From NCBI RefSeq assembly GCF_014217855.1, contig NZ_CP059059.1:558001-622000 (forward strand): a stretch of 64,000 nucleotides of DNA, written 5' to 3'. Positions within the stretch are counted from its first letter, which is position 1. Each line of letters opens with the position of its first letter. A program made the position numbers and the translations under genes. Of the stretch, positions 1-64,000 are shown one piece after another. Under the pieces are notes generated by a model. The model had not been told where the DNA came from, made no database searches, and saw only the letters and a program-made list of their open reading frames with translations. This DNA comes from Synechococcus sp. HK01-R. GTDB lineage: Bacteria > Cyanobacteriota > Cyanobacteriia > PCC-6307 > Cyanobiaceae.

Positions 1-534
1 TGGCGCTTGTTTGAAGACAAACTCCAGGCGATGGAGGCCGAAAAGCAGCGGCTGGAAACCGTGCGCCTCAAGGTGAGCGATCCGGTGGCCCCTGCGGTCG
101 AAGCAGAGACCGGTGCGCCAATTAAGGGCTCCATCACCCTGGCGGATCTCCTGCGACGCCCGGGGATGCATGCCGCCGATCTGGTGCGCCACGGCCTGGC
201 CGATGCCGACCTCCCCCTGCCGGTGCGCGAAGGCGCCGAGATCGACATCAAATACAGCGGCTATTTGCAGCGCCAACAGCAGCAGATCGATCAGGTGAAG
301 CGCCAGGGCCAGCGCAAATTGCCTGCCACCATCAACTACACCAACATCAGCACCCTCTCCCGGGAGGCGCGCGAAAAGCTCACGGCCGTTCGCCCGTTCA
401 CCCTTGGGCAGGCCAGCCAGATCCCCGGGGTCAGTCAGGCCGACCTCACCGCTCTCCTGGTGTGGCTGGAGCTCCAGCAACGGCGTCGCCAATCCGGCGA
501 GTCAGAGCTCGCCCCCCTGGGCCAAGCTCGATAG
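1..534 (+). CDS. mnmG: MnmG (GidA) tRNA modification enzyme, C-terminal fragment
   Basis: The reading frame is open from the first base, so the 5' part lies outside the window; 177 residues remain. MnmG is the FAD-dependent partner of MnmE that installs the (carboxymethyl)aminomethyl group on U34 of tRNAs. The visible part is the C-terminal helical domain that contacts MnmE and tRNA. Family signatures are [10 protein letters not shown], the [14 protein letters not shown] segment, and [15 protein letters not shown] followed by a final LLVWLE helix. The FAD-binding domain is not visible. The protein ends with a short polar tail, which is normal. Confidence 0.93.
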
Positions 535-615
535 CGTTGCAGCAGACAACGGCCTGCGGTGCCACCACGCCTTTCCACATCCCGGGCCTACTGGAACCTG
601 CGCGCAGAGCAGGTG

Positions 616-1296
616 ATGGATCGGGTGTTCAGTGATGGCGAACATCGGCTTGAAGCCGTCACTGTGCAGGTGGAACCGGCCTCAGCGCCTGCCGCCCCCC
701 GAGCCACTGCAGCTGCACCAGAGCGTCAGCCTCGAACCCTCCGCTGGATGCTGGCGTTGATTGGCATGCCAGCCCTGATCAGCATGGCCATGAGCATCTG
801 GCTGGCGCGCAACTGGCAGGCCTCCCAACGGGCCCTCAGCCGCGAGCGTGACCTCCAGCTGATCGAACGGGTGCGCCGCCTGCCCCCTCCAGAACCTGCC
901 AAAACCACAGACAACTCAGCCGCAACAGGCCCGTCAGCCGCCCAAACCCGCGACAGCGAGATCCGGCTCCCCACCAGCCTTGAACCGGTGGTGGTGCCCT
1001 TGCCTGCCATCCCCCGAATCGATGGGGCATCAGCGAACAGCGCCGGATCAGCAGCGCCGGTGAATGCTCCAACCCCTCAAGCGCCTGCTGGGTCTGACCC
1101 CCTACTGGTGGGAGTCGTTCATGCCGGTGGAGGCAAGGGCTCGGCGATCTTCCGCCTCGATCAGCTCTCCCTCTCCGCCAGCCCGGGGGAGATGATCGGC
1201 AACAGCGGATGGCGGCTTCACTCGGTTGAAGCGCAAGGAGCGGTCATCGAGCGCCAGGGTCAGCAGCGCCAGCTCTCGGTGGGAGGCGCCTTCTGA
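616..1296 (+). CDS. Single-pass membrane protein with PulC/PilP-like C-terminal domain
   Basis: About 226 residues from the ATG at 616; the frame extends upstream without a better start. An N-terminal cytoplasmic stretch of about 40 residues precedes one transmembrane helix (about residues 44-64), then a Pro/Ala/Ser-rich linker and a C-terminal domain of about 60 residues. That domain (LVGVVHAGGGKGSAIF, then GEMIGNSGWRLHSV and a final VGGAF) resembles the HR domain of PulC/GspC and PilP, which links inner and outer membrane parts of secretion or pilus machines. The function is inferred from layout only. It lies between mnmG and the chorismate lyase on the same strand. Confidence 0.7.
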   Translation: MDRVFSDGEHRLEAVTVQVEPASAPAAPRATAAAPERQPRTLRWMLALIGMPALISMAMSIWLARNWQASQRALSRERDLQLIERVRRLPPPEPAKTTDNSAATGPSAAQTRDSEIRLPTSLEPVVVPLPAIPRIDGASANSAGSAAPVNAPTPQAPAGSDPLLVGVVHAGGGKGSAIFRLDQLSLSASPGEMIGNSGWRLHSVEAQGAVIERQGQQRQLSVGGAF

Positions 1297-1358
1297 ACGA
1301 CGTTCCCTCAGCCCTCTTCCCTTCACCCGAGCCCCTCTGGCAAGCCGCAAGCGCCTCG

Positions 1359-1892
1359 GTGATCGGTGCCGAAAGCCCTTGGTCACTGCCAGGCCCCTGG
1401 AGGCTGATGCTGCTGGGGGATGGCAGCCCCACCCGACACCTGCGGCTGCTCACTGGCCATCCCGCGGCCGTGCGCCTGATCGCCATGGAAGCCGACAGCA
1501 CCATGGAAGGAGCACCTCGAGAGGTGCGGGAACTGGACCATCCGCTCCTCCGCCGGCAAGTCTGGCTGGAGTGCGGCGGAATCACGCTGGCTTGGGCAGA
1601 AAGCTGGTGGAACCAGACGGAAGCGGAACAGCATCTGCAAGACAGGAATCTGCCGATCTGGCTGAGCCTGACCCAGGGCCGTTCGGAACTGTTCCGGGAG
1701 GTGGATGGCCTGGCGCTTGTTCAGAGCCATTGGCTTGAGGAAGGCTTCCAGGCCACTGGTCCGTTTTGGAGTCGTCACTACCGCTTCTTCCGTCAGGGGC
1801 GGGAGTTGACCGTGATCCGGGAGGTGTTCAGCCCCCGATTGGAGGACTGGCTGGGCCCAGCTCCTCGACAAGCGCTTCACCTCCCGTCATGA
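1359..1892 (+). CDS. Chorismate lyase-like protein (UbiC/DUF98 family)
   Basis: A protein of 177 residues. The segment LLGDGSPTRHLRLLTGHPAA, then VRELDHPLLRRQVWLECGG and a later PFWSRHYRFFRQGREL motif, match the cyanobacterial/plastid Ycf21-DUF98 branch of chorismate pyruvate-lyases. These make 4-hydroxybenzoate, the plastoquinone head-group precursor in cyanobacteria. The frame is open back to about 1293 (about 22 more codons), but the only upstream candidate is a CTG overlapping the previous stop, so the GTG at 1359 is a minimal start and the true N-terminus may be longer. Confidence 0.8.
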   Translation: MIGAESPWSLPGPWRLMLLGDGSPTRHLRLLTGHPAAVRLIAMEADSTMEGAPREVRELDHPLLRRQVWLECGGITLAWAESWWNQTEAEQHLQDRNLPIWLSLTQGRSELFREVDGLALVQSHWLEEGFQATGPFWSRHYRFFRQGRELTVIREVFSPRLEDWLGPAPRQALHLPS

Positions 1893-1981
1893 AGGAAGCA
1901 CTCGGATTGTCCCGTTTTCCACTTGACAACTTGCTATTCAATGTGCTCTCCCCATGATGGCTGCACTGGAACTCCACTCCA

Positions 1982-2410
1982 ATGGCAAACCACTCCTGGC
2001 TGAGCCTTACTGAGCTGGGGCAGCTGTTCGGCATCTCAACCCGCCACTGTGAACGTGCCCTCGATCAGGCCGGCTGGCTGGACCGCCATGGCAGGCCGAC
2101 CCCAGCGGCGCTCGACGCCGGTGCGGCCTCCGTTCAAGGACCGCAATGCCACCCGCGCGGCAGTCGCTGGAATGCAGACATCTGCCGCACCCTGCTCGAA
2201 ACCCGGGGCTACAGGCCCATCAGCCGCGACGACCAGGTCAAGCAATGGGTGGCCCTGCTGGAGGCGATGAGCGAAGGCTCCCCATCCATCGCCGCCACGG
2301 CTGACCAGATGGCAGAGGATCTTCCCTCCGATCTGGTGGAGGACGTCAACGCTGGCCTGAGTCGCCTGGGCTGCCGGTTTCAGGCCAGCCGCAAAGCTTC
2401 CGCCTGCTGA
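1982..2410 (+). CDS. Conserved hypothetical protein, putative DNA-binding N-terminus
   Basis: 142 residues from the ATG at 1982. I do not recognise a named family. The first 40 residues (WLSLTELGQLFGISTRHCER then ALDQAGWLDRHGRPT) look like a helix-turn-helix or excisionase-type fold with a recognition helix and a wing, so a DNA-binding role is possible but unproven. The C-terminal half is helical. Its 3' end overlaps the convergent gene by about 30 bases. Confidence 0.7.
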   Translation: MANHSWLSLTELGQLFGISTRHCERALDQAGWLDRHGRPTPAALDAGAASVQGPQCHPRGSRWNADICRTLLETRGYRPISRDDQVKQWVALLEAMSEGSPSIAATADQMAEDLPSDLVEDVNAGLSRLGCRFQASRKASAC

Positions 2411-2901
2411 CGGGCCTTCTCCAACTGCTCCCGCAGGCGTTCCTCATCCGCATGGCTGAGGCTGGTCTGAATCAGACGGGCATGGGGGGCATGGCGGCGT
2501 AACTTCTCGATCACGCGATCCGCGGTCACCTCGCGCACAAGCAGGGCCAGAGCCGCCGTTCCCTTGGGAAGGGTCTCCCCAAGATCGCGCAGGAACTGGT
2601 CATTGATCCCCATGTCACTGAGGGCACCGGAAGCCGCACCAGCACTGGCACCGACCGCCAAACCCAGCAAGGGATTGGCGAACAACAGCCCCACAAGCAC
2701 CCCCCAGAAACTGCCGCCGAGAGCACCCGCTGCCGTGAGGTTGATCGCCTGACGCAGGTGCACATGCCCGTCCTGCCCATGCTCAAGCACCACGGCATCC
2801 TCCAGGGCAATCAGGTGCTCCTGCTGAAAACCCACCAGTTCCTGACGGACTTCCTCGGCCTCCTCCAGCTTGGGGAAGCCCACCACCACGAGATTGCTCA
2901 T
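2380..2901 (-). CDS. DUF1269-family glycine-rich membrane protein
   Basis: 173 residues from the ATG at 2901; the frame extends 16 codons further with no support. The N-terminal MSNLVVVGFPKLEEAEEVRQ ferredoxin-like segment is followed by a Gly/Ala-rich hydrophobic block (about residues 70-120, with GGSFWGVLVGLLFANPLLGL) and a helical Lys/Glu/Gln-rich tail. This is the DUF1269 architecture, whose members are small membrane-associated proteins of unknown function that are often stress-related. The 3' end overlaps the plus-strand neighbour. Confidence 0.8.
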   Translation of the reverse strand: MSNLVVVGFPKLEEAEEVRQELVGFQQEHLIALEDAVVLEHGQDGHVHLRQAINLTAAGALGGSFWGVLVGLLFANPLLGLAVGASAGAASGALSDMGINDQFLRDLGETLPKGTAALALLVREVTADRVIEKLRRHAPHARLIQTSLSHADEERLREQLEKARQQAEALRLA

Positions 2902-2945
2902 CAGTCCACTGTCGGATGATCCGAGGCTAGGAACGGTTCGGCGAT

Positions 2946-3470
2946 TCAACCGTCCCGACGACGACTGGAGCGGGGCAGAGAGCGGCGCACAGGAGACTCC
3001 GCAGCAGCGGAACCTGGACGTCGCACAGAAACGCCCTCAGGAACACCGGCGGATTCCGTTGCAACGCCTCGCTTCCAGCGCTCCACCCGGAATTCACTCT
3101 CATCCGGCCACTCGTCGTCGGCCACCGATCGCTCCCGCGCCTGAACTGCAGGAGGAATCAAGGGTGGCTGCCGGCGAGAGATCGCCTCGAGGGGCCGCTT
3201 GCGGCCGTTGGATCGCAAAGGCTGTTCAGATCGCAAAGGCTGTACAGGCGGTTCCCGCCAGCTGTCACTTCCATCGTCCTCCTCATCCAGGAGCCAGTCG
3301 ATCTTGTCGCCCACCCAACGCCCAACCGCATCCAGGCTGCCCGCAGCAGTCCGGCCTGAACGGGAGCCAGGGCGTCGCCCTGGGCGCGTCCCGGCAACAC
3401 CATCCACCAGCTGGCGGCCCGTTTCCAGCCACTGATCCAAGCGTTGCGCCTGTTGCCGTCGTCCATCCAT
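2946..3470 (-). CDS. Hypothetical basic, low-complexity protein
   Basis: 174 residues, rich in Arg, Ser and Pro. The N-terminal third (RLDQWLETGRQLVDGVAGTR, then VGRWVGDKIDWLL) looks like a short helical domain; the rest is disordered and strongly basic. No family is recognised. An in-frame 18-bp near-perfect tandem repeat at 3211-3246 encodes QPLRS twice. It follows the SprT-like gene on the same strand, so the two may be co-transcribed. Confidence 0.6.
   Translation of the reverse strand: MDGRRQQAQRLDQWLETGRQLVDGVAGTRPGRRPGSRSGRTAAGSLDAVGRWVGDKIDWLLDEEDDGSDSWREPPVQPLRSEQPLRSNGRKRPLEAISRRQPPLIPPAVQARERSVADDEWPDESEFRVERWKRGVATESAGVPEGVSVRRPGSAAAESPVRRSLPRSSRRRDG
3211..3246 (-). repeat. 18-bp tandem duplication inside the basic hypothetical gene
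   Basis: Two consecutive 18-base units, 3211-3228 and 3229-3246, differ at a single base. Being a multiple of three, the duplication keeps frame and repeats the peptide QPLRS(E/N). It is one of four short tandem duplications in this window. Confidence 0.85.
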
Positions 3471-3479
3471 CTCCCGACG

Positions 3480-3584
3480 TTACCGACGCCGTCGTCGCAG
3501 CCAACGCTCCCGGCGCCATCCCACCAGAGCGATGGCGATGCCAGAGCACTGAAGCACCAGCAGAAACAGATCGATTTCAGCCAT
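3480..3584 (-). CDS. Candidate 34-residue membrane microprotein
   Basis: ATG at 3584 overlapping the stop of the SprT-like gene by a few bases, ending at 3480. The peptide begins MAEIDLFLLVLQ, continues with one hydrophobic segment of about 16 residues, and ends in a very basic tail (RRERWLRRRRR). One membrane span plus a positive-inside tail and a coupled start make a real small protein plausible, but the composition is simple and I have no homologue to cite. Confidence 0.35.
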   Translation of the reverse strand: MAEIDLFLLVLQCSGIAIALVGWRRERWLRRRRR

Positions 3585-4164
3585 CCGCCCCATGGCCTTG
3601 ATCAACGACAGAGCAGGTGTCTTGACCGTCATACGGCTGAAACTGCAAGACACAGCTGGCATGCCATCGCCCCCCATGGTGGCGATCACAACAGGCACGA
3701 CAGGCGGCCTGGGCCAGACGGCGGCGGTAGGGAGAGCAATGCCCACAGCGGGGGCAGACCGCCAGCCAACGCGGGGCTGTCACAGGCACCGGAAAGCGAT
3801 GACGCACGCTCACCACAAATCGATCCTGGGCGCGGTTGATCTGCTCCATCCGCGCCCGGAACTCAGGTCCATGCCCCTCCGACGACCCCAGCACCAGATC
3901 CACCCAGGCGTGAATCATTTCGTGGCAGAGGGTGCTTTCCGTCGCCAGGCGTGGCAAGGGGTCGAGCAGAGGGCGAGAGAGCACGATTTCACGACCATGG
4001 GGCGGGGCGACCTGGGGGCCACGGCGATAGAGCCCGGCCGTGCGCCGCATCCGGCCGTCACTCCAACGCACCGCAAGCAAGGGCTGCTGTCCGCGCACAA
4101 GGCTGCCCTCGAAATGCTCTCGGTTCAAGCGATGAAACAGGGGGAGCAGCGGCTCCAGGGCCAT
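3577..4164 (-). CDS. SprT-like zinc metalloprotease domain protein
   Basis: 195 residues from the ATG at 4164; the frame continues 24 codons upstream. The core is the SprT-like motif HEMIHAW (residues 81-87), where two His residues bind zinc and Glu is catalytic, preceded by NREHFEGSL and REIVLSRPLL. A C-terminal CPRCGHC and ACRACC pair forms a zinc-ribbon-like segment. Bacterial SprT proteins are poorly understood; eukaryotic Spartan cleaves DNA-protein crosslinks. The residues needed for metal binding are present. Confidence 0.85.
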   Translation of the reverse strand: MALEPLLPLFHRLNREHFEGSLVRGQQPLLAVRWSDGRMRRTAGLYRRGPQVAPPHGREIVLSRPLLDPLPRLATESTLCHEMIHAWVDLVLGSSEGHGPEFRARMEQINRAQDRFVVSVRHRFPVPVTAPRWLAVCPRCGHCSPYRRRLAQAACRACCDRHHGGRWHASCVLQFQPYDGQDTCSVVDQGHGADG

Positions 4165-4276
4165 GGGAGGGGTCCGGTGAGCGTCCAGCCGGTGGTCAAC
4201 AGCGCCAGTCTGCACACCTTCTGCAACGGCCTGCACAACCGTCAGTCAGACTCTTGGCGCGTCATCGTGGCCGCGG

Positions 4277-6984
<2,708 letters not shown>

Positions 6985-7003
<19 letters not shown>

Positions 7004-7629
7004 TCGAGGCCAGGGCCCTCCTGCAGCGCCCGGCGGGCGGCACGACCCACGAGCCACACCACGGCGATGGTGGCGAGCACACCGACAACCCTTAACCACC
7101 AGGCCCCTGGCGAGGCATCACCGGCCAACACCTCCCCAAAACGGGCGGCATCACCGGCCAAGGCACCAAGGGCACAAAACAGCACCGTGCCGGGAAGAAT
7201 TCCGATCAAGCCAATGGTGTAATCGCGCAGCGACACTTCACTAAGGCCATAAGCCAAGTTGAGCAGCGAGAAGGGGAAGGCGGGAGAGAGTCGGGTGAGC
7301 AGCACCAGCTTCAGGCCCTCCCGGCTCACAGCACGCTCGACAGCCTGCAGCTTCGGCAAACGCGCCAATCGCTGCTGCGCCCATCCGCGCAGCCAGGTTC
7401 GCCCCAGCAGAAATGCCGCTTCAGCGCCGAGGCAGGCGCCCACGAACACGATCAAGCTGCCCCACCAGGTTCCATACAGAGCTCCCGCAAGCATCGAGGC
7501 CCACACCCCCGGGAGCAGCAACGTCACCCAGAGGGCGTAGAGGGGGATGAACAACAGGGCCCCCAGCGGAGACTGCAGGGCGGGAAGCCAACCCTGCCAA
7601 TCAAGGAGCACGCCCAGGGCCGCCAGCAT
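6985..7629 (-). CDS. TVP38/TMEM64 (DedA-like) family membrane protein
   Basis: About 214 residues from the ATG at 7629, which shares one base with the valS stop (TGATG); a longer frame runs 24 codons upstream inside valS. Several membrane helices surround the SNARE-associated/VTT core: WVTLLLPGVWASMLAGALYG, LGAEAAFLLGR, then the LSPAFPFSLLNLAYGL and LIGILPGTVLF re-entrant segments. Related proteins (DedA, TMEM41B) move or scramble lipids; no substrate can be named here. It is probably in one transcript with valS. Confidence 0.85.
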
Positions 7630-10400
7630 CAACCAAGATCCTGCAGGCGACGGCGGGCCAACTCCGCTTGCGCTTCCGCTTCCGCAAGGTTGGCCTTGCA
7701 TTCCGCCACCACCTCGGGCGGCGCCTTGTCCGCAAAGTTGGGATTGCTGAGGCGACCAGCCAAGCCTTTGATCTCCTTCTCCGCCTTCGCGATGTCTTTC
7801 TCCAGGCGCGTCTTGAGCGCCTCGAGGTCAACCAGGCCCTCAATCGGCAACAGCACCTGCAGTTCGCCGCTCACGCCAGCGAGCGCTTTCGCCACCGGTG
7901 CTGCTTCAGCCTGCTCAGCGGTCATCACCTCGACGGTCTCCGCGCGCGTGAGTGCACGGATGTCAGCACTCCCCTGCTGCAGCACAGCCGTCAGGACATC
8001 ACGACCGGTCACGAAACGCACCGGCACCGTCTGGGATGGCTTCAAGCCGGCCACAGCACGCAGATTGCGCACGACTCGGATGGCCGCGATGAGTTCAGCA
8101 AACGACGACTCGAGCTCGTCATCCAAAGCCTCCATATCGACGGCGGGCCAGGATTGCAGGGCCAGGACCGTTGTCTGTGGTTGAGCGGTGACGCTGTGCC
8201 AGAGCTCCTCGGTGAGATGGGGCATCAAGGGATGCAGGAACAGATGCATTTGACTGATCACCTTGGCCAGCACCTGCTTGGCGGTTCGCTGATCGGCCAG
8301 TGCCTCGGCTGAGGGGTTCTCGCCCGGATTGAGCCGACGCTTGCTCAACTCCAGATACCAGTCGCAGACATCGTTCCAGGCGAATTCATAGAGACCCTTG
8401 GCCGCTTCGCCAAGGCCGTAGCTGCCGTAGCGCTCGGCAGTTTCCCTGTTCACCCGTGCCAAGCGCGACAGAATCCAACGGTCGGCCAGCTGCAGGGCAG
8501 CGGGATCGGGCTCCCCGAGCTCAGCTGGCGTCGCACCACCCAGGTTCATCAGCGCAAATCGCGTGGCGTTCCAAAGCTTGTTGGCGAAGTTGCGCGCTGA
8601 CTCCACCGTGGCGGAGGTATCGGATTTGCGGTCGTAATCGAGGCGGATGTCCTGACCAGCACCGGCCACCTCCCGCACCAAAGCGAAACGCAGGGCATCG
8701 GTGCCGTAGCGATCGATCAGCAGCAGCGGATCGATGCCGTTGCCCGCGCTCTTGCTCATCTTGCGGTTCTGTTCATCCCGCACCAGGCCGTGGATGTAGA
8801 CCTCCTTGAAGGGCATCTCGCCGGTGAAAGCGCCGGCCATCATCGTCATCCGGGCCACCCAGAAAAAGATGATGTCGAAGCCCGTCACCAGGGTGCTGGT
8901 GGGATACCAGCGCTGCAGGTCAGCGCTGCCTGTATCAGGCCAGCCCAGGGTCGAGAAAGGCCAGAGACCGCTGGAGAACCAGGTGTCGAGCACATCCTCG
9001 TCCTGCTCGATCACCGCAGCAGGGCCGTACTCCGCTTTGGCCTTCTCCAGGGCTTCGGCTTCGTTGCGGGCCACCACGTAGGGCGTGGTGTCGGTGTACT
9101 TGCCTCCGGTTTCGCTGATCACGAACCAGGCGGGGATGCGATGCCCCCACCAGAGCTGGCGGCTGATGCACCAGTCGCGGATGTCGGTGAGCCAATCGCG
9201 ATAGACCTTCTCCCAACGCTCGGGGATGAAGCGGGGATCCTGCTTCTCGAGAGCTTCGCGGCAGCGGGCCGCCAATGGTTCAGTTTTGACAAACCACTGA
9301 GTGGAAAGCAACGGCTCCACCGGCACCTTGCCGCGGTCGGAATAGGGAACGCTGTGGCGATAGTCCTCCACCTTCACCAGCAGCCCTAGCTCCTCCAGGC
9401 CAGCAACCACGGCCTTGCGGGCCTCGAAGCGATCCAGCCCCTCAAACTGGCCGGCTTCGGCATTCATCGTGCCGTTCTTGCGCATCACGGTGATCTGGGG
9501 CAACCCGTGGCGCTGGCCGATCGCGAAATCATTGGGGTCGTGGGCCGGCGTCACCTTCACGCAACCGGTGCCGAAATCCTTCTCCACATGGTCGTCCGCC
9601 ACGATCGGAATCTCCCGACCCACAAACGGCAGGGTGAGGGTCTGGCCCACCAGGTGGGCGTAGCGCTCATCGGTGGGGTTCACCGCCACAGCCGTATCAC
9701 CCAGCATCGTTTCGGGGCGAGTGGTGGCGACCTCCAGGTGTCCCTCACCACTGCTGAGCGGATAGCGGAAATGCCAGAGGTGACCATCGACCTCTTTCAT
9801 CTCCACCTCCAGGTCACTCACCGCCGAACCGGAGGCGGGGCACCAATTCACCAGGTACTCACCGCGATAGATCAACCCCTGCTCATGCAGTCGCACGAAG
9901 GCCTCCTTCACGGCCTCACTCAGCCCCTCATCGAGGGTGAAGCGCTGACGCTTCCAATCCACCGAGTACCCCAGCCGCCGCAGCTGCCCAACAATTCGTC
10001 CACCGCTCTCGGCCTTCCACTGCCAAGCCCGCTCCAGGAAGGCTTCCCGACCCAGGTCGTGTCGGGTCTTGCCCTCCTCCTTGAGCTGCTTCTCCAGAAT
10101 CGTTTGCACCGCAATGGAGGCGTGGTCGGTGCCGGGCAAGCAGAGCACGTTTTTGCCCGCCAACCGCTGATACCGCACGATCGTGTCGATCAAGGCCGTG
10201 TTGAAGGCGTGGCCCATGTGCAGGCTGCCGGTCACATTCGGCGGTGGAATCACCACCGAGAAGGGCTCGCCCTCGGCGCCAGGATCGGGGTGAAACGCCC
10301 CCTGCTCCTCCCAGGCCTGCTGCCAGCGCGCTTCGGTACCCACTGGATCATAGGTCTTGGCGAGCTCAGACACAGCGAACAGGCAATACAGAGGCGCCAT
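7629..10400 (-). CDS. valS: Valyl-tRNA synthetase
   Basis: 923 residues, a full-length class I synthetase that charges tRNA-Val and edits mischarged threonine. The ATP-binding HIGH-type motif is in [12 protein letters not shown] (about residues 55-66), the editing domain has [16 protein letters not shown], and [12 protein letters not shown] lies near 546. A DNWCISRQ-type segment is present as [18 protein letters not shown]. The C-terminal coiled-coil tRNA-binding arm (rich in Lys, Glu, Ala) is complete. ATG at 10400. A tRNA-Val gene lies about 1.9 kb away. Confidence 0.98.
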
Positions 10401-10415
10401 GCTCGCAAAGGGGCG

Positions 10416-11042
10416 TCACCCTTGGGCCAGTCGCTCCAGATACCCCGACCTCGCCCCAGCATTGATCCAGCCAGTAGCAATCGTCTTGCTCGCGGTGTGA
10501 TTCACCCGCCCGCGATGGATGTGAGAAGGACCTGCGGGAAAGATCAGCAACTTGCCGCGCTCGGCAGGTTCGTGGTGCCCCTGCCAGTGGAACTCCGTCC
10601 CGGCATCCGTCACCGTGTCGCAGTAAAGAATCCAGGCCAGCACCCGATGGACTGGCTCGGTGGCCTCATCGCTGATCGTCCAGTCGCAGTGCCACTGCTT
10701 GAACCCCTCTCCCGGCGCATAGCGCTGAAGATTGAAGATCGGCAAAACGAACAGCTCTTGATCGGGGCAAACCTGCTGGAAGAGGGGTCGCTCCTGCACA
10801 TAGCGCTCCAAGCCAGCGCTGACGCCCCGCAGAATCACCTCAGCAAGGGCAAAAGCCTCGGGGTCACTGCGATCGATAGCCACCAGGCTGATGTCAGTGC
10901 TGAGCTTGGCGGGTTCAGAGGGATCGGCTGACCCGAAGGCCACTCCGGGCCGATGCAGATCAGTGCGCCGCTCAAAGAACGTCATCACCCCATCAGCCAC
11001 GGCCTCATAGCCAGGGTTGCTGTAACGCGCGATCAGCTCCAT
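10416..11042 (-). CDS. 2-oxoglutarate/Fe(II)-dependent dioxygenase, prolyl-hydroxylase type
   Basis: 208 residues. The double-stranded beta-helix iron site is visible: His118 and Asp120 in QWHCDWT, the distal His near 176 in SHIHRG, and a 2-oxoglutarate-binding Lys186 in ASKTIATGWIN. A conserved LFVLPIFNLQRYAPGEGF strand precedes it. Such enzymes hydroxylate prolines or small molecules; the substrate is unknown. The start overlaps the stop of the upstream gene by 10 bases, so translation is probably coupled. Confidence 0.85.
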   Translation of the reverse strand: MELIARYSNPGYEAVADGVMTFFERRTDLHRPGVAFGSADPSEPAKLSTDISLVAIDRSDPEAFALAEVILRGVSAGLERYVQERPLFQQVCPDQELFVLPIFNLQRYAPGEGFKQWHCDWTISDEATEPVHRVLAWILYCDTVTDAGTEFHWQGHHEPAERGKLLIFPAGPSHIHRGRVNHTASKTIATGWINAGARSGYLERLAQG

Positions 11043-11506
11043 GGAATCGCCACCACCGCATCAAGGGTCTGCCAGCGGGTCTGATCGCTCGTCACCCTGC
11101 CCTCAAGACCCACCCGCTTCAGAGCCTGCTCGAGTCGCTCCGGCGAAAGCACAGCCGGGTCCTGGGGAGCAAGGGAGAGCACTAGCACCTGCTGCTCCGC
11201 CGGATCGGCAAGCACCTGCAGCTCCAGATCCGTGAGATCCCTCTCGAAAAACAGACGCCGCAATCGGGAGGTGAGCCGAGACCCGAGGGCCTCGGCGAAC
11301 TGCTCCAGGGCATCCCTCTCACCGGAGAGACCACAGTTGAGAGCCAACCAAATCAGCAGCTTCGCCCAGCTGTCGACAGTCCAGAGGGGCTGGAAGCTTT
11401 CTCGATGCTGGCGGATCAGCTCGGCCAGGGCGAAATCCACCAGGGTGCCCTGCAACTGGGCCGCAGAAGGGAGCAATGGATCGGATCGCTGGCTCATACC
11501 TGCCAT
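11033..11506 (-). CDS. Conserved hypothetical protein
   Basis: 157 residues (start at 11506, or three codons later at the second Met). It is helical, with no signal peptide or membrane span; the central LTSRLRRLFFERDLTDLELQ and LQVLADPAEQQVLVLSL segments look like a structured alpha/beta domain. No family is recognised. It overlaps the dioxygenase start by 10 bases, so it is the first gene of a two-gene unit with it. Confidence 0.7.
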   Translation of the reverse strand: MAGMSQRSDPLLPSAAQLQGTLVDFALAELIRQHRESFQPLWTVDSWAKLLIWLALNCGLSGERDALEQFAEALGSRLTSRLRRLFFERDLTDLELQVLADPAEQQVLVLSLAPQDPAVLSPERLEQALKRVGLEGRVTSDQTRWQTLDAVVAIPWS

Positions 11507-11538
11507 CCTCTCCTCCGGGGGTCAGACTGGACGTTGAG

Positions 11539-11811
11539 ATGCCCGCCATGGTCATGACCCTGGATCTAAACGATCCCGAACTCGAGTTCTCGGACCTCGT
11601 CTACGCCTACCAAAGCTGGGTGATGGCGGTGATCAACGATGAAAAACTGGACAGTGAGGACAAGCTTCTCAGTGACGAGATCACCGAGGATGCCCTCAAC
11701 GCGATGCGCTTTCTCCCCGGCGAAGTCACCAGCGCGATCGAAACCAGCCTGGCTCGGGTTTACGACGTCGATGCTGATGAGCTAGCGGCTCTGCTCTTCC
11801 CAGAAGACTGA
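11539..11811 (+). CDS. Small acidic conserved protein
   Basis: About 90 residues from the ATG at 11539 (alternatives at 11548 and 11554). Very acidic and helical, starting around MTLDLNDPELEFSDLVYAYQ and ending DADELAALLFPED. No known motif, no membrane segment. The divergent gene begins about 30 bases upstream, so the promoter region is very short. Protein-like composition and conserved-looking aromatic residues support it; function unknown. Confidence 0.7.
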   Translation: MPAMVMTLDLNDPELEFSDLVYAYQSWVMAVINDEKLDSEDKLLSDEITEDALNAMRFLPGEVTSAIETSLARVYDVDADELAALLFPED

Positions 11812-11834
11812 GCAGCAGACAATCCAGGCACAGG

Positions 11835-12239
11835 ATGGCCAGCCAGATCACATCGGTGAATGCCCGCCAGCGAAGGCTGCTGGAGGAACTTGAGCGCTGT
11901 GGTGACGAGATGAGTGGCCAGCAGCTCCATCGCGCCATCCAGGCCGGAGAGCGGCCCATGGGCCTGGCCACGGTCTACCGCCATCTGCGCCTGCTACAGC
12001 AACAGGGGCTGGTGCGCTGCCGGCACCTGCCGACTGGCGAGGCGTTGTATGCCCCCTTAACCAGAGATCGTCACCATCTGACCTGCGTGGACTGCGGCCG
12101 CACCAGCGCCCTCAGCCACTGCCCAATCCATGGCCTGACGGTGCCGGCCGAGGAAAGCCAAGGTTTCGAGCTGCTGTTTCACACCCTGGAATTCTTTGGG
12201 CTCTGTGCCAGCTGCCGGGAACAACAGAGGCAGCCTTGA
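11835..12239 (+). CDS. Fur-family metalloregulator, probably Zur
   Basis: 134 residues. The N-terminal winged helix (NARQRRLLEELERCGDEM ... GLATVYRHLRLLQQQGLVRC) binds DNA. The dimerisation/metal domain has HHLTCVDCG and a C-terminal LCASCREQ, together the four-Cys structural zinc site of the family. A His/Cys-rich C-terminal half and shorter length than typical Fur favour a zinc-responsive regulator, but Fur or PerR cannot be excluded. It starts 24 bases after the small acidic gene and could share its promoter. Confidence 0.85.
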   Translation: MASQITSVNARQRRLLEELERCGDEMSGQQLHRAIQAGERPMGLATVYRHLRLLQQQGLVRCRHLPTGEALYAPLTRDRHHLTCVDCGRTSALSHCPIHGLTVPAEESQGFELLFHTLEFFGLCASCREQQRQP

Positions 12240-12248
12240 CGTTTGGAA

Positions 12249-12320
12249 TGGGCGATACCGGGATCGAACCAGTGACAATCTGCTTGTAAGGCAGGTGCTC
12301 TACCGCTGAGCTAATCGCCC
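12249..12320 (-). tRNA. tRNA-Val (UAC anticodon)
   Basis: 72 bases on the minus strand, reading GGGCGATTAGCTCAGCGGTA at the 5' end. The 7-bp acceptor stem GGGCGAT/ATCGCCC is perfect with discriminator A. D arm, anticodon loop CTTACAA (anticodon TAC) and TΨC loop GGTTCGATCC are all present. The first anticodon-stem pair is a C·A mismatch. CCA is not encoded. Confidence 0.97.
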
Positions 12321-12377
12321 GTGCTGCTGATTGTGCCTGAAGGCGGCAGGCTTGGTCCAACGCTTCGATGCAACGCG

Positions 12378-12878
12378 ATGGCCTCCGGGCGGGACCACGA
12401 CCGCGCCACCAGCCTCTGGGCCCTGCCGTTGGCCGGCCTGCTCGCCTTGCTGCTGGGTGGTTGGGCCGGTGCCCTGGGGGGCCTGGCCTTCCTCATGGGT
12501 GGCCTTTGGCTGTCACCGGATCTCGACACCCACTCCCGCGCCCTCAATCGCTGGGGCCCATTGCGCTGGATCTGGTGGCCCTACCGGCGTCTGCTTCCCC
12601 ACCGTTCGCTCTTCTCCCATGGGCCTGTGATCGGCATGGCCCTGCGTCTGGGCTGGCTCCTGATCCTGCTGCTGCTGGTCTGGCAAGCACTGGCCTGGTT
12701 ACCACTGCCCTGGGTTCCCAACATTCAGGAGGGACTGCCCTGGCTGCTGCAGCAACTGGTGGGACAACCCAACGCTCTTCTGGCCGTGCTGCTGGGCCTT
12801 GAAGCCAGTGTGTGGCTACACCTCATCCTCGACGGCGATCCGCTGCCGGCGGAGTGGCGCGCCAGACGACGCCGGTGA
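12378..12878 (+). CDS. DUF2227-type putative metal-binding membrane protein
   Basis: 166 residues from the ATG at 12378. A hydrophobic N-terminal region (LPLAGLLALLLGGWAGALGG) precedes the family motif SPDLDTHSRALNRWGPLRW and PHRSLFSHGP, where conserved Asp and His residues are proposed to bind metal. Two more hydrophobic stretches follow, with a final WLHLILDGDP. Matches the cyanobacterial DUF2227 family by pattern; function is not established. Its stop (TGA 12876-12878) overlaps an in-frame GTG of the next gene. Confidence 0.78.
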   Translation: MASGRDHDRATSLWALPLAGLLALLLGGWAGALGGLAFLMGGLWLSPDLDTHSRALNRWGPLRWIWWPYRRLLPHRSLFSHGPVIGMALRLGWLLILLLLVWQALAWLPLPWVPNIQEGLPWLLQQLVGQPNALLAVLLGLEASVWLHLILDGDPLPAEWRARRRR

Positions 12879-12881
12879 GAG

Positions 12882-12904
12882 GGTGGCGGCAACTCGCCGC
12901 CGCC
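12882..12904 (+). promoter_or_regulatory. GC-rich hairpin just upstream of the mazG ATG
   Basis: A 9-bp stem (12882-12890 with 12896-12904, one G·U pair) and a 5-base loop AACTC end three bases before the ATG at 12908. If translation starts at the ATG, this hairpin would cover the ribosome-binding region. If it starts at the GTG at 12875, the hairpin is coding. Confidence 0.45.
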
Positions 12905-12907
12905 GAG

Positions 12908-13762
12908 ATGGCCGACCCCCAGACCCAGCCGCCGCACCACCCGGATCCAATCCGCCAGCTGGAGGCTGTGGTAGCCAGGCTGCGTGATCCTTCAGGTGGT
13001 TGCCCGTGGGATCTCGAGCAGACCCATGCCTCCCTCGTGCCCTATGTGCTGGAAGAGGCCCACGAGGTGGCTGACGCAATCCAACACGGGGATGACCGTC
13101 ATCTCAAAGAGGAGCTTGGCGATCTGCTGCTGCAGGTGGTGCTGCATGCCCGGATTGCGCAGGAAGAACAGCGTTTCGATCTCAATGCGATCGCCGAAAG
13201 CATCAGCGACAAATTGATCCGACGCCATCCCCACGTGTTCGCCGGCGCTGAGGCGGCCGACAGCGCTGCGGTGAAGGCAACCTGGGACGCGATCAAGGCT
13301 GCAGAACGGGCCGAGCAAACGGCAGATGGGGCTCCTTCCAGAAGTCCCCTGAGCGACCAGCTGGCTGGCAAGGTGCGGGGCCAGCCGGCAATGGCCGGCG
13401 CCATGACCATCTCTAAGAAAGCCGCCAAGGCCGGTTTCGAATGGGATGACCTGGCCGGGGTGTGGGACAAGGTGCATGAGGAGCTCGATGAGCTCAAGGA
13501 GGCGGTCGCCTCAGGAGACAGGGCTCATGCCCAGGAGGAACTGGGTGATGTGTTGTTCACCCTTGTGAACGTGGCCCGCTGGTGCGGCATTGATCCGGAG
13601 GCCGGCCTAGCGGGAACGAACCGGCGCTTTCTGGACCGCTTCTCCCGGGTGGAAGCCGCCCTGGGCGGAGACCTGCAAGGACGCGGCATCCAGGAACTGG
13701 AACGGCTCTGGCAGCAAGCCAAAGCCCAGATCAGAGCAGAAGCAAACTCTCCAGCCAGCTGA
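12908..13762 (+). CDS. mazG: Nucleoside triphosphate pyrophosphohydrolase MazG
   Basis: 284 residues from the ATG at 12908; an in-frame GTG at 12875 overlaps the previous stop and would add 11 residues. It hydrolyses nucleoside triphosphates, including non-canonical ones, to monophosphate plus pyrophosphate. The two-domain form is complete: GGCPWDLEQTHASLVPYVLE with EEAHEVADAI and EELGDLLLQVVLHA in domain 1, and KVHEELDELKEAV with EELGDVLFTLVNVARW in domain 2. The EExxE magnesium sites are intact in both. Confidence 0.95.
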   Translation: MADPQTQPPHHPDPIRQLEAVVARLRDPSGGCPWDLEQTHASLVPYVLEEAHEVADAIQHGDDRHLKEELGDLLLQVVLHARIAQEEQRFDLNAIAESISDKLIRRHPHVFAGAEAADSAAVKATWDAIKAAERAEQTADGAPSRSPLSDQLAGKVRGQPAMAGAMTISKKAAKAGFEWDDLAGVWDKVHEELDELKEAVASGDRAHAQEELGDVLFTLVNVARWCGIDPEAGLAGTNRRFLDRFSRVEAALGGDLQGRGIQELERLWQQAKAQIRAEANSPAS

Positions 13763-13785
13763 AAGCAGCCCTGAGACGGTGAGCG

Positions 13786-13953
13786 TCAGCTCATCGTGCC
13801 TTCCGTGCTGCCCCAGAGTTGACGTTTGGCGGCATCGGCCTTGCGAATGCAGGCCTTCGCCTCCCCGCGCGTCATGCAGACCCGGGCCCGTTCCTCGAGC
13901 TGCATCAACTCCACCAACTGGGTTAATGCCCCTCGGCTTTGTGGATGTTTCAT
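13786..13953 (-). CDS. 55-residue small protein behind a strong ribosome-binding site
   Basis: ATG at 13953, stop at 13786-13788. The start is preceded by GGAGGT four bases upstream, one of the best Shine-Dalgarno sequences in the window. The peptide begins MKHPQSRGALTQLVELMQLE, is helical and basic, and has two cysteines (VCMTRGEAKACIRKAD). No family recognised. The AT-rich 70-base region upstream contains Pho-box-like repeats (13980-13998). The opposite strand also carries an open frame, but with no comparable start signal. Confidence 0.6.
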   Translation of the reverse strand: MKHPQSRGALTQLVELMQLEERARVCMTRGEAKACIRKADAAKRQLWGSTEGTMS

Positions 13954-13979
13954 GTCGACCTCCACAGTCTTTCCTTTTA

Positions 13980-13998
13980 CTTAACTGCCGCTTAACCT
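13980..13998. promoter_or_regulatory. Pho-box-like direct repeat
   Basis: CTTAACTG-CCG-CTTAACCT: two 8-base units with a 3-base spacer, i.e. an 11-base period. The second unit equals the cyanobacterial PhoB consensus CTTAACCT; the first differs at two bases. A third, degraded unit may follow (GTCAACC). It lies 27 bases upstream of the 55-residue minus-strand gene. Phosphate control is an inference. Confidence 0.5.
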
Positions 13999-14022
13999 TT
14001 AAGTCAACCGGGATCAGCTTTC

Positions 14023-14460
14023 TTAATCATCCAGCGATGGTTTGCCCTGACGCCGCCGCTTGAGGGCGCTACGCCGCCCCTTGGCCTCGAGGCGACGCCG
14101 CACCGCACCCCGTCCGGGACGGGTGGCACGCCGCTCTGGTGGGGGTGCTTTCAATCCCTCCCTGAGCAGATCCCCCAAGCGCACGAGAGCCAACTGACGG
14201 TTCTGCCACTGGGAGCGCTCTTCCGCCACCACCAGCCGCAGACAGGTGCCATCAAGTCGAGTGCTCAGACGCTCCTTCAAGCGCGCGCGACGAAACGGAC
14301 CAAGGGCCGACGACCGCTCCAGATCAAACACCAGCTCCACCCTGGAATCGGTGGTGTTCACCCCCTGACCACCAGGACCAGAGGCACGAGAAAACCGCCA
14401 CTGAAGCTCAGCGGCGGGGATCACCAGGCGGTCGTTGACGATGCAGTGCAGAACTGACAA
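14023..14460 (-). CDS. ICT1/ArfB-like peptidyl-tRNA hydrolase (class I RF homologue)
   Basis: About 145 residues if it starts at the TTG at 14460; the frame runs back to 14535, inside the divergent speE, so the start is uncertain. The catalytic loop is [20 protein letters not shown], containing the GGQ that hydrolyses peptidyl-tRNA, and the tail is Arg/Lys-rich ([20 protein letters not shown]), as needed to enter the mRNA channel of stalled ribosomes. Known homologues rescue stalled ribosomes. No stop-codon recognition domain is present. Confidence 0.85.
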
Positions 14461-14509
14461 GAGGCCTCCCGCCGGTTTTAGCTGGAGAGAACCGTTTGCC
14501 ACCCCTGCG

Positions 14510-15373
14510 ATGAACCACGATGCTGCGGCATCCACCTCCGGCTGGATCGACGAACCCCATCAGGGGGTGCGTTACGGCCTGGCCGGGCGCGTGATCGCCG
14601 AGGAGCAATCCCCGTTCCAACGGGTCACGATCATTGAGAGCGAGCGCTACGGCAAAGGCCTGCTACTCGATGGTTGCTGGATGACCGCCGAACGCCAGGA
14701 GCGGCACTACCACGAATCAATCGTGCATCCAGCCCTTTGCAGCGCCGCACAGATTGAGCGAGTGCTGGTGATTGGCGGTGGGGACGGCGGCACCGCCCGC
14801 GAGTGCCTGCGCCATGCCGGCGTGCAGCACCTCGACATGGTGGAGATCGATGGGCTGGTGGTGGAGTGGAGCCAGCAGCACCTGCCCTCCATCGGCGGAG
14901 GCTGCTGGAGCGATCCCCGCTTCCATCTCACCGTGGGGGATGGCATCGCCTGGGCCGCGAATGCCTCCGACGCCAGCTACGACGTGGTGATCGTTGATGG
15001 ATCCGATCCCGCTGGCCCAGCCGAAGGATTGTTCAACCGTGCCTTCTTCGAGCAGTGCCGCCGCATCCTGAAACCGGGCGGTGTGTTTGCCACCCAGAGC
15101 GAATCACCCGAAGCGTTCCGGCAGGTGCACATCGACACCGTGAAGGTGATCCGCGAGGTGTTCGGCCACGCGGATCCGATGTATGGATGGGTGCCGATGT
15201 ACCCCAGCGGCTGGTGGAGCTGGACCTTTGCCGCCACCGACAGCCCGCGTTACCGACGACCCGACCCAGTGCGGGCCGCCGCCGTCGCCGAGGGCTGTGA
15301 GATCTGGAGCCCCCGCTGGCAATGCGGTGCCTTTGATGCCGTGCCTGCCTTTGTTCAACGGGAGCTCGCTTGA
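14510..15373 (+). CDS. speE: Spermidine synthase family aminopropyltransferase
   Basis: 287 residues from the ATG at 14510. It transfers an aminopropyl group from decarboxylated SAM to putrescine or a related amine. Visible motifs are [20 protein letters not shown], the SAM-site [28 protein letters not shown], and [18 protein letters not shown] with the catalytic Asp. The stop shares one base with the ATG of the agmatinase gene, so speE-speB form a translationally coupled polyamine pair. Confidence 0.93.
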
Positions 15374-16260
15374 TGGACACGACCACCATCAACACCCAAC
15401 TGCTCAACACCGATCTGTTTGATACCGACGGAGCCATCTACATGGGCAGCCAGCGGGACCCTGCCGGCTGCCGCGTGGGGCTGTTCGGCGTCCCCTACGA
15501 CGGCACCACCTCCTTTCGCCCCGGAACCCGATTCGGACCGGGGGCCATCCGGGAGGTAAGCAACGGTCTCGAGACCTATTGCCCCCAACTGGACCAAGAC
15601 CTGGAGGACCTGAACTTCGCGGACCTCGGCGCCGTGGACATCCCCTTCGGAGCACCTGAACCCGTGGTAGCCGCGGTGAAACAGGCCACCGAAACCGTGC
15701 TGGCCCTTGGCCTCAAGCCACTGATGCTGGGCGGCGAACACTCAATCAGCTCCGGAGCAGTCGCAGCCGTGGCGGCACGACACCCCGACCTGGTACTGGT
15801 CCAGCTCGATGCCCACGCCGACTTGCGCCATGAATGGCTTGGAGCCAGCCACAGCCACGCCTGCGCCATGCGCCGCTGCCTGGAGGTGCTGCCCAGCCAA
15901 CAGCTGCTGCAGATCGCCATTCGCAGCGGCACCCGGGAAGAATTTTCAGAACTGCGCAACACAGGCCGTCTGGTGGCGATTGAACGAATGACCGACGCCC
16001 TTAAGCCACTGCGGGGCCAACCGATCTATCTCACGGTTGATCTGGATTGGTTTGACCCGGCCGTCATGGCCGGCACCGGCACCCCGGAACCAGGCGGATT
16101 CCATTGGGGCGACTTCGCAACCCTCGTGGATGAATTACGTCACCATCAGCTCGTCGCCGCCGATGTGGTGGAACTGGCTCCGCAGTTGGATCCTTCAGGT
16201 GTGAGCAGCGTGCTGGCCAGCAAAGTGACCCGCAGCCTCCTGATGCTGCTGCATCAATAG
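15373..16260 (+). CDS. speB: Agmatinase-family ureohydrolase
   Basis: 295 residues. It hydrolyses agmatine (or a related guanidino compound) to an amine and urea using two manganese ions. The metal ligands are all present: GGEHS, DAHADLRHEW followed by SHSHACAMR, and DLDWFDPAVM. Arginase or guanidinobutyrase activity cannot be excluded from sequence alone, but its coupling to speE favours agmatinase. The product urea could feed the urease encoded 20 kb downstream. The 3' end overlaps the convergent gene by 7 bases. Confidence 0.92.
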   Translation: MDTTTINTQLLNTDLFDTDGAIYMGSQRDPAGCRVGLFGVPYDGTTSFRPGTRFGPGAIREVSNGLETYCPQLDQDLEDLNFADLGAVDIPFGAPEPVVAAVKQATETVLALGLKPLMLGGEHSISSGAVAAVAARHPDLVLVQLDAHADLRHEWLGASHSHACAMRRCLEVLPSQQLLQIAIRSGTREEFSELRNTGRLVAIERMTDALKPLRGQPIYLTVDLDWFDPAVMAGTGTPEPGGFHWGDFATLVDELRHHQLVAADVVELAPQLDPSGVSSVLASKVTRSLLMLLHQ

Positions 16261-16679
16261 AAATGGCAGGCATCCAGCCGCTGCTCCCGCAGTCGGCTGT
16301 GCTGCCGCTCCAGCAGGCTCAGCACCATGGTCGGGTGGCGGTGGACCAGCTCCAAAAAGCTGATGCGAGGCAGACGCACGAAGGCCACCGGCGTCAAGGC
16401 CCGGGCATCACGGCTGTGATGCAGACGGTTTCCTGCCAGGTCTTCATAGAAGAACACCTCACCGGCGCCGTAACGAAGCCGGCCGGCACCTGGGGCAGAC
16501 AACTCAACCAGCCCCCGCTCAAGGGCATAGATGGCCTGCACGGGCTCGGAACGTCGGAACAGGATCGCGCCCGTCGGCACCGTGTGCTGATCGGCGTGGG
16601 CGTGTTCTGCAATTAACTCCACCGGCGAAGGCAAAGGGCTGGTGGCAATCAAGGCAGAGGGTTCCCCCACGTGTTCCAT
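16254..16679 (-). CDS. Stand-alone cyclic-nucleotide-binding-type domain protein
   Basis: 141 residues forming one CRP/CAP-type beta-barrel: VPTGAILFRRSEPVQAIYAL, ERGLVELS, GAGEVFFYEDLAG, then VRLPRISFLELVHRHP and a C-terminal helix. CRP and NtcA proteins continue with a helix-turn-helix of about 80 residues; this one stops at the dimerisation helix (LERQHSRLREQRLDAC), so it is probably not a DNA-binding regulator. Ligand unknown. Confidence 0.8.
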   Translation of the reverse strand: MEHVGEPSALIATSPLPSPVELIAEHAHADQHTVPTGAILFRRSEPVQAIYALERGLVELSAPGAGRLRYGAGEVFFYEDLAGNRLHHSRDARALTPVAFVRLPRISFLELVHRHPTMVLSLLERQHSRLREQRLDACHFY

Positions 16680-16774
16680 CAGACAATGCTCACGGATCAG
16701 ACCGGAAACAGAGGTTGCTCAAATCACAGAATAGGAATCCAAGCTCGATCTTCAGCTTTTCTTCCGTTTTTGGC

Positions 16775-17113
16775 TCAACCCTCACCCCCTGCCGCCAGGG
16801 GCAGGGAGCGTTCATGCAGTTCCAACTGAACGTCTGACCGAGCGACTGCTTGCTCCATCGCCACGAGCCGAGGCAACGACGGTGGGCGGGCGGTCCAGTG
16901 ATGACACCAGGCCACCCGAGCGAGATCCGCATGAACCGGCAGGCGGCGCAAGCGACACCAGCCGCCATCTGCAGCCGCTGAGGCACCTGCAGTGCAGTGA
17001 AGACAGGTGTGGCAGCAAACGTCTGCCAAACGCAAAACCCGGAGAGCGCCAAGCGTAAGGACGGTTGAAAAAGCGAACCACCTCCGCAAGCAAATCTGCG
17101 GCTTTGCTTCCAA
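16775..17113 (-). CDS. Candidate Cys/His-rich hypothetical protein
   Basis: The otherwise gene-free 490 bases between the CNB gene and gcvT hold one likely coding frame, up to 112 residues with an uncertain start. Its core has CCHTCLHCTAG, WCRLRRLPVHADLARVAWCH and HHWTARPPSLP, a spacing of Cys and His that looks like a zinc or iron-sulfur site rather than chance. Other frames here are less protein-like. No family recognised. The first 25 residues may not belong. Confidence 0.45.
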   Translation of the reverse strand: MEAKPQICLRRWFAFSTVLTLGALRVLRLADVCCHTCLHCTAGASAAADGGWCRLRRLPVHADLARVAWCHHWTARPPSLPRLVAMEQAVARSDVQLELHERSLPLAAGGEG

Positions 17114-17173
17114 TTACGGTGCCGAGGGCGATCACCTTGGCCGAGAATGCGGACCTCGTGCCCTCGGTGAGTG

Positions 17174-18265
17174 ATGGAGCTAAAACGCACCCCCCTGCAC
17201 GATCTCTGCCAAGAAGCAGGAGGCCGCATGGTGCCTTTCGCCGGCTGGGAGATGGCCGTGCAGTACTCAGGGCTCGTGGCCGAACACACCGCAGTGCGTC
17301 AGGCGGTGGGCATGTTCGACATCTCCCACATGGGGGTGCTGCGCTTCAGCGGGCCTAACCCCAAAGACGCCCTTCAGCAGCTGGTGCCCACCGATCTTCA
17401 CCGCATCGGACCTGGCCAGGCCTCCTACACGGTGCTGCTCAATCACAACGGCGGCATCCTGGACGACCTGATCGTCTACGACCTCGACGACAGCACGGTG
17501 CTAGCGGTGATCAACGCCGCCTGTGCCGAAACCGATCGCGCCTGGTTGGAACAGCAACTCAGGAGCAGCTCCATCAGCATCAGCGACGCCAAAGGCGATG
17601 GTGTGTTGCTGGCACTTCAGGGCCCAGAGGCCCAGGCCGTTCTGGAAGAACTCAGCAGCACATCGCTGCAGGACTTGCCCCGCTTCGGGCACAGGCTGCT
17701 CGCCCTGCCAGGGCTGAATGCGGAGGTCCTGGTGGCGCGCACCGGCTACACAGGCGAAGACGGCTTTGAATTGCTGCTGCCCCGTGACGCGGGCCGGGAA
17801 CTTTGGAAACACTTACTGAAGCAAGGCGTGACCCCCTGTGGCCTCGGGGCCCGGGACAGCCTTCGCCTTGAGGCGGCGATGCACCTCTACGGCCAAGATA
17901 TGGATGTCAGCACGACCCCCCTCGAAGCCGGTCTGGGCTGGCTGGTGCACCTGGAGAATCCGGTGGCATTCATCGGCCGAGATGCACTCGAGCGGGAAGT
18001 GGCCTCAGGCAGCCAGCGCAGGCTGGTGGGGCTGCGCCTGGAAGGCCGGGCCATTCCCCGCCACGACTACCCAATCCTTAATGGTGACCAAGTGGTGGGC
18101 AAGGTGAGCAGCGGTGGCTGGGCTCCCAGCCTCGAGGCGGGCATCGGCCTGGGCTATGTGCCAACAGCCCTCGCAACGGTGGGCACCCCCCTCAGCGTTG
18201 AGATCCGCGGCAAACGCCATCCCGCCACCGTGGTGAAACGCCCCTTCTATCGACGGACCACCTGA
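17174..18265 (+). CDS. gcvT: Glycine cleavage system T protein (aminomethyltransferase)
   Basis: 363 residues from the ATG at 17174 (a GTG codon immediately precedes it). The T protein transfers the methylene group from the aminomethyl-lipoyl H protein to tetrahydrofolate, releasing ammonia; in cyanobacteria this recovers photorespiratory glycine. Motifs: [23 protein letters not shown] with the catalytic-site Asp, [25 protein letters not shown], and [21 protein letters not shown]. The gcvH and gcvP genes are not in this window. No glycine riboswitch is visible upstream. Confidence 0.97.
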
Positions 18266-18321
18266 CGGTGCAGCCTCCTCCCTGTGGGAAACTCGCCTCT
18301 CACGTCACGCCCCCTGGCCCC

Positions 18322-20142
18322 ATGCGCAGCAACGGATGCGGAGATCTGCGCGAAACACAGGTCGACGAGCAGGTCAAGCTCTGCGGCTGGGTCGACCGAC
18401 GACGCGATCACGGTGGAGTGATCTTCATCGATCTGCGGGACCGTACCGGCACCGTGCAGATCACCGTGGACCCCGATCTTGGGGCCGAAGCCTTCGCGGT
18501 GGCGGAACACCTGCGCAGCGAGACCGTCCTCCAGGTGCAGGGCAAGGTGCGGGCGCGACCGACTGAATCCCTCAATGAACGTCTGGCCACTGGCGCAGTG
18601 GAAGTTCTGGCCAGCACCATCACGGTGCTGAACAACGTCAAGGGCAACTTGCCCTTCCCGGTGTCGATCCACGACGAGGAGAACACGCGCGAGGAGCTCC
18701 GCCTGCGCCACCGCTATCTGGATCTGCGCCGCAAGCGCATGAACGACAACCTGCGCCTGCGGGCTCAGACGATCCAAACCGCCCGCCGCTTCCTTGAAGA
18801 CGAAGGCTTCATCGAGGTGGAAACTCCGGTGCTCACCCGATCCACACCAGAGGGAGCCCGCGACTACATCCTCCCCAGTCGCGTCTGTGGGGGTGAATGG
18901 TTCGCGCTGCCCCAGTCACCCCAGCTGTTCAAACAGCTGCTGATGGTGGGTGGCATCGAGAAGTACTACCAGGTGGCCCGCTGCTTCCGGGACGAAGACC
19001 TGCGCGCCGATCGCCAGCCGGAATTCACCCAGCTGGACATCGAGATGAGCTTCATGGATCAAGAGGACATCCTCGATCTGAATGAACGGCTGATCAGCAC
19101 CATCTGGAAAACGGTGAAAGGGATCGAGCTGCCCCGTCCCTTCCCGCGCATGACCTGGCATGACGCCATGGAGCGTTATGGCACCGACCGACCCGACACC
19201 CGCTATGGGATGGAGCTCACCAATGTGAGCGACATCGTTCAGGACATGGGCTTCAAGGTGTTCAGCGGTGCGGTGAAGGCCGGTGGCTCCGTGAAATGCA
19301 TCGCCGTTCCCGGCGGAAACGATGCCGTGTCAAACGTGCGCATCAAGCCAGGTGGGGACGTCTTCAGTGAGGCCCAACAGGCCGGCGCCGGTGGTCTGGC
19401 CTTCATCCGAGTGCGCGAGGGCGGCGAGATCGACACGATCGGGGCGATCAAAGACAACCTCAGCGAGGAGCAGAAGCAGGAGCTGCTCAGCCGAAGCGGC
19501 GCCGAGCCTGGCACCCTGCTGCTGTTCGGTGCCGGCGACACCGCCACGGTGAACAAGGCCCTGGATCGGGTGCGTCAGTACCTGGCGCGCGAACTGGGCC
19601 TGGTGAAGCCCGACCGGGACAACAACCAGTGGAATTTCCTCTGGGTGGTCGACTTCCCGATGTTCGAGTTCAACAGCGACGAGAACCGCTACGAAGCGCT
19701 TCATCACCCCTTCTGCGCCCCCAACAACAGTGATCTGGGCAGCGATCCAGCGCAATGGGCCCACAACCTGCCCACGGCCCGCGCCCAGGCCTACGACCTG
19801 GTGCTCAACGGTCTGGAACTCGGTGGCGGCTCCCTGCGCATCCATGACTCAGCTCTGCAACGTCAGGTGCTCCAGACCGTTGGACTGCCCCTGGAGGAGG
19901 CGCAGCAGCAGTTCGGCTTCCTGATCGACGCCCTCGACATGGGGGCACCACCCCACGGAGGCCTGGCCTTCGGCGTCGACCGCATGGTGATGCTCTTGGC
20001 CGGTGAGGAGTCGATTCGCGACACGATTGCCTTCCCCAAAACCCAGCAGGCCCGCTGTCTGATGACTTCAGCGCCCGCAGGGGTTGCCGACAAGCAACTC
20101 GAGGAGCTGCACGTGGCCAGCACCTGGGTGGATCCCGAATAG
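18322..20142 (+). CDS. aspS: Aspartyl-tRNA synthetase
   Basis: 606 residues from the ATG at 18322, the normal length for a bacterial AspRS. An N-terminal OB-fold anticodon-binding domain ([20 protein letters not shown]) is followed by the class II core: motif 1 (FIEVETPVL), motif 2 ([20 protein letters not shown]), the bacterial GAD insertion (from about 300), and motif 3 ([15 protein letters not shown]). A discriminating or non-discriminating enzyme cannot be told from sequence alone. Confidence 0.97.
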
Positions 20143-20143
20143 A

Positions 20144-20181
20144 TTCCGCGCATTCCAAGCACTGCTGACCAACGCGCGGAA
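20144..20181 (+). repeat. Inverted repeat downstream of aspS
   Basis: TTCCGCGC (20144-20151) and GCGCGGAA (20174-20181) are perfect inverted arms separated by 22 bases in the aspS/sigma-factor gap. There is no T-run, so it is not a classical intrinsic terminator; it may be an RNA hairpin or an operator for the sigma gene. Confidence 0.4.
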
Positions 20182-20207
20182 CCCTGAGGACATTCAGGCG
20201 TACGCCT

Positions 20208-21083
20208 TTGACCACCAGTGAGCGATCGAGCGGGGCTTCCCGGGAGCGCAGGGGCGCAGGCAATGACCTGCTGCGCCTTTACCTGCAGGACATCGGTCGG
20301 GTGGATCTGCTCAGCAATGAAGAGGAGGTGCTGCTGGCCCGGCAAGTGCAACGGCGGGAGCAACTGCTGCGGGAGGAACGCGCCCTAGCGGTGAACCACC
20401 CGGTGCTGCAGACGCTGTTGGAGCTGGAGGAACTACAGCAACGGGAGGCGAACCATCTCTGTCACTGGCCCACCCGCCAGGAATGGGCGCGAGCGGCGGG
20501 GCTAGCCGTCAGCGACCTTCAGGCCACGCTGACCGAGGGATACGGCACCTGGGCAAAGCTGATCCAACTGGAACCCAGGGAACTCAAACGGGAGCTGCGT
20601 GATGGTCGCCGAGCCCGCGATCGCATGATCGCCGCCAACCTGCGTTTGGTGGTGACCGTGGCCAAGAAATATCAGCAACGGGGGCTGGAACTGCTGGATC
20701 TCGTGCAAGAGGGCACCCTCGGACTCGAACGGGCCGTAGAGAAATTCGACCCCACCCGTGGCTTCCGCTTCAGCACCTACTCCTACTGGTGGATCCGCCA
20801 GGGCATCACCCGGGCGATCGCCACCCAGAGCCGCACGATTCGACTGCCGGTTCACATCACCGAAAAGCTGAACAGGATTAAGCGAGTGCAGCAGGAAATC
20901 GCAAGTCAGGAGGGGCGACTCGCCTCCCTTTCAGACCTGGCCAAGCGTCTCGGGCTCAGCGAGGAAACGGTGCGCCTGACCTTGATGCGAGTTCCCCGCT
21001 CGGTCTCCCTTGAAATGCGCGTGGGCCGCGAACAGGACACCCAGCTCGGCGACCTGCTGGAGGATGGCAAAGCCACTCCCTAA
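20208..21083 (+). CDS. Sigma-70 family factor truncated before region 4
   Basis: 291 residues from a TTG at 20208 to a TAA at 21081-21083. Region 1.2 is DLLRLYLQDIGRVDLLSNEE; region 2 has AANLRLVVTVAKKY, LLDLVQEGTLGLERAVEKFD and the -10 recognition segment FSTYSYWWIRQGITRAI; region 3 has LPVHITEKLNRIKRVQQEIA. Region 4, which binds the -35 element, is missing because of the in-frame TAA, although it is intact in the same frame just downstream. The translated product could only recognise extended -10 promoters, or the gene is inactive. It resembles the group 2 sigma factors of picocyanobacteria. Confidence 0.8.
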   Translation: MTTSERSSGASRERRGAGNDLLRLYLQDIGRVDLLSNEEEVLLARQVQRREQLLREERALAVNHPVLQTLLELEELQQREANHLCHWPTRQEWARAAGLAVSDLQATLTEGYGTWAKLIQLEPRELKRELRDGRRARDRMIAANLRLVVTVAKKYQQRGLELLDLVQEGTLGLERAVEKFDPTRGFRFSTYSYWWIRQGITRAIATQSRTIRLPVHITEKLNRIKRVQQEIASQEGRLASLSDLAKRLGLSEETVRLTLMRVPRSVSLEMRVGREQDTQLGDLLEDGKATP

Positions 21084-21338
21084 CAGGAACTGACCAGGGA
21101 CGCCCTGCGTGACGACCTGGAACACCTGCTGGATGAGCTCACTGACCGGGAGGCGGAAGTGATCCGTCGGCGCTTTGGGCTCGAGGACGACACCCCCTGC
21201 ACCCTGGCGCAGATCGGTGAAGCGATGGCCCTCTCCCGAGAGCGGGTTCGGCAGATCGAAACCCGGGCTTTGCTGAAGCTGCGCCAACCCCAACGACGTT
21301 GCAAGGTGCGGGATTACATCCAGGAGTTCGATTCCTGA
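21084..21338 (+). pseudogene. Disconnected sigma-70 region 4
   Basis: Directly in frame after the TAA, 84 codons continue without interruption to a TGA at 21336-21338. They encode a full sigma region 4: [40 protein letters not shown] and the helix-turn-helix [17 protein letters not shown]. There is no start codon near its beginning, so it could be made only by readthrough or internal initiation. A single change at the TAA (for example from GAA) would restore a normal sigma factor of about 376 residues. Confidence 0.85.
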
Positions 21339-21354
21339 GCGGAGCCTGCTGCCC

Positions 21355-21378
21355 GCCGCTAAGACAGCCGCTAAGACA
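21355..21378 (+). repeat. 12-bp perfect tandem repeat upstream of dpsA
   Basis: GCCGCTAAGACA occurs twice without a gap (21355-21366 and 21367-21378), 22 bases before the dpsA ATG, in the likely promoter/leader region. Confidence 0.85.
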
Positions 21379-21400
21379 AAGGCAACAGGACCTCACCGTC

Positions 21401-21883
21401 ATGACCGGCACCCCCACGATCGACATCGGAATCCCCGCTGACCAACGCGAACAGATTGCCTCCGGCCTCAGCCGACTGCTGGCCGACACGTATGTGCTCT
21501 ACGGCAAGACCCACGGCTTCCACTGGAACGTGACCGGCCCGATGTTCAACACGCTCCATCTGATGTTCATGGAGCAGTACACCGAGCTCTGGAATGCCTT
21601 GGACGTGATCGCGGAGCGGATCCGCGCCCTCGGGGTTGTGGCACCCCACGGTGGCAGCACCCTGGCCAATCTGGCCTCGATCCAGGAAGCCTCCCAACAA
21701 CCTGCCGCCCTGGAGATGGTGCGCGAGCTGGTGGCAGGTCATGAAGCGGTGGCCCGCACCGCCCGGAGCGTGTTTCCCCTCGCGGAGGCCGCGAGTGATG
21801 AACCGACTGCCGATCTGCTCACCCAACGTCTGCAGATCCACGAGAAGACCGCCTGGATGCTGCGCAGCCTGCTGGAGGGCTGA
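21401..21883 (+). CDS. dpsA: Dps/ferritin-like DNA-protection protein
   Basis: 160 residues from the ATG at 21401. Dps dodecamers oxidise iron with hydrogen peroxide and protect DNA. The ferroxidase segment at the subunit interface is present: [20 protein letters not shown], followed by [18 protein letters not shown] with the acidic ligands. The four-helix bundle is complete. The leader region carries a 12-bp tandem repeat. Single gene between the sigma remnant and pyrG. Confidence 0.93.
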
Positions 21884-21938
21884 TCACGATTGGCGCGATC
21901 ACTGGGATCCATTCCCCTTGGGGCGCTCGGTACATTGA

Positions 21939-24220
<2,282 letters not shown>

Positions 24221-24233
24221 TTCAAAATCCCGC

Positions 24234-24791
24234 TCAAAGCTTTACGGCGTCCTGCTGACGGGTTTCCGCCTTCCAAATCCGCCAGCGCAGTTCGGTGCCC
24301 TTGGGCAGATCCACCACAATCGGCCAAGAGGCGTTGTAGGGCACAAGAAAAGGCTGTTTGCCAAGGGCGAGGAAAGAACGCCCTGATGTCTGATCCGGCG
24401 GGCAGGCCTTACGGGTGCTCATCACCACCACCGGACCCTTCAGCTCGAAAAGAGCCCTGCCGGATGCCTGAGGCAGACGACGCAGGCTCAGGCCTGGGCC
24501 GCTGAGTCGCTTGAGGTTGCAATCCTTTGCCACCTCCTGACCCACGATCAACTGCACACGCCAGTCCAGAGGATTCCTGGAGATGAGAGCGTCTGGACTC
24601 TTCGGCAGCAGACCAGAGGGCTGAATCACCCAACGCTGCAGCCCCGGCGCCGGTGCGGGATATCCGCTGAGATCCAAACGGGGAATCGCCTGTGCAGCCG
24701 GTGCCATGGCTGCCGCTGCAGCAGCCAGCAGGGCCAGACCCTGCAAACCCCCACGCTTTGCGCTTGATGCGTGGAAGCAACGCCTGGCCAT
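24234..24791 (-). CDS. Ecotin-like secreted serine-protease inhibitor
   Basis: 185 residues. An N-terminal signal peptide ([18 protein letters not shown]) is followed by [51 protein letters not shown] and a C-terminal [17 protein letters not shown] pattern. These match the ecotin fold: the CN and ACPP cysteines form its disulfide and the STRKAC loop carries the reactive site, here with Thr-Arg where E. coli ecotin has Thr-Met-Met. Ecotin is a periplasmic inhibitor of trypsin-like proteases. It is transcribed opposite to queE and queC, between them. Confidence 0.82.
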
Positions 24792-24818
24792 GACCCTTGC
24801 GGCAACAGAATGCCAAGC

Positions 24819-25517
24819 ATGACCGATTCCATCGCGATTGCCCTCCTATCCGGAGGGCTTGATTCCGCCACCGCCGCCGCCCTGGCCATCGAAGCCGGGC
24901 AAAGGGTGATCGGCCTCTCCTTCGACTACGGCCAGCGCCATCGCCGTGAACTGGAGGCCGCCAGTCGACTGGCAAGCACCCTGGGGCTGGCGGAACACCT
25001 CACCATCGCGGTCAATCTCGCCAGCTGGGGGGGGTCATCCCTCACCGATGCGCAACTCACGATTCCCAGTGATGGCGTTCAAGACGGGGTGATCCCCTCC
25101 ACCTATGTGCCTGGGCGAAACACCGTCTTCATTGCGATCGGCCTCAGCCTCGCGGAGGCACGGGGTGCAGAACGACTGGTGCTGGGGGTCAATGCCATTG
25201 ATTACTCCGGTTATCCCGACTGCCGACCCGACTATCTGGCCGCTTTTCAAACCCTGGCCAATCTGAGCAGTCGGGCTGGGCGGGAAGGCCGGGGTCCACG
25301 ACTCTGGGCACCGCTGGTGGAATGGAGCAAACAGCGGATCGTGGAGGAGGCGCTGAGGTTGGGGGTGCCCATTGAGCAGACCTGGAGCTGCTACAGCGGT
25401 GGTGCCGAACCGTGCGGTGTCTGCGACAGCTGCCGCATTCGTGATGAGGCTCTGAGAAGCGCCGGGCGGCCGGATCTCTGCAGCCCTTGCGCTCCAGGCG
25501 GCATCCAGCCGTGTTGA
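24819..25517 (+). CDS. queC: 7-cyano-7-deazaguanine (preQ0) synthase
   Basis: 232 residues from the ATG at 24819 (an in-frame ATG at 24810 is possible). It converts CDG to preQ0 using ATP and ammonia. The P-loop-like [29 protein letters not shown] and the four-Cys zinc site [18 protein letters not shown] are complete. The stop overlaps the GTG start of pabB, so a queC-pabB-pabC transcript is likely. Confidence 0.95.
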
Positions 25518-26815
25518 TCCGTGACGCCTGCCCCTGGCGAGAGCCGTCGTGGATTGCGACGGCCTTAGCGGCTGACCATGGGGAAGACGGCCTGATCTGG
25601 CTGGATGGCGATGGCAGCGATCTGGGTCGTTGGGTCACCCTGGCGGTCGATCCAATCGAGCAGGTCTGCTGCAGAGGGCTGCCCAGTGACGCTGATGCAG
25701 CCAATCCCTTCACCGCCCTCCGCAGCCTGGGCCCCGGCCACTGGAGCGGCTGGCTCAGTTATGACGCAGCCGCGTGGCTGGAGTCAGGCAACCCCTGGAA
25801 AGCCGACTCGATGGCGAGCCTCTGGATCGCCCGGCATGACCCAGTGCTGCGTTTCGATCTCCAGCGGCAGGAACTCTGGCTGGAAGGCATGGATCCAGCT
25901 CGCCATGCGGCAATGCTGCGCTGGCTGAGCAATCTCCCGGATCACCCTGCGACCCCCGAGGCTCCAGCACCACGCCACAGCCCCTGGCACCGTCACACGG
26001 ACCGGGATGGCTTTGTGGTCGGTGTGGAGCGGATCCGGGAGCTGATCGCCGCCGGGGATCTTTTCCAGGCCAACCTCACCGCCTGCAGCAGCTGCAAGCT
26101 GCTCGAGCCCATCAGCAATCTGCAGCTCTACAGGCGCCTACGCCAACGCTGTCCGGCACCGTTCGGCGGACTGATCGTGGCGGCGGGAGAGGCGGCAGGG
26201 GAGGCACTGCTTTCCACATCACCGGAGCGGTTCCTCTCGGTGGAGCCCGACGGTCGGGTGGAAACCAGGCCAATCAAAGGCACCCGGCCCCGCGATCCAG
26301 ATCCGGAGCGGGACGCTGATCTGGCGGCCGAACTGATCTGCAGCGGGAAGGACCGAGCGGAGAACGTGATGATCGTCGACCTCTTGCGCAACGACCTGGG
26401 ACGGGTCTGCCAAACGGGTTCGGTGCAGGTGCCTCAATTGGTGGGCCTTGAAAGCTACGCACAGGTGCATCACCTCACGTCGGTGATCACCGCTCAGCTC
26501 CGGGAGGGCGCGACTTGGGTGGAGCTGCTGGAGGCGAGCTGGCCGGGGGGATCAATCAGCGGTGCCCCAAAGCTGCGGGCCTGCCAACGCTTGCAGGAGC
26601 TTGAGCCAGTCGGGAGGGGGCCCTACTGCGGCTCCCTGTTGCGCATCGACTGGAACGGCCGTTTCGACAGCAATATCCTCATCCGCACGGTGCTGCGGCA
26701 AAACAACCAACTGCGCCTGCATGCAGGCTGCGGGATCGTCACCGACTCGCAACCCGAAGCAGAAGCGGACGAACTGGACTGGAAACTGCTGCCACTGCTG
26801 GAGGCCCTGGGATGA
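25511..26815 (+). CDS. pabB: Para-aminobenzoate synthase component I
   Basis: 434 residues from a GTG at 25511 that overlaps the queC stop. The chorismate-binding C-terminal half has [48 protein letters not shown] and [11 protein letters not shown]. It aminates chorismate to 4-amino-4-deoxychorismate with a PabA-type amidotransferase. Assignment to PabB rather than TrpE rests on pabC starting inside its stop codon; sequence alone is close. Confidence 0.87.
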
Positions 26816-27678
26816 GCAACCAGTCCACGCAGAACTCCAAGCCTGAGTCGATCAGCTGGTGCAACGGCCGTTGGGGTTCTGCAAAGGAGCTGGGGATACC
26901 CCTCAGCGACCGAGGCCTGCTGCTGGCAGACGGTCTGTTTGAGACCGTGCTGGTGCAGGCGGGAAAACCGCGGCTGCTGGAGGACCATCTCCAGCGCTGG
27001 CAGACGAGTGCGGCGCTGCTGGCCATGGCCCCTCCCCCTGAAGCGGATTGGCTGAAAGGCCTGATCAGCGAAGCAATCGACCGCTGCGGTCTAGGCGGGG
27101 AAGGGAATGAAAGCAGCGGCGCCCTGCGCTTGAACTGGAGCCGAGGCGATGGCGATGGCCGCGGGATCGAGCTTCCAACCGCAGCCACCGATCCAAGCCA
27201 GCATCGCTTTTGGTTGACGTTGCAGCATCACACCCCGAGTTTCTCCCCGGTCCGTTGCTGGATCAGTCGCCATGAACACCGCAATGCCACAAGCCAGCTG
27301 AGCCGTTGCAAAACCTTCGCCTATGGCCAAGCGATTCAAGCCCGACGAGAAGCACGGACCCACGGCGCCGACGATGCCCTGCTGCTGAGCAGCAAAGGGG
27401 ATCTTTGCTGCGGCAGTACCGCCAACCTGCTGGTCCTTCGCCAAGGCACCTGGATCACCCCGCCTCTGAGCAGCGGCTGTCTGCCAGGCATCATGCGAGC
27501 CCGCACCCTGACCCTGCCCAACGCCAACGAGGAACCACTCGGCACACAACCGCAACCAGGGGATCAGTGGCTCCTGATCAACAGCCTTGGATGCAGGCCG
27601 CTGGCGCAGGTCGACGACCAACCCCTGAACGTCAATGCGGCCAGCGCCCAGGCACTCTGGAGCAACCTGCTGGACTGA
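26812..27678 (+). CDS. pabC: Aminodeoxychorismate lyase, fold-type IV PLP enzyme
   Basis: 288 residues; the ATG overlaps the pabB TGA (ATGA). Class IV aminotransferase motifs: LSDRGLLLADGLFETVLV, HLQRWQTSA, the catalytic-lysine segment LSRCKTFAYGQAIQARREA, and GSTANLLVLR. Next to pabB it is read as the lyase that releases p-aminobenzoate for folate; a branched-chain or D-amino-acid aminotransferase would be the alternative without this context. Confidence 0.87.
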   Translation: MSNQSTQNSKPESISWCNGRWGSAKELGIPLSDRGLLLADGLFETVLVQAGKPRLLEDHLQRWQTSAALLAMAPPPEADWLKGLISEAIDRCGLGGEGNESSGALRLNWSRGDGDGRGIELPTAATDPSQHRFWLTLQHHTPSFSPVRCWISRHEHRNATSQLSRCKTFAYGQAIQARREARTHGADDALLLSSKGDLCCGSTANLLVLRQGTWITPPLSSGCLPGIMRARTLTLPNANEEPLGTQPQPGDQWLLINSLGCRPLAQVDDQPLNVNAASAQALWSNLLD

Positions 27679-27703
27679 GTCGAGCAAAAGAGACGTGGAC
27701 GTT

Positions 27704-27732
27704 ACCGAATAGCTACCGAATCAACACCGAAT
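27704..27732. repeat. Three ACCGAAT direct repeats at 11-bp spacing
   Basis: ACCGAAT occurs at 27704-27710, 27715-27721 and 27726-27732, each start exactly 11 bases after the last, in the 123-base gap before the APC permease. One-turn phasing of three direct repeats is what OmpR/PhoB-type regulators bind. The core differs from the Pho box, so the regulator is unknown. Confidence 0.6.
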
Positions 27733-27801
27733 CGTGCCATCAATCAATCTGTGGCGGGAGCGCCGTGCTGTGGTGATGCTGCAACAAAGAGGCGCAAGCC
27801 G

Positions 27802-29364
27802 ATGGAACTGAAACGCGATCTGGGGATCAGCACCCTCACCCTGGCCGTGGTCAGCAGCACGATCGGGTCTGGGTGGTTGTTCGCGCCTTACTTCTCAGCC
27901 CGTAGCGCCGGGCCAGCGAGCCTGCTGGCCTGGGTTGTCGGTGGAGCCATGGCCTTCGTGCTGGCCCTGGTGTTCGCCGAGCTGGGAGCACTCGTCAACA
28001 GCTCAGGCGCCCTAGCCCAGATCCCGCTGCTCAGCCATGGGCGGCTCTCCGGCTTTATCGGCGGCTGGAGCGCCTGGATCTCTTACGTCTCCCTACCCAC
28101 CATCGAGGTTCTGGCCCTGCTGCAGTACCTGGCCAGCAGCCTGCCCTGGCTCACCCACGACGAGGGTGGCCAGCAACTGCTCACCGGTGCCGGTCAGCTG
28201 CTGGCTGTTGCACTGCTGGTGTTCTTTACCTGGATCAATCTCGCTGGAGTCAACCGACTGGCCCAATGGATCGACAGCCTCACGATCTGGAAACTGATCG
28301 TGCCGGTGCTGGTTTCAGTGACCCTGATGCTTCTGGCAGGCCATTGGGGCAACCTCGGCATTCGGGTCCCCATGGGACAGGGTGCCCTCGTGGACGCGAT
28401 CGGCAGTGGTGGCATCCTGTTCAGCCTGCTGGGATTCCGCACCGCCATGGATCTCGCCGGGGAAGCACGCAGCCCGCAGAGAGACGTGCCCCTAGCGATG
28501 GGATTGGGCCTGGGTCTCTGTCTGGGGATTTACTTGATCCTCCAGCTGGCCTTCCTGGTGAGCGTGCCTCCTGCAGACCTCGCCGGAGGCTGGTCACGCC
28601 TCACTCTCAGCGCCCATGGTGGGCCGATGGTGGCCCTTGCCCTTGGCCTCGGCCTGGGCTGGGTGGCCACCCTGCTGCTGATCGACGCTGTGATCTCACC
28701 GGGAGCCACGGCCCTCACCTTCGTTGGGGTGTCGGCACGGGTGAGCTGGATGATGGGTGAATGCGGCCTTCTACCGAAAGGGCTCGGACGTCTCAACAAC
28801 CGTGGCGTTCCCCACTGGGCATTAATCAGCAGCCTCGTGATCGGCTCCGCGCTGCTCTGGATCGGTCCGAGCTGGCAGACGGTGGTGAGTTTCCTCACCT
28901 CCACCCTGGTGATCGCCCTGGCGATGGGCCCGGTGAGCTTGCTGAGCCTGAGGCGGCAGCTCCCGAATGAACCCCGCCGGTTCCGCATCCCCCAGGCGCG
29001 GTTGCTCTGCAGCATCGCCTTCGTGATGGCCACCTGGGCCACCAGCTGGTGCGGCCGTCCAGCCCTGGAGGGAGCCGTGGTGGTGATCCTGATCCCCACA
29101 CTGATCTATGTCGCCAACCGCTGGCGGCAACGCCAGCCAATCGATGCCCGCGCCGGTCTTTGGTGGATCCTCTATCTGGGTCTGCTGCTGCTGGACATGG
29201 AACTGTTCAGCGAAGGACAACCCTTCGCCCTGCCAACCGGCCTCCACCTACTGCTGCTTACGGTCCTTGCCCTCGTGGTGCTGCCCCTGGCGGTGAAGAA
29301 CGCGCTGCCGCAGGTCTCCCCCCACGCCCTCACTGGCTTAGGAGCAGGAGACCCAACCGGCTGA
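27802..29364 (+). CDS. APC-superfamily amino-acid/polyamine permease
   Basis: 520 residues from the ATG at 27802. About 12-14 membrane helices. The first carries the unwound substrate site ISTLTLAVVSSTIGSGWLFA typical of the amino acid-polyamine-organocation fold, followed by LAWVVGGAMAFVLALVFAEL. Substrate cannot be read from sequence; LeuT-fold relatives carry amino acids or amines. Upstream are three phased ACCGAAT repeats. The next gene (carbonic anhydrase) starts 26 bases later on the same strand. Confidence 0.85.
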   Translation: MELKRDLGISTLTLAVVSSTIGSGWLFAPYFSARSAGPASLLAWVVGGAMAFVLALVFAELGALVNSSGALAQIPLLSHGRLSGFIGGWSAWISYVSLPTIEVLALLQYLASSLPWLTHDEGGQQLLTGAGQLLAVALLVFFTWINLAGVNRLAQWIDSLTIWKLIVPVLVSVTLMLLAGHWGNLGIRVPMGQGALVDAIGSGGILFSLLGFRTAMDLAGEARSPQRDVPLAMGLGLGLCLGIYLILQLAFLVSVPPADLAGGWSRLTLSAHGGPMVALALGLGLGWVATLLLIDAVISPGATALTFVGVSARVSWMMGECGLLPKGLGRLNNRGVPHWALISSLVIGSALLWIGPSWQTVVSFLTSTLVIALAMGPVSLLSLRRQLPNEPRRFRIPQARLLCSIAFVMATWATSWCGRPALEGAVVVILIPTLIYVANRWRQRQPIDARAGLWWILYLGLLLLDMELFSEGQPFALPTGLHLLLLTVLALVVLPLAVKNALPQVSPHALTGLGAGDPTG

Positions 29365-29390
29365 TAGCCAAGACTGACAGCAGCTGTCGC

Positions 29391-30113
29391 ATGGACGTGC
29401 ACCTGGATCGTCGTTGCTTTCTGCTGGGGGCCGGTCTCAGCTGTGTCGGTCTGCTGGGATGGAACACACCCACCTGGGCCGTGCCAGAGGAGGACCTGCT
29501 CAACTGCCGACCCGCCGATCCACTCGAAGCACTGATCACGGGCAACAACCGATTCTCTGCGGCCTGGCAGCAAGCCGATCAAGCTGATAGCACCAACGAG
29601 CGCTCCCAACAAATGGCTGCACTCTGGAGCGGGCACTGCTTTCTGCCAGCCAAGGTGATGGCACAAGGCCAAGCACCCTGGGCCACCGTCCTCACCTGCG
29701 CAGATTCACGCGTGGCCCCGGAATGGATCTTTGATGCTGCTCCTGCTGATCTGTTTGTGATTCGCAGCGCTGGCAACACCGCGTTCGATGATGCAATCGC
29801 TTCCATGGAGTTCGGCGTTCTGGCCCTGAAAACGCCCTTGATCATGGTGATGGGCCATAGCGCCTGCGGCGCTGTCAAGGCTGCGCAAGGCGACGAACTC
29901 CCCACTCCGCTGCTGACGGAACTGGTGAAGCCGATTCGAGCGGCCATCCAACCAGGGCAAGATCTGGAAGCGGCGACCAAAGCCAATGCCAGTTACGCCG
30001 CCAAGCAGCTCACCGCCCGCAGCGAGGTGATCAAAGACGCCGTCGACAACGGCACATTGCAGATCGTGGTCGGCTACTTCGACATTGGCTCTGGCAAGGT
30101 GACGATGGTCTGA
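29391..30113 (+). CDS. Secreted (Tat-type) beta-carbonic anhydrase
   Basis: 240 residues from the ATG at 29391. The N-terminus has twin arginines (DRRCFLLGAGL), a hydrophobic core and a PTWA cleavage-like site, a Tat or Sec signal. The catalytic site is a beta-class carbonic anhydrase: Cys103 in CADSRVAPEW with the Asp105/Arg107 dyad, and His156/Cys159 in MGHSACGAV. It interconverts CO2 and bicarbonate, here probably in the periplasm. Its stop is three bases from the urtE stop (convergent). Confidence 0.9.
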   Translation: MDVHLDRRCFLLGAGLSCVGLLGWNTPTWAVPEEDLLNCRPADPLEALITGNNRFSAAWQQADQADSTNERSQQMAALWSGHCFLPAKVMAQGQAPWATVLTCADSRVAPEWIFDAAPADLFVIRSAGNTAFDDAIASMEFGVLALKTPLIMVMGHSACGAVKAAQGDELPTPLLTELVKPIRAAIQPGQDLEAATKANASYAAKQLTARSEVIKDAVDNGTLQIVVGYFDIGSGKVTMV

Positions 30114-30116
30114 CGA

Positions 30117-30827
30117 TCACACACTCAAAAAGCGATCCACGACCGCCTGACTGAGTTCGGCGGTCGGACCGCTCGCCACAATCCCCCCCCGCTGCATCGC
30201 GTAATAGCGATCGGCTTGCCGGACAAAATGGAGGTGCTGCTCCACCAGCAGCACACCAATGCCGGTCTCGGCAATAATGCGACGAACAGCAGCTTCAATG
30301 TCCTGCACGATGTTGGGCTGAATGCCCTCGGTGGGTTCATCGAGGAGCAGCAATTTGGGCTTGCCAAGCAGTGCCCGGGCAATGGCCAGCTGCTGCTGCT
30401 GGCCACCGCTGAGGTCACCACCCTTGCGGGGCAGAAACTCCCGCAAGATGGGGAAGAGCTCATACACAAACGGATCGATGCGCCGGTGGCGTCCGAGCCC
30501 ACCTGGGAGCGCTTCCATCCCCAGCATCAGGTTGTCCTCAACGGTCAGCTGGGGAATGATTTCTCGCCCCTGGGGCACATAGCCGACCCCAGCCCTTGCC
30601 CTCTGATAAGGAGCCTGACGGTCGAGCCCATCACCGTTGAAGACAATCTCTCCGCGGCGTGGTCGCAACAGACCGATCAACGACTTGAGAAGCGTGGTCT
30701 TACCCACACCGTTACGGCCGATCAGACAAACCATCTCACCAGATTTCACGGTGAGGTCCACGTCCCGCAGGATATGGCTCTCGCCGTAATAGGTGTTCAA
30801 CCCGCGGATTTCCAGAAGTTCCGTCAT
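30117..30827 (-). CDS. urtE: Urea ABC transporter ATPase UrtE
   Basis: 236 residues. Walker A GRNGVGKTTL, signature LSGGQQQQLAIARAL, Walker B LLLLDEPTEGIQPNI and the H-loop LLVEQHLHF mark a LivF-type ATPase. With UrtD it powers the high-affinity urea importer. Last gene of the urtABCDE operon; its ATG overlaps the urtD stop by four bases. Confidence 0.95.
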   Translation of the reverse strand: MTELLEIRGLNTYYGESHILRDVDLTVKSGEMVCLIGRNGVGKTTLLKSLIGLLRPRRGEIVFNGDGLDRQAPYQRARAGVGYVPQGREIIPQLTVEDNLMLGMEALPGGLGRHRRIDPFVYELFPILREFLPRKGGDLSGGQQQQLAIARALLGKPKLLLLDEPTEGIQPNIVQDIEAAVRRIIAETGIGVLLVEQHLHFVRQADRYYAMQRGGIVASGPTAELSQAVVDRFLSV

Positions 30828-31579
30828 CCGTTCTGCTCCTCCGTGGTTCCGAGATACACCTCAATCACACGCGGATCAGCCTGCACCTGATCCATCGTTC
30901 CCTCACAGAGCACATGACCCTGGTGCAACACCGTCACTGGGCTCTCCAAGCGCCGGATGAACTCCATGTCGTGCTCAATCACCAGCACGGTGTGATCCCC
31001 CGCCAACGACTTGAGCAAATCGGCGGTGAGATCCGTCTCCTCATCGGTGAGTCCTGCCACCGGCTCGTCGACCAGGAGAAGATCAGGATCCTGACCCACC
31101 AACATCGCAATCTCCAGCCACTGTTTCTGACCATGGGAGAGAGCGCCTGCAAGCCAGTCAGCCCGGTGATGCAGATTCACGATGCTCATCAGCTGATGCA
31201 CCTGATCGCGCTGCGTGGCATTCAAACCGCCGAACAACAGTGACCATGGCTGCTTGGGCCTGCTGACCGCCAGCGCCAAGTTCTCCTGGACGCTGAGCTT
31301 CTCAAACACCCGCGGACTCTGAAATTTGCGGCCGATGCCGAGTCGAGCGATGCGGTGCTCTTTGGTTCCCACCAGGGAGCGCCCCTTAAACACCACATCC
31401 CCTTCGGTGGGAGTGGTCTTGCCAGTGATCACATCCAAAAAGGTGGTCTTGCCAGCCCCATTGGGACCAATCACCGCCCTCAGTTCACCAGGCTGGAGAC
31501 TGAGATTGAGATCGCGTAGGGCTAAGAAGCCGTCAAAGCTGACTGTGATCTGGCGTAACTCCAAAAGGGGAGCACTCAT
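30824..31579 (-). CDS. urtD: Urea ABC transporter ATPase UrtD
   Basis: 251 residues from the ATG at 31579; the frame extends 36 codons upstream into urtC, but homologous sequence starts at MSAPLLELRQITVSFDGF. LivG-type ATPase with Walker A GPNGAGKTTFL, signature LSHGQKQWLEIAM, and DLLLVDEPVAGLTDEET. Four-base overlaps with urtC and urtE show a tightly packed operon. Confidence 0.94.
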   Translation of the reverse strand: MSAPLLELRQITVSFDGFLALRDLNLSLQPGELRAVIGPNGAGKTTFLDVITGKTTPTEGDVVFKGRSLVGTKEHRIARLGIGRKFQSPRVFEKLSVQENLALAVSRPKQPWSLLFGGLNATQRDQVHQLMSIVNLHHRADWLAGALSHGQKQWLEIAMLVGQDPDLLLVDEPVAGLTDEETDLTADLLKSLAGDHTVLVIEHDMEFIRRLESPVTVLHQGHVLCEGTMDQVQADPRVIEVYLGTTEEQNG

Positions 31580-32703
31580 GGCTGCACCTCCTCCTGACCG
31601 TCGATTTCCAGTTGGGGGTAGGTGGCGATTCGACGACCCAAACCCAGGCGGGACAGCAGATTGCGAGGGCCATCTGTGCGGAACCAACCGATCACACCTT
31701 CCGGCAGTGCCGTGACCACCAAAATGAACAGTCCGCCTTGAATAAACAGCCAGCTCTGTGGCATCGCCTCGCTCACCAGGCTTTTGGCGTACATGATCGA
31801 GACGGCGCCGAGAATGGCACCAACCAACGTGCCACGCCCTCCGACGGCGACCCAGATCACCATTTCGATTGAAAAGGGCACCGCCATGTACTGGGGCGAA
31901 ACGATCCCCGACTGCACCGTGAAGAGGGCACCGCCAATGCCCGCAAGGCCTCCGGCAATCGCAAACACAATCGTCTTGAACAGGGTGGGGTTAAAGCCGG
32001 TGAAGCGAAGCCGCGGCTCGTCATCACGGATCGCGATCAACACATCGCCGAAACGACCACGCACCACCCAGCGCACAAACAGCCAGGCCAAGATCACGAT
32101 CACAGCGGTGATCCAAAAGAACCAACGCTGCATCTCAGGTGAACCAACCATCTGTCCGAACAGCTTGGTCACATCGGTTTTGAGACCGTTGGTGCCGTTG
32201 ATCAGCTTCTGTTGGCCATTGAAAAAATTGAAAAACACCAGCAAGGCCGCCTGGGTCAGGATCGAGAAGTAGACCCCCTTGATGCGGTTGCGAAACACCA
32301 TGTTGCCGAGCAGCGCAGCCAGCAATGCCGGCACTAGCCAGATGGCAATCAACGTGAACAGAGGATTGTGGAAGGGTTCCCAGAACAAGGGCAGCCGATC
32401 CACGCCGTAAAGGCTGAAGAACTCAGGGATGCCGTTGGGATGGCTGGCAGAGCTATTGAGCTGGAGATACATCGCCGCCGCATAGCCACCGAGAGCGAAG
32501 AAAATGCCCTGCCCGAGGCTGAGCAATCCGGTAAAACCCCAGATCAGATCAATGCCGAGGGCCACGATCGCCAGGGAAAGGAACCGACCCAAAAGATTGA
32601 GCCGAAACACAGGAAGCACCGCTGGTGCCGCCACGACCGCGGCAACGATCAGCACCCAAAGGAGCACCAGGGGCCAACGGCGCTGTTGAAAGACTTGAAT
32701 CAT
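31576..32703 (-). CDS. urtC: Urea ABC transporter permease UrtC
   Basis: 375 residues, LivM-type permease with about nine membrane helices. Starts IQVFQQRRWPLVLLWVLIV; carries FSLAIVALGIDLIWGFTGLL-like family segments (LSLAIVALGIDLIWGFTGLL) and the EAA-type loop DRIAI/RDDEPRLRFTGFNP. It pairs with UrtB to form the membrane channel. Follows urtB after four bases and overlaps urtD by four. Confidence 0.94.
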   Translation of the reverse strand: MIQVFQQRRWPLVLLWVLIVAAVVAAPAVLPVFRLNLLGRFLSLAIVALGIDLIWGFTGLLSLGQGIFFALGGYAAAMYLQLNSSASHPNGIPEFFSLYGVDRLPLFWEPFHNPLFTLIAIWLVPALLAALLGNMVFRNRIKGVYFSILTQAALLVFFNFFNGQQKLINGTNGLKTDVTKLFGQMVGSPEMQRWFFWITAVIVILAWLFVRWVVRGRFGDVLIAIRDDEPRLRFTGFNPTLFKTIVFAIAGGLAGIGGALFTVQSGIVSPQYMAVPFSIEMVIWVAVGGRGTLVGAILGAVSIMYAKSLVSEAMPQSWLFIQGGLFILVVTALPEGVIGWFRTDGPRNLLSRLGLGRRIATYPQLEIDGQEEVQP

Positions 32704-32707
32704 GAGC

Positions 32708-33862
32708 TCAGGCCTCCACCATGCGTCCCTTCTGCGGGAAGAGACCCGCTGGACGGAACTGCAGGAACACCACGATCAGAGCGAAGACCATCACCTGAGC
32801 CATGCTCGTGGTGGCGAAGAACTTCACCGCTCCCTCCAAGGGGGCAGGCATACCGGGCCAGATCGAAAGCAGCCGCCCGGCACCGATGAGGTCGGTCAGC
32901 AAGCCGATGGAGAAGGAGGCGATCACCGTGCCCAGCAGATTGCCAACTCCGCCAAGCACCACGACCATGAAGCAGCCCACGATGTAGGACGTCCCCACAT
33001 TCGGACCGACTGAACCGAGCAACGACACCGCCACACCAGCGACCCCGGCCAAGCCGGAACCAATGCCAAAGGTGAGCACGTCGACGGTGTTGGTGGGGAT
33101 ACCCAGGCAATCACTCATCTCTCGGTTCTGGGTCACAGCACGGATACGCATGCCCCAGACGCTGCGATTGAGGAACCAGGTCACGCCGACCACGGCCACC
33201 ACCGTGATCACGATGATCACCAGACGAGGCACAGGGAAGGTCAGATCGGCGAACTCAAGACCACCACGCATCCATTTGGGCGCCGTCACATCCACGTTGC
33301 GAGAGGTGGCACGCGCGATCCGGCTGACCTGAGACGCCAATCCATTGGCAAACACCACGCCAACCAGAGCTGCAACACCCCAGCTGGCAGCACGCATCCA
33401 ACGGGCTCGGGGGCCTTGCAGCAGAAGCTGAGGTAACAACAGAGGCAATGAAAAACCAAGCACCAGGGCCAGCACCACACCGGCGGCCTGAGCCAGGGGC
33501 ACGCTGCGCACGAACTGCTGCAGGATCAAGCTGACGCCCCAGGTGGCCAGCAGTGTTTCCAGGGGATTGCCGTAGAGGCGGCGAATCACGGTGCGTTCCA
33601 GAAGGATGCCCACCACACCACTGGTGATGAAGGCCAGCGGAATCGCCACAAGAACGTAGATGTCGTAAATGGGTTGAAGCGCGGGCAGCTTAAAGATCAG
33701 CTGCACCACATAGGTGGTGTAGGCCCCAAGCATGATCAGCTCGCCGTGGGCGAGGTTGATCACACCCATGAGGCCGAACACAATCGCCAATCCGAGAGCA
33801 GCCACCAGCAGCACCGAGCCAATGGCCACCCCGTTGAACAGGCTTTCTAAAAGCAGTTGCAC
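32708..33862 (-). CDS. urtB: Urea ABC transporter permease UrtB
   Basis: 384 residues, LivH-type permease. The N-terminal FNGVAIGSVLLVAALGLAIV, GLMGVINLAHGELIMLGAYT and a later NREMSDCLGIPTNTVDVLTF region are typical. The gap to urtA (about 100 bases) holds a strong RNA hairpin; the rest of the operon has almost no gaps. Helices span nearly the whole length. Confidence 0.94.
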   Translation of the reverse strand: MQLLLESLFNGVAIGSVLLVAALGLAIVFGLMGVINLAHGELIMLGAYTTYVVQLIFKLPALQPIYDIYVLVAIPLAFITSGVVGILLERTVIRRLYGNPLETLLATWGVSLILQQFVRSVPLAQAAGVVLALVLGFSLPLLLPQLLLQGPRARWMRAASWGVAALVGVVFANGLASQVSRIARATSRNVDVTAPKWMRGGLEFADLTFPVPRLVIIVITVVAVVGVTWFLNRSVWGMRIRAVTQNREMSDCLGIPTNTVDVLTFGIGSGLAGVAGVAVSLLGSVGPNVGTSYIVGCFMVVVLGGVGNLLGTVIASFSIGLLTDLIGAGRLLSIWPGMPAPLEGAVKFFATTSMAQVMVFALIVVFLQFRPAGLFPQKGRMVEA

Positions 33863-33901
33863 GGAAATTGATGAAATGAGCGATCAGACAAACCACAGAA
33901 A

Positions 33902-33925
33902 GAGGAGCCCCAGATGGGACTCCTC
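33902..33925 (-). terminator. Intercistronic hairpin between urtA and urtB
   Basis: A 10-bp stem with one mismatch (33902-33911 with 33916-33925) and an AGAT loop. On the transcript it is followed by a weak U-rich stretch (TTTCTGT). It fits a partial terminator or RNA-stabilising element that keeps binding-protein transcript above permease transcript, as in many ABC operons. Confidence 0.55.
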
Positions 33926-33965
33926 CGGACAGCATTCAGACCAGGGTTCGGCCTGAGTCAAGCGA

Positions 33966-35258
33966 TCAGAGCTTGTACTTCTCGCCCTTGCTGGGATCAC
34001 TCCAATCGCAGGCAAAGCCCTTCGAAGAAGGCTCAAATTGGTTCCAGGTCTGTGGATCGATCGGATTATCAGACTGCTCGACGATCTTGAACTGACCGTC
34101 AGCGGTGATCTCACCAATACGCACAATCTGGGAGATGTGGTGGTTAGGCCGCACCTCAATTGGACCCTGAGGAGCATCAAACTTGATACCAATCAGAGCC
34201 TCACGCACCTTGTCATCATCAAATGTGCCGGCCTTCTCAACGGCCTTCTTCCACAGATAGACCATGTTGTAAGCCGACTCCTGAGGGTCAGCCACCACGC
34301 GATTGGCACCATATTTGGCCTTGAAATCGGCCGCAAATTTCTTCGATGCCGGCGTGTCGATCGACATCATGTAGTTCCAGGCACCGTAATGGCCTTCGAG
34401 GAACTCAGGTCCAATCGTGCTGATCTCTTCTTCAGCAATCGAATAACTCATCACGTAGTAACCATTGGCAGGCGTGATGCCGGCGTCCTGGATCTGCTTG
34501 AAGAAGGCAACATTCTGGTCGCCATTGAGGGTGTTGATGATGACACCACCGTCAGGAAGAGCCTTTTTGATCTTGGCAATAATTGGAGCCACCTCGGTAT
34601 TACCCAGGGGCAGATAGTCCTCACCAACAACCTTGCCACCGAGCGACTTCAGCTGCTCCTTGGTAATCGTGTTGGAGGTACGGGGGAAGACGTAGTCCGA
34701 ACCCACGAGGAAGAAGGGCTTCCCTGCTGCAGGGGAGTCCTTGAACATGAAGTAGGTCGCCGGCTCAGACTGCTGGTTGGGAGTGGCACCGGTATAGAAG
34801 ATGTTCTTAGAACACTCCTGACCTTCGTATTGAATCGGATAGAAAAGGAAGGCATTCTTCGATTCGTAGACCGGCAACATCGCCTTGCGGCTCGCGGAGG
34901 TCCAACCACCGAAGACAACGGGCACCTTGTCTTGATCGATCAGCTTTTTCGACTTCTCAGCGAAGGTGGGCCAATCCGAGGCTCCATCTTCGACGATGTA
35001 CTCAATCTTGTATCTCTTGCCGTCGACCTCAACACCACCAGCGGCATTGATCTCATCAATGGCCATTTTCTCGGTATCCACGAGGGTGGACTCAGAGATG
35101 GCCATGGTGCCGGTCAGGGAGTGAAGGATGCCCACCTTCACCGTGTCGTCGAACTGAACATTAGAGGCCTGATCACCACCGCCACAGGCCGTGACTACCA
35201 CGCCCAGCGAGGTCGCCGCCAGGCTGATCAGAATGCGTTTTGACAACGATTGAGACAT
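33966..35258 (-). CDS. urtA: Urea ABC transporter substrate-binding lipoprotein UrtA
   Basis: 430 residues. A lipoprotein signal peptide ends at the lipobox VVTAC (Cys about 25) followed by GGGDQAS. The mature protein matches the Leu/amide-binding type 1 family: VKVGILHSLTGTMAISESTL, a VDTEKMAIDEINAAGGV segment, VVFGGWTSASRKAMLPV and YDFIE-type domains through to the C-terminal NPIDPQTWNQFEPSSKGFAC. First gene of the urt operon; a perfect NtcA box lies 70 bases upstream of its ATG. Codon use is more AT-rich than that of its neighbours, as for highly expressed genes. Confidence 0.96.
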   Translation of the reverse strand: MSQSLSKRILISLAATSLGVVVTACGGGDQASNVQFDDTVKVGILHSLTGTMAISESTLVDTEKMAIDEINAAGGVEVDGKRYKIEYIVEDGASDWPTFAEKSKKLIDQDKVPVVFGGWTSASRKAMLPVYESKNAFLFYPIQYEGQECSKNIFYTGATPNQQSEPATYFMFKDSPAAGKPFFLVGSDYVFPRTSNTITKEQLKSLGGKVVGEDYLPLGNTEVAPIIAKIKKALPDGGVIINTLNGDQNVAFFKQIQDAGITPANGYYVMSYSIAEEEISTIGPEFLEGHYGAWNYMMSIDTPASKKFAADFKAKYGANRVVADPQESAYNMVYLWKKAVEKAGTFDDDKVREALIGIKFDAPQGPIEVRPNHHISQIVRIGEITADGQFKIVEQSDNPIDPQTWNQFEPSSKGFACDWSDPSKGEKYKL

Positions 35259-35327
35259 GGTGTGTTGACAGTGATAACTGTTGCGCTAGGCGCCATAAGA
35301 CAGTCCCAGCCAGACGCACTCCTTCCA

Positions 35328-35341
35328 GTAACACTCACTAC
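35328..35341 (-). promoter_or_regulatory. NtcA-binding site of the urt operon
   Basis: GTA-N8-TAC is matched perfectly (GTA at 35328-35330, TAC at 35339-35341; palindromic). NtcA is the cyanobacterial CRP-type activator of nitrogen-starvation genes. It lies 70 bases upstream of urtA, so the expected -41.5 placement puts the start site about 28-30 bases before the ATG. I see no clear TAN3T at -10. Confidence 0.75.
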
Positions 35342-35378
35342 CAATCGGACAGAAGAGGCCTGATATCGGAGCAAGCGA

Positions 35379-35984
35379 TCACGAATTCGGTAGTTGTTGC
35401 AACACAAACGCCACCACCAAATCCAGCCCCTCACCGCTGTGCAGATTGGTGAAGCACCAGGGGCGATCGCCGCGCATGCGCAGGGTGTCGCGCTCCATCA
35501 CGGCCAGGTCAGCCCCCACCAGAGGCGCCAGGTCGATCTTGTTGATCACCAGCAAATCCGAACGCGTGATCCCGGGGCCGCCCTTGCGCGGGATCTTGTC
35601 GCCTGCGGCCACGTCAATCACATAGATACAGAGATCAACCAGCTCCGGACTGAAGCTGGCGGCCAGATTGTCGCCGCCGCTCTCAACCAACACCAGATCC
35701 AGATCTGGGAACTGAGCTTCCAACTCCGCCACCGCTGCCCTGTTGATGGAGCAGTCCTCCCGAATGGCCGTATGCGGACAGCCACCGGTCTCCACACCAC
35801 GGATCCGTGACGGCTCTAGAGCTCCTGCGCGAGTTAAAAACTGAGCATCTTCCTGGGTGTAGATGTCATTGGTGACCACCGCCAACTGCAGGTGATCCCG
35901 CAGTCGCCGGCAAAGCGCCTCGACAAGAGCGGTTTTGCCAGACCCCACCGGCCCAGCCACACCAAGCCGCAACTTGCTCCCCAT
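35379..35984 (-). CDS. ureG: Urease accessory GTPase UreG
   Basis: 201 residues. The P-loop [30 protein letters not shown], the metal-site [18 protein letters not shown] with its CPH motif, [15 protein letters not shown] and [13 protein letters not shown] are all canonical. UreG delivers nickel to urease on GTP hydrolysis. The ATG shares one base with the ureF stop. Its 3' end lies upstream of the urtA promoter, so urease and transporter units are separate. Confidence 0.97.
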
Positions 35985-36655
35985 CAGCTTCGGAATAAAC
36001 GGGAATACAACTCAGCATGGGACAGCTGCGCCAGCGATGCCCCAACGCCCGCTGACCACAAGGTCCGTGGATCAGCAGCGAGGAGCTCTTGGGCCTCGGC
36101 AGCGATCCGCGGCAACAGACGCTGCTGAAGCATCTGAGCCCTGGTCGGGCCCAAAGGCAACAGGCGCACGGCCGCACTGAGCTGATTGGCGACCCAGCTG
36201 TAGAGGTAGCCCTCCACCGTGTCAGCCTCCGACAGCCCCAGCGACAGTGCCGCCCAGGCCCATGCCGCCGGCCAGGCCAGGGGGAGTGGTTCAGTCAGTG
36301 GATGACCCATGTCGGCCAACAGCTGCAGGAGAGACCCCCCCATCTGACGTTGTTGAGCTCGCACCTCCGCAGCTTCACGGGTGGCCAGCAGCCAACCATC
36401 CAGATCCAGCAAACGAAGTCGGGCCTGATCATCAGCGCCTCGAGCCCAGCTGTTCAGATCAACCATCAGCTCGGAAAGCGCCGCAGCCTCCAGCCGCAAC
36501 GCTCCCCGCTCCAGCTCGGCGATCAACCACTGCTCGAGACCAGCCTCACTCTTCAGCGCCCCGGCCTGGATCAAGACCTCTAACCCCTCCGAGTAACTGA
36601 ACGCTCCCACCGGCAACGCCGGGCTCACCAACTGGAGCAACGCCAGGGAGGTCAT
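35984..36655 (-). CDS. ureF: Urease accessory protein UreF
   Basis: 223 residues, all-helical. It acts as the nickel-delivery gate together with UreG and UreD. Family motifs: [20 protein letters not shown], and the C-terminal [20 protein letters not shown]. The ATG overlaps the ureE stop by four bases. Confidence 0.95.
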
Positions 36656-37161
36656 GGCGTTTCATGGCTGTGGCGATGGGCATGGCTGTGACCACCCCCA
36701 TAAGCGCCTCCCTCCGGAACAAACGGACGCTCACAGACACTCACACGCAAGCCACGGCTCCGCAACATCGTCTCCAGCACCGAATCCGCGAGCAACAACA
36801 AGTCCCCGTCGTGGAGCTCGAGCGCCACATGGCGGTTGCCGAGGTGATAGGCCGCCTGCAGGAGTTCCACGACTGAATCCGCCTGCACCCGCAGCAACGG
36901 TTCCGGCGCCGCAATCACCACCACCTCCCAGCTCCGGGAACGATCCAACAAGCGATCACCGGGCTGAAGGGCACCCTCCCGCGGCAGCTGAAGCAAGAGC
37001 GCACGTCCACAGTGGCTTCGGCGGCGACCACGGAGCACCGTGCGTTCTTCGGCCGTGAGTGGCAATTGCAGGCGGCGGTCGGGCGGAAGATCTCCAACGG
37101 CCTCACCCACTTGGCGATGCTCCAACACGATCGGTTTGTGATCGCTCGCGTTGTCACTCAT
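36652..37161 (-). CDS. ureE: Urease accessory metallochaperone UreE
   Basis: About 169 residues from the ATG at 37161 (a further in-frame ATG lies five codons upstream). N-terminal UreE peptide-binding domain with LQLPLTAEERTVLRGRRRS, then the metal-binding domain with YHLGNRHVALEL and the nickel His of that segment. A histidine-rich tail (GGGHSHAHRHSH) gives extra nickel capacity. First gene of ureEFG, divergent from ureD with about 110 bases between. Confidence 0.93.
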   Translation of the reverse strand: MSDNASDHKPIVLEHRQVGEAVGDLPPDRRLQLPLTAEERTVLRGRRRSHCGRALLLQLPREGALQPGDRLLDRSRSWEVVVIAAPEPLLRVQADSVVELLQAAYHLGNRHVALELHDGDLLLLADSVLETMLRSRGLRVSVCERPFVPEGGAYGGGHSHAHRHSHETP

Positions 37162-37273
37162 CGCGTTGTCGTCCAAGGCTGCTCCGCTTTCACCCTGAGC
37201 CTGCCCAGCCGTCGGCCTTGATTTGGTGTTGATTGCTACAGGTCATCGCAGCTCGAGCGCCGAGCGTGGGGGC

Positions 37274-38233
37274 ATGCAACGCCTCGATCCCTGGCATGGC
37301 CGCTGCGAGCTGCGGTTTGAACACCGGCAGACCGTGCACGGCGACGCAGGCACAGTTCACCAAGGGGGCTGCAGCGCCCCGTTCAAGCTTCTGCGGGCTG
37401 AACAAGGCAACAACGGTCGCTGTGAGCTGCCAATCCTGCATACGGCTGGAGGACTGGTAGGTGGCGACCAGCTCAGCATTGCCCTGGACCTGAAAACAAA
37501 CAGCCGCTGCTTGATCACCAGCGTCGCCGCCCAGAAGGTCTACGGGTCCATCGGCCGCAGCCGCCTCTACCCCGAAGGCCAATGGGCCCGTCAACAGGTG
37601 CACTGCACACTGGCGAAAAGCAGCGATCTGGAATGGCTACCCCAGGAGCTGGTGCTTTATGCGAATGCCCTCTATGAGCAGCATCTGACGGTGCAACTAC
37701 CAGCTGACGCCTCCTTTCTCAGTGCAGAAATCGTGCGGCTGGGCCGCACCGCCGCCGGAGAAACCCTCCAGCAGGGTCGCTGGCGCTCAGCCCTGAGCAT
37801 CTTTCGACGCAGTGATGAACCTCATCAAGCCGATCGCTGGGAAATGGTGGACCGGTTGGACTTGGGGGGCGATGCCCTCAACGACCAGCACGGACTGAAC
37901 AAACAGCCAGTGTTCGGATCGCTGGTGTGGGCTGCACCGATGCCCTTGAGCGGCGATGCTCTGGCGCAACTGCTGGAGCTGGTCCGCAGCGATCGCGAAG
38001 GCCTGGAAGGCACGCTGCGCTGCAGCGCCTTGGATCAGGGCCTGGTGGCCCGTTATGCCGGTCCGTCCAGCCGCGATGCCCGCTTCTGGTTCAGCCGCAT
38101 CTGGGCTCGCACCCGCGCCCTGCGCGCCTTGAGCGCTCCACAGATCCCAAGGGTCTGGCCTTTGCAGGAACAGCCTTTGCCAGCGTCATCGTTCATGACG
38201 AACACTGCTTGGCCCGCAGTAAGGACACACTGA
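37274..38233 (+). CDS. ureD: Urease accessory protein UreD (UreH)
   Basis: 319 residues from the ATG at 37274; 17 further in-frame codons upstream lack support. UreD is the platform that holds apourease for nickel insertion. Motifs: LDPWHGRCELRFEHRQTV, the characteristic APFKLLRAE, LHTAGGLVGGDQLSI, and TSVAAQKVYGS. It precedes ureABC on the same strand with an 18-base gap, so it is probably the first gene of ureDABC. Confidence 0.94.
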   Translation: MQRLDPWHGRCELRFEHRQTVHGDAGTVHQGGCSAPFKLLRAEQGNNGRCELPILHTAGGLVGGDQLSIALDLKTNSRCLITSVAAQKVYGSIGRSRLYPEGQWARQQVHCTLAKSSDLEWLPQELVLYANALYEQHLTVQLPADASFLSAEIVRLGRTAAGETLQQGRWRSALSIFRRSDEPHQADRWEMVDRLDLGGDALNDQHGLNKQPVFGSLVWAAPMPLSGDALAQLLELVRSDREGLEGTLRCSALDQGLVARYAGPSSRDARFWFSRIWARTRALRALSAPQIPRVWPLQEQPLPASSFMTNTAWPAVRTH

Positions 38234-38251
38234 GAACGACCGAGCCAGTCC

Positions 38252-38554
38252 ATGCATCTCAGCCCCCAGGAAAAAGACAAGCTCCTGATCGTCACCGCGG
38301 CATTACTGGCCGAACGGCGACTCCAGCGTGGCCTCAGGCTCAACCACCCCGAAGCGGTGGCTTGGCTGAGCTTCCTTGTGCTGGAGGGTGCCCGCGACGG
38401 AAAGAGCGTGGCGGAGCTGATGCAGGAAGGCACCACCTGGCTGAGCCGCGAACAAGTCATGGACGGCATTCCCGAACTGGTTCACGAGGTGCAGATCGAA
38501 GCGGTGTTTCCCGATGGCACCAAGCTCGTGACCCTGCACGACCCAATTCGCTGA
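38252..38554 (+). CDS. ureA: Urease gamma subunit
   Basis: 100 residues, the standard length. Begins [20 protein letters not shown] and contains [15 protein letters not shown] and [21 protein letters not shown]. One of three structural subunits that hydrolyse urea to ammonia and carbamate; catalysis is in UreC. Confidence 0.97.
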
Positions 38555-38576
38555 CCCACCACCCTGCATCTCTGCC

Positions 38577-38897
38577 ATGGCCCCGCTGATTCCCGGTGAA
38601 CTGTTGCCCGAACCCGGCGACATCGAACTCAACGCTGGCCGGCCCGTGACCACCATTCCCGTGGCCAACAGCGGTGACCGGCCCGTGCAAGTGGGCTCCC
38701 ATTTCCATTTCGCCGAAGCCAACGCCGCCCTGCAGTTCGACCGGGCCGCAGCCCGAGGTCAACGGCTCGACATCCCCGCCGGCACCGCCATCCGCTTCGA
38801 ACCGGGTGACAGCCGCGACGTGAACCTGATTCCCTTCGCCGGTACGCGACGCGTGATCGGCTTCAACGGCCAGATCAACGGATCCCTCGACGCCTGA
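38577..38897 (+). CDS. ureB: Urease beta subunit
   Basis: 106 residues with [39 protein letters not shown], and [20 protein letters not shown]. The usual separate beta subunit of bacterial urease. 22 bases after ureA and 3 before ureC. Confidence 0.97.
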
Positions 38898-38900
38898 CCC

Positions 38901-40610
<1,710 letters not shown>

Positions 40611-40620
40611 GGCTGGTGGT

Positions 40621-42219
40621 CTAAGGGAACTGCTTGAGGCCAGGATCAACCTGATTGAGCTGTTCACGACTGAAACGAGGCGTGATCAGCAGGCGCAGGG
40701 GATCGCTACCACTAAACACTCCGGATCTGGCCGTCGGTGCTGCCAGCGGCGGCGCGGATGGGGTGTTGCTCAGGTGCTCATCGAAGAAAGCGCGGGCCAT
40801 CCCCTTCAATTCCTCTCGCGCCAGAGGCTGATCCGGACCGATCACAACAGCGGGCAATGCAGACGTGCCATCAAGGAACGAGAGATGGGTGCCGTTGTGT
40901 TGAAGAGCCAACAGGGAACCAGGCTGCTGAATCGACGTGAAGGGGATCAGCTGCTGAGAGACGGGCGGCGCAAAGATATCGCCCGTACCGGAAACAAACA
41001 GAATCGGCGCAGCAATCGCCTTCAGCGACGTGGGGCTGAAGATCGGATTGGTCACCGGATTCACCGCCACCGCTGCCTTCACGCGCAGATCTCGAAAACT
41101 CTTGCGTTGCACCACCTGGCCGGGGGCGACACATTGCCAGACCACCGCAGGATTGAGCACCACCTTGTCGGGATCGTTCAGCTCATCGCACCCCTTAAGG
41201 AGATAAGGCCAATCGAGTTCAGCACCAGCGAGGGCCGTCACGGTGTAACCGCCGAGCGACTGACCAAGCACGCCCACAGCGGCGGTATTCACCTTGGTTC
41301 CCCAACGCTGCTGCATCTGGTCGATCAGGTCACTGACGCTGAGCGGTTGGCCATACCAGGCATTCGCAGGCGGAATCGCACCGGTGCCCTGAATCGCCGC
41401 CTTGATCGTGTTGGCGCTGGTGAAAGGGAAATTCAGCGATGCCACGGCATAGCCATGGCTCGCCCGCTGCTGGCCCACATACAAGAGGGCATTCATATCG
41501 GTGTTCAGGCCAGGAGCAATCAGCACCAGCCGTGCCGGGCTGGCGCTCGTGGCGCTGTTGGGGATGTAGGCGATGGCGCTAATCGTGTCGCCGAAGCGTC
41601 CCTGAAATTGAAACGGGGTCTGGGTGAAAGCCACCGCCCCCTTGTCGGCCAACGTCGCCAGATCAGGACCCTGGGCCGGTTCCCCCTGAATGGAGGCAAT
41701 GCGAGGAAACAGCTTGTTCTGAAGGTTGAACTGCTGGGTGAGCGATTGAGCCAGGGAGAGCACCGCAACCACATTCACCGGCAGGGTTCGGGTCGGATAG
41801 GCCTGGAGCACATCAATCAGGCGCAGCTCACCGGATTGGGCAGCTCCAAGAATCAAAGCGGAAGACAGAGCCGGCTCGGCGATCTCAGGAGGCTGGGCGA
41901 ACACCTTCACCAGTTGCTGCAAAGAGCGTTTGCCAAGTGGAGTGCTGAGGAAATTGGACGCCATCACATCCGTGACGGGCACGCTTTGATTCAGCAGATT
42001 GCGCAACGTCTGCTGCTGCTGTGGTTTCAGCAGGTTGAAATAACTCTGTAGATCCGGATTGACGCGACCTGTTTCGGTGAAGGTCACCAGCGATGGCACC
42101 GACACATCGCGGGACAATTCACCGAACTGAAAGCGAACGCGCTCGGCTGCTATCGCTGGCAATCCCAGGGGCACAAGACCAGCCAGCAGGGAAAGCATCG
42201 TCAGTCCATAGCGACGCAT
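40621..42219 (-). CDS. DUF1400 / alpha-beta hydrolase
   Basis: 532 residues. Signal peptide (LTMLSLLAGLVPLGLPAIAA), then the cyanobacterial DUF1400 N-terminal domain (ERVRFQFGELSRDVSVPSLV), then an alpha/beta hydrolase with the nucleophile elbow GQSLGG (Ser), APILFVSGTGDIF (Asp) and HNGTHLSF (His). Likely a secreted or thylakoid-lumen esterase/lipase-like enzyme; substrate unknown. Similar proteins are common in picocyanobacteria. It has no evident link to the flanking nitrogen genes. Confidence 0.82.
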   Translation of the reverse strand: MRRYGLTMLSLLAGLVPLGLPAIAAERVRFQFGELSRDVSVPSLVTFTETGRVNPDLQSYFNLLKPQQQQTLRNLLNQSVPVTDVMASNFLSTPLGKRSLQQLVKVFAQPPEIAEPALSSALILGAAQSGELRLIDVLQAYPTRTLPVNVVAVLSLAQSLTQQFNLQNKLFPRIASIQGEPAQGPDLATLADKGAVAFTQTPFQFQGRFGDTISAIAYIPNSATSASPARLVLIAPGLNTDMNALLYVGQQRASHGYAVASLNFPFTSANTIKAAIQGTGAIPPANAWYGQPLSVSDLIDQMQQRWGTKVNTAAVGVLGQSLGGYTVTALAGAELDWPYLLKGCDELNDPDKVVLNPAVVWQCVAPGQVVQRKSFRDLRVKAAVAVNPVTNPIFSPTSLKAIAAPILFVSGTGDIFAPPVSQQLIPFTSIQQPGSLLALQHNGTHLSFLDGTSALPAVVIGPDQPLAREELKGMARAFFDEHLSNTPSAPPLAAPTARSGVFSGSDPLRLLITPRFSREQLNQVDPGLKQFP

Positions 42220-42371
42220 GAGCCAGCTCCATTCCGCCGCAGCACCCTCTACGAATCAGGGCTGATTGACAAGTGCAGACGCTCGCCAGATTCAGGATTC
42301 CAATTCGGTAACGACCGCCACCCGCGATGGCACCACTGAAGCCTTGGATGGGCCCAGCCATTCCACGGCAC

Positions 42372-43853
42372 ATGTTCACCGATTACAAACCCAGCCGCGG
42401 CTACGACGAATATTTCTGCAGCGAGCAAGCGGAACCGCGCACTCCCCTGCTGCCGCTGCTGTCGTCCCTCGGGCGCATCGGCCTTGATGAACTGAATCGC
42501 TCACACGCCTCCGCCAGTAATCTGCTTCGCCGCCTTGGTGCAACCTTTCGCCTGAATGATTCAGGCCAGCTCGGTGGTGAGCGGATCCTTCCCTTTGATC
42601 CATTACCTCGCTTGATCAGTCGTTCCGACTGGAACAGCTTGGAACGAGGGCTTTTTCAACGCCTTGAAGCGATTGACTGCTTTCTTGCCGATGTTTATGG
42701 AGAGCAGCGGATTCTCAACGACGGTGTGATCCCCCGGGAGGATGTGGAGAGCTCCCAGGGCTGGCGTCCTCAGATGCAAGGCATGACAGTGCCGCTGGGG
42801 CGCTGGTGCCACATCTCAGGTCTCGATCTAATCAGGGACGGACGGGGCACTTGGCATGTGCTTGAGGACAATCTGCGTTGTCCATCAGGCGTGGCCTATT
42901 TCCTGGAAAACAGGCGGGTCATGAAACGGCTGTTTCCGAGCCTGTTCGAGGGCCGCACGGTGCAGCCCATCGACGACTACCCCTCCCATCTGCTGCGCAC
43001 GCTGAAGGAACTCGCCCCCTGGACAGACACGCCCCGAGTCGTGCTGCTGACCCCAGGGGTGTTCAACAGCGCCTACTTCGAACACAGCTATCTCGCCCAG
43101 CAGATGGGTATCGCCCTGGTGGAGGGACGAGACCTGGTCTGTGAGGACGGTCGGGTCTGGATGCGCAGCACCCGTGGCTTGGAGCCCGTGGATGTGATTT
43201 ACCGACGCATCGATGACGACTTCCTCGACCCTCAGGTGTTCCGCCGCGATTCGATGCTCGGCGTGTCCGGACTGCTTGAGGTGATGCGTGAGGGACGGGT
43301 AGCGATCGCCAATGCCCCAGGCACCGGAGTCGCTGACGACAAGCTCATCTACGCCTACGTCCCCGAGATGATCCGCTACTACCTGGCAGAAGAGCCGATC
43401 ATCGCCAATGTGCCGACTTATCTCTGCTCTCGCCCCCAAGATCTCACCTACGTGCTGGAGAACCTGCGGGAGCTGGTCGTGAAGTCCGTGGCCGAAGCCG
43501 GTGGCTACGGCATGTTGATTGGCCCCCACGCCAGCCGGGAGGAGATCGAGGCCTTTGCTCTCAAGATCCAGGCCAACCCCCGCAATTACATCGCCCAACC
43601 AACCCTCGAACTCTCCACCGTCCCTTCCCTGAGCGAAGGAGTGCTCTTCCCCTGTCACGTGGATCTTCGGCCCTACGTGCTGCGCGGACGCAGCAACTGG
43701 GTCAGCCCCGGCGGCCTCACCCGGGTGGCACTGAAGCGAGGCTCCCTGGTGGTCAATTCCTCCCAGGGGGGCGGCTGCAAAGACACCTGGGTTGTCTCTG
43801 ACAGCCAGGTTGTCTCTGACAGCCAGGTTGGTTCCGAACTCACGTCATGTTGA
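42372..43853 (+). CDS. Circularly permuted ATP-grasp ligase (DUF404/DUF407)
   Basis: 493 residues from the ATG at 42372; an in-frame ATG at 42327 would add 15. Family segments: FTDYKPSRGYDEYFC, FDPLPRLISRSDWNSLERGL, SGLDLIRDGRGTWHVLEDNL, VDVIYRRIDDDFLDP, NAPGTGVADDKLIYAYVPEM and KSVAEAGGYGMLIGPHAS. These ligases form amide or peptide bonds using ATP; the acceptor is unknown. The C-terminus contains an in-frame duplication (43791-43826). It is followed by the alpha-E and transglutaminase genes with small overlaps, as in other members of this predicted system. Confidence 0.87.
   Translation: MFTDYKPSRGYDEYFCSEQAEPRTPLLPLLSSLGRIGLDELNRSHASASNLLRRLGATFRLNDSGQLGGERILPFDPLPRLISRSDWNSLERGLFQRLEAIDCFLADVYGEQRILNDGVIPREDVESSQGWRPQMQGMTVPLGRWCHISGLDLIRDGRGTWHVLEDNLRCPSGVAYFLENRRVMKRLFPSLFEGRTVQPIDDYPSHLLRTLKELAPWTDTPRVVLLTPGVFNSAYFEHSYLAQQMGIALVEGRDLVCEDGRVWMRSTRGLEPVDVIYRRIDDDFLDPQVFRRDSMLGVSGLLEVMREGRVAIANAPGTGVADDKLIYAYVPEMIRYYLAEEPIIANVPTYLCSRPQDLTYVLENLRELVVKSVAEAGGYGMLIGPHASREEIEAFALKIQANPRNYIAQPTLELSTVPSLSEGVLFPCHVDLRPYVLRGRSNWVSPGGLTRVALKRGSLVVNSSQGGGCKDTWVVSDSQVVSDSQVGSELTSC
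43791..43826 (+). repeat. 18-bp perfect tandem duplication at the end of the ATP-grasp gene
   Basis: GTTGTCTCTGACAGCCAG occurs at 43791-43808 and again at 43809-43826. In frame it repeats VVSDSQ twice just before the C-terminus. Looks recent, as there are no differences between copies. Confidence 0.9.
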
Positions 43854-44830
43854 GCCGCGTTGCCGATTCGCTCTACTGGATCAATCGCTACGTGGAGCGT
43901 GCCGAGAACATCTCCCGCTTCGTGGAGGTGAGTGAAGCGATGGCGCTCGACTGCCCACCAGGCAGTGCCGAGCCCTGGCTGCCATTGGTGGAGGCCAGTG
44001 GAGACCGAGAAGCCTTTGATCAGCACTACCCGGGCCAGAACCCGAAGGAGGTGATCCGCTTCCTTGTCTCTGATCGAGACAACCCCAACAGCATCGTGAG
44101 CTGCATCGCCATGGCCCGGGAGAACGCGCGCCAGATCCGCGATGTGATCACCACAGAGATGTGGGAGCAGATCAATGGTCTCTACTGGAGTCTCCAGGAT
44201 GGTGAGGCGATTTGGCAGGAACCGGAGCAGGAGCAGCTACGCGACATCCGTCGCGGTTGTCAGCTGTTTTACGGGATTACGGATGCCACCCTCAGCCGGG
44301 ATCTGTCCTGGCTCTTCAGCCAACTCGGTCGCCTGATTGAGCGAGCCGACAAGACGTCCCGCATCCTGGACGTGAAATATTTCCTGCTGTTGCCCTCACC
44401 GGAAGAGGTGGGGGGCGTACTCGACGAACTGCAATGGATCGCCCTGCTGCGCTCTGCCGGGGCCTATCAGATGTTTCGCCAGAGCATGCAGGAGGCGATC
44501 GCCCCCAGCGCCGTGGCCTCATTCCTGCTGCTGGATCCCACCTTCCCCCGCTCCGTGCGCTGCTGCCTCCAGGGCATCAGCGACACCCTGCAACAGATCC
44601 AGCGCCAGCCGGTGCCAGGTCCACCCGATGACCTGGAATGCCTGCGTGGCCAACTGCTCGCGCGCTGGAGTTTCGTGCGCATTGATTCCCTCATCCACTC
44701 CGGTCTGCATGAGGCGATCGATCACCTCCAGGCGGATCTGAACCGCTTGCATCAGCTGATTCACGAGCGTTACTTCACCCTCAGCGATCTCCGTTCCATC
44801 CCTGCCGATCCCGCATGCGCGCTCAGCTGA
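43847..44830 (+). CDS. Alpha-E (DUF403) domain protein
   Basis: 327 residues; starts inside the last codons of the ATP-grasp gene (7-base overlap). All-helical, with the family opening MLSRVADSLYWINRYVERAE, AMARENARQIRDVITTEMWE, and SWLFSQLGRLIERADKTSRI. Alpha-E proteins travel with circularly permuted ATP-grasp ligases and are predicted partners in peptide synthesis or capping. No catalytic residues can be assigned. Overlaps the next gene by 16 bases. Confidence 0.85.
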   Translation: MLSRVADSLYWINRYVERAENISRFVEVSEAMALDCPPGSAEPWLPLVEASGDREAFDQHYPGQNPKEVIRFLVSDRDNPNSIVSCIAMARENARQIRDVITTEMWEQINGLYWSLQDGEAIWQEPEQEQLRDIRRGCQLFYGITDATLSRDLSWLFSQLGRLIERADKTSRILDVKYFLLLPSPEEVGGVLDELQWIALLRSAGAYQMFRQSMQEAIAPSAVASFLLLDPTFPRSVRCCLQGISDTLQQIQRQPVPGPPDDLECLRGQLLARWSFVRIDSLIHSGLHEAIDHLQADLNRLHQLIHERYFTLSDLRSIPADPACALS

Positions 44831-45735
44831 TCCATCGCCTCAACTACCGCTACGCAGCTCCGGTGAGCCTTGGGGAGCACCGTCTCTGCCTGCAACCGAG
44901 AGGTCAGGGATTCCAGCGACTGATCAGCCATCAATTGGAGATCAGCCCCGACCCGATGCATCGTCACGAACTGGTGGCCTCCAGCGGCGATGAAATCTGC
45001 CGGGTGCGTTTTCTCGGCGCCACCGACCGGCTCAGCTTCATCGCCCGAAGCCTGGTGGAAACCCGCAGTGCACCGCCGCTTGAGAGCTGTTTCAGTGGCA
45101 TGGAGCCCTCGTTGCCCTATCCGCGCGGCCTGCTGAACAAGGATCTCCAGGGGGCGCTTGAGGGCTGGCTGCCCGATGGACAACACGATCCCTCGGCGGT
45201 GGAGCTGGCCCAGGATGCACTGATGGGCAGCAATCAACAGGCCCTGCCCTTTCTGCGCCAACTGGTGGAGATGATTCAAGATCGGGTCAAATACACCCAG
45301 CGCCACATTGGTCCGGCCTGGCCCGCCGGCCGCACCCTCCGGGAGCGAGTCGGTTCATGCCGAGACCTGGCCATGCTGATGATCGAATGCTGCCGCTGTG
45401 TGGGTCTGCCAGCTCGCTTCGTGAGCGGTTACCACCTGGTGGATCCAGCCCCGGAGCAGTACGACCTGCATGCCTGGGCGGAGGTGTATTTGCCCGGTGC
45501 CGGCTGGCGAGGCTTCGATCCAAGCGGCAGCGGCGCCATCGATGATCGCTACATCGTGCTGGCCAGTTCCTCAAGGCCCGAGCTCACAGCAGCGGTAACC
45601 GGCAGTTTCAGTGGGCCGCCGAACACCGCCAGCGACCTGAGCTGGAGCATTGAAGCGGAGATTGATGGCTGTGGCCTGCTGCTCCGAGGGGAACAAGGGC
45701 AGGAGACTGACTCCAAGCAAACTCAGGCCGCCTGA
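44815..45735 (+). CDS. Transglutaminase-like cysteine peptidase
   Basis: 306 residues with an N-terminal TGL-associated beta domain (LIHRLNYRYAAPVSLGEHRL) and the catalytic triad Cys in VGSCRDLAMLMIE, His in YDLHAWAEVYLPGAG and Asp in GFDPSGSGAIDDRY. In related loci it is predicted to cleave or trim the peptide made by the ATP-grasp ligase. Third gene of the overlapping trio; convergent with the cupin gene, overlapping it by 13 bases. Confidence 0.87.
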   Translation: MRAQLIHRLNYRYAAPVSLGEHRLCLQPRGQGFQRLISHQLEISPDPMHRHELVASSGDEICRVRFLGATDRLSFIARSLVETRSAPPLESCFSGMEPSLPYPRGLLNKDLQGALEGWLPDGQHDPSAVELAQDALMGSNQQALPFLRQLVEMIQDRVKYTQRHIGPAWPAGRTLRERVGSCRDLAMLMIECCRCVGLPARFVSGYHLVDPAPEQYDLHAWAEVYLPGAGWRGFDPSGSGAIDDRYIVLASSSRPELTAAVTGSFSGPPNTASDLSWSIEAEIDGCGLLLRGEQGQETDSKQTQAA

Positions 45736-46265
45736 ACCAGCGGCGCCAAACCATGCAAACGAGGCCGGGGCGCCGCCGTCGATGTCATGGCAAACAGCTT
45801 GGGAATTCGACGGCTGTTGTAAACGCGGAATTCACGCACGAGTGACGCACCGGTCTCACGCAGGGCCTGGTTGAGCACCACCGAACCCTCAGGATCCGAC
45901 ACGGAGCGATGAAAGGTGCCCTTGGGGATGCGCAGGATGTCACCACCGCTCTCCAAACGCACGATGTGGAAGGGCTCCGTCCAGCTGAGATTCACCAGAT
46001 AAAAGGTGCGACCACCACTGGCAGCCAACAGGTTGTCTTCCTGATGGGGGTGGAGATAGAACTGCCAGGCTCCGGTCTCAGGATCATTGGGGGGGCTGAC
46101 GGCCGGGCCGCTGTGGATCACCAGATCGCGTGCATTGGAGTCAGCGACGGTGACATCAAAGAAGCGAACCGCCGGCGTGTCGCGAAAGCGTTCGTAGGAG
46201 AGCAGTTCGAACACGGGGAGAAGTGGGCCGTAGCGCTGCAGCCTTTGTAAACGGCCGAAGAGCAA
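45723..46265 (-). CDS. Cupin-like protein of unknown function
   Basis: About 180 residues from a TTG at 46265; the frame runs further upstream but overlaps moaA, so this start is the one that fits. The core is a double-psi/cupin barrel: HSGPAVSPPNDPETGAWQFY, LHPHQEDNLLAASGGRTFYL, and LRIPKGTFHRSVSDPEGSVV. Resembles RmlC/small-molecule cupins. Substrate and role are unknown. Same strand as moaA and mobA, 38 bases after moaA. Confidence 0.7.
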   Translation of the reverse strand: MLFGRLQRLQRYGPLLPVFELLSYERFRDTPAVRFFDVTVADSNARDLVIHSGPAVSPPNDPETGAWQFYLHPHQEDNLLAASGGRTFYLVNLSWTEPFHIVRLESGGDILRIPKGTFHRSVSDPEGSVVLNQALRETGASLVREFRVYNSRRIPKLFAMTSTAAPRPRLHGLAPLVQAA

Positions 46266-46303
46266 CCGATGGTGCCAGATGCAACCGATTCCCCAGCCGG
46301 GGT

Positions 46304-47359
46304 TCAACCGCCGAGATAGGCCATGTCGGCGCGCTCCGGATCGGTCTGCACCTGGAGACTGCGCTCTTCGCTGTAGCGATCTATGCGCGCTGACCAGTGA
46401 TCCCTCAGCGCCACGACCAGCGACTCGGCATCGGGGTGAGGCTGAAGCCAGGGCCGCAGATTGAGCCCGGTCGATGCAAACAGACAAGTGAACAGCTGGC
46501 CATCAGCGGTGATCCGGGCCCGATTGCAATCCGAGCAAAACGGCTCGCTCACAGAGGCGATCATCGCCACCACGCCGGCTCCATCTCGGTAACGCCAGCG
46601 CCTGGCCGTGCCCCCTGCTGGCCGACCCAGGGGCTCCAGGGGCCAAACCGCTTGCAGTTGGCGGAGCATCTCCGCCGCCGGCATGACCTGATCACCGCTC
46701 CAGCCGTTCCGATGCCCCACATCCATGAACTCGATCAGGCGTAGTTCCAGCCCTTGGTCACGTGCGAAGGCAGCCAAGGGCAGCAGCTGATCCTCATTGC
46801 GACCCCGTTGGATCACGCTGTTGAGCTTGAGTGCACCCAAACGAGGGTCAAAGCCAACCTCACGGGCCACCACAATCGCCTCCCGCACCGCAGCAAGGGC
46901 GCGTGACCCCGCCTCGCCCACCTCCGGCAATCCAGCCATGGCGGCCACCACGCCGGCATCGAGGCCATCGAGGCTGAGGGTGATCCGATCCAGACCAGCT
47001 CGCCGCAGACGCTCAGCCCTGGCTTGATCCAGGAGCAAGCCATTGCTGGTGAGAGCCACCTCCTCCAGTTGCGACAGTGGATCGCCTGGCTGTTGTCGCC
47101 GCAGGCGAATTGCCTCAAGCAAGGGCTCCAGCTGGTCACTGAGCAAGGGTTCACCACCGGTGAGGCGCAGGGAGCGAACCCCAAGGCGACAGCAGGCCTC
47201 GATCAGCGCCAGGCGCTGCGACTGACTCAGCAACCCGCTCACCTCCCTGTGGTCGGGCTGGCAATAGGAACAGGCGAGATTGCAACGGGCCGTCAACGAC
47301 AGACGCAGCACCTGAAGAGGGCGCTGCCTGCGGTCCGTCACCAACTCAGAACTCACCAT
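46304..47359 (-). CDS. moaA: GTP 3',8-cyclase (MoaA), molybdopterin step 1
   Basis: 351 residues. Radical-SAM enzyme that cyclises GTP at the start of Moco synthesis. N-terminal cluster CNLACSYC (CxxxCxxC), RLTGGEPLLSD, and the C-terminal second cluster CSDCNRARI with a Cys 14 residues on (QLFTCLF). The final GG needed for GTP binding is present (MAYLGG). Overlaps mobA by 14 bases. Confidence 0.96.
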   Translation of the reverse strand: MVSSELVTDRRQRPLQVLRLSLTARCNLACSYCQPDHREVSGLLSQSQRLALIEACCRLGVRSLRLTGGEPLLSDQLEPLLEAIRLRRQQPGDPLSQLEEVALTSNGLLLDQARAERLRRAGLDRITLSLDGLDAGVVAAMAGLPEVGEAGSRALAAVREAIVVAREVGFDPRLGALKLNSVIQRGRNEDQLLPLAAFARDQGLELRLIEFMDVGHRNGWSGDQVMPAAEMLRQLQAVWPLEPLGRPAGGTARRWRYRDGAGVVAMIASVSEPFCSDCNRARITADGQLFTCLFASTGLNLRPWLQPHPDAESLVVALRDHWSARIDRYSEERSLQVQTDPERADMAYLGG

Positions 47360-47966
47360 CAGTCAACGCTGCCAGATCAGCGGGATGGTTGGCATTGAGC
47401 AGCTGCTCTGGAGGCAGAAAAAAGGAGCGGTGGGGAATCAGGTCCAACCAATCGTGCCAGCGATGGCAGCCGCGACCTAACTGCCGCTCGAGTGCAGCGT
47501 GGGAGCCAGCCATACCGGGATAAATCCCAAGCAGGGGCTGCTGCCGTTCGCCGTCATGCGCCACCAAGGCCGCGTGCTCCTGTTCCCGCCAGGCGACCAA
47601 CAGCGTCTCCAGGGCAGGGGAGGTGAGGTAAGGCAAATCGATCGGCAGCACCAACCAGGCCTCATCGACCCGAGCGGAAAACACGGCAGCAAAAGCCTGC
47701 AAAGGTCCGGCAGGAGGCCAAGGCTCAGGCAGCACCGACAAATCCGGAAAACGTGAAGCAAGGTGTTCACGATGTCGGGGATGACCTGACAGCACCAGCA
47801 CCTGCAGATCCAGAGCTCTCGCCATGGCGACGGTGTTGTCAATCCAGGTCCCGCCCCTGGGATGGGGCAACAGCGCCTTGTCAGCACCCATGCGACGGCT
47901 GGCCCCTCCGGCGAGAACACACGCACGTAGCAGTCGCGGCACAACAGAGGCTCGGATCACCGTCAC
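47346..47966 (-). CDS. mobA: Molybdenum cofactor guanylyltransferase (MobA)
   Basis: 206 residues with the N-terminal LAGGASRRMGADKALLPH, LPEPWPPAGPLQAFAA, and LPIDLPYLTSPALE Mg-binding motif. It adds GMP to Mo-molybdopterin to give the bis-MGD form used by nitrate reductase. Divergent from the nitrate permease with 159 bases between; first gene of the mobA-moaA pair. Confidence 0.9.
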   Translation of the reverse strand: MTVIRASVVPRLLRACVLAGGASRRMGADKALLPHPRGGTWIDNTVAMARALDLQVLVLSGHPRHREHLASRFPDLSVLPEPWPPAGPLQAFAAVFSARVDEAWLVLPIDLPYLTSPALETLLVAWREQEHAALVAHDGERQQPLLGIYPGMAGSHAALERQLGRGCHRWHDWLDLIPHRSFFLPPEQLLNANHPADLAALTDGEF

Positions 47967-47993
47967 TTAGCACCGCCGCAGGGGGGCGATTCC

Positions 47994-48007
47994 GTAACAA
48001 CAGCGAC
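47994..48007 (+). promoter_or_regulatory. Degenerate NtcA site upstream of the nitrate permease
   Basis: GTA-N8-GAC, one base from GTA-N8-TAC. Its centre is 126 bases before the permease ATG, and a CAATAA -10-like hexamer (48032-48037) sits at the spacing expected for an NtcA-activated promoter. Confidence 0.45.
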
Positions 48008-48125
48008 CAGGGAGATGGCGGGAAGGTGGTGCAATAACCCGGCGGTTTGCATTGGCGCCGCAACTGAAATCCTGGGCGCTGCCTTTTCCGAAGCCGGGGT
48101 TTGATCCTTCCTCATCCACAACCCC

Positions 48126-49682
48126 ATGCTTGGCGATCTTTGGTCGTTCCAGGGCAGGTACCGAACCCTTCACCTGACCTGGTTCGCCTTCTTCCTGACC
48201 TTCGTGGTCTGGTTCAACCTGGCCCCTCTGGCCACCACGGTGAAGGCGGATTTCGGACTCAGTGTTCCCCAGATCCGCACCCTGGCGATCTGCAACGTGG
48301 CATTGACTGTGCCCGCTCGCATCCTGATCGGGATGCTGCTCGACAAGTTCGGCCCACGCATCACCTACTCCTCCTTGCTGGTGTTCGCAGCCATTCCCTG
48401 TCTGCTGTTTGCCTCCGCTCAGGACTTCAACCAGCTGGTGGTGGCCCGTCTCCTGCTCTCGATCGTGGGCGCGGGTTTTGTGATCGGGATCCGCATGGTG
48501 GCTGAATGGTTCCCACCCAAGGAGATCGGCCTGGCAGAGGGGATCTACGGTGGTTGGGGCAACTTCGGCTCCGCCTTCTCTGCCCTCACCTTGGTGATCG
48601 TGGCCGGCTGGCTGTCATTCTCCGGCGGCTTCGAGCTACCGGGCGGCGACATCCTGAACTGGCGCGGTGCCATCGCCCTCACCGGCATCATCTCCGCGGT
48701 GTACGGCTTCATTTATTACGCCAACGTCAGTGACACCCCTCCTGGCAAGGCCTATCAGAAGCCGGCCAAGTCTGCGGGCCTTGAGGTCACATCCATGAAG
48801 GATTTCTGGGGTCTGCTGGGCATGAACGTGCCCTTCGCGGCCATCCTCTGCGTGCTCTGTTGGCGTCTCCAGAAAGTTGGCTTTCTGAATGCCGGCACCT
48901 ATCCCCTGGCGTTGGTTGCGGTGCTGATCTGGTTCATCTTCCAGACCTGGGGAATCATCCGCACCAACCGTGAGCTGATCCTTGGAACTAAGACCTACCC
49001 CAAAGAGGATCGCTACGAGTTCAAACAGGTGGCCATCCTGGAGCTCACCTACATCGTCAACTTCGGTTCCGAGCTGGCCGTGGTGTCGATGCTCCCCGCC
49101 TTCTTCGAGAGCACCTTCGATCTACCCAAGGCCACGGCAGGCATCCTGGCCTCCTGCTACGCCTTCGTGAACTTGATCGCCCGCCCCGGTGGCGGACTGA
49201 TCTCCGATCGGCTCGGGAGTCGCAAAGGCACGATGGGCTTGCTCACCATCGGCCTGGGCATCGGCTATTTGGTGATGAGCCTGATCAAGCCAGGAACCTT
49301 CAGCGGCACTGCCGGCATCGCGATTGCCGTTTTGCTCACCATGGCCTGCTCCTTCTTTGTGCAAGCCGGTGAAGGTGCCACCTTCGCCATGGTGCCCCTG
49401 GTGAAGAAGCGGGTCACCGGACAGATCGCTGGCATGGTGGGCGCCTACGGAAACGTCGGGGCCGTGGCCTACCTGACGATTTTCAGCCTCCTGCCCATCT
49501 GGATGGGTGGTGATGCGAAGGATCCCTCACCCGAAATCGTGGCGGCCTCCAACAGTGCCTTCTTCCAGGTGCTGGGGATCGCTGGCCTGATCGTGGGCTT
49601 CCTCTGCTACTTCTTCCTCAAAGAACCCAAGGGATCCTTTGCTGAAGAGCATGCCGATGAGGCTGCACTGGCGAAGGTCTGA
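48126..49682 (+). CDS. nrtP: Nitrate/nitrite permease, MFS (NrtP/NapA type)
   Basis: 518 residues. Twelve membrane helices with the two nitrate-signature loops of the NNP family: AEGIYGGWGNFGSAFSAL and GMVGAYGNVGAVAYL. Starts MLGDLWSFQGRYRTLHLTWF. This one-protein permease replaces the ABC-type NrtABCD in marine cyanobacteria. A strong terminator follows before narB. The intergenic region upstream carries a degenerate NtcA site. Confidence 0.95.
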   Translation: MLGDLWSFQGRYRTLHLTWFAFFLTFVVWFNLAPLATTVKADFGLSVPQIRTLAICNVALTVPARILIGMLLDKFGPRITYSSLLVFAAIPCLLFASAQDFNQLVVARLLLSIVGAGFVIGIRMVAEWFPPKEIGLAEGIYGGWGNFGSAFSALTLVIVAGWLSFSGGFELPGGDILNWRGAIALTGIISAVYGFIYYANVSDTPPGKAYQKPAKSAGLEVTSMKDFWGLLGMNVPFAAILCVLCWRLQKVGFLNAGTYPLALVAVLIWFIFQTWGIIRTNRELILGTKTYPKEDRYEFKQVAILELTYIVNFGSELAVVSMLPAFFESTFDLPKATAGILASCYAFVNLIARPGGGLISDRLGSRKGTMGLLTIGLGIGYLVMSLIKPGTFSGTAGIAIAVLLTMACSFFVQAGEGATFAMVPLVKKRVTGQIAGMVGAYGNVGAVAYLTIFSLLPIWMGGDAKDPSPEIVAASNSAFFQVLGIAGLIVGFLCYFFLKEPKGSFAEEHADEAALAKV

Positions 49683-49713
49683 TCAAACCGCGCCTCAACA
49701 GGCTGCACTCGTG

Positions 49714-49740
49714 GGGAGCCCAACAGGGCTCCCGCTTTTG
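49714..49740 (+). terminator. Intrinsic terminator after the nitrate permease
   Basis: GGGAGCCC (49714-49721), loop AACA, GGGCTCCC (49726-49733), then a short T-run (GCTTTTG). It separates the permease transcript from narB. Confidence 0.85.
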
Positions 49741-49803
49741 TTGGCACAACGATCCCGATCATGTCCCAGCGCTGGTTAACTCAGCGCCAACATCCCTCTC
49801 GCC

Positions 49804-52032
49804 ATGGCTGAGCCGACGACCAACCAACACAGCCAGTGTCCCTACTGCGGAGTGGGCTGCGGTCTTGAGCTCCTGCCGCCGGGAGAAGCCGGAAAGGCCG
49901 TCAAGCGTGATGCCGATGGAACACCGATGTGGAACTCCCGCGGTGATCGAGACCATCCCTCCAGCCTCGGTCAGGTGTGCATCAAAGGGGCCACGGTCGG
50001 GGAGACCCTGGCCCGAGGTCGACTGAATCAACCTCTCTATCGCGCCAGTCTCGACCAGGATTTTCAGCCGATCGCCTGGGATCAGGCCCTGGATCTGCTT
50101 GAAGGTCGAATTCGTAGCACCCTTGCCGGCAAGGGGCCCCAGGCGATCGCCATGTATGGCTCAGGCCAGTTCCACACCGAGGACTACTACCTCGCCCAGA
50201 AACTGCTGAAAGGAGCCCTAGGCACCAACAACTTCGATGCCAACTCCCGGCTGTGCATGAGTTCTGCGGTGGCCGGCTACACCCGCAGCCTCGGTTCCGA
50301 CGGCCCTCCCTGCTGTTACGAGGATCTCGATCAATGCGCGGTCGCCGTCCTGATCGGCACCAACACGGCTGAGTGCCATCCGGTGCTGTTTCAGCGTCTG
50401 CTCAAGCGCAAAAAACGAGACCCCAAGGGCCTCACGATCGTGGTGGTCGATCCCCGGGCGACTGATACAAGCAGGATCGCCGATCACCATCTGGCCATTG
50501 CCCCCGGCACCGATCTCGCACTGCTGCATGGTCTTGCCCGACTGATCGTTCAGGACAACGGCTTCGACAGTGACTTCATCGATGAGGCCACGGAAGGCTT
50601 CGCCGCCTATGCAAAGACCATCAGGACCTGGACTCCAGCCAAGGTGGCCGCACTCTGCGGAATCAGCGAAAAAGAACTGCGACAGGTCGCCAGGCTCTGG
50701 AGTCGCAGCCAGGGGGTGCTCAGCCTTTGGTCCATGGGTGTCAACCAACGGCGAGAGGGCACCGCCGTTGTGAGCGGCATCATCAACCTGCATCTGCTGA
50801 CAGGGCAGATCGGCAAGCCGGGGGCCGGCCCCTTCTCGCTGACTGGCCAACCGAACGCGATGGGGGGGCGAGAGGCCGGCGGCCTGGCCCATCTGCTTCC
50901 GGGATATCGCCTGGTGAGCAATCCCGAGCACAGAAGCGAACTCGAGCGGGCCTGGGGTCTTCCGGAGGGCTCGATCCAGCCGACCCCGGGCCTGACCGCC
51001 TGGCAGCAGGTGGAGGCGATGGAGCGGGGCGAGCTGGATCTCTGGTGGGTGGCAGCCACCAACCCGTTGGTGAGCATGCCCAACCTGGAGCGGGTGAAGG
51101 CGGCCATGACGCGCTGCCCCATGGTGGTGGTGAGTGAGGCCTACGCCGACACGGAGACCTCCCATTACGCCCATTTGCTGCTGCCCGCAGCGCAGTGGAG
51201 TGAGAAGGCTGGTGCGATGACCAACTCAGAACGGCGTGTGACCTTCTGCCCCGCCTTCCGGCCCCGGCACGGTACGAGCCGTCCTGACTGGGAGGTGTTT
51301 GCTGAGCTGGGACGACGTCTGGGATTCGTCGAGCAATTCAGCTATGTCTCCTCTGCAGAGGTGTATGCGGAATTCACAGCGCTCACCGCAGGCCGGGTCT
51401 GCGACATGTCGGGGCTCAGCCATCAACTCCTGGCGCAGCATGGGCCGCAGCAGTGGCCCTTCGAAACCGGACGCGAACCCAGCAACAGCTCCCGGCGGCT
51501 CTATAGCGACCATCGCTTCCCCACCAGCAGTGGACGGGCTCGCTTTCACGCCGAAGACCCCCTCGGCCTGGCCGAACCGCCCTGCGAGATGTATCCGCTC
51601 GTGCTGTGCGTGGGCCGCTACCTAGGGCAGTGGCACACCATGACGCGCACCGGCAAGGTGGAGCGCTTGCGAGCCATGCATCCAGAACCGCGCCTGGAAA
51701 TGCATCCGGAAGACGCAGCCCGCTTCTGCATCGAAGCCGATGGCCTGGCGGCCATCAGCTCACGGCGGGGCACCCTCACCGCCCGCGTCACCATCAGTGA
51801 GCGCATTCGCAGGGGGTCGGTGTTTCTGCCGATGCACTGGGGATTCAGTCAGGACAATGCCTGTGAAGCCAATGCTCTGATGCACGAGCTGGCCTGCCCA
51901 GTCTCCAAACAACCGGAACTGAAGGCCACTGCCGTGGTGGTGGCCCCTGCCGTATCGGTGGTCAAACCGATCGAACAGGACAGCCGGCGCTTGGAAGCAC
52001 TGCGACGCTGGCTCAGCCCAGCACTTCGCTGA
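49804..52032 (+). CDS. narB: Ferredoxin-nitrate reductase
   Basis: 742 residues. The N-terminal 4Fe-4S ligands are CPYCGVGC plus a fourth Cys near 59 (LGQVCIKG). The molybdopterin-binding segments MYGSGQFHTEDYYLAQKLLK, NSRLCMSSAVAGY with the Mo-ligand Cys, GTNTAECHPVLF, and a C-terminal MHWGFSQDNACEANAL are all present. It reduces nitrate to nitrite using ferredoxin. Sixty-odd bases separate it from the upstream terminator; overlaps the convergent nitrate-reductase-associated gene by 20 bases. Confidence 0.97.
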   Translation: MAEPTTNQHSQCPYCGVGCGLELLPPGEAGKAVKRDADGTPMWNSRGDRDHPSSLGQVCIKGATVGETLARGRLNQPLYRASLDQDFQPIAWDQALDLLEGRIRSTLAGKGPQAIAMYGSGQFHTEDYYLAQKLLKGALGTNNFDANSRLCMSSAVAGYTRSLGSDGPPCCYEDLDQCAVAVLIGTNTAECHPVLFQRLLKRKKRDPKGLTIVVVDPRATDTSRIADHHLAIAPGTDLALLHGLARLIVQDNGFDSDFIDEATEGFAAYAKTIRTWTPAKVAALCGISEKELRQVARLWSRSQGVLSLWSMGVNQRREGTAVVSGIINLHLLTGQIGKPGAGPFSLTGQPNAMGGREAGGLAHLLPGYRLVSNPEHRSELERAWGLPEGSIQPTPGLTAWQQVEAMERGELDLWWVAATNPLVSMPNLERVKAAMTRCPMVVVSEAYADTETSHYAHLLLPAAQWSEKAGAMTNSERRVTFCPAFRPRHGTSRPDWEVFAELGRRLGFVEQFSYVSSAEVYAEFTALTAGRVCDMSGLSHQLLAQHGPQQWPFETGREPSNSSRRLYSDHRFPTSSGRARFHAEDPLGLAEPPCEMYPLVLCVGRYLGQWHTMTRTGKVERLRAMHPEPRLEMHPEDAARFCIEADGLAAISSRRGTLTARVTISERIRRGSVFLPMHWGFSQDNACEANALMHELACPVSKQPELKATAVVVAPAVSVVKPIEQDSRRLEALRRWLSPALR

Positions 52033-52483
52033 ACGCCGCCTCCAGATTGTGATGATCGTGGCCGGGCCGAGCCAGCTTGCAAAGCGCGAAACGCTCCAGT
52101 TCGCTCAGCCCAGCCCAACGGTCGAGCGCGAGGGGAATCCTCTTCCGCTGAGCCGCCTCCAACAACAGGTCCGGCAGCTGGTCAGAGCATTGCCAAGGCT
52201 CTGCAATGGCGACGGGCAGGTCAGTCACCATGCCTTCGGCCATCGCAGCGGTGCAGAGGCGCAAATGATCCCTCAACAGGTCAAGTGCTTTTGAATCATC
52301 AGCCCAGTCCACCACCTCCTGACGTTGCTGCTGACTGAGGGCAAGCCAATGATTGAGCCTCAGCTTGACGCCACTCAAATCGAGTTTGCGCCGTACACAC
52401 AGAGGAATGCAGCGCCAGTTGCCGATGAAATCCTGCTCAAAGGCAAAGCAATGACGGGCCTGATCGATCGACCGTTCAGGCAT
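52013..52483 (-). CDS. Nitrate-reductase-associated protein
   Basis: About 156 residues from an internal ATG at 52483; the frame runs to 52615 but the upstream part is not family-like. The core FAFEQDFIGNWRCIPLCVRR, then KLDLSGVKLRLNHWLALSQQ, matches the nitrate-reductase-associated family found next to narB in cyanobacteria. Biochemical role not known. Overlaps the narB stop. Confidence 0.8.
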   Translation of the reverse strand: MPERSIDQARHCFAFEQDFIGNWRCIPLCVRRKLDLSGVKLRLNHWLALSQQQRQEVVDWADDSKALDLLRDHLRLCTAAMAEGMVTDLPVAIAEPWQCSDQLPDLLLEAAQRKRIPLALDRWAGLSELERFALCKLARPGHDHHNLEAAFSEVLG

Positions 52484-52589
52484 TGGTATCAACAACAACC
52501 ATGCACTCTTGTTTAGCCGAAAACGGTGTATCTGAAGACCATCCATGCCAGCGGAAGCCAGCAGGCTCTGCGCACGCTGTACAGCCATC

Positions 52590-52754
52590 ATGCGCTTCGC
52601 CATTTCTCTCGGCATGCTTTTGGGTGTCTCCCATGGCTGGGTGGTCTCCGAGGGTTACGCCTCCGACTGGCTCACCATCAATCCGGAAAGAACCATGACA
52701 TTTCCGGGGCTGAATCGGGCATTCGGTAGCGAATCATTCAGTGCTTTTCCATAG
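52590..52754 (+). CDS. Candidate 54-residue secreted peptide
   Basis: ATG at 52590. The first 20 residues (MRFAISLGMLLGVSHGWVVS) form a plausible signal peptide, followed by a hydrophilic mature part (EGYASDWLTINPERTMTFPG). No family recognised, no clear Shine-Dalgarno. It occupies the 300-base gap between the nitrate-reductase-associated gene and the next small gene. Confidence 0.35.
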   Translation: MRFAISLGMLLGVSHGWVVSEGYASDWLTINPERTMTFPGLNRAFGSESFSAFP

Positions 52755-52782
52755 TGGGATCTTCATCCCTTGCACTGCCTCC

Positions 52783-52998
52783 ATGGCAACCAGCAACGTT
52801 TCGGCAACGAGCACCCGTAGCCCGATCACCATCGCCGCCGGCTTCATCGGTGCCTTCATCGTCGCCTCCCTGGCCGTTCAGATGGTGCGCAGCCAGATCG
52901 CGATCCATCCTGTGCACGCCGAGGCATCGAAAGCTGCCACCGTCGAGCCAGTGATTCCCGCCCAAGCCAGTCTCTGGTCGGTGCTCGGCGAGCGCTGA
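52783..52998 (+). CDS. Small single-helix membrane protein
   Basis: 71 residues from the ATG at 52783. A Ser/Thr-rich N-terminus precedes one hydrophobic helix ([20 protein letters not shown]), and a short tail ends LWSVLGER. No family recognised. Starts the plus-strand run leading to moaC, which begins 32 bases later. Confidence 0.6.
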
Positions 52999-53030
52999 TC
53001 CACACGAACAGGCCAAGAAGACGCAAAGCC

Positions 53031-53528
53031 ATGGCTGATGGCATCACCCACCTCACCGGCCAAGGAGAGGTGCACATGGTCGATGTGGGCGATCGAGACA
53101 TCAGCCGAAGGGAGGCTGTTGCAGAAGGTTGCCTGCGCATGAAGACCAGCACCCTGCAGCGGGTCATCCAGGCGGACACTCCCAAGGGTGATCTGCTGGC
53201 CGTGGCCAGGATTGCTGCGATTCAAGGGGCGAAACGCACCTCAGAGCTGATTCCCCTCTGCCATCCCCTCCCCCTGAGCGGCATCGAGGTTGCGATCAAA
53301 CCTGACCAAGAGCTGCCTGGGCTTTTGCTGCAAGTCCACTGCCGAACCACTGGGCAGACCGGTGTGGAGATGGAGGCACTCACCGCTGTCTCCATCGGCC
53401 TGGTCACCCTCTACGACATGCTCAAGTCCGTAGACCCCGGCATGACCATCGAAACGATTGGTCTTGTGGAAAAGCATGGCGGACGCCATGGCAGCTGGCA
53501 CCGACAAGCTGCAGGCCATGACGGCTGA
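53031..53528 (+). CDS. moaC: Cyclic pyranopterin monophosphate synthase
   Basis: 165 residues. Motifs: [38 protein letters not shown], and [20 protein letters not shown] with the catalytic Lys in MLKSVDPG. Completes the MoaA reaction to cyclic pyranopterin monophosphate. The 3' end overlaps the moeA start by 11 bases. Confidence 0.96.
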
Positions 53529-54756
53529 GCCCTTCGGACGCGAAGGGCTGCCGCTGGAGCAGGCGCGCAGGCAGATCCTCGAAGCGTTGCAACCCCTTGG
53601 CCGCAACGAAGTGCTGCCCCTCGAGCAGGCCCTTGGCCGCACCACCGCCAGCCCTGTGCAGGCGCTGGCCGCAGTGCCGGGGTTTCGCGCCTCGATCATG
53701 GATGGCTATGCGATTGCCGGTGCAGAGCAACCGGAGCCCGGTGCCCGCTGGCATCTGGTGGGGGCTTCAGCAGCCGGTGCGCCCTATGGCGCCAAGCTTG
53801 CAGCTGGTGAGGCGGTGCGCATCCTCACCGGCGCTGTGGTGCCCGAAGGGAGTGAGCGGGTTTTGCCGCAGGAGCTGGTGGCCGTCGCCGGCGATCAGCT
53901 GGAGCTGGTGAAATCGTGCGGGCCCAATCCCTGGATCCGCTCACCGCAGGAGGAGGCTGCCCCGGGCCAGGAGCTGGTGGCGGCGGGGCAACGGCTGGGA
54001 GTGGCTGAGCTCGGCCGGCTGGCCAGCTGTGGGGTGCAGGAGCTGGAGCTAACAGGCCGGGCCCGGATTGGTTTGCTGATCAGCGGAGATGAGCTACTGC
54101 CGCCCGGGGCTGAGCGCGGGCCGGGCCAGATCTGGGAAAGCAATTCCGCACTGCTGTCCGCTCTGCTCCAGCGCCTTGGCTACCCGGTGACCAAACAGCT
54201 GGTGGTGGCTGACGCGCCGGAACCGCTGCGCGAAGCCCTGCAGGAACTGGCAGCGACCTGTGATGTAGTGGTGAGCACCGGTGGCGTGTCTGCCGGAGCC
54301 AGCGACTGGATCCGCCCGCTGGTGGAGGAGCTGGGGCAGGTGCGCTTCTGGAAGCTGTTTCTCAAGCCAGGCCGGCCATTGGCCTGGGGGCAGGTGGCGG
54401 GGGTGCCCTTCTTCGGGCTGCCGGGTAATCCGGTGGCCGCGGCGATCACGGCGCTGCAGTTGCTCTGGCCGGCGCTGCAACGCCTGGAGGGCGCTGAGCA
54501 GGAGCTGTTGCCCCGGCTCAAGGTTCGCCTGGAAGCACCCCTGCGCCGTGGTGCCGGCCGGCCGGAGCTGGCGCGGGCGCGGCTGGCAGTGGCGGCCGAC
54601 GGCGGCCTCTGGGCCCGGGTGGAGGGCTCCCAGGCCTCCTCGCGCATCGGTTCGCTGCAAGGTGCTGATCTGCTGCTGGAGATTCCCGCGGAGCTGGGGA
54701 GTCTGGAAGCAGGCACGGAGCTATGGGCACAGCTGCTGCGGTTGCCATTGCTCTGA
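53518..54756 (+). CDS. moeA: Molybdopterin molybdenumtransferase
   Basis: 412 residues from the ATG at 53518 (an alternative at 53476 lies deeper in moaC). Motifs: [54 protein letters not shown] and [11 protein letters not shown]. It inserts molybdate into molybdopterin. Convergent with moaE, two bases apart. Confidence 0.95.
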
Positions 54757-54758
54757 AC

Positions 54759-55211
54759 TCAGAGTGGCGTGTTGGCACTGAGCCATTCGCTGCTGCCATC
54801 AGCACGCCACTCCCGTTTCCAGAAGGGAGCCTCATGCTTGAGCAACTCCAAAAGCTCCTGGCAGCACCGCTGAGCGGGACCGCGGCGGTCAGCGCCGATC
54901 GCCACAAGCACAATCGGCTCACCGGGGAGTACACGCCCAATGCGGTGCTGAATCAGGCAGCTGCGTGCGTGATGGCGCGCGCCACAGGCGTGAGCCAGTT
55001 GCTCGAGATGACGTTCGCTCATGCCGGAGTAATGGTTCAGCTCCAGAGCCTCCAGCGCACTGCCATCAGCTGCATAAGCGCGCATGCGACCAATGAACAG
55101 ACCCTCGGCAGCGCTGCTGGCATGACCTTGAGCATGGAGCTGACAATGCCATCGCTCGAGAGAGCTGAATGGCTCAAAAGGTTGATGGAGCAGTTCAATC
55201 CTCAGGTGCAT
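54759..55211 (-). CDS. moaE: Molybdopterin synthase large subunit
   Basis: 150 residues. Motifs: RMRAYAADGSALEALELNHY, HRIGRVLPGEPIVLVAIGAD, and the catalytic-lysine segment LLKHEAPFWKREW. Converts precursor Z to molybdopterin with sulfur carried on MoaD. Follows moaD on the same strand. Confidence 0.95.
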   Translation of the reverse strand: MHLRIELLHQPFEPFSSLERWHCQLHAQGHASSAAEGLFIGRMRAYAADGSALEALELNHYSGMSERHLEQLAHACGARHHARSCLIQHRIGRVLPGEPIVLVAIGADRRGPAQRCCQELLELLKHEAPFWKREWRADGSSEWLSANTPL

Positions 55212-55252
55212 CGGTCCCGAATCAGCGATCTGAATCAGTCAAAGAACTTGAA

Positions 55253-55522
55253 TCAGCCCCCAGTGAAAGGTGGCAGAAAGGCCAGCTCATCGCCGGCATG
55301 CACCCTTTGCTGAGGGTCCACCAGGTTTTGGTTGATCGCCACTCGGATACTCGAACTCCAGGGACCGAGATTCAGCTGATTCCAAACCTCGAGGGCCGAG
55401 ACGTTGTCACCTGCCGGCAGCGACAACTCCCGTTCAGACCAACCGGCCCGATCCTGCAGTGCTGCGAAAAGCAGCACCCGCACGTTGTCAGCGCCCCCCC
55501 GTTCCGAATCCGCTTTCAACAC
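55253..55522 (-). CDS. moaD: Molybdopterin synthase sulfur-carrier subunit
   Basis: About 89 residues if it starts at the GTG at 55522; a shorter start (GTG 55483, NVRVLLFAALQD) is also possible. The ubiquitin-like fold ends in LAFLPPFTGG, with the C-terminal GG that is adenylated and thiocarboxylated. Upstream in-frame sequence overlaps the divergent moaB gene and is unlikely to be coding. Confidence 0.9.
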   Translation of the reverse strand: MLKADSERGGADNVRVLLFAALQDRAGWSERELSLPAGDNVSALEVWNQLNLGPWSSSIRVAINQNLVDPQQRVHAGDELAFLPPFTGG

Positions 55523-55582
55523 CTCGCCCACGACTCCAGCTCTGCATGGTTCTAGCGTCAGCACTGGCGAAGCTTCTTTGCT

Positions 55583-56128
55583 CTGACTCTCTCGATCGCT
55601 CTGCTGACGGTTTCCGATCGCCGCAGCCTCGCTGATGATGTCAGCGGCGACTGCCTGCAGCAGCGCCTCCAAGCGGCGGGTCACCACCTGGCAGAGCGCC
55701 GCATCTGCCCCGACGATCGCTACAGGATCCGTGCCAGCGTTAGCACCTGGATCGCCGATGAAACCATCCAAGTGGTGATCACCTGCGGCGGCACCGGACT
55801 GACGGGGAGGGACGGCACCCCGGAAGCGGTTGAACCCCTACTCGACAAATGCATCGACGGTTTCGGCGAATTGTTCCGGGTGCTGTCGTTTGAAGCAATC
55901 GGCACCAGCAGCCTCCAAAGTCGCTGTCTCGCAGGTGTGGCCAATGGAACGATCGTGTTCGTTCTTCCCGGCTCTCTTGATGCGGTGGAAACCGCCTGGG
56001 ATCGGTTAATCAAGGCTCAACTCGATGCAACGACCAAACCCTGCAATCTCGTGCAGCTGATTCCCCGACTCAGAGAGTCGCCGGATCGCCTTGCAGCCGA
56101 GTCGTTCAAAACGGGATCGGCATCGTGA
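55583..56128 (+). CDS. moaB: MoaB/Mog molybdopterin adenylyltransferase, non-standard start
   Basis: About 181 residues. The conserved opening LSIALLTVSDRRSLADDVSG, VITCGGTGLTGRDGTPEAVE, SFEAIGTSSLQSRCLAGVAN and FVLPGSLDAVETAWD identify the family. The frame opens at 55556 after a TAG, and no ATG, GTG or TTG lies before the conserved residues. Translation may begin at the CTG at 55583. The alternative is that one base separates it from the ATG at 55546 in the next frame. Overlaps cobA's 3' end by 23 bases. Confidence 0.85.
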   Translation: MTLSIALLTVSDRRSLADDVSGDCLQQRLQAAGHHLAERRICPDDRYRIRASVSTWIADETIQVVITCGGTGLTGRDGTPEAVEPLLDKCIDGFGELFRVLSFEAIGTSSLQSRCLAGVANGTIVFVLPGSLDAVETAWDRLIKAQLDATTKPCNLVQLIPRLRESPDRLAAESFKTGSAS

Positions 56129-56936
56129 CCGCAGCAGGCTGAGGCGCACACGCCTCGATCTGCTCCGCCACCACATCACCCACCACCACGATCGAAGGAG
56201 AAGCGAAGGCCTCCTCCTGAGCCCGCTCGGCCACCGTGGCCAGCGTGGCCCTCAGGCAGCGCTGGCCAGACACTGTGCCCTGCTGAATGACAGCCACAGG
56301 CGTCTCGGCACTCAAGCCACCCTTCACGAGCTCAGCAGCGATGCGGGGCAGGTTATGGAGGCCCATATAAATGACCAGTCCATCGCTGGCGCTGGCCAGG
56401 GCCTGCCAATTGACGCTGGGACGCCGTTTATCAATCTCCTCATGGCCAGTTACAAAGGTCACCGACGACCCCGCCCTGCGATGGGTGACGGGAATGCCGG
56501 CATAGGCGGGTGCGGCAATGCCTGCGGTGACACCGGGCACCACCTGCACGGGAACTCCATGACTGGCCAGATGGGCCGCCTCCTCACCACCACGCCCAAA
56601 CAGAAAAGGGTCACCCCCCTTGAGGCGCACCACACACTGATGCCGCTGAGCCAGCTCCACGAGCACCGCATTGGTGCTGGGCTGAGGCACGGAATGATGC
56701 CCCCTGCGTTTGCCGACGAACCGGCGCTCACAGCTCTCAGGCACCAGATCCAGCACCTCCCGCGGCACTAGGGAGTCGTAAACCAGCGCATCACAGTGAC
56801 TGAGAAGCCGCTGGGCTTTCACCGTGAGCAAGTCAGGGTCTCCCGGACCTGCTCCAACGAGATAAACGGTTCCCACCTTCAAATCTCCAACAGTTGCATC
56901 GGCCAGAGTCGCTTCGGTCACAGTCGCTTCGGTCAC
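56106..56936 (-). CDS. cobA: Uroporphyrinogen-III C-methyltransferase
   Basis: 276 residues from a GTG at 56936 that overlaps the CbiX stop; a second in-frame GTG at 56921 lies in the tandem copy of the same 15 bases. Motifs: VYLVGAGPGDPDLLTVKAQR, VVRLKGGDPFLFGRGGEEAA, VVPGVTAGIAAPAYAGIPVT and LVIYMGLHNLPRI. SAM-dependent methylation at C2 and C7 of uroporphyrinogen III makes precorrin-2, the common precursor of siroheme (for nirA) and cobalamin. No iron-chelatase domain is fused. Confidence 0.94.
   Translation of the reverse strand: MTEATVTEATLADATVGDLKVGTVYLVGAGPGDPDLLTVKAQRLLSHCDALVYDSLVPREVLDLVPESCERRFVGKRRGHHSVPQPSTNAVLVELAQRHQCVVRLKGGDPFLFGRGGEEAAHLASHGVPVQVVPGVTAGIAAPAYAGIPVTHRRAGSSVTFVTGHEEIDKRRPSVNWQALASASDGLVIYMGLHNLPRIAAELVKGGLSAETPVAVIQQGTVSGQRCLRATLATVAERAQEEAFASPSIVVVGDVVAEQIEACAPQPAAVTMPIPF
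56907..56936 (-). repeat. 15-bp perfect tandem duplication at the cobA start
   Basis: AGTCGCTTCGGTCAC is repeated exactly (56907-56921 and 56922-56936). Read on the minus strand each copy begins with GTG and encodes (V/M)TEAT, so the start codon itself is duplicated. Confidence 0.9.
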
Positions 56937-57586
56937 GGGAGAGCAGCAAGGAGATCGATCAAACCGGAGCGCACCAAAGGGACCTCCAACAGTGCAGGCG
57001 ATCCACCAGCCTGACGCAGGGCCTCCGACATCCGGTTCGGTGCCAGTGCCAGTGGCCGAGGCTGATACCCGGGATGTTCGGTCTCAAAAACCTCCCACTG
57101 ATCCGCCGGCACCAACGGACAACCCAGTTGAGACTGCAGAAGTTTCAGATAGCGGTCGGCAGGCCCCGGTCTCACGGGGTGATGAACCACCGCCCAAGAT
57201 GCCGCAGCCAGATCATCCGCAGATGACAGCCAGCGACCCAGCAAGTCTCGCCAGTAGGGCCAGGCGCCTAGAAAAGGCAACAGGGTGATGGACGTCCCTG
57301 CTTCGCGCAGCCGTTGGCGGATCTCTGGCAAATCGGAACGCACATGACTGCCGGGCAACAGCAACAGAGGAACAAGCCACTCGTGCTCGGGGTCTGACGT
57401 CAGGGACAGACCTCTGGTCTGTGCCGGTTCAGCCGCTGTAAGGGCCTCAAGCAGCACTGGGGCCTGGCGACGACACGCCACCGCATCAGCCAACTCGAGC
57501 CAACACGATGGGATCTCGCCGCCACTGCGGCCATGCACCACCAAGCGAAGAGCTGATCGCTGGAGAGAGCCGGGTTTCCGTAACAA
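56933..57586 (-). CDS. CbiX-type sirohydrochlorin chelatase
   Basis: About 217 residues from a TTG at 57586; the open frame extends to 57898 but would cross a small plus-strand gene. The opening RSALRLVVHGRSGGEIPSCW with the CbiX HGR motif, VPLLLLPGSHVRSDLPEIRQ and LGAWPYWRDLLGRWL fit the CbiX/SirB family that inserts iron or cobalt into sirohydrochlorin. With cobA it would supply siroheme for nitrite reductase downstream. The length matches a two-domain short form; residues are degenerate enough to keep confidence moderate. Confidence 0.75.
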   Translation of the reverse strand: MLRKPGSLQRSALRLVVHGRSGGEIPSCWLELADAVACRRQAPVLLEALTAAEPAQTRGLSLTSDPEHEWLVPLLLLPGSHVRSDLPEIRQRLREAGTSITLLPFLGAWPYWRDLLGRWLSSADDLAAASWAVVHHPVRPGPADRYLKLLQSQLGCPLVPADQWEVFETEHPGYQPRPLALAPNRMSEALRQAGGSPALLEVPLVRSGLIDLLAALP

Positions 57587-57652
57587 CCGCCACGGATCAA
57601 AACGAGCAGGCGCTGATGAAGTCAGACCGAAGCGATGAACACCTTCTGCATC

Positions 57653-57826
57653 ATGCCCAGACAACGCCCACGACCGAACGCCATCTCCCACCGCAGGCGT
57701 CACGAGCGGCCAACACCCAAGAGACGGTCGGAGCTCGATCGCGACCTGGCGGCGATGGCAAAAGTCTGGTGGATGATCCGCCAGGGCGCCGTGCGCATGC
57801 TTGGTGAAATCGGTCGTCAATACTGA
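57653..57826 (+). CDS. Small basic protein
   Basis: 57 residues from the ATG at 57653 (an ATG at 57635 would add six). Very basic N-terminal half (PRQRPRPNAISHRRRHERPT) and an amphipathic C-terminal helix (ELDRDLAAMAKVWWMIRQGA). No family recognised. Between cbiX and nirA, on the nirA strand. Confidence 0.5.
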   Translation: MPRQRPRPNAISHRRRHERPTPKRRSELDRDLAAMAKVWWMIRQGAVRMLGEIGRQY

Positions 57827-57882
57827 CCAGGACCCCCATGAATTGGGCGCTGCCATGCAGCCAGAAAGCGCCGCACTCACGT

Positions 57883-57896
57883 GTAGCGAAACAGAC
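57883..57896 (+). promoter_or_regulatory. Degenerate NtcA site (distal) upstream of nirA
   Basis: GTA-N8-GAC, the same single-base deviation as the site before the nitrate permease. No clear -10 at the expected distance. Confidence 0.3.
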
Positions 57897-57928
57897 AAAA
57901 TCGCGGGCTCGCACCCATTGGCCGTTTG

Positions 57929-57942
57929 GTTAGATCCGCTAC
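57929..57942 (+). promoter_or_regulatory. Degenerate NtcA site (proximal) upstream of nirA
   Basis: GTT-N8-TAC, one base from the consensus, followed 23 bases later by TAAAAC (57966-57971), which is the expected -10 placement for an NtcA-activated promoter. The putative start site would lie about 70-75 bases before the nirA ATG. Confidence 0.45.
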
Positions 57943-58050
57943 CGAACGTCGCACCAGTCAGCCGCTAAAACCTCCCTGCAGCGCGCCTTTCCTTTTGAAG
58001 TGCTGCCCAACACGTCCTCAAAGAGACGTTTGCACTTCACCCGTCGATCC

Positions 58051-59592
58051 ATGACCTTCAGCGCAGCCACCAGGGACTACCTGGAAGGGAAAAAGCTCAA
58101 CAAAATCGAGCAGAACAAAGCCGAAAAGGATGGCCTTCTGGTTGGCAGCGAGATTGAACATTTTGCCCAAATCGGCTGGGAGCAAGTCGACGAAACCGAT
58201 CTGCAATTGCGTCTGAAGTGGTACGGCATGTTCTGGCGCCCGAAAACACCAGGGAAGTTCATGCTGCGCCTGAGGGTGCCGAATGGTGTGCTGAACAGCG
58301 ATCAGCTGCGCGTTGTCGCTTCGATCGTGGAGCGCTACGGCGAAAACGGCAGCTGTGACATCACCACGCGTCAGAATCTGCAGCTGCGCGGAGTGCTGCT
58401 TTCTGATCTACCTGAAATTCTGAAACGCCTTCAGGAAGCCGGACTCAGCACGATTCAATCTGGGTTTGACAACCCTCGCAATGTCACCGGCAACCCACTC
58501 GCTGGCATCGATCCCACCGAAATCGTTGACACACGCCCATACACCCAAGCACTCAACGACTTTCTCACCAACCACGCCAAAGGCAACAGCGATTACTCCA
58601 ACCTTCCACGTAAGTGGAACACGGCTGTCGCCGGGTCGAAGGATAATTTTCTGCTTCACAACGACATCGTCTTCCATCCGGTCGAGCACAATGGCGAACT
58701 GGGCTTCGGGGTTTGGATCGGTGGCATCCTCTCCTCCCAGATGAATGCCTACGCCATTCCCCTCAATGCCTGGGTGAAGCCGGATCAGATCTGCGCCATG
58801 ACCGATGCAGTGATCAGCATCTGGCGTGACAACGGCGAGCGCGACAAGCGTCCGAAAGGTCGGTTCCGCCTTTATCTCGACCAGGTGGGGCTGGAACCGT
58901 TCCGGGCGATGGTGGAGGCGCGCTTCGGAACTCTCACCCCGGATCCCGGTTCAGTCTTTGATGCCGAACCACGCTCCCACTACGGCATCCATCCCCAGAA
59001 ACAGGAGGGACTCCACTTCGCCGGTCTGCACGTACCCGTGGGCCGACTCACGGCGGATGATCTGCAGGATCTCGCCAGCGCCAGCCTCCGCTACGGCAGC
59101 GGTGAGGTGCGTCTGACAGAGGATCAGAACGTGATCCTTGTGGGCATTCCCACCGAACAGATCGGTGTCCTGGAATCCGACCCGATCGTGCAGCGCTTCC
59201 CTCTGGCACCAGGCACCCTTGCGGCCGGCACCGTGTCTTGCACTGGCAACACCTACTGCGGTTTCGCCCTCACCAACACCAAAGATCAGGCCCTGGAAGC
59301 AGCCCAACGTCTCGACGCCGAGCTGGAACTTCCCGCTGAACTCAAAATCCACTGGACAGGATGTCCGAATACCTGTGGCCAGGCCTACATGGGTGCCATT
59401 GGCCTCACCGGCACCAAGGCCAAGAACAGTCAGGGCGAGATGGGAGAGGGCTACACCCTGACCCTGGGGGGATCGCAGGGAGCGAATCCACAGATCGGCG
59501 AACTACACCGCAAGGCGATTCCGGCCGAGGAGATCCACTCGGTGCTCCGGGAGGTGCTGATCGAACAGTTCGGAGCCAAACCGCGCTCCTGA
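58051..59592 (+). CDS. nirA: Ferredoxin-nitrite reductase
   Basis: 513 residues from the ATG at 58051 (an in-frame ATG at 58000 is less likely). Reduces nitrite to ammonium with six electrons from ferredoxin. The coupled siroheme and 4Fe-4S ligands are VSCTGNTYCGF and WTGCPNTCGQAYMG. Domain repeats with SCDITTRQNLQLRGV and GEVRLTEDQNVILVG are typical. First gene of a nirA - small gene - nitrite channel - HEAT unit. Confidence 0.97.
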   Translation: MTFSAATRDYLEGKKLNKIEQNKAEKDGLLVGSEIEHFAQIGWEQVDETDLQLRLKWYGMFWRPKTPGKFMLRLRVPNGVLNSDQLRVVASIVERYGENGSCDITTRQNLQLRGVLLSDLPEILKRLQEAGLSTIQSGFDNPRNVTGNPLAGIDPTEIVDTRPYTQALNDFLTNHAKGNSDYSNLPRKWNTAVAGSKDNFLLHNDIVFHPVEHNGELGFGVWIGGILSSQMNAYAIPLNAWVKPDQICAMTDAVISIWRDNGERDKRPKGRFRLYLDQVGLEPFRAMVEARFGTLTPDPGSVFDAEPRSHYGIHPQKQEGLHFAGLHVPVGRLTADDLQDLASASLRYGSGEVRLTEDQNVILVGIPTEQIGVLESDPIVQRFPLAPGTLAAGTVSCTGNTYCGFALTNTKDQALEAAQRLDAELELPAELKIHWTGCPNTCGQAYMGAIGLTGTKAKNSQGEMGEGYTLTLGGSQGANPQIGELHRKAIPAEEIHSVLREVLIEQFGAKPRS

Positions 59593-59688
59593 ACCCAACT
59601 CCCTGAAGCAACGGCATCCGTGGCGCTGACCTTTTGAAGCCATGGATCAGGACCCATTCATCACCGTTCAATCTCACCCCTCCAAATC

Positions 59689-59823
59689 ATGAGCACCTCA
59701 CGCGATCTGTTCTCCCGCCTCGTCAATTGGTTCAGCACCAGCGGTCGGGATCGAGCACCGATCCTGCGTCCCGCCCATCAGCGCGACCTGTTTTCCAAGT
59801 TGATGAATCGCATCAGCGGCTGA
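59689..59823 (+). CDS. 44-residue protein with an internal repeat, between nirA and the nitrite channel
   Basis: ATG at 59689, TGA at 59821-59823. The peptide has two copies of R-D-L-F-S-x-L-x-N (SRDLFSRLVNWF near the start and QRDLFSKLMNRI near the end). The repeats are amphipathic and predicted helical. It lies 96 bases after nirA and 41 before the FNT gene. Repeat structure and position in the operon argue for a genuine gene; function unknown. Confidence 0.6.
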   Translation: MSTSRDLFSRLVNWFSTSGRDRAPILRPAHQRDLFSKLMNRISG

Positions 59824-59864
59824 GCTTGCTGCATCCAACAACATCCCCCAGAGAGATCAACGCC

Positions 59865-60776
59865 ATGAGTGCCACTGCCTCACAAATGGACTATGTCCTG
59901 CCCAATGAACTCGTCGACGGCATGATTGCTGCCGGCGGCAAGAAAGCAGCTGTCAGCGTCAAGAACCTGCTGATTCGTGGTTTCTATTCCGGCGCGATTC
60001 TCGGCCTGGCCGTGATCCTTGCCCTCACCGTGGCAGCCCAGAGCAAGATGCCCTTCCTCGGCTCCCTGCTCTTCCCCTTTGGATTTGCCAGCATCGTGCT
60101 CTTTGGCATGGAACTGGTCACCGGCAACTTCGCCCTGTTGCCAATGTCCACCTGGGCGGGACGCAGCACCTGGAGCGCCACCTTCCGCAACTGGAGCTGG
60201 GTGTGGATTGGCAACTTCATCGGCACGGCCGTGGTGGCGCTGATCATGTGGGCCAGCCTCACCAGCGCCGGTCACGTGGCACCTTTAGCCGCCGCTGACG
60301 GCGGCAAGGGCTGGCAGGTGGTCGCCGCAACGATCATCAAACTCAACAAGCTGAATGTGGTCACCAAATACGAGGCCCTCGGCAGCACCGGACTCTTCCT
60401 CGCTTTCCTGCGCGGCGTGGTGGCGAACTGGTTGGTTTGCCTTGGCGTGACGATGGCCCTGGTGAGCAAGAGCGTGCCTGGAAAACTGCTGGCCTGCTGG
60501 CTACCGATCACCGCCTTCCAAACGATGGGTATGGAGCACATCGTGGTGAATCAATTCCTGCATACCGCTGGACCGCTGCTCGGCTCTGGGGTCAGCTTCG
60601 GTCAGGTCATCGTTTGGAACTGGATCCCAGTCACCCTGGGCAACATCGTCGGCGGCATGGTGTTCATCGGCATGCTCTTCTACAGCACCCATCGCACTCC
60701 TGTCGCGGATGTGCTGCCGCGGGAGCATGACGAGAAGCTCGAGCGGGAGCTCGCCGCCGAACTGGGGGCACGCTGA
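59865..60776 (+). CDS. Formate/nitrite transporter family channel (putative nitrite uptake)
   Basis: 303 residues from the ATG at 59865. FNT pentamers carry small monovalent anions. Signature motifs: LIRGFYSGAILGLAVILA, LFPFGFASIVLFGMELVTGN, NWSWVWIGNFIGTAVVALIM and MEHIVVNQF. Six membrane helices. Following nirA, nitrite is the likeliest substrate; formate cannot be excluded. The C-terminal tail is charged. Confidence 0.92.
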   Translation: MSATASQMDYVLPNELVDGMIAAGGKKAAVSVKNLLIRGFYSGAILGLAVILALTVAAQSKMPFLGSLLFPFGFASIVLFGMELVTGNFALLPMSTWAGRSTWSATFRNWSWVWIGNFIGTAVVALIMWASLTSAGHVAPLAAADGGKGWQVVAATIIKLNKLNVVTKYEALGSTGLFLAFLRGVVANWLVCLGVTMALVSKSVPGKLLACWLPITAFQTMGMEHIVVNQFLHTAGPLLGSGVSFGQVIVWNWIPVTLGNIVGGMVFIGMLFYSTHRTPVADVLPREHDEKLERELAAELGAR

Positions 60777-60781
60777 TCCGA

Positions 60782-61522
60782 ATGGCTACCCGTGCAATCG
60801 ATGAGGCTGCCCTCTGGGAGCGGCTGTCGCAATCGCGGAGGGTTCCTCTGGAACCCGACTGGCTGGGGGAGGCTTACTCCCCTGGCCTTTCGTCTGCACT
60901 GTGCAGTGCGATCAGTGAACAGCTCGGCATGCTCGGGCCGCGGGGATGGCCCGTGATCGGGGCGTTGATCCGCAGGCATGGCAACCGGCCGGATCTGGTG
61001 CACGCCGCTGGCCTGTGTCATCAGGCCCCCGCGCGCGACTGGCTGCTGAGTCAATTGCGCGAGAAGGACTCTGACGCCGAATGCCCGGATCTCCCCCTGC
61101 TCGAAGCGCTCAGCTGCTGGGGAGCCGAACTCACGCTGACGGAACTGGAGCGAATCCTGGAAGCAGCCCCACAGGCCACGCGGCTAGCGGGTCTTGAGCT
61201 TCTGCGCTTCAAGGCCCATCAACTGAATGCCCACACGCTGCTTCAGCTGTGCGCTCCGGCCCTGGCCGATTGGCGGGACCCAGTCACCATTGCGGCGATC
61301 CGTCTCTTGCAGCGCCGAGATGAGCCCTGCATCAGCGATGCCCTCGCTGGCTTATGCCGCACGGGATCCGATGCCGCCGCCGCCGCTGCCCTCAAAGCTC
61401 TCGGCTGCATGGCCACCCCCCGAAGCCAGGAACTGCTGGGCACTCTGGTCGTCGAGTTATCGAGACCCCAGCGGCGAGACTTGGCCATGCGTCAGTTGCA
61501 GCAGCAATTTCGCAATCGGTAA
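60782..61522 (+). CDS. HEAT-repeat protein of the nirA operon
   Basis: 246 residues, 5 bases after the FNT gene. Alpha-helical pairs of HEAT/Armadillo type repeat (LLEALSCWGAELTLTELERI, VTIAAIRLLQRRDEPCISDA, AALKALGCMATPRSQELLG). HEAT proteins are scaffolds or phycobilin lyases; no lyase signature is visible. Position suggests a helper for nitrite reduction or transport, which is an inference. Confidence 0.75.
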   Translation: MATRAIDEAALWERLSQSRRVPLEPDWLGEAYSPGLSSALCSAISEQLGMLGPRGWPVIGALIRRHGNRPDLVHAAGLCHQAPARDWLLSQLREKDSDAECPDLPLLEALSCWGAELTLTELERILEAAPQATRLAGLELLRFKAHQLNAHTLLQLCAPALADWRDPVTIAAIRLLQRRDEPCISDALAGLCRTGSDAAAAAALKALGCMATPRSQELLGTLVVELSRPQRRDLAMRQLQQQFRNR

Positions 61523-61531
61523 AACAAGCCA

Positions 61532-61559
61532 TAAAAAAGGGTCCGACTTGATCGGACCC
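61532..61559 (-). terminator. Intrinsic terminator downstream of cynS
   Basis: An 8-bp perfect stem GGGTCCGA/TCGGACCC (61539-61546 and 61552-61559) with loop CTTGA. On the minus strand it is followed by six T's (TTTTTTAT), so it terminates cynS. On the plus strand there is no T-run, though the hairpin still lies after the HEAT gene. Confidence 0.85.
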
Positions 61560-61594
61560 TGGCTTAGAGCTATCTCAATCCACAAGAAGATTGA

Positions 61595-62074
61595 TCACCA
61601 TTTTTTGTATGGGAGAAATTTGCCGCACATCATGATCTTGACACGATCACCCTTGGGGTCCTCGACCTTATCAACATCAAGAGTAAAGTCAATCGCACTC
61701 ATAATGCCGTCGCCAAACTTCTCTTGAATCACGTCTTTTAGAGGCATGCCATAAACCTGCATGATCTCGTAAAAGCGATAGATCAGCGGATCGGTTGGAA
61801 TCACAGGATCAAGGCTGCCCTTGGTGGGGTAGTCCTGCAGAGCAGCGGTGATCGCAGGATCCAGGGAGAGCAAGGAAGCCAACTTGGCGGCTTCCTCCGC
61901 GGATGCTGTGGCCTGACCATAAAAAAGAGATGCAATCCACACCTCATCGAGACCCATAGCTGCCTCGAGGTCAGCAAAAGTCATGCCCTTCGCTTTTTTG
62001 GCAGCCATCAGGGTGGCCGTGACAGTGGCCTGAGATGGCGAGGCCAATGAAGGAGTCAGAGCTGATGCGGTCAT
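61595..62074 (-). CDS. cynS: Cyanate hydratase (cyanase)
   Basis: 159 residues from the ATG at 62074; the frame extends 34 codons upstream without support. It converts cyanate plus bicarbonate to ammonia and CO2. The catalytic residues are at the family spacing: Arg100 and Glu103 in [13 protein letters not shown] and Ser126 in [11 protein letters not shown]. The N-terminal helical domain is intact. AT-richer than its neighbours. Transcribed opposite to the nirA operon and ended by a shared hairpin. Confidence 0.96.
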
Positions 62075-62251
62075 GTTGAAACAAATAATGGGAACTGCCT
62101 TAAGAACAGCATCTCCTGTGAGACCTCTCAGCAGCTCAATGAGCCTCTCCGAATCGGGAGCATCCAACTGAAGCATCGACTACAGAATCAAAGGATTTTG
62201 ACCAGCATTTGGCAGCCGTTTTAACAGATTATTGGCAGCAATCCTTGCACT

Positions 62252-62476
62252 ATGAATGCACCAATAAATCATGATGTCATGGCATTCGTCCGCCGCACAC
62301 TCACGACAAGCTGGTCGACTATGGCCGCGACCATGAACAAGATCTGGAGACCAAGAGCAGCTAGCTCAAAGCAACGCTTCCCCAACTTGATCGTTGAACG
62401 CCTCTATTACGCCGAGGGACGCCAGCATCCGGACCATCCCCTCCATGGCCTGCAAATCGGCCTTGCCCGTTGGTAG
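62252..62476 (+). CDS. Small conserved-looking protein
   Basis: 74 residues from the ATG at 62252. The C-terminal part (LIVERLYYAEGRQHPDHPLH then GLQIGLARW) has an aromatic/His pattern typical of a small folded domain; the first 30 residues are less distinctive and the start may be internal. No named family. Lies between cynS and the TrpD2-like gene on the plus strand. Confidence 0.55.
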   Translation: MNAPINHDVMAFVRRTLTTSWSTMAATMNKIWRPRAASSKQRFPNLIVERLYYAEGRQHPDHPLHGLQIGLARW

Positions 62477-62538
62477 CGGTTGTTACCTCCAGAGGGTGAG
62501 GCAATCAAGAACGATCGCTCCATGACGGGCTTTCCACC

Positions 62539-63618
62539 GTGCCTCAGTCGGCCACCAGCACCCCTGAGCTCCGCCAACGCTTCAAAGAGCTGCTGCGCAA
62601 AGTTGGCAGCGGTGAGCACACCAGTCGTGGCTTGAGCCGCGGGGAAGCCGATGAAGCCCTCGCTCTGATGCTTCAAGGGCATGCATCGGACACGCAAATC
62701 GGTGCCTTCCTGATCGCCCACAGGATCCGTCGTCCGGAACCCCAAGAACTGGCAGGGATGGTGGACACCTACCGACGCCTGGGCCCGCAACTGACCAGCG
62801 CGTCGGCTCAGCCAAAGCCGGTCTGCTTTGGCATGCCGTTCGATGGACGCACCCGCACAGCACCTCTGTACCCCCTGACCGCTCTGGTGCTCTGCGCTGC
62901 CGGTCAGCCGGTGGTCCTCCAAGCTGGCGCTCGCATGCCGGTGAAGTACGGCGTCACAGCCCTGGAACTGTTCCAAGATCTGGGCCTGGATCTCCAGGGG
63001 CTGCCCCTGAACGCTGTGGCCTCTGGCTTCCAGCACCATGGCCTCGCCCTTATCCACCAGCCCGACCACTTCCCCCTCGCCGACAGCCTGATCCGTCATC
63101 GGGACGACCTGGGCAAACGACCACCGGTGGCCAGTGCCGAACTGCTCTGGACTGCCCACCACGGCGACCACCTGTTCGTGAGTGGTTTTGTGCACCCACC
63201 CACCGAAAGCCGCGCCTGGGAAACCCTGAGCCTGCTGGGGGAAGAGGATGTGATCACGGTGAAAGGGCTTGAAGGCAGCACAGACCTGCCGATCAGCCGG
63301 GCCTGCATCACGGCCCGCATGCGCCGCACAAAACCAGCGGAGCGGATGATCCTTCATCCGCGCGATCACGGTTGTTTCGGCCCCGACCAGGAGTGGACGA
63401 ACCTGGAAGCCTGGACGGAGCAGGCCCACGCAGCCCTCCGCGGTGCTGGCCCCCTGGCGGCAGCCCTGCGCTGGAATGCCGGTTGCTACCTCTGGTTCTG
63501 CGGTGTCAGTGCAAGCCTCAGTGCCGGCCTGGAGCGCGCGGAACAGTGCTTGCAGAAGGCAGAGGGCCAAACCATGCTCGAGTCTCTGATCCGTTGGCGC
63601 TCTGCTGTAGGAGGGTGA
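62539..63618 (+). CDS. TrpD2-like anthranilate phosphoribosyltransferase paralogue
   Basis: 359 residues from a GTG at 62539; no in-frame ATG is nearby. N-terminal helical domain with GLSRGEADEALALMLQGHAS and IGAFLIAHRIRR, then CFGMPFDGRTRTAPLYPLTA and LQAGARMPVKYGVTALELFQ, which in true TrpD reads GTGGD. The missing GTGGDG motif and altered anthranilate site place it in the TrpD2 branch, whose members bind nucleic acid or other ligands rather than make tryptophan. Substrate unknown. Confidence 0.8.
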   Translation: MPQSATSTPELRQRFKELLRKVGSGEHTSRGLSRGEADEALALMLQGHASDTQIGAFLIAHRIRRPEPQELAGMVDTYRRLGPQLTSASAQPKPVCFGMPFDGRTRTAPLYPLTALVLCAAGQPVVLQAGARMPVKYGVTALELFQDLGLDLQGLPLNAVASGFQHHGLALIHQPDHFPLADSLIRHRDDLGKRPPVASAELLWTAHHGDHLFVSGFVHPPTESRAWETLSLLGEEDVITVKGLEGSTDLPISRACITARMRRTKPAERMILHPRDHGCFGPDQEWTNLEAWTEQAHAALRGAGPLAAALRWNAGCYLWFCGVSASLSAGLERAEQCLQKAEGQTMLESLIRWRSAVGG

Positions 63619-63639
63619 GATCCTCCGCAGCGCCCAGCC

Positions 63640-64000
63640 TTGCGTCGGCCTCCCGTTCCCACCCTGCTCAGCGCCTTTCTGACGCTGCTCAATGACCGGC
63701 TGGGTGAAAGCATCGTGTTTCCGCTCCTGCCGTTTCTGCTGGCGGGATTCAATGCCGATGGACGCACCCTGGGTTTGCTCGCCGGCAGTTATGCCTTCGC
63801 GCAGTTCACCGTCACACCGCTGATCGGCGCCCTGAGTGATCGCTTCGGTCGAAGGCCCGTGATCGCCACCTGTGTGAGCGGTTCGGTCTTAGGGCTCGGT
63901 TTGTTCGCGATCACGGTGAGCCTCGACTGGCCGATCGGATCGACCCTGCCGCTGATGCTTCTGTTCGCAGCGCGGCTGATCGATGGCATGAGTGGCGGCA
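63640..64000 (+). CDS. MFS transporter, N-terminal part (runs off the window)
   Basis: Open frame from a TTG at 63640 to the last base, about 120 residues visible. At least three membrane helices with the MFS loop 2-3 motif GALSDRFGRRPVI after AQFTVTPLI. Begins LLSAFLTLLNDRLGESIVFP. Closest in pattern to drug-efflux (TetA-like) transporters; substrate not determinable here. Confidence 0.85.
   Translation, partial: MRRPPVPTLLSAFLTLLNDRLGESIVFPLLPFLLAGFNADGRTLGLLAGSYAFAQFTVTPLIGALSDRFGRRPVIATCVSGSVLGLGLFAITVSLDWPIGSTLPLMLLFAARLIDGMSGG

Follow-up and report, generated by a model that had tools for sequence, protein, structure and literature searches.

A SigC-type sigma factor gene interrupted by an in-frame stop codon in the genome of marine Synechococcus sp. 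HK01-R

The genome of the marine Synechococcus strain HK01-R is a single contig of 2,479,154 bases and is 99.99% complete; the window discussed here is the whole 64,000-nucleotide stretch of it that was analysed. Positions 20208–21338 (forward strand) form one sigma-70 frame of the SigC type, group 2, which is interrupted by a TAA at codon 292 (21081–21083, forward strand); a preliminary description of this DNA had placed the stop at the same coordinates in a frame otherwise open. The 5' part of sigC (20208–21083, forward strand) comprises 291 codons and the TAA, and residues 1–291 of its product match the Pfam regions 1.2, 2 and 3, with the 3.2 finger located by alignment. The 3' part (21084–21338, forward strand) contains 84 codons, including [10 protein letters not shown], followed by the natural TGA (21336–21338); its 84-residue translation matches Pfam region 4 (PF04545, 1e-18), in agreement with the earlier reading of this tail as conserved, and the translated SigC is expected to end before it. 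Regions 1.2, 2, 3 and 4 are thus all encoded in order, and the stop parts region 4 from the others. No second lesion, either stop or frameshift, was found in the frame.

Among the sigma factor models of NCBIfam, the top match of both pieces is SigC (NF005785), corresponding to cyanobacterial SigC (NF005785/PRK07598), a group 2 sigma-70 factor (TIGR02997). The domains and their order are the same as in intact SigC orthologues, but the HK01-R gene, unlike these, stops at codon 292, with region 4 cut off. Read through the stop, the frame scores 508.2 bits against the NF005785 curated cut-off of 554 bits and falls below it, although none of 151 family genomes reaches that cut-off, intact sigC genes included; against TIGR02997 it scores 414.2 bits, above the curated cut-off of 384.5 bits, with one TAA inside. 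The predicted start is a TTG (20208), a choice supported by a comparison of 30 loci (own included): equally far from the conserved DIGR motif, 28 of them have TTG and one (L020) has GTG; at L022 the codon at this position is not a start codon.

The neighbouring genes, named from their translations, are intact on both sides: an aspS-like gene upstream (18322–20142, forward strand) and a Dps-like gene downstream (21401–21883, forward strand). A pyrG, likewise named from its translation, also lies downstream. The order of genes around sigC is identical in the relative G018. A second SigC copy was sought in this genome, and the next best among the matches listed scores 337.7 bits; at least five other sigma genes of the genome, among the matches listed, lie above the TIGR02997 cut-off and have no stop. 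Further along the window, between two blocks conserved with G018, there is a variable spot (40607–42371) of about 1.8 kb; the corresponding stretch of G018 is about 8.8 kb long. We also note a gene for a histidine- and acid-rich protein with tandem repeats at L174 6281–6981 (G000:C1 about 266281–266981, minus strand); a unit of 46 residues (138 bp) recurs about five times, with 97% matches, and the product looks like a metal-binding repeat protein.

The TAA is confined to HK01-R among the genomes aligned. Across 110 aligned sigC loci it occurs at the window locus alone, and the other 109 all have a glutamate codon at this position (GAA in 61 and GAG in 48) and no internal stop anywhere in the aligned stretch, with the proviso that the 109 include at least four loci that repeat a genome already counted (L005/L031, L009/L035, L020/L032 and L030/L034). 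The sense codon that the preliminary description anticipated in close relatives is therefore what they have, and the case that it named as contrary, relatives with the same TAA and a decayed region 4, is not seen, since none of the 109 has a stop. HK01-R sigC is likewise the only gene with a stop inside among the TIGR02997 matches listed for 31 genomes of the genus. In a scan of 151 genomes the SigC matches of G013 and G014 are flagged for a TAA, which comes from their extending upstream of the gene; in the TIGR02997 scan the same two genes have no stop inside.

A long sigC match is found in 30 of the 31 genus genomes (HK01-R counted), the exception being a genome that is 63% complete, and loss of SigC in HK01-R is unusual for a genus that keeps it so consistently. 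The distribution is patchier in a family sample of 151 genomes, each at least 80% complete and HK01-R included. A SigC-grade match (461–545 bits) is present in 49; in 13 there is an intermediate match (351–421 bits), which covers roughly the final two thirds of the model and could be a divergent SigC or a paralogue; and 89 have only weaker matches. SigC thus seems to be absent from many family members, and because only 49 of the 151 have a SigC-grade match, the survey suggests that it is dispensable in the family.

Codons on both sides of the stop evolve slowly. Compared with G018, sigC as a whole has dN 0.086 and dS 0.88 (dN/dS about 0.10), and for the 84 codons beyond the stop the values are dN 0.059 and dS 0.71 (dN/dS about 0.08). 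Replacements unique to a lineage, counted with G019 as the outgroup, number eight before the stop in each of the window, G018 and G028, and four, four and two, respectively, after it. The ratio of dN(window–G019) to dN(G028–G019) for sigC is 0.99, which ranks 26 of 37 genes (range 0.30–1.15) in a comparison set hand-picked as true frames, so that its freedom from stops is partly by choice. Judged from these rates, both parts of the gene are under purifying selection, close to the level of the nearest relatives. There is one departure: the 36 other genes pooled have 342 unique replacements in the window lineage, versus 796 in G018 and 672 in G028, whereas sigC has 12, 12 and 10, and it is therefore relatively high in the window lineage (Fisher p 0.044 against G018 and 0.066 against G028). 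The excess affects the sequence before the stop as well as region 4; its cause may be rapid evolution of a few genes in the G018/G028 line, or a somewhat older and mild relaxation of sigC. The preliminary description had proposed that selection has been relaxed very recently or not at all.

A region 4 long free of constraint would be expected to gather tens of replacements. A Poisson bound, which assumes a branch length of half of dS and a background of 2–4 replacements, places the stop within about 6–11% of this lineage's branch, and we consider the stop probably younger than about a tenth of that branch, because there is purifying selection on both sides and no second lesion. An old, decayed pseudogene was considered and rejected: dN/dS is about 0.1 and there is no second stop or frameshift, with the raised replacement count (p 0.044) the one mild sign in that direction. 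sigC is at most a very young pseudogene. Constraint after the stop fits a young mutation or an error, and would fit a full-length product that is still made as well.

Interruptions of this kind are rare in the HK01-R genome, within the reach of two scans. The first, a codon-usage scan for stops with coding-like flanks, covered 464 kb (19% of the genome; the window plus 20 stretches of 20 kb) and is blind to frameshifts, to lesions near gene ends and to lesions followed by a chance start codon. It returned 34 candidate stops, 25 of which are followed by a start codon within 20 codons; the nine without a near start comprise five in one repeat array, three that on inspection look like gene ends or antisense frames, and the sigC TAA. 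The occurrence of this TAA in a coding-like frame is not chance, because sigC is the sole clearly divided frame in the scan. The other used relatives to define frames, namely 81 frames of G018 of at least 100 residues that are stop-free over at least 80% of their length in G028 and G019; 68 of them have a window match that spans half their length, and the 13 that lack such a match fall outside the stop comparison. The window has a stop in 13 of the 68: sigC, one paralogous sigma frame that finds its best match in the window at sigC, and 11 shadow frames, which by their coordinates lie inside or across intact genes in another frame or strand. With the shadows and the paralogue set aside, sigC is the only one of the 68 with a stop in its own frame. 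In the comparison of the window with its relatives, 17 rows besides sigC show stops, and the seven of these that were inspected are shadow frames or stretches upstream of genes.

What is present, then, is a stop that is unique among the aligned genomes in a frame under purifying selection on both sides, and the preliminary description had offered three explanations for it: sequence error, a very recent nonsense mutation and programmed readthrough. The nonsense mutation is the best supported, by the uniqueness of the stop, the little or no decay and the lack of a second lesion; it is likely, in our judgement, that a single nonsense mutation of very recent date has struck codon 292 of sigC in this marine Synechococcus, with effective loss of function. 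A consensus error, in which case the strain has an intact SigC, is unlikely, albeit a real concern: a single wrong base in an otherwise undecayed frame would look alike, and our judgement is made from the assembled sequence of one strain of the species. Long-read sequencing errors are typically indels, whereas this change is a substitution; the genome is a single, nearly complete contig, no other relatives-defined window gene has a stop in its own frame, and the 464-kb scan found no other clearly divided frame, all of which argue against an error. Programmed readthrough of the TAA to give a short and a full-length SigC has in its favour the intact, constrained downstream frame and the rarity of TAA as a terminator in the window, where 36 genes counted use TGA 32 times, TAG three times and TAA once, at a G+C content of 62.5%. 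The same constraint is predicted by a young mutation, though, and a stop at codon 292 is conserved in none of the 109 other loci; none of the 43 tRNA genes found in the genome has a UUA, CUA or UCA anticodon that would read a stop, and the genes for RF1 and RF2 are present with no stop inside. We therefore regard programmed readthrough as unsupported and give it very little credence.

Two further readings grant the fragments a function of their own. In one, a two-piece sigma would be formed by the 291-residue core-binding part and a region 4 fragment started at a GTG (21159), the first in-frame ATG, GTG or TTG after the TAA, which lies 76 bases past it just behind a Shine-Dalgarno-like GGGAGG (motif and start at 21148–21161, forward strand). 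Its product, of 59 residues at most, would be without the first part of region 4, and a GGAG/GAGG-type motif with a start codon occurs at this place in only 17 of the 110 loci, a total that counts the window's own; G018 and G028, the nearest relatives, lack it. The motif and GTG are probably there by chance, a separately translated region 4 appears barely possible from this pattern, and a two-piece sigma is exceedingly improbable. The sigma functions of Bacillus subtilis SigO–RsoA, a two-subunit sigma, are divided over two polypeptides; HK01-R sigC has no conserved second start. The other reading takes truncated SigC as a retained, working sigma without region 4 that serves −10 or extended −10 promoters. 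It gains from the residual extended −10 activity of E. coli sigma70 lacking region 4, as described in PMC7948647 (see also PMC2613000), and from the description, in PMC11119718, of cyanobacterial class 2 promoters as −10 only. Against it, so recent a mutation cannot yet bear a sign of selection favouring the short product, and no architecture of regions 1.2, 2 and 3 only is found among those listed for 62 representative cyanobacterial sigma proteins; a retained, working short form is most improbable. Scarcely less so is the broader idea of sigma splitting, a natural group 2 sigma without region 4 that is active on −10 or extended −10 promoters, with region 4 perhaps made separately from GTG 21159.

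Under the preferred reading, a recent nonsense mutation, translation would end at the TAA to give a 291-residue sigma with regions 1.2 to 3 and no region 4. Alignment to solved sigma factors pairs residue 287 with sigma70 526, and counting from it codon 291 falls near E. coli sigma70 residue 530, so that the end lies after the 3.2 finger. Nearly the same truncation exists as the sigma70 delta-4 fragment (E. coli 1–529), with which RNA polymerase is reported to be inactive on lacUV5 (−10/−35) and weaker on an extended −10 promoter (PMC7948647); that fragment was engineered and was tested in vitro. The short protein is predicted to fail on −35/−10 promoters and to be at best weakly active on extended −10 promoters, although it may still bind core RNA polymerase, and the strain would therefore effectively be a sigC loss-of-function mutant.

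Such a mutation would presumably be tolerated, since HK01-R retains further sigma factors of the group and SigC itself seems dispensable. Synechocystis sigC knockouts are described, in PMC2758279, as growing slightly less and surviving stationary phase and heat poorly. The change may even have been favoured, or fixed, in (steady) culture, since RNAP–SigC holoenzyme is reported to be growth-limiting: an excess of it limits growth in high CO2 in a Synechocystis mutant without omega, according to PMC12329169. In stored cultures of E. coli, rpoS, which codes for the stationary-phase and stress sigma factor, is lost by mutation, as PMC3240573 describes, and the HK01-R case would likewise be loss of a stationary-phase or stress sigma factor, although rpoS is a different gene in a different organism.

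The portions of the literature searched yielded no report of a SigC truncation or of a marine Synechococcus sigma pseudogene. Overall, this appears to be the everyday loss of a single gene, of recent date, or with lower probability a mistake in the sequence, and not a new route to two proteins from one gene. If truncated SigC were active, it would provide a natural test of sigma function without region 4; without such activity the locus is of the everyday kind, a gene recently lost or a faulty sequence. The case shows that even a reference genome can carry a broken gene for a stress sigma factor that its genus keeps, and for those who use this strain in stress, stationary-phase or nitrogen work, the state of sigC is worth knowing first.
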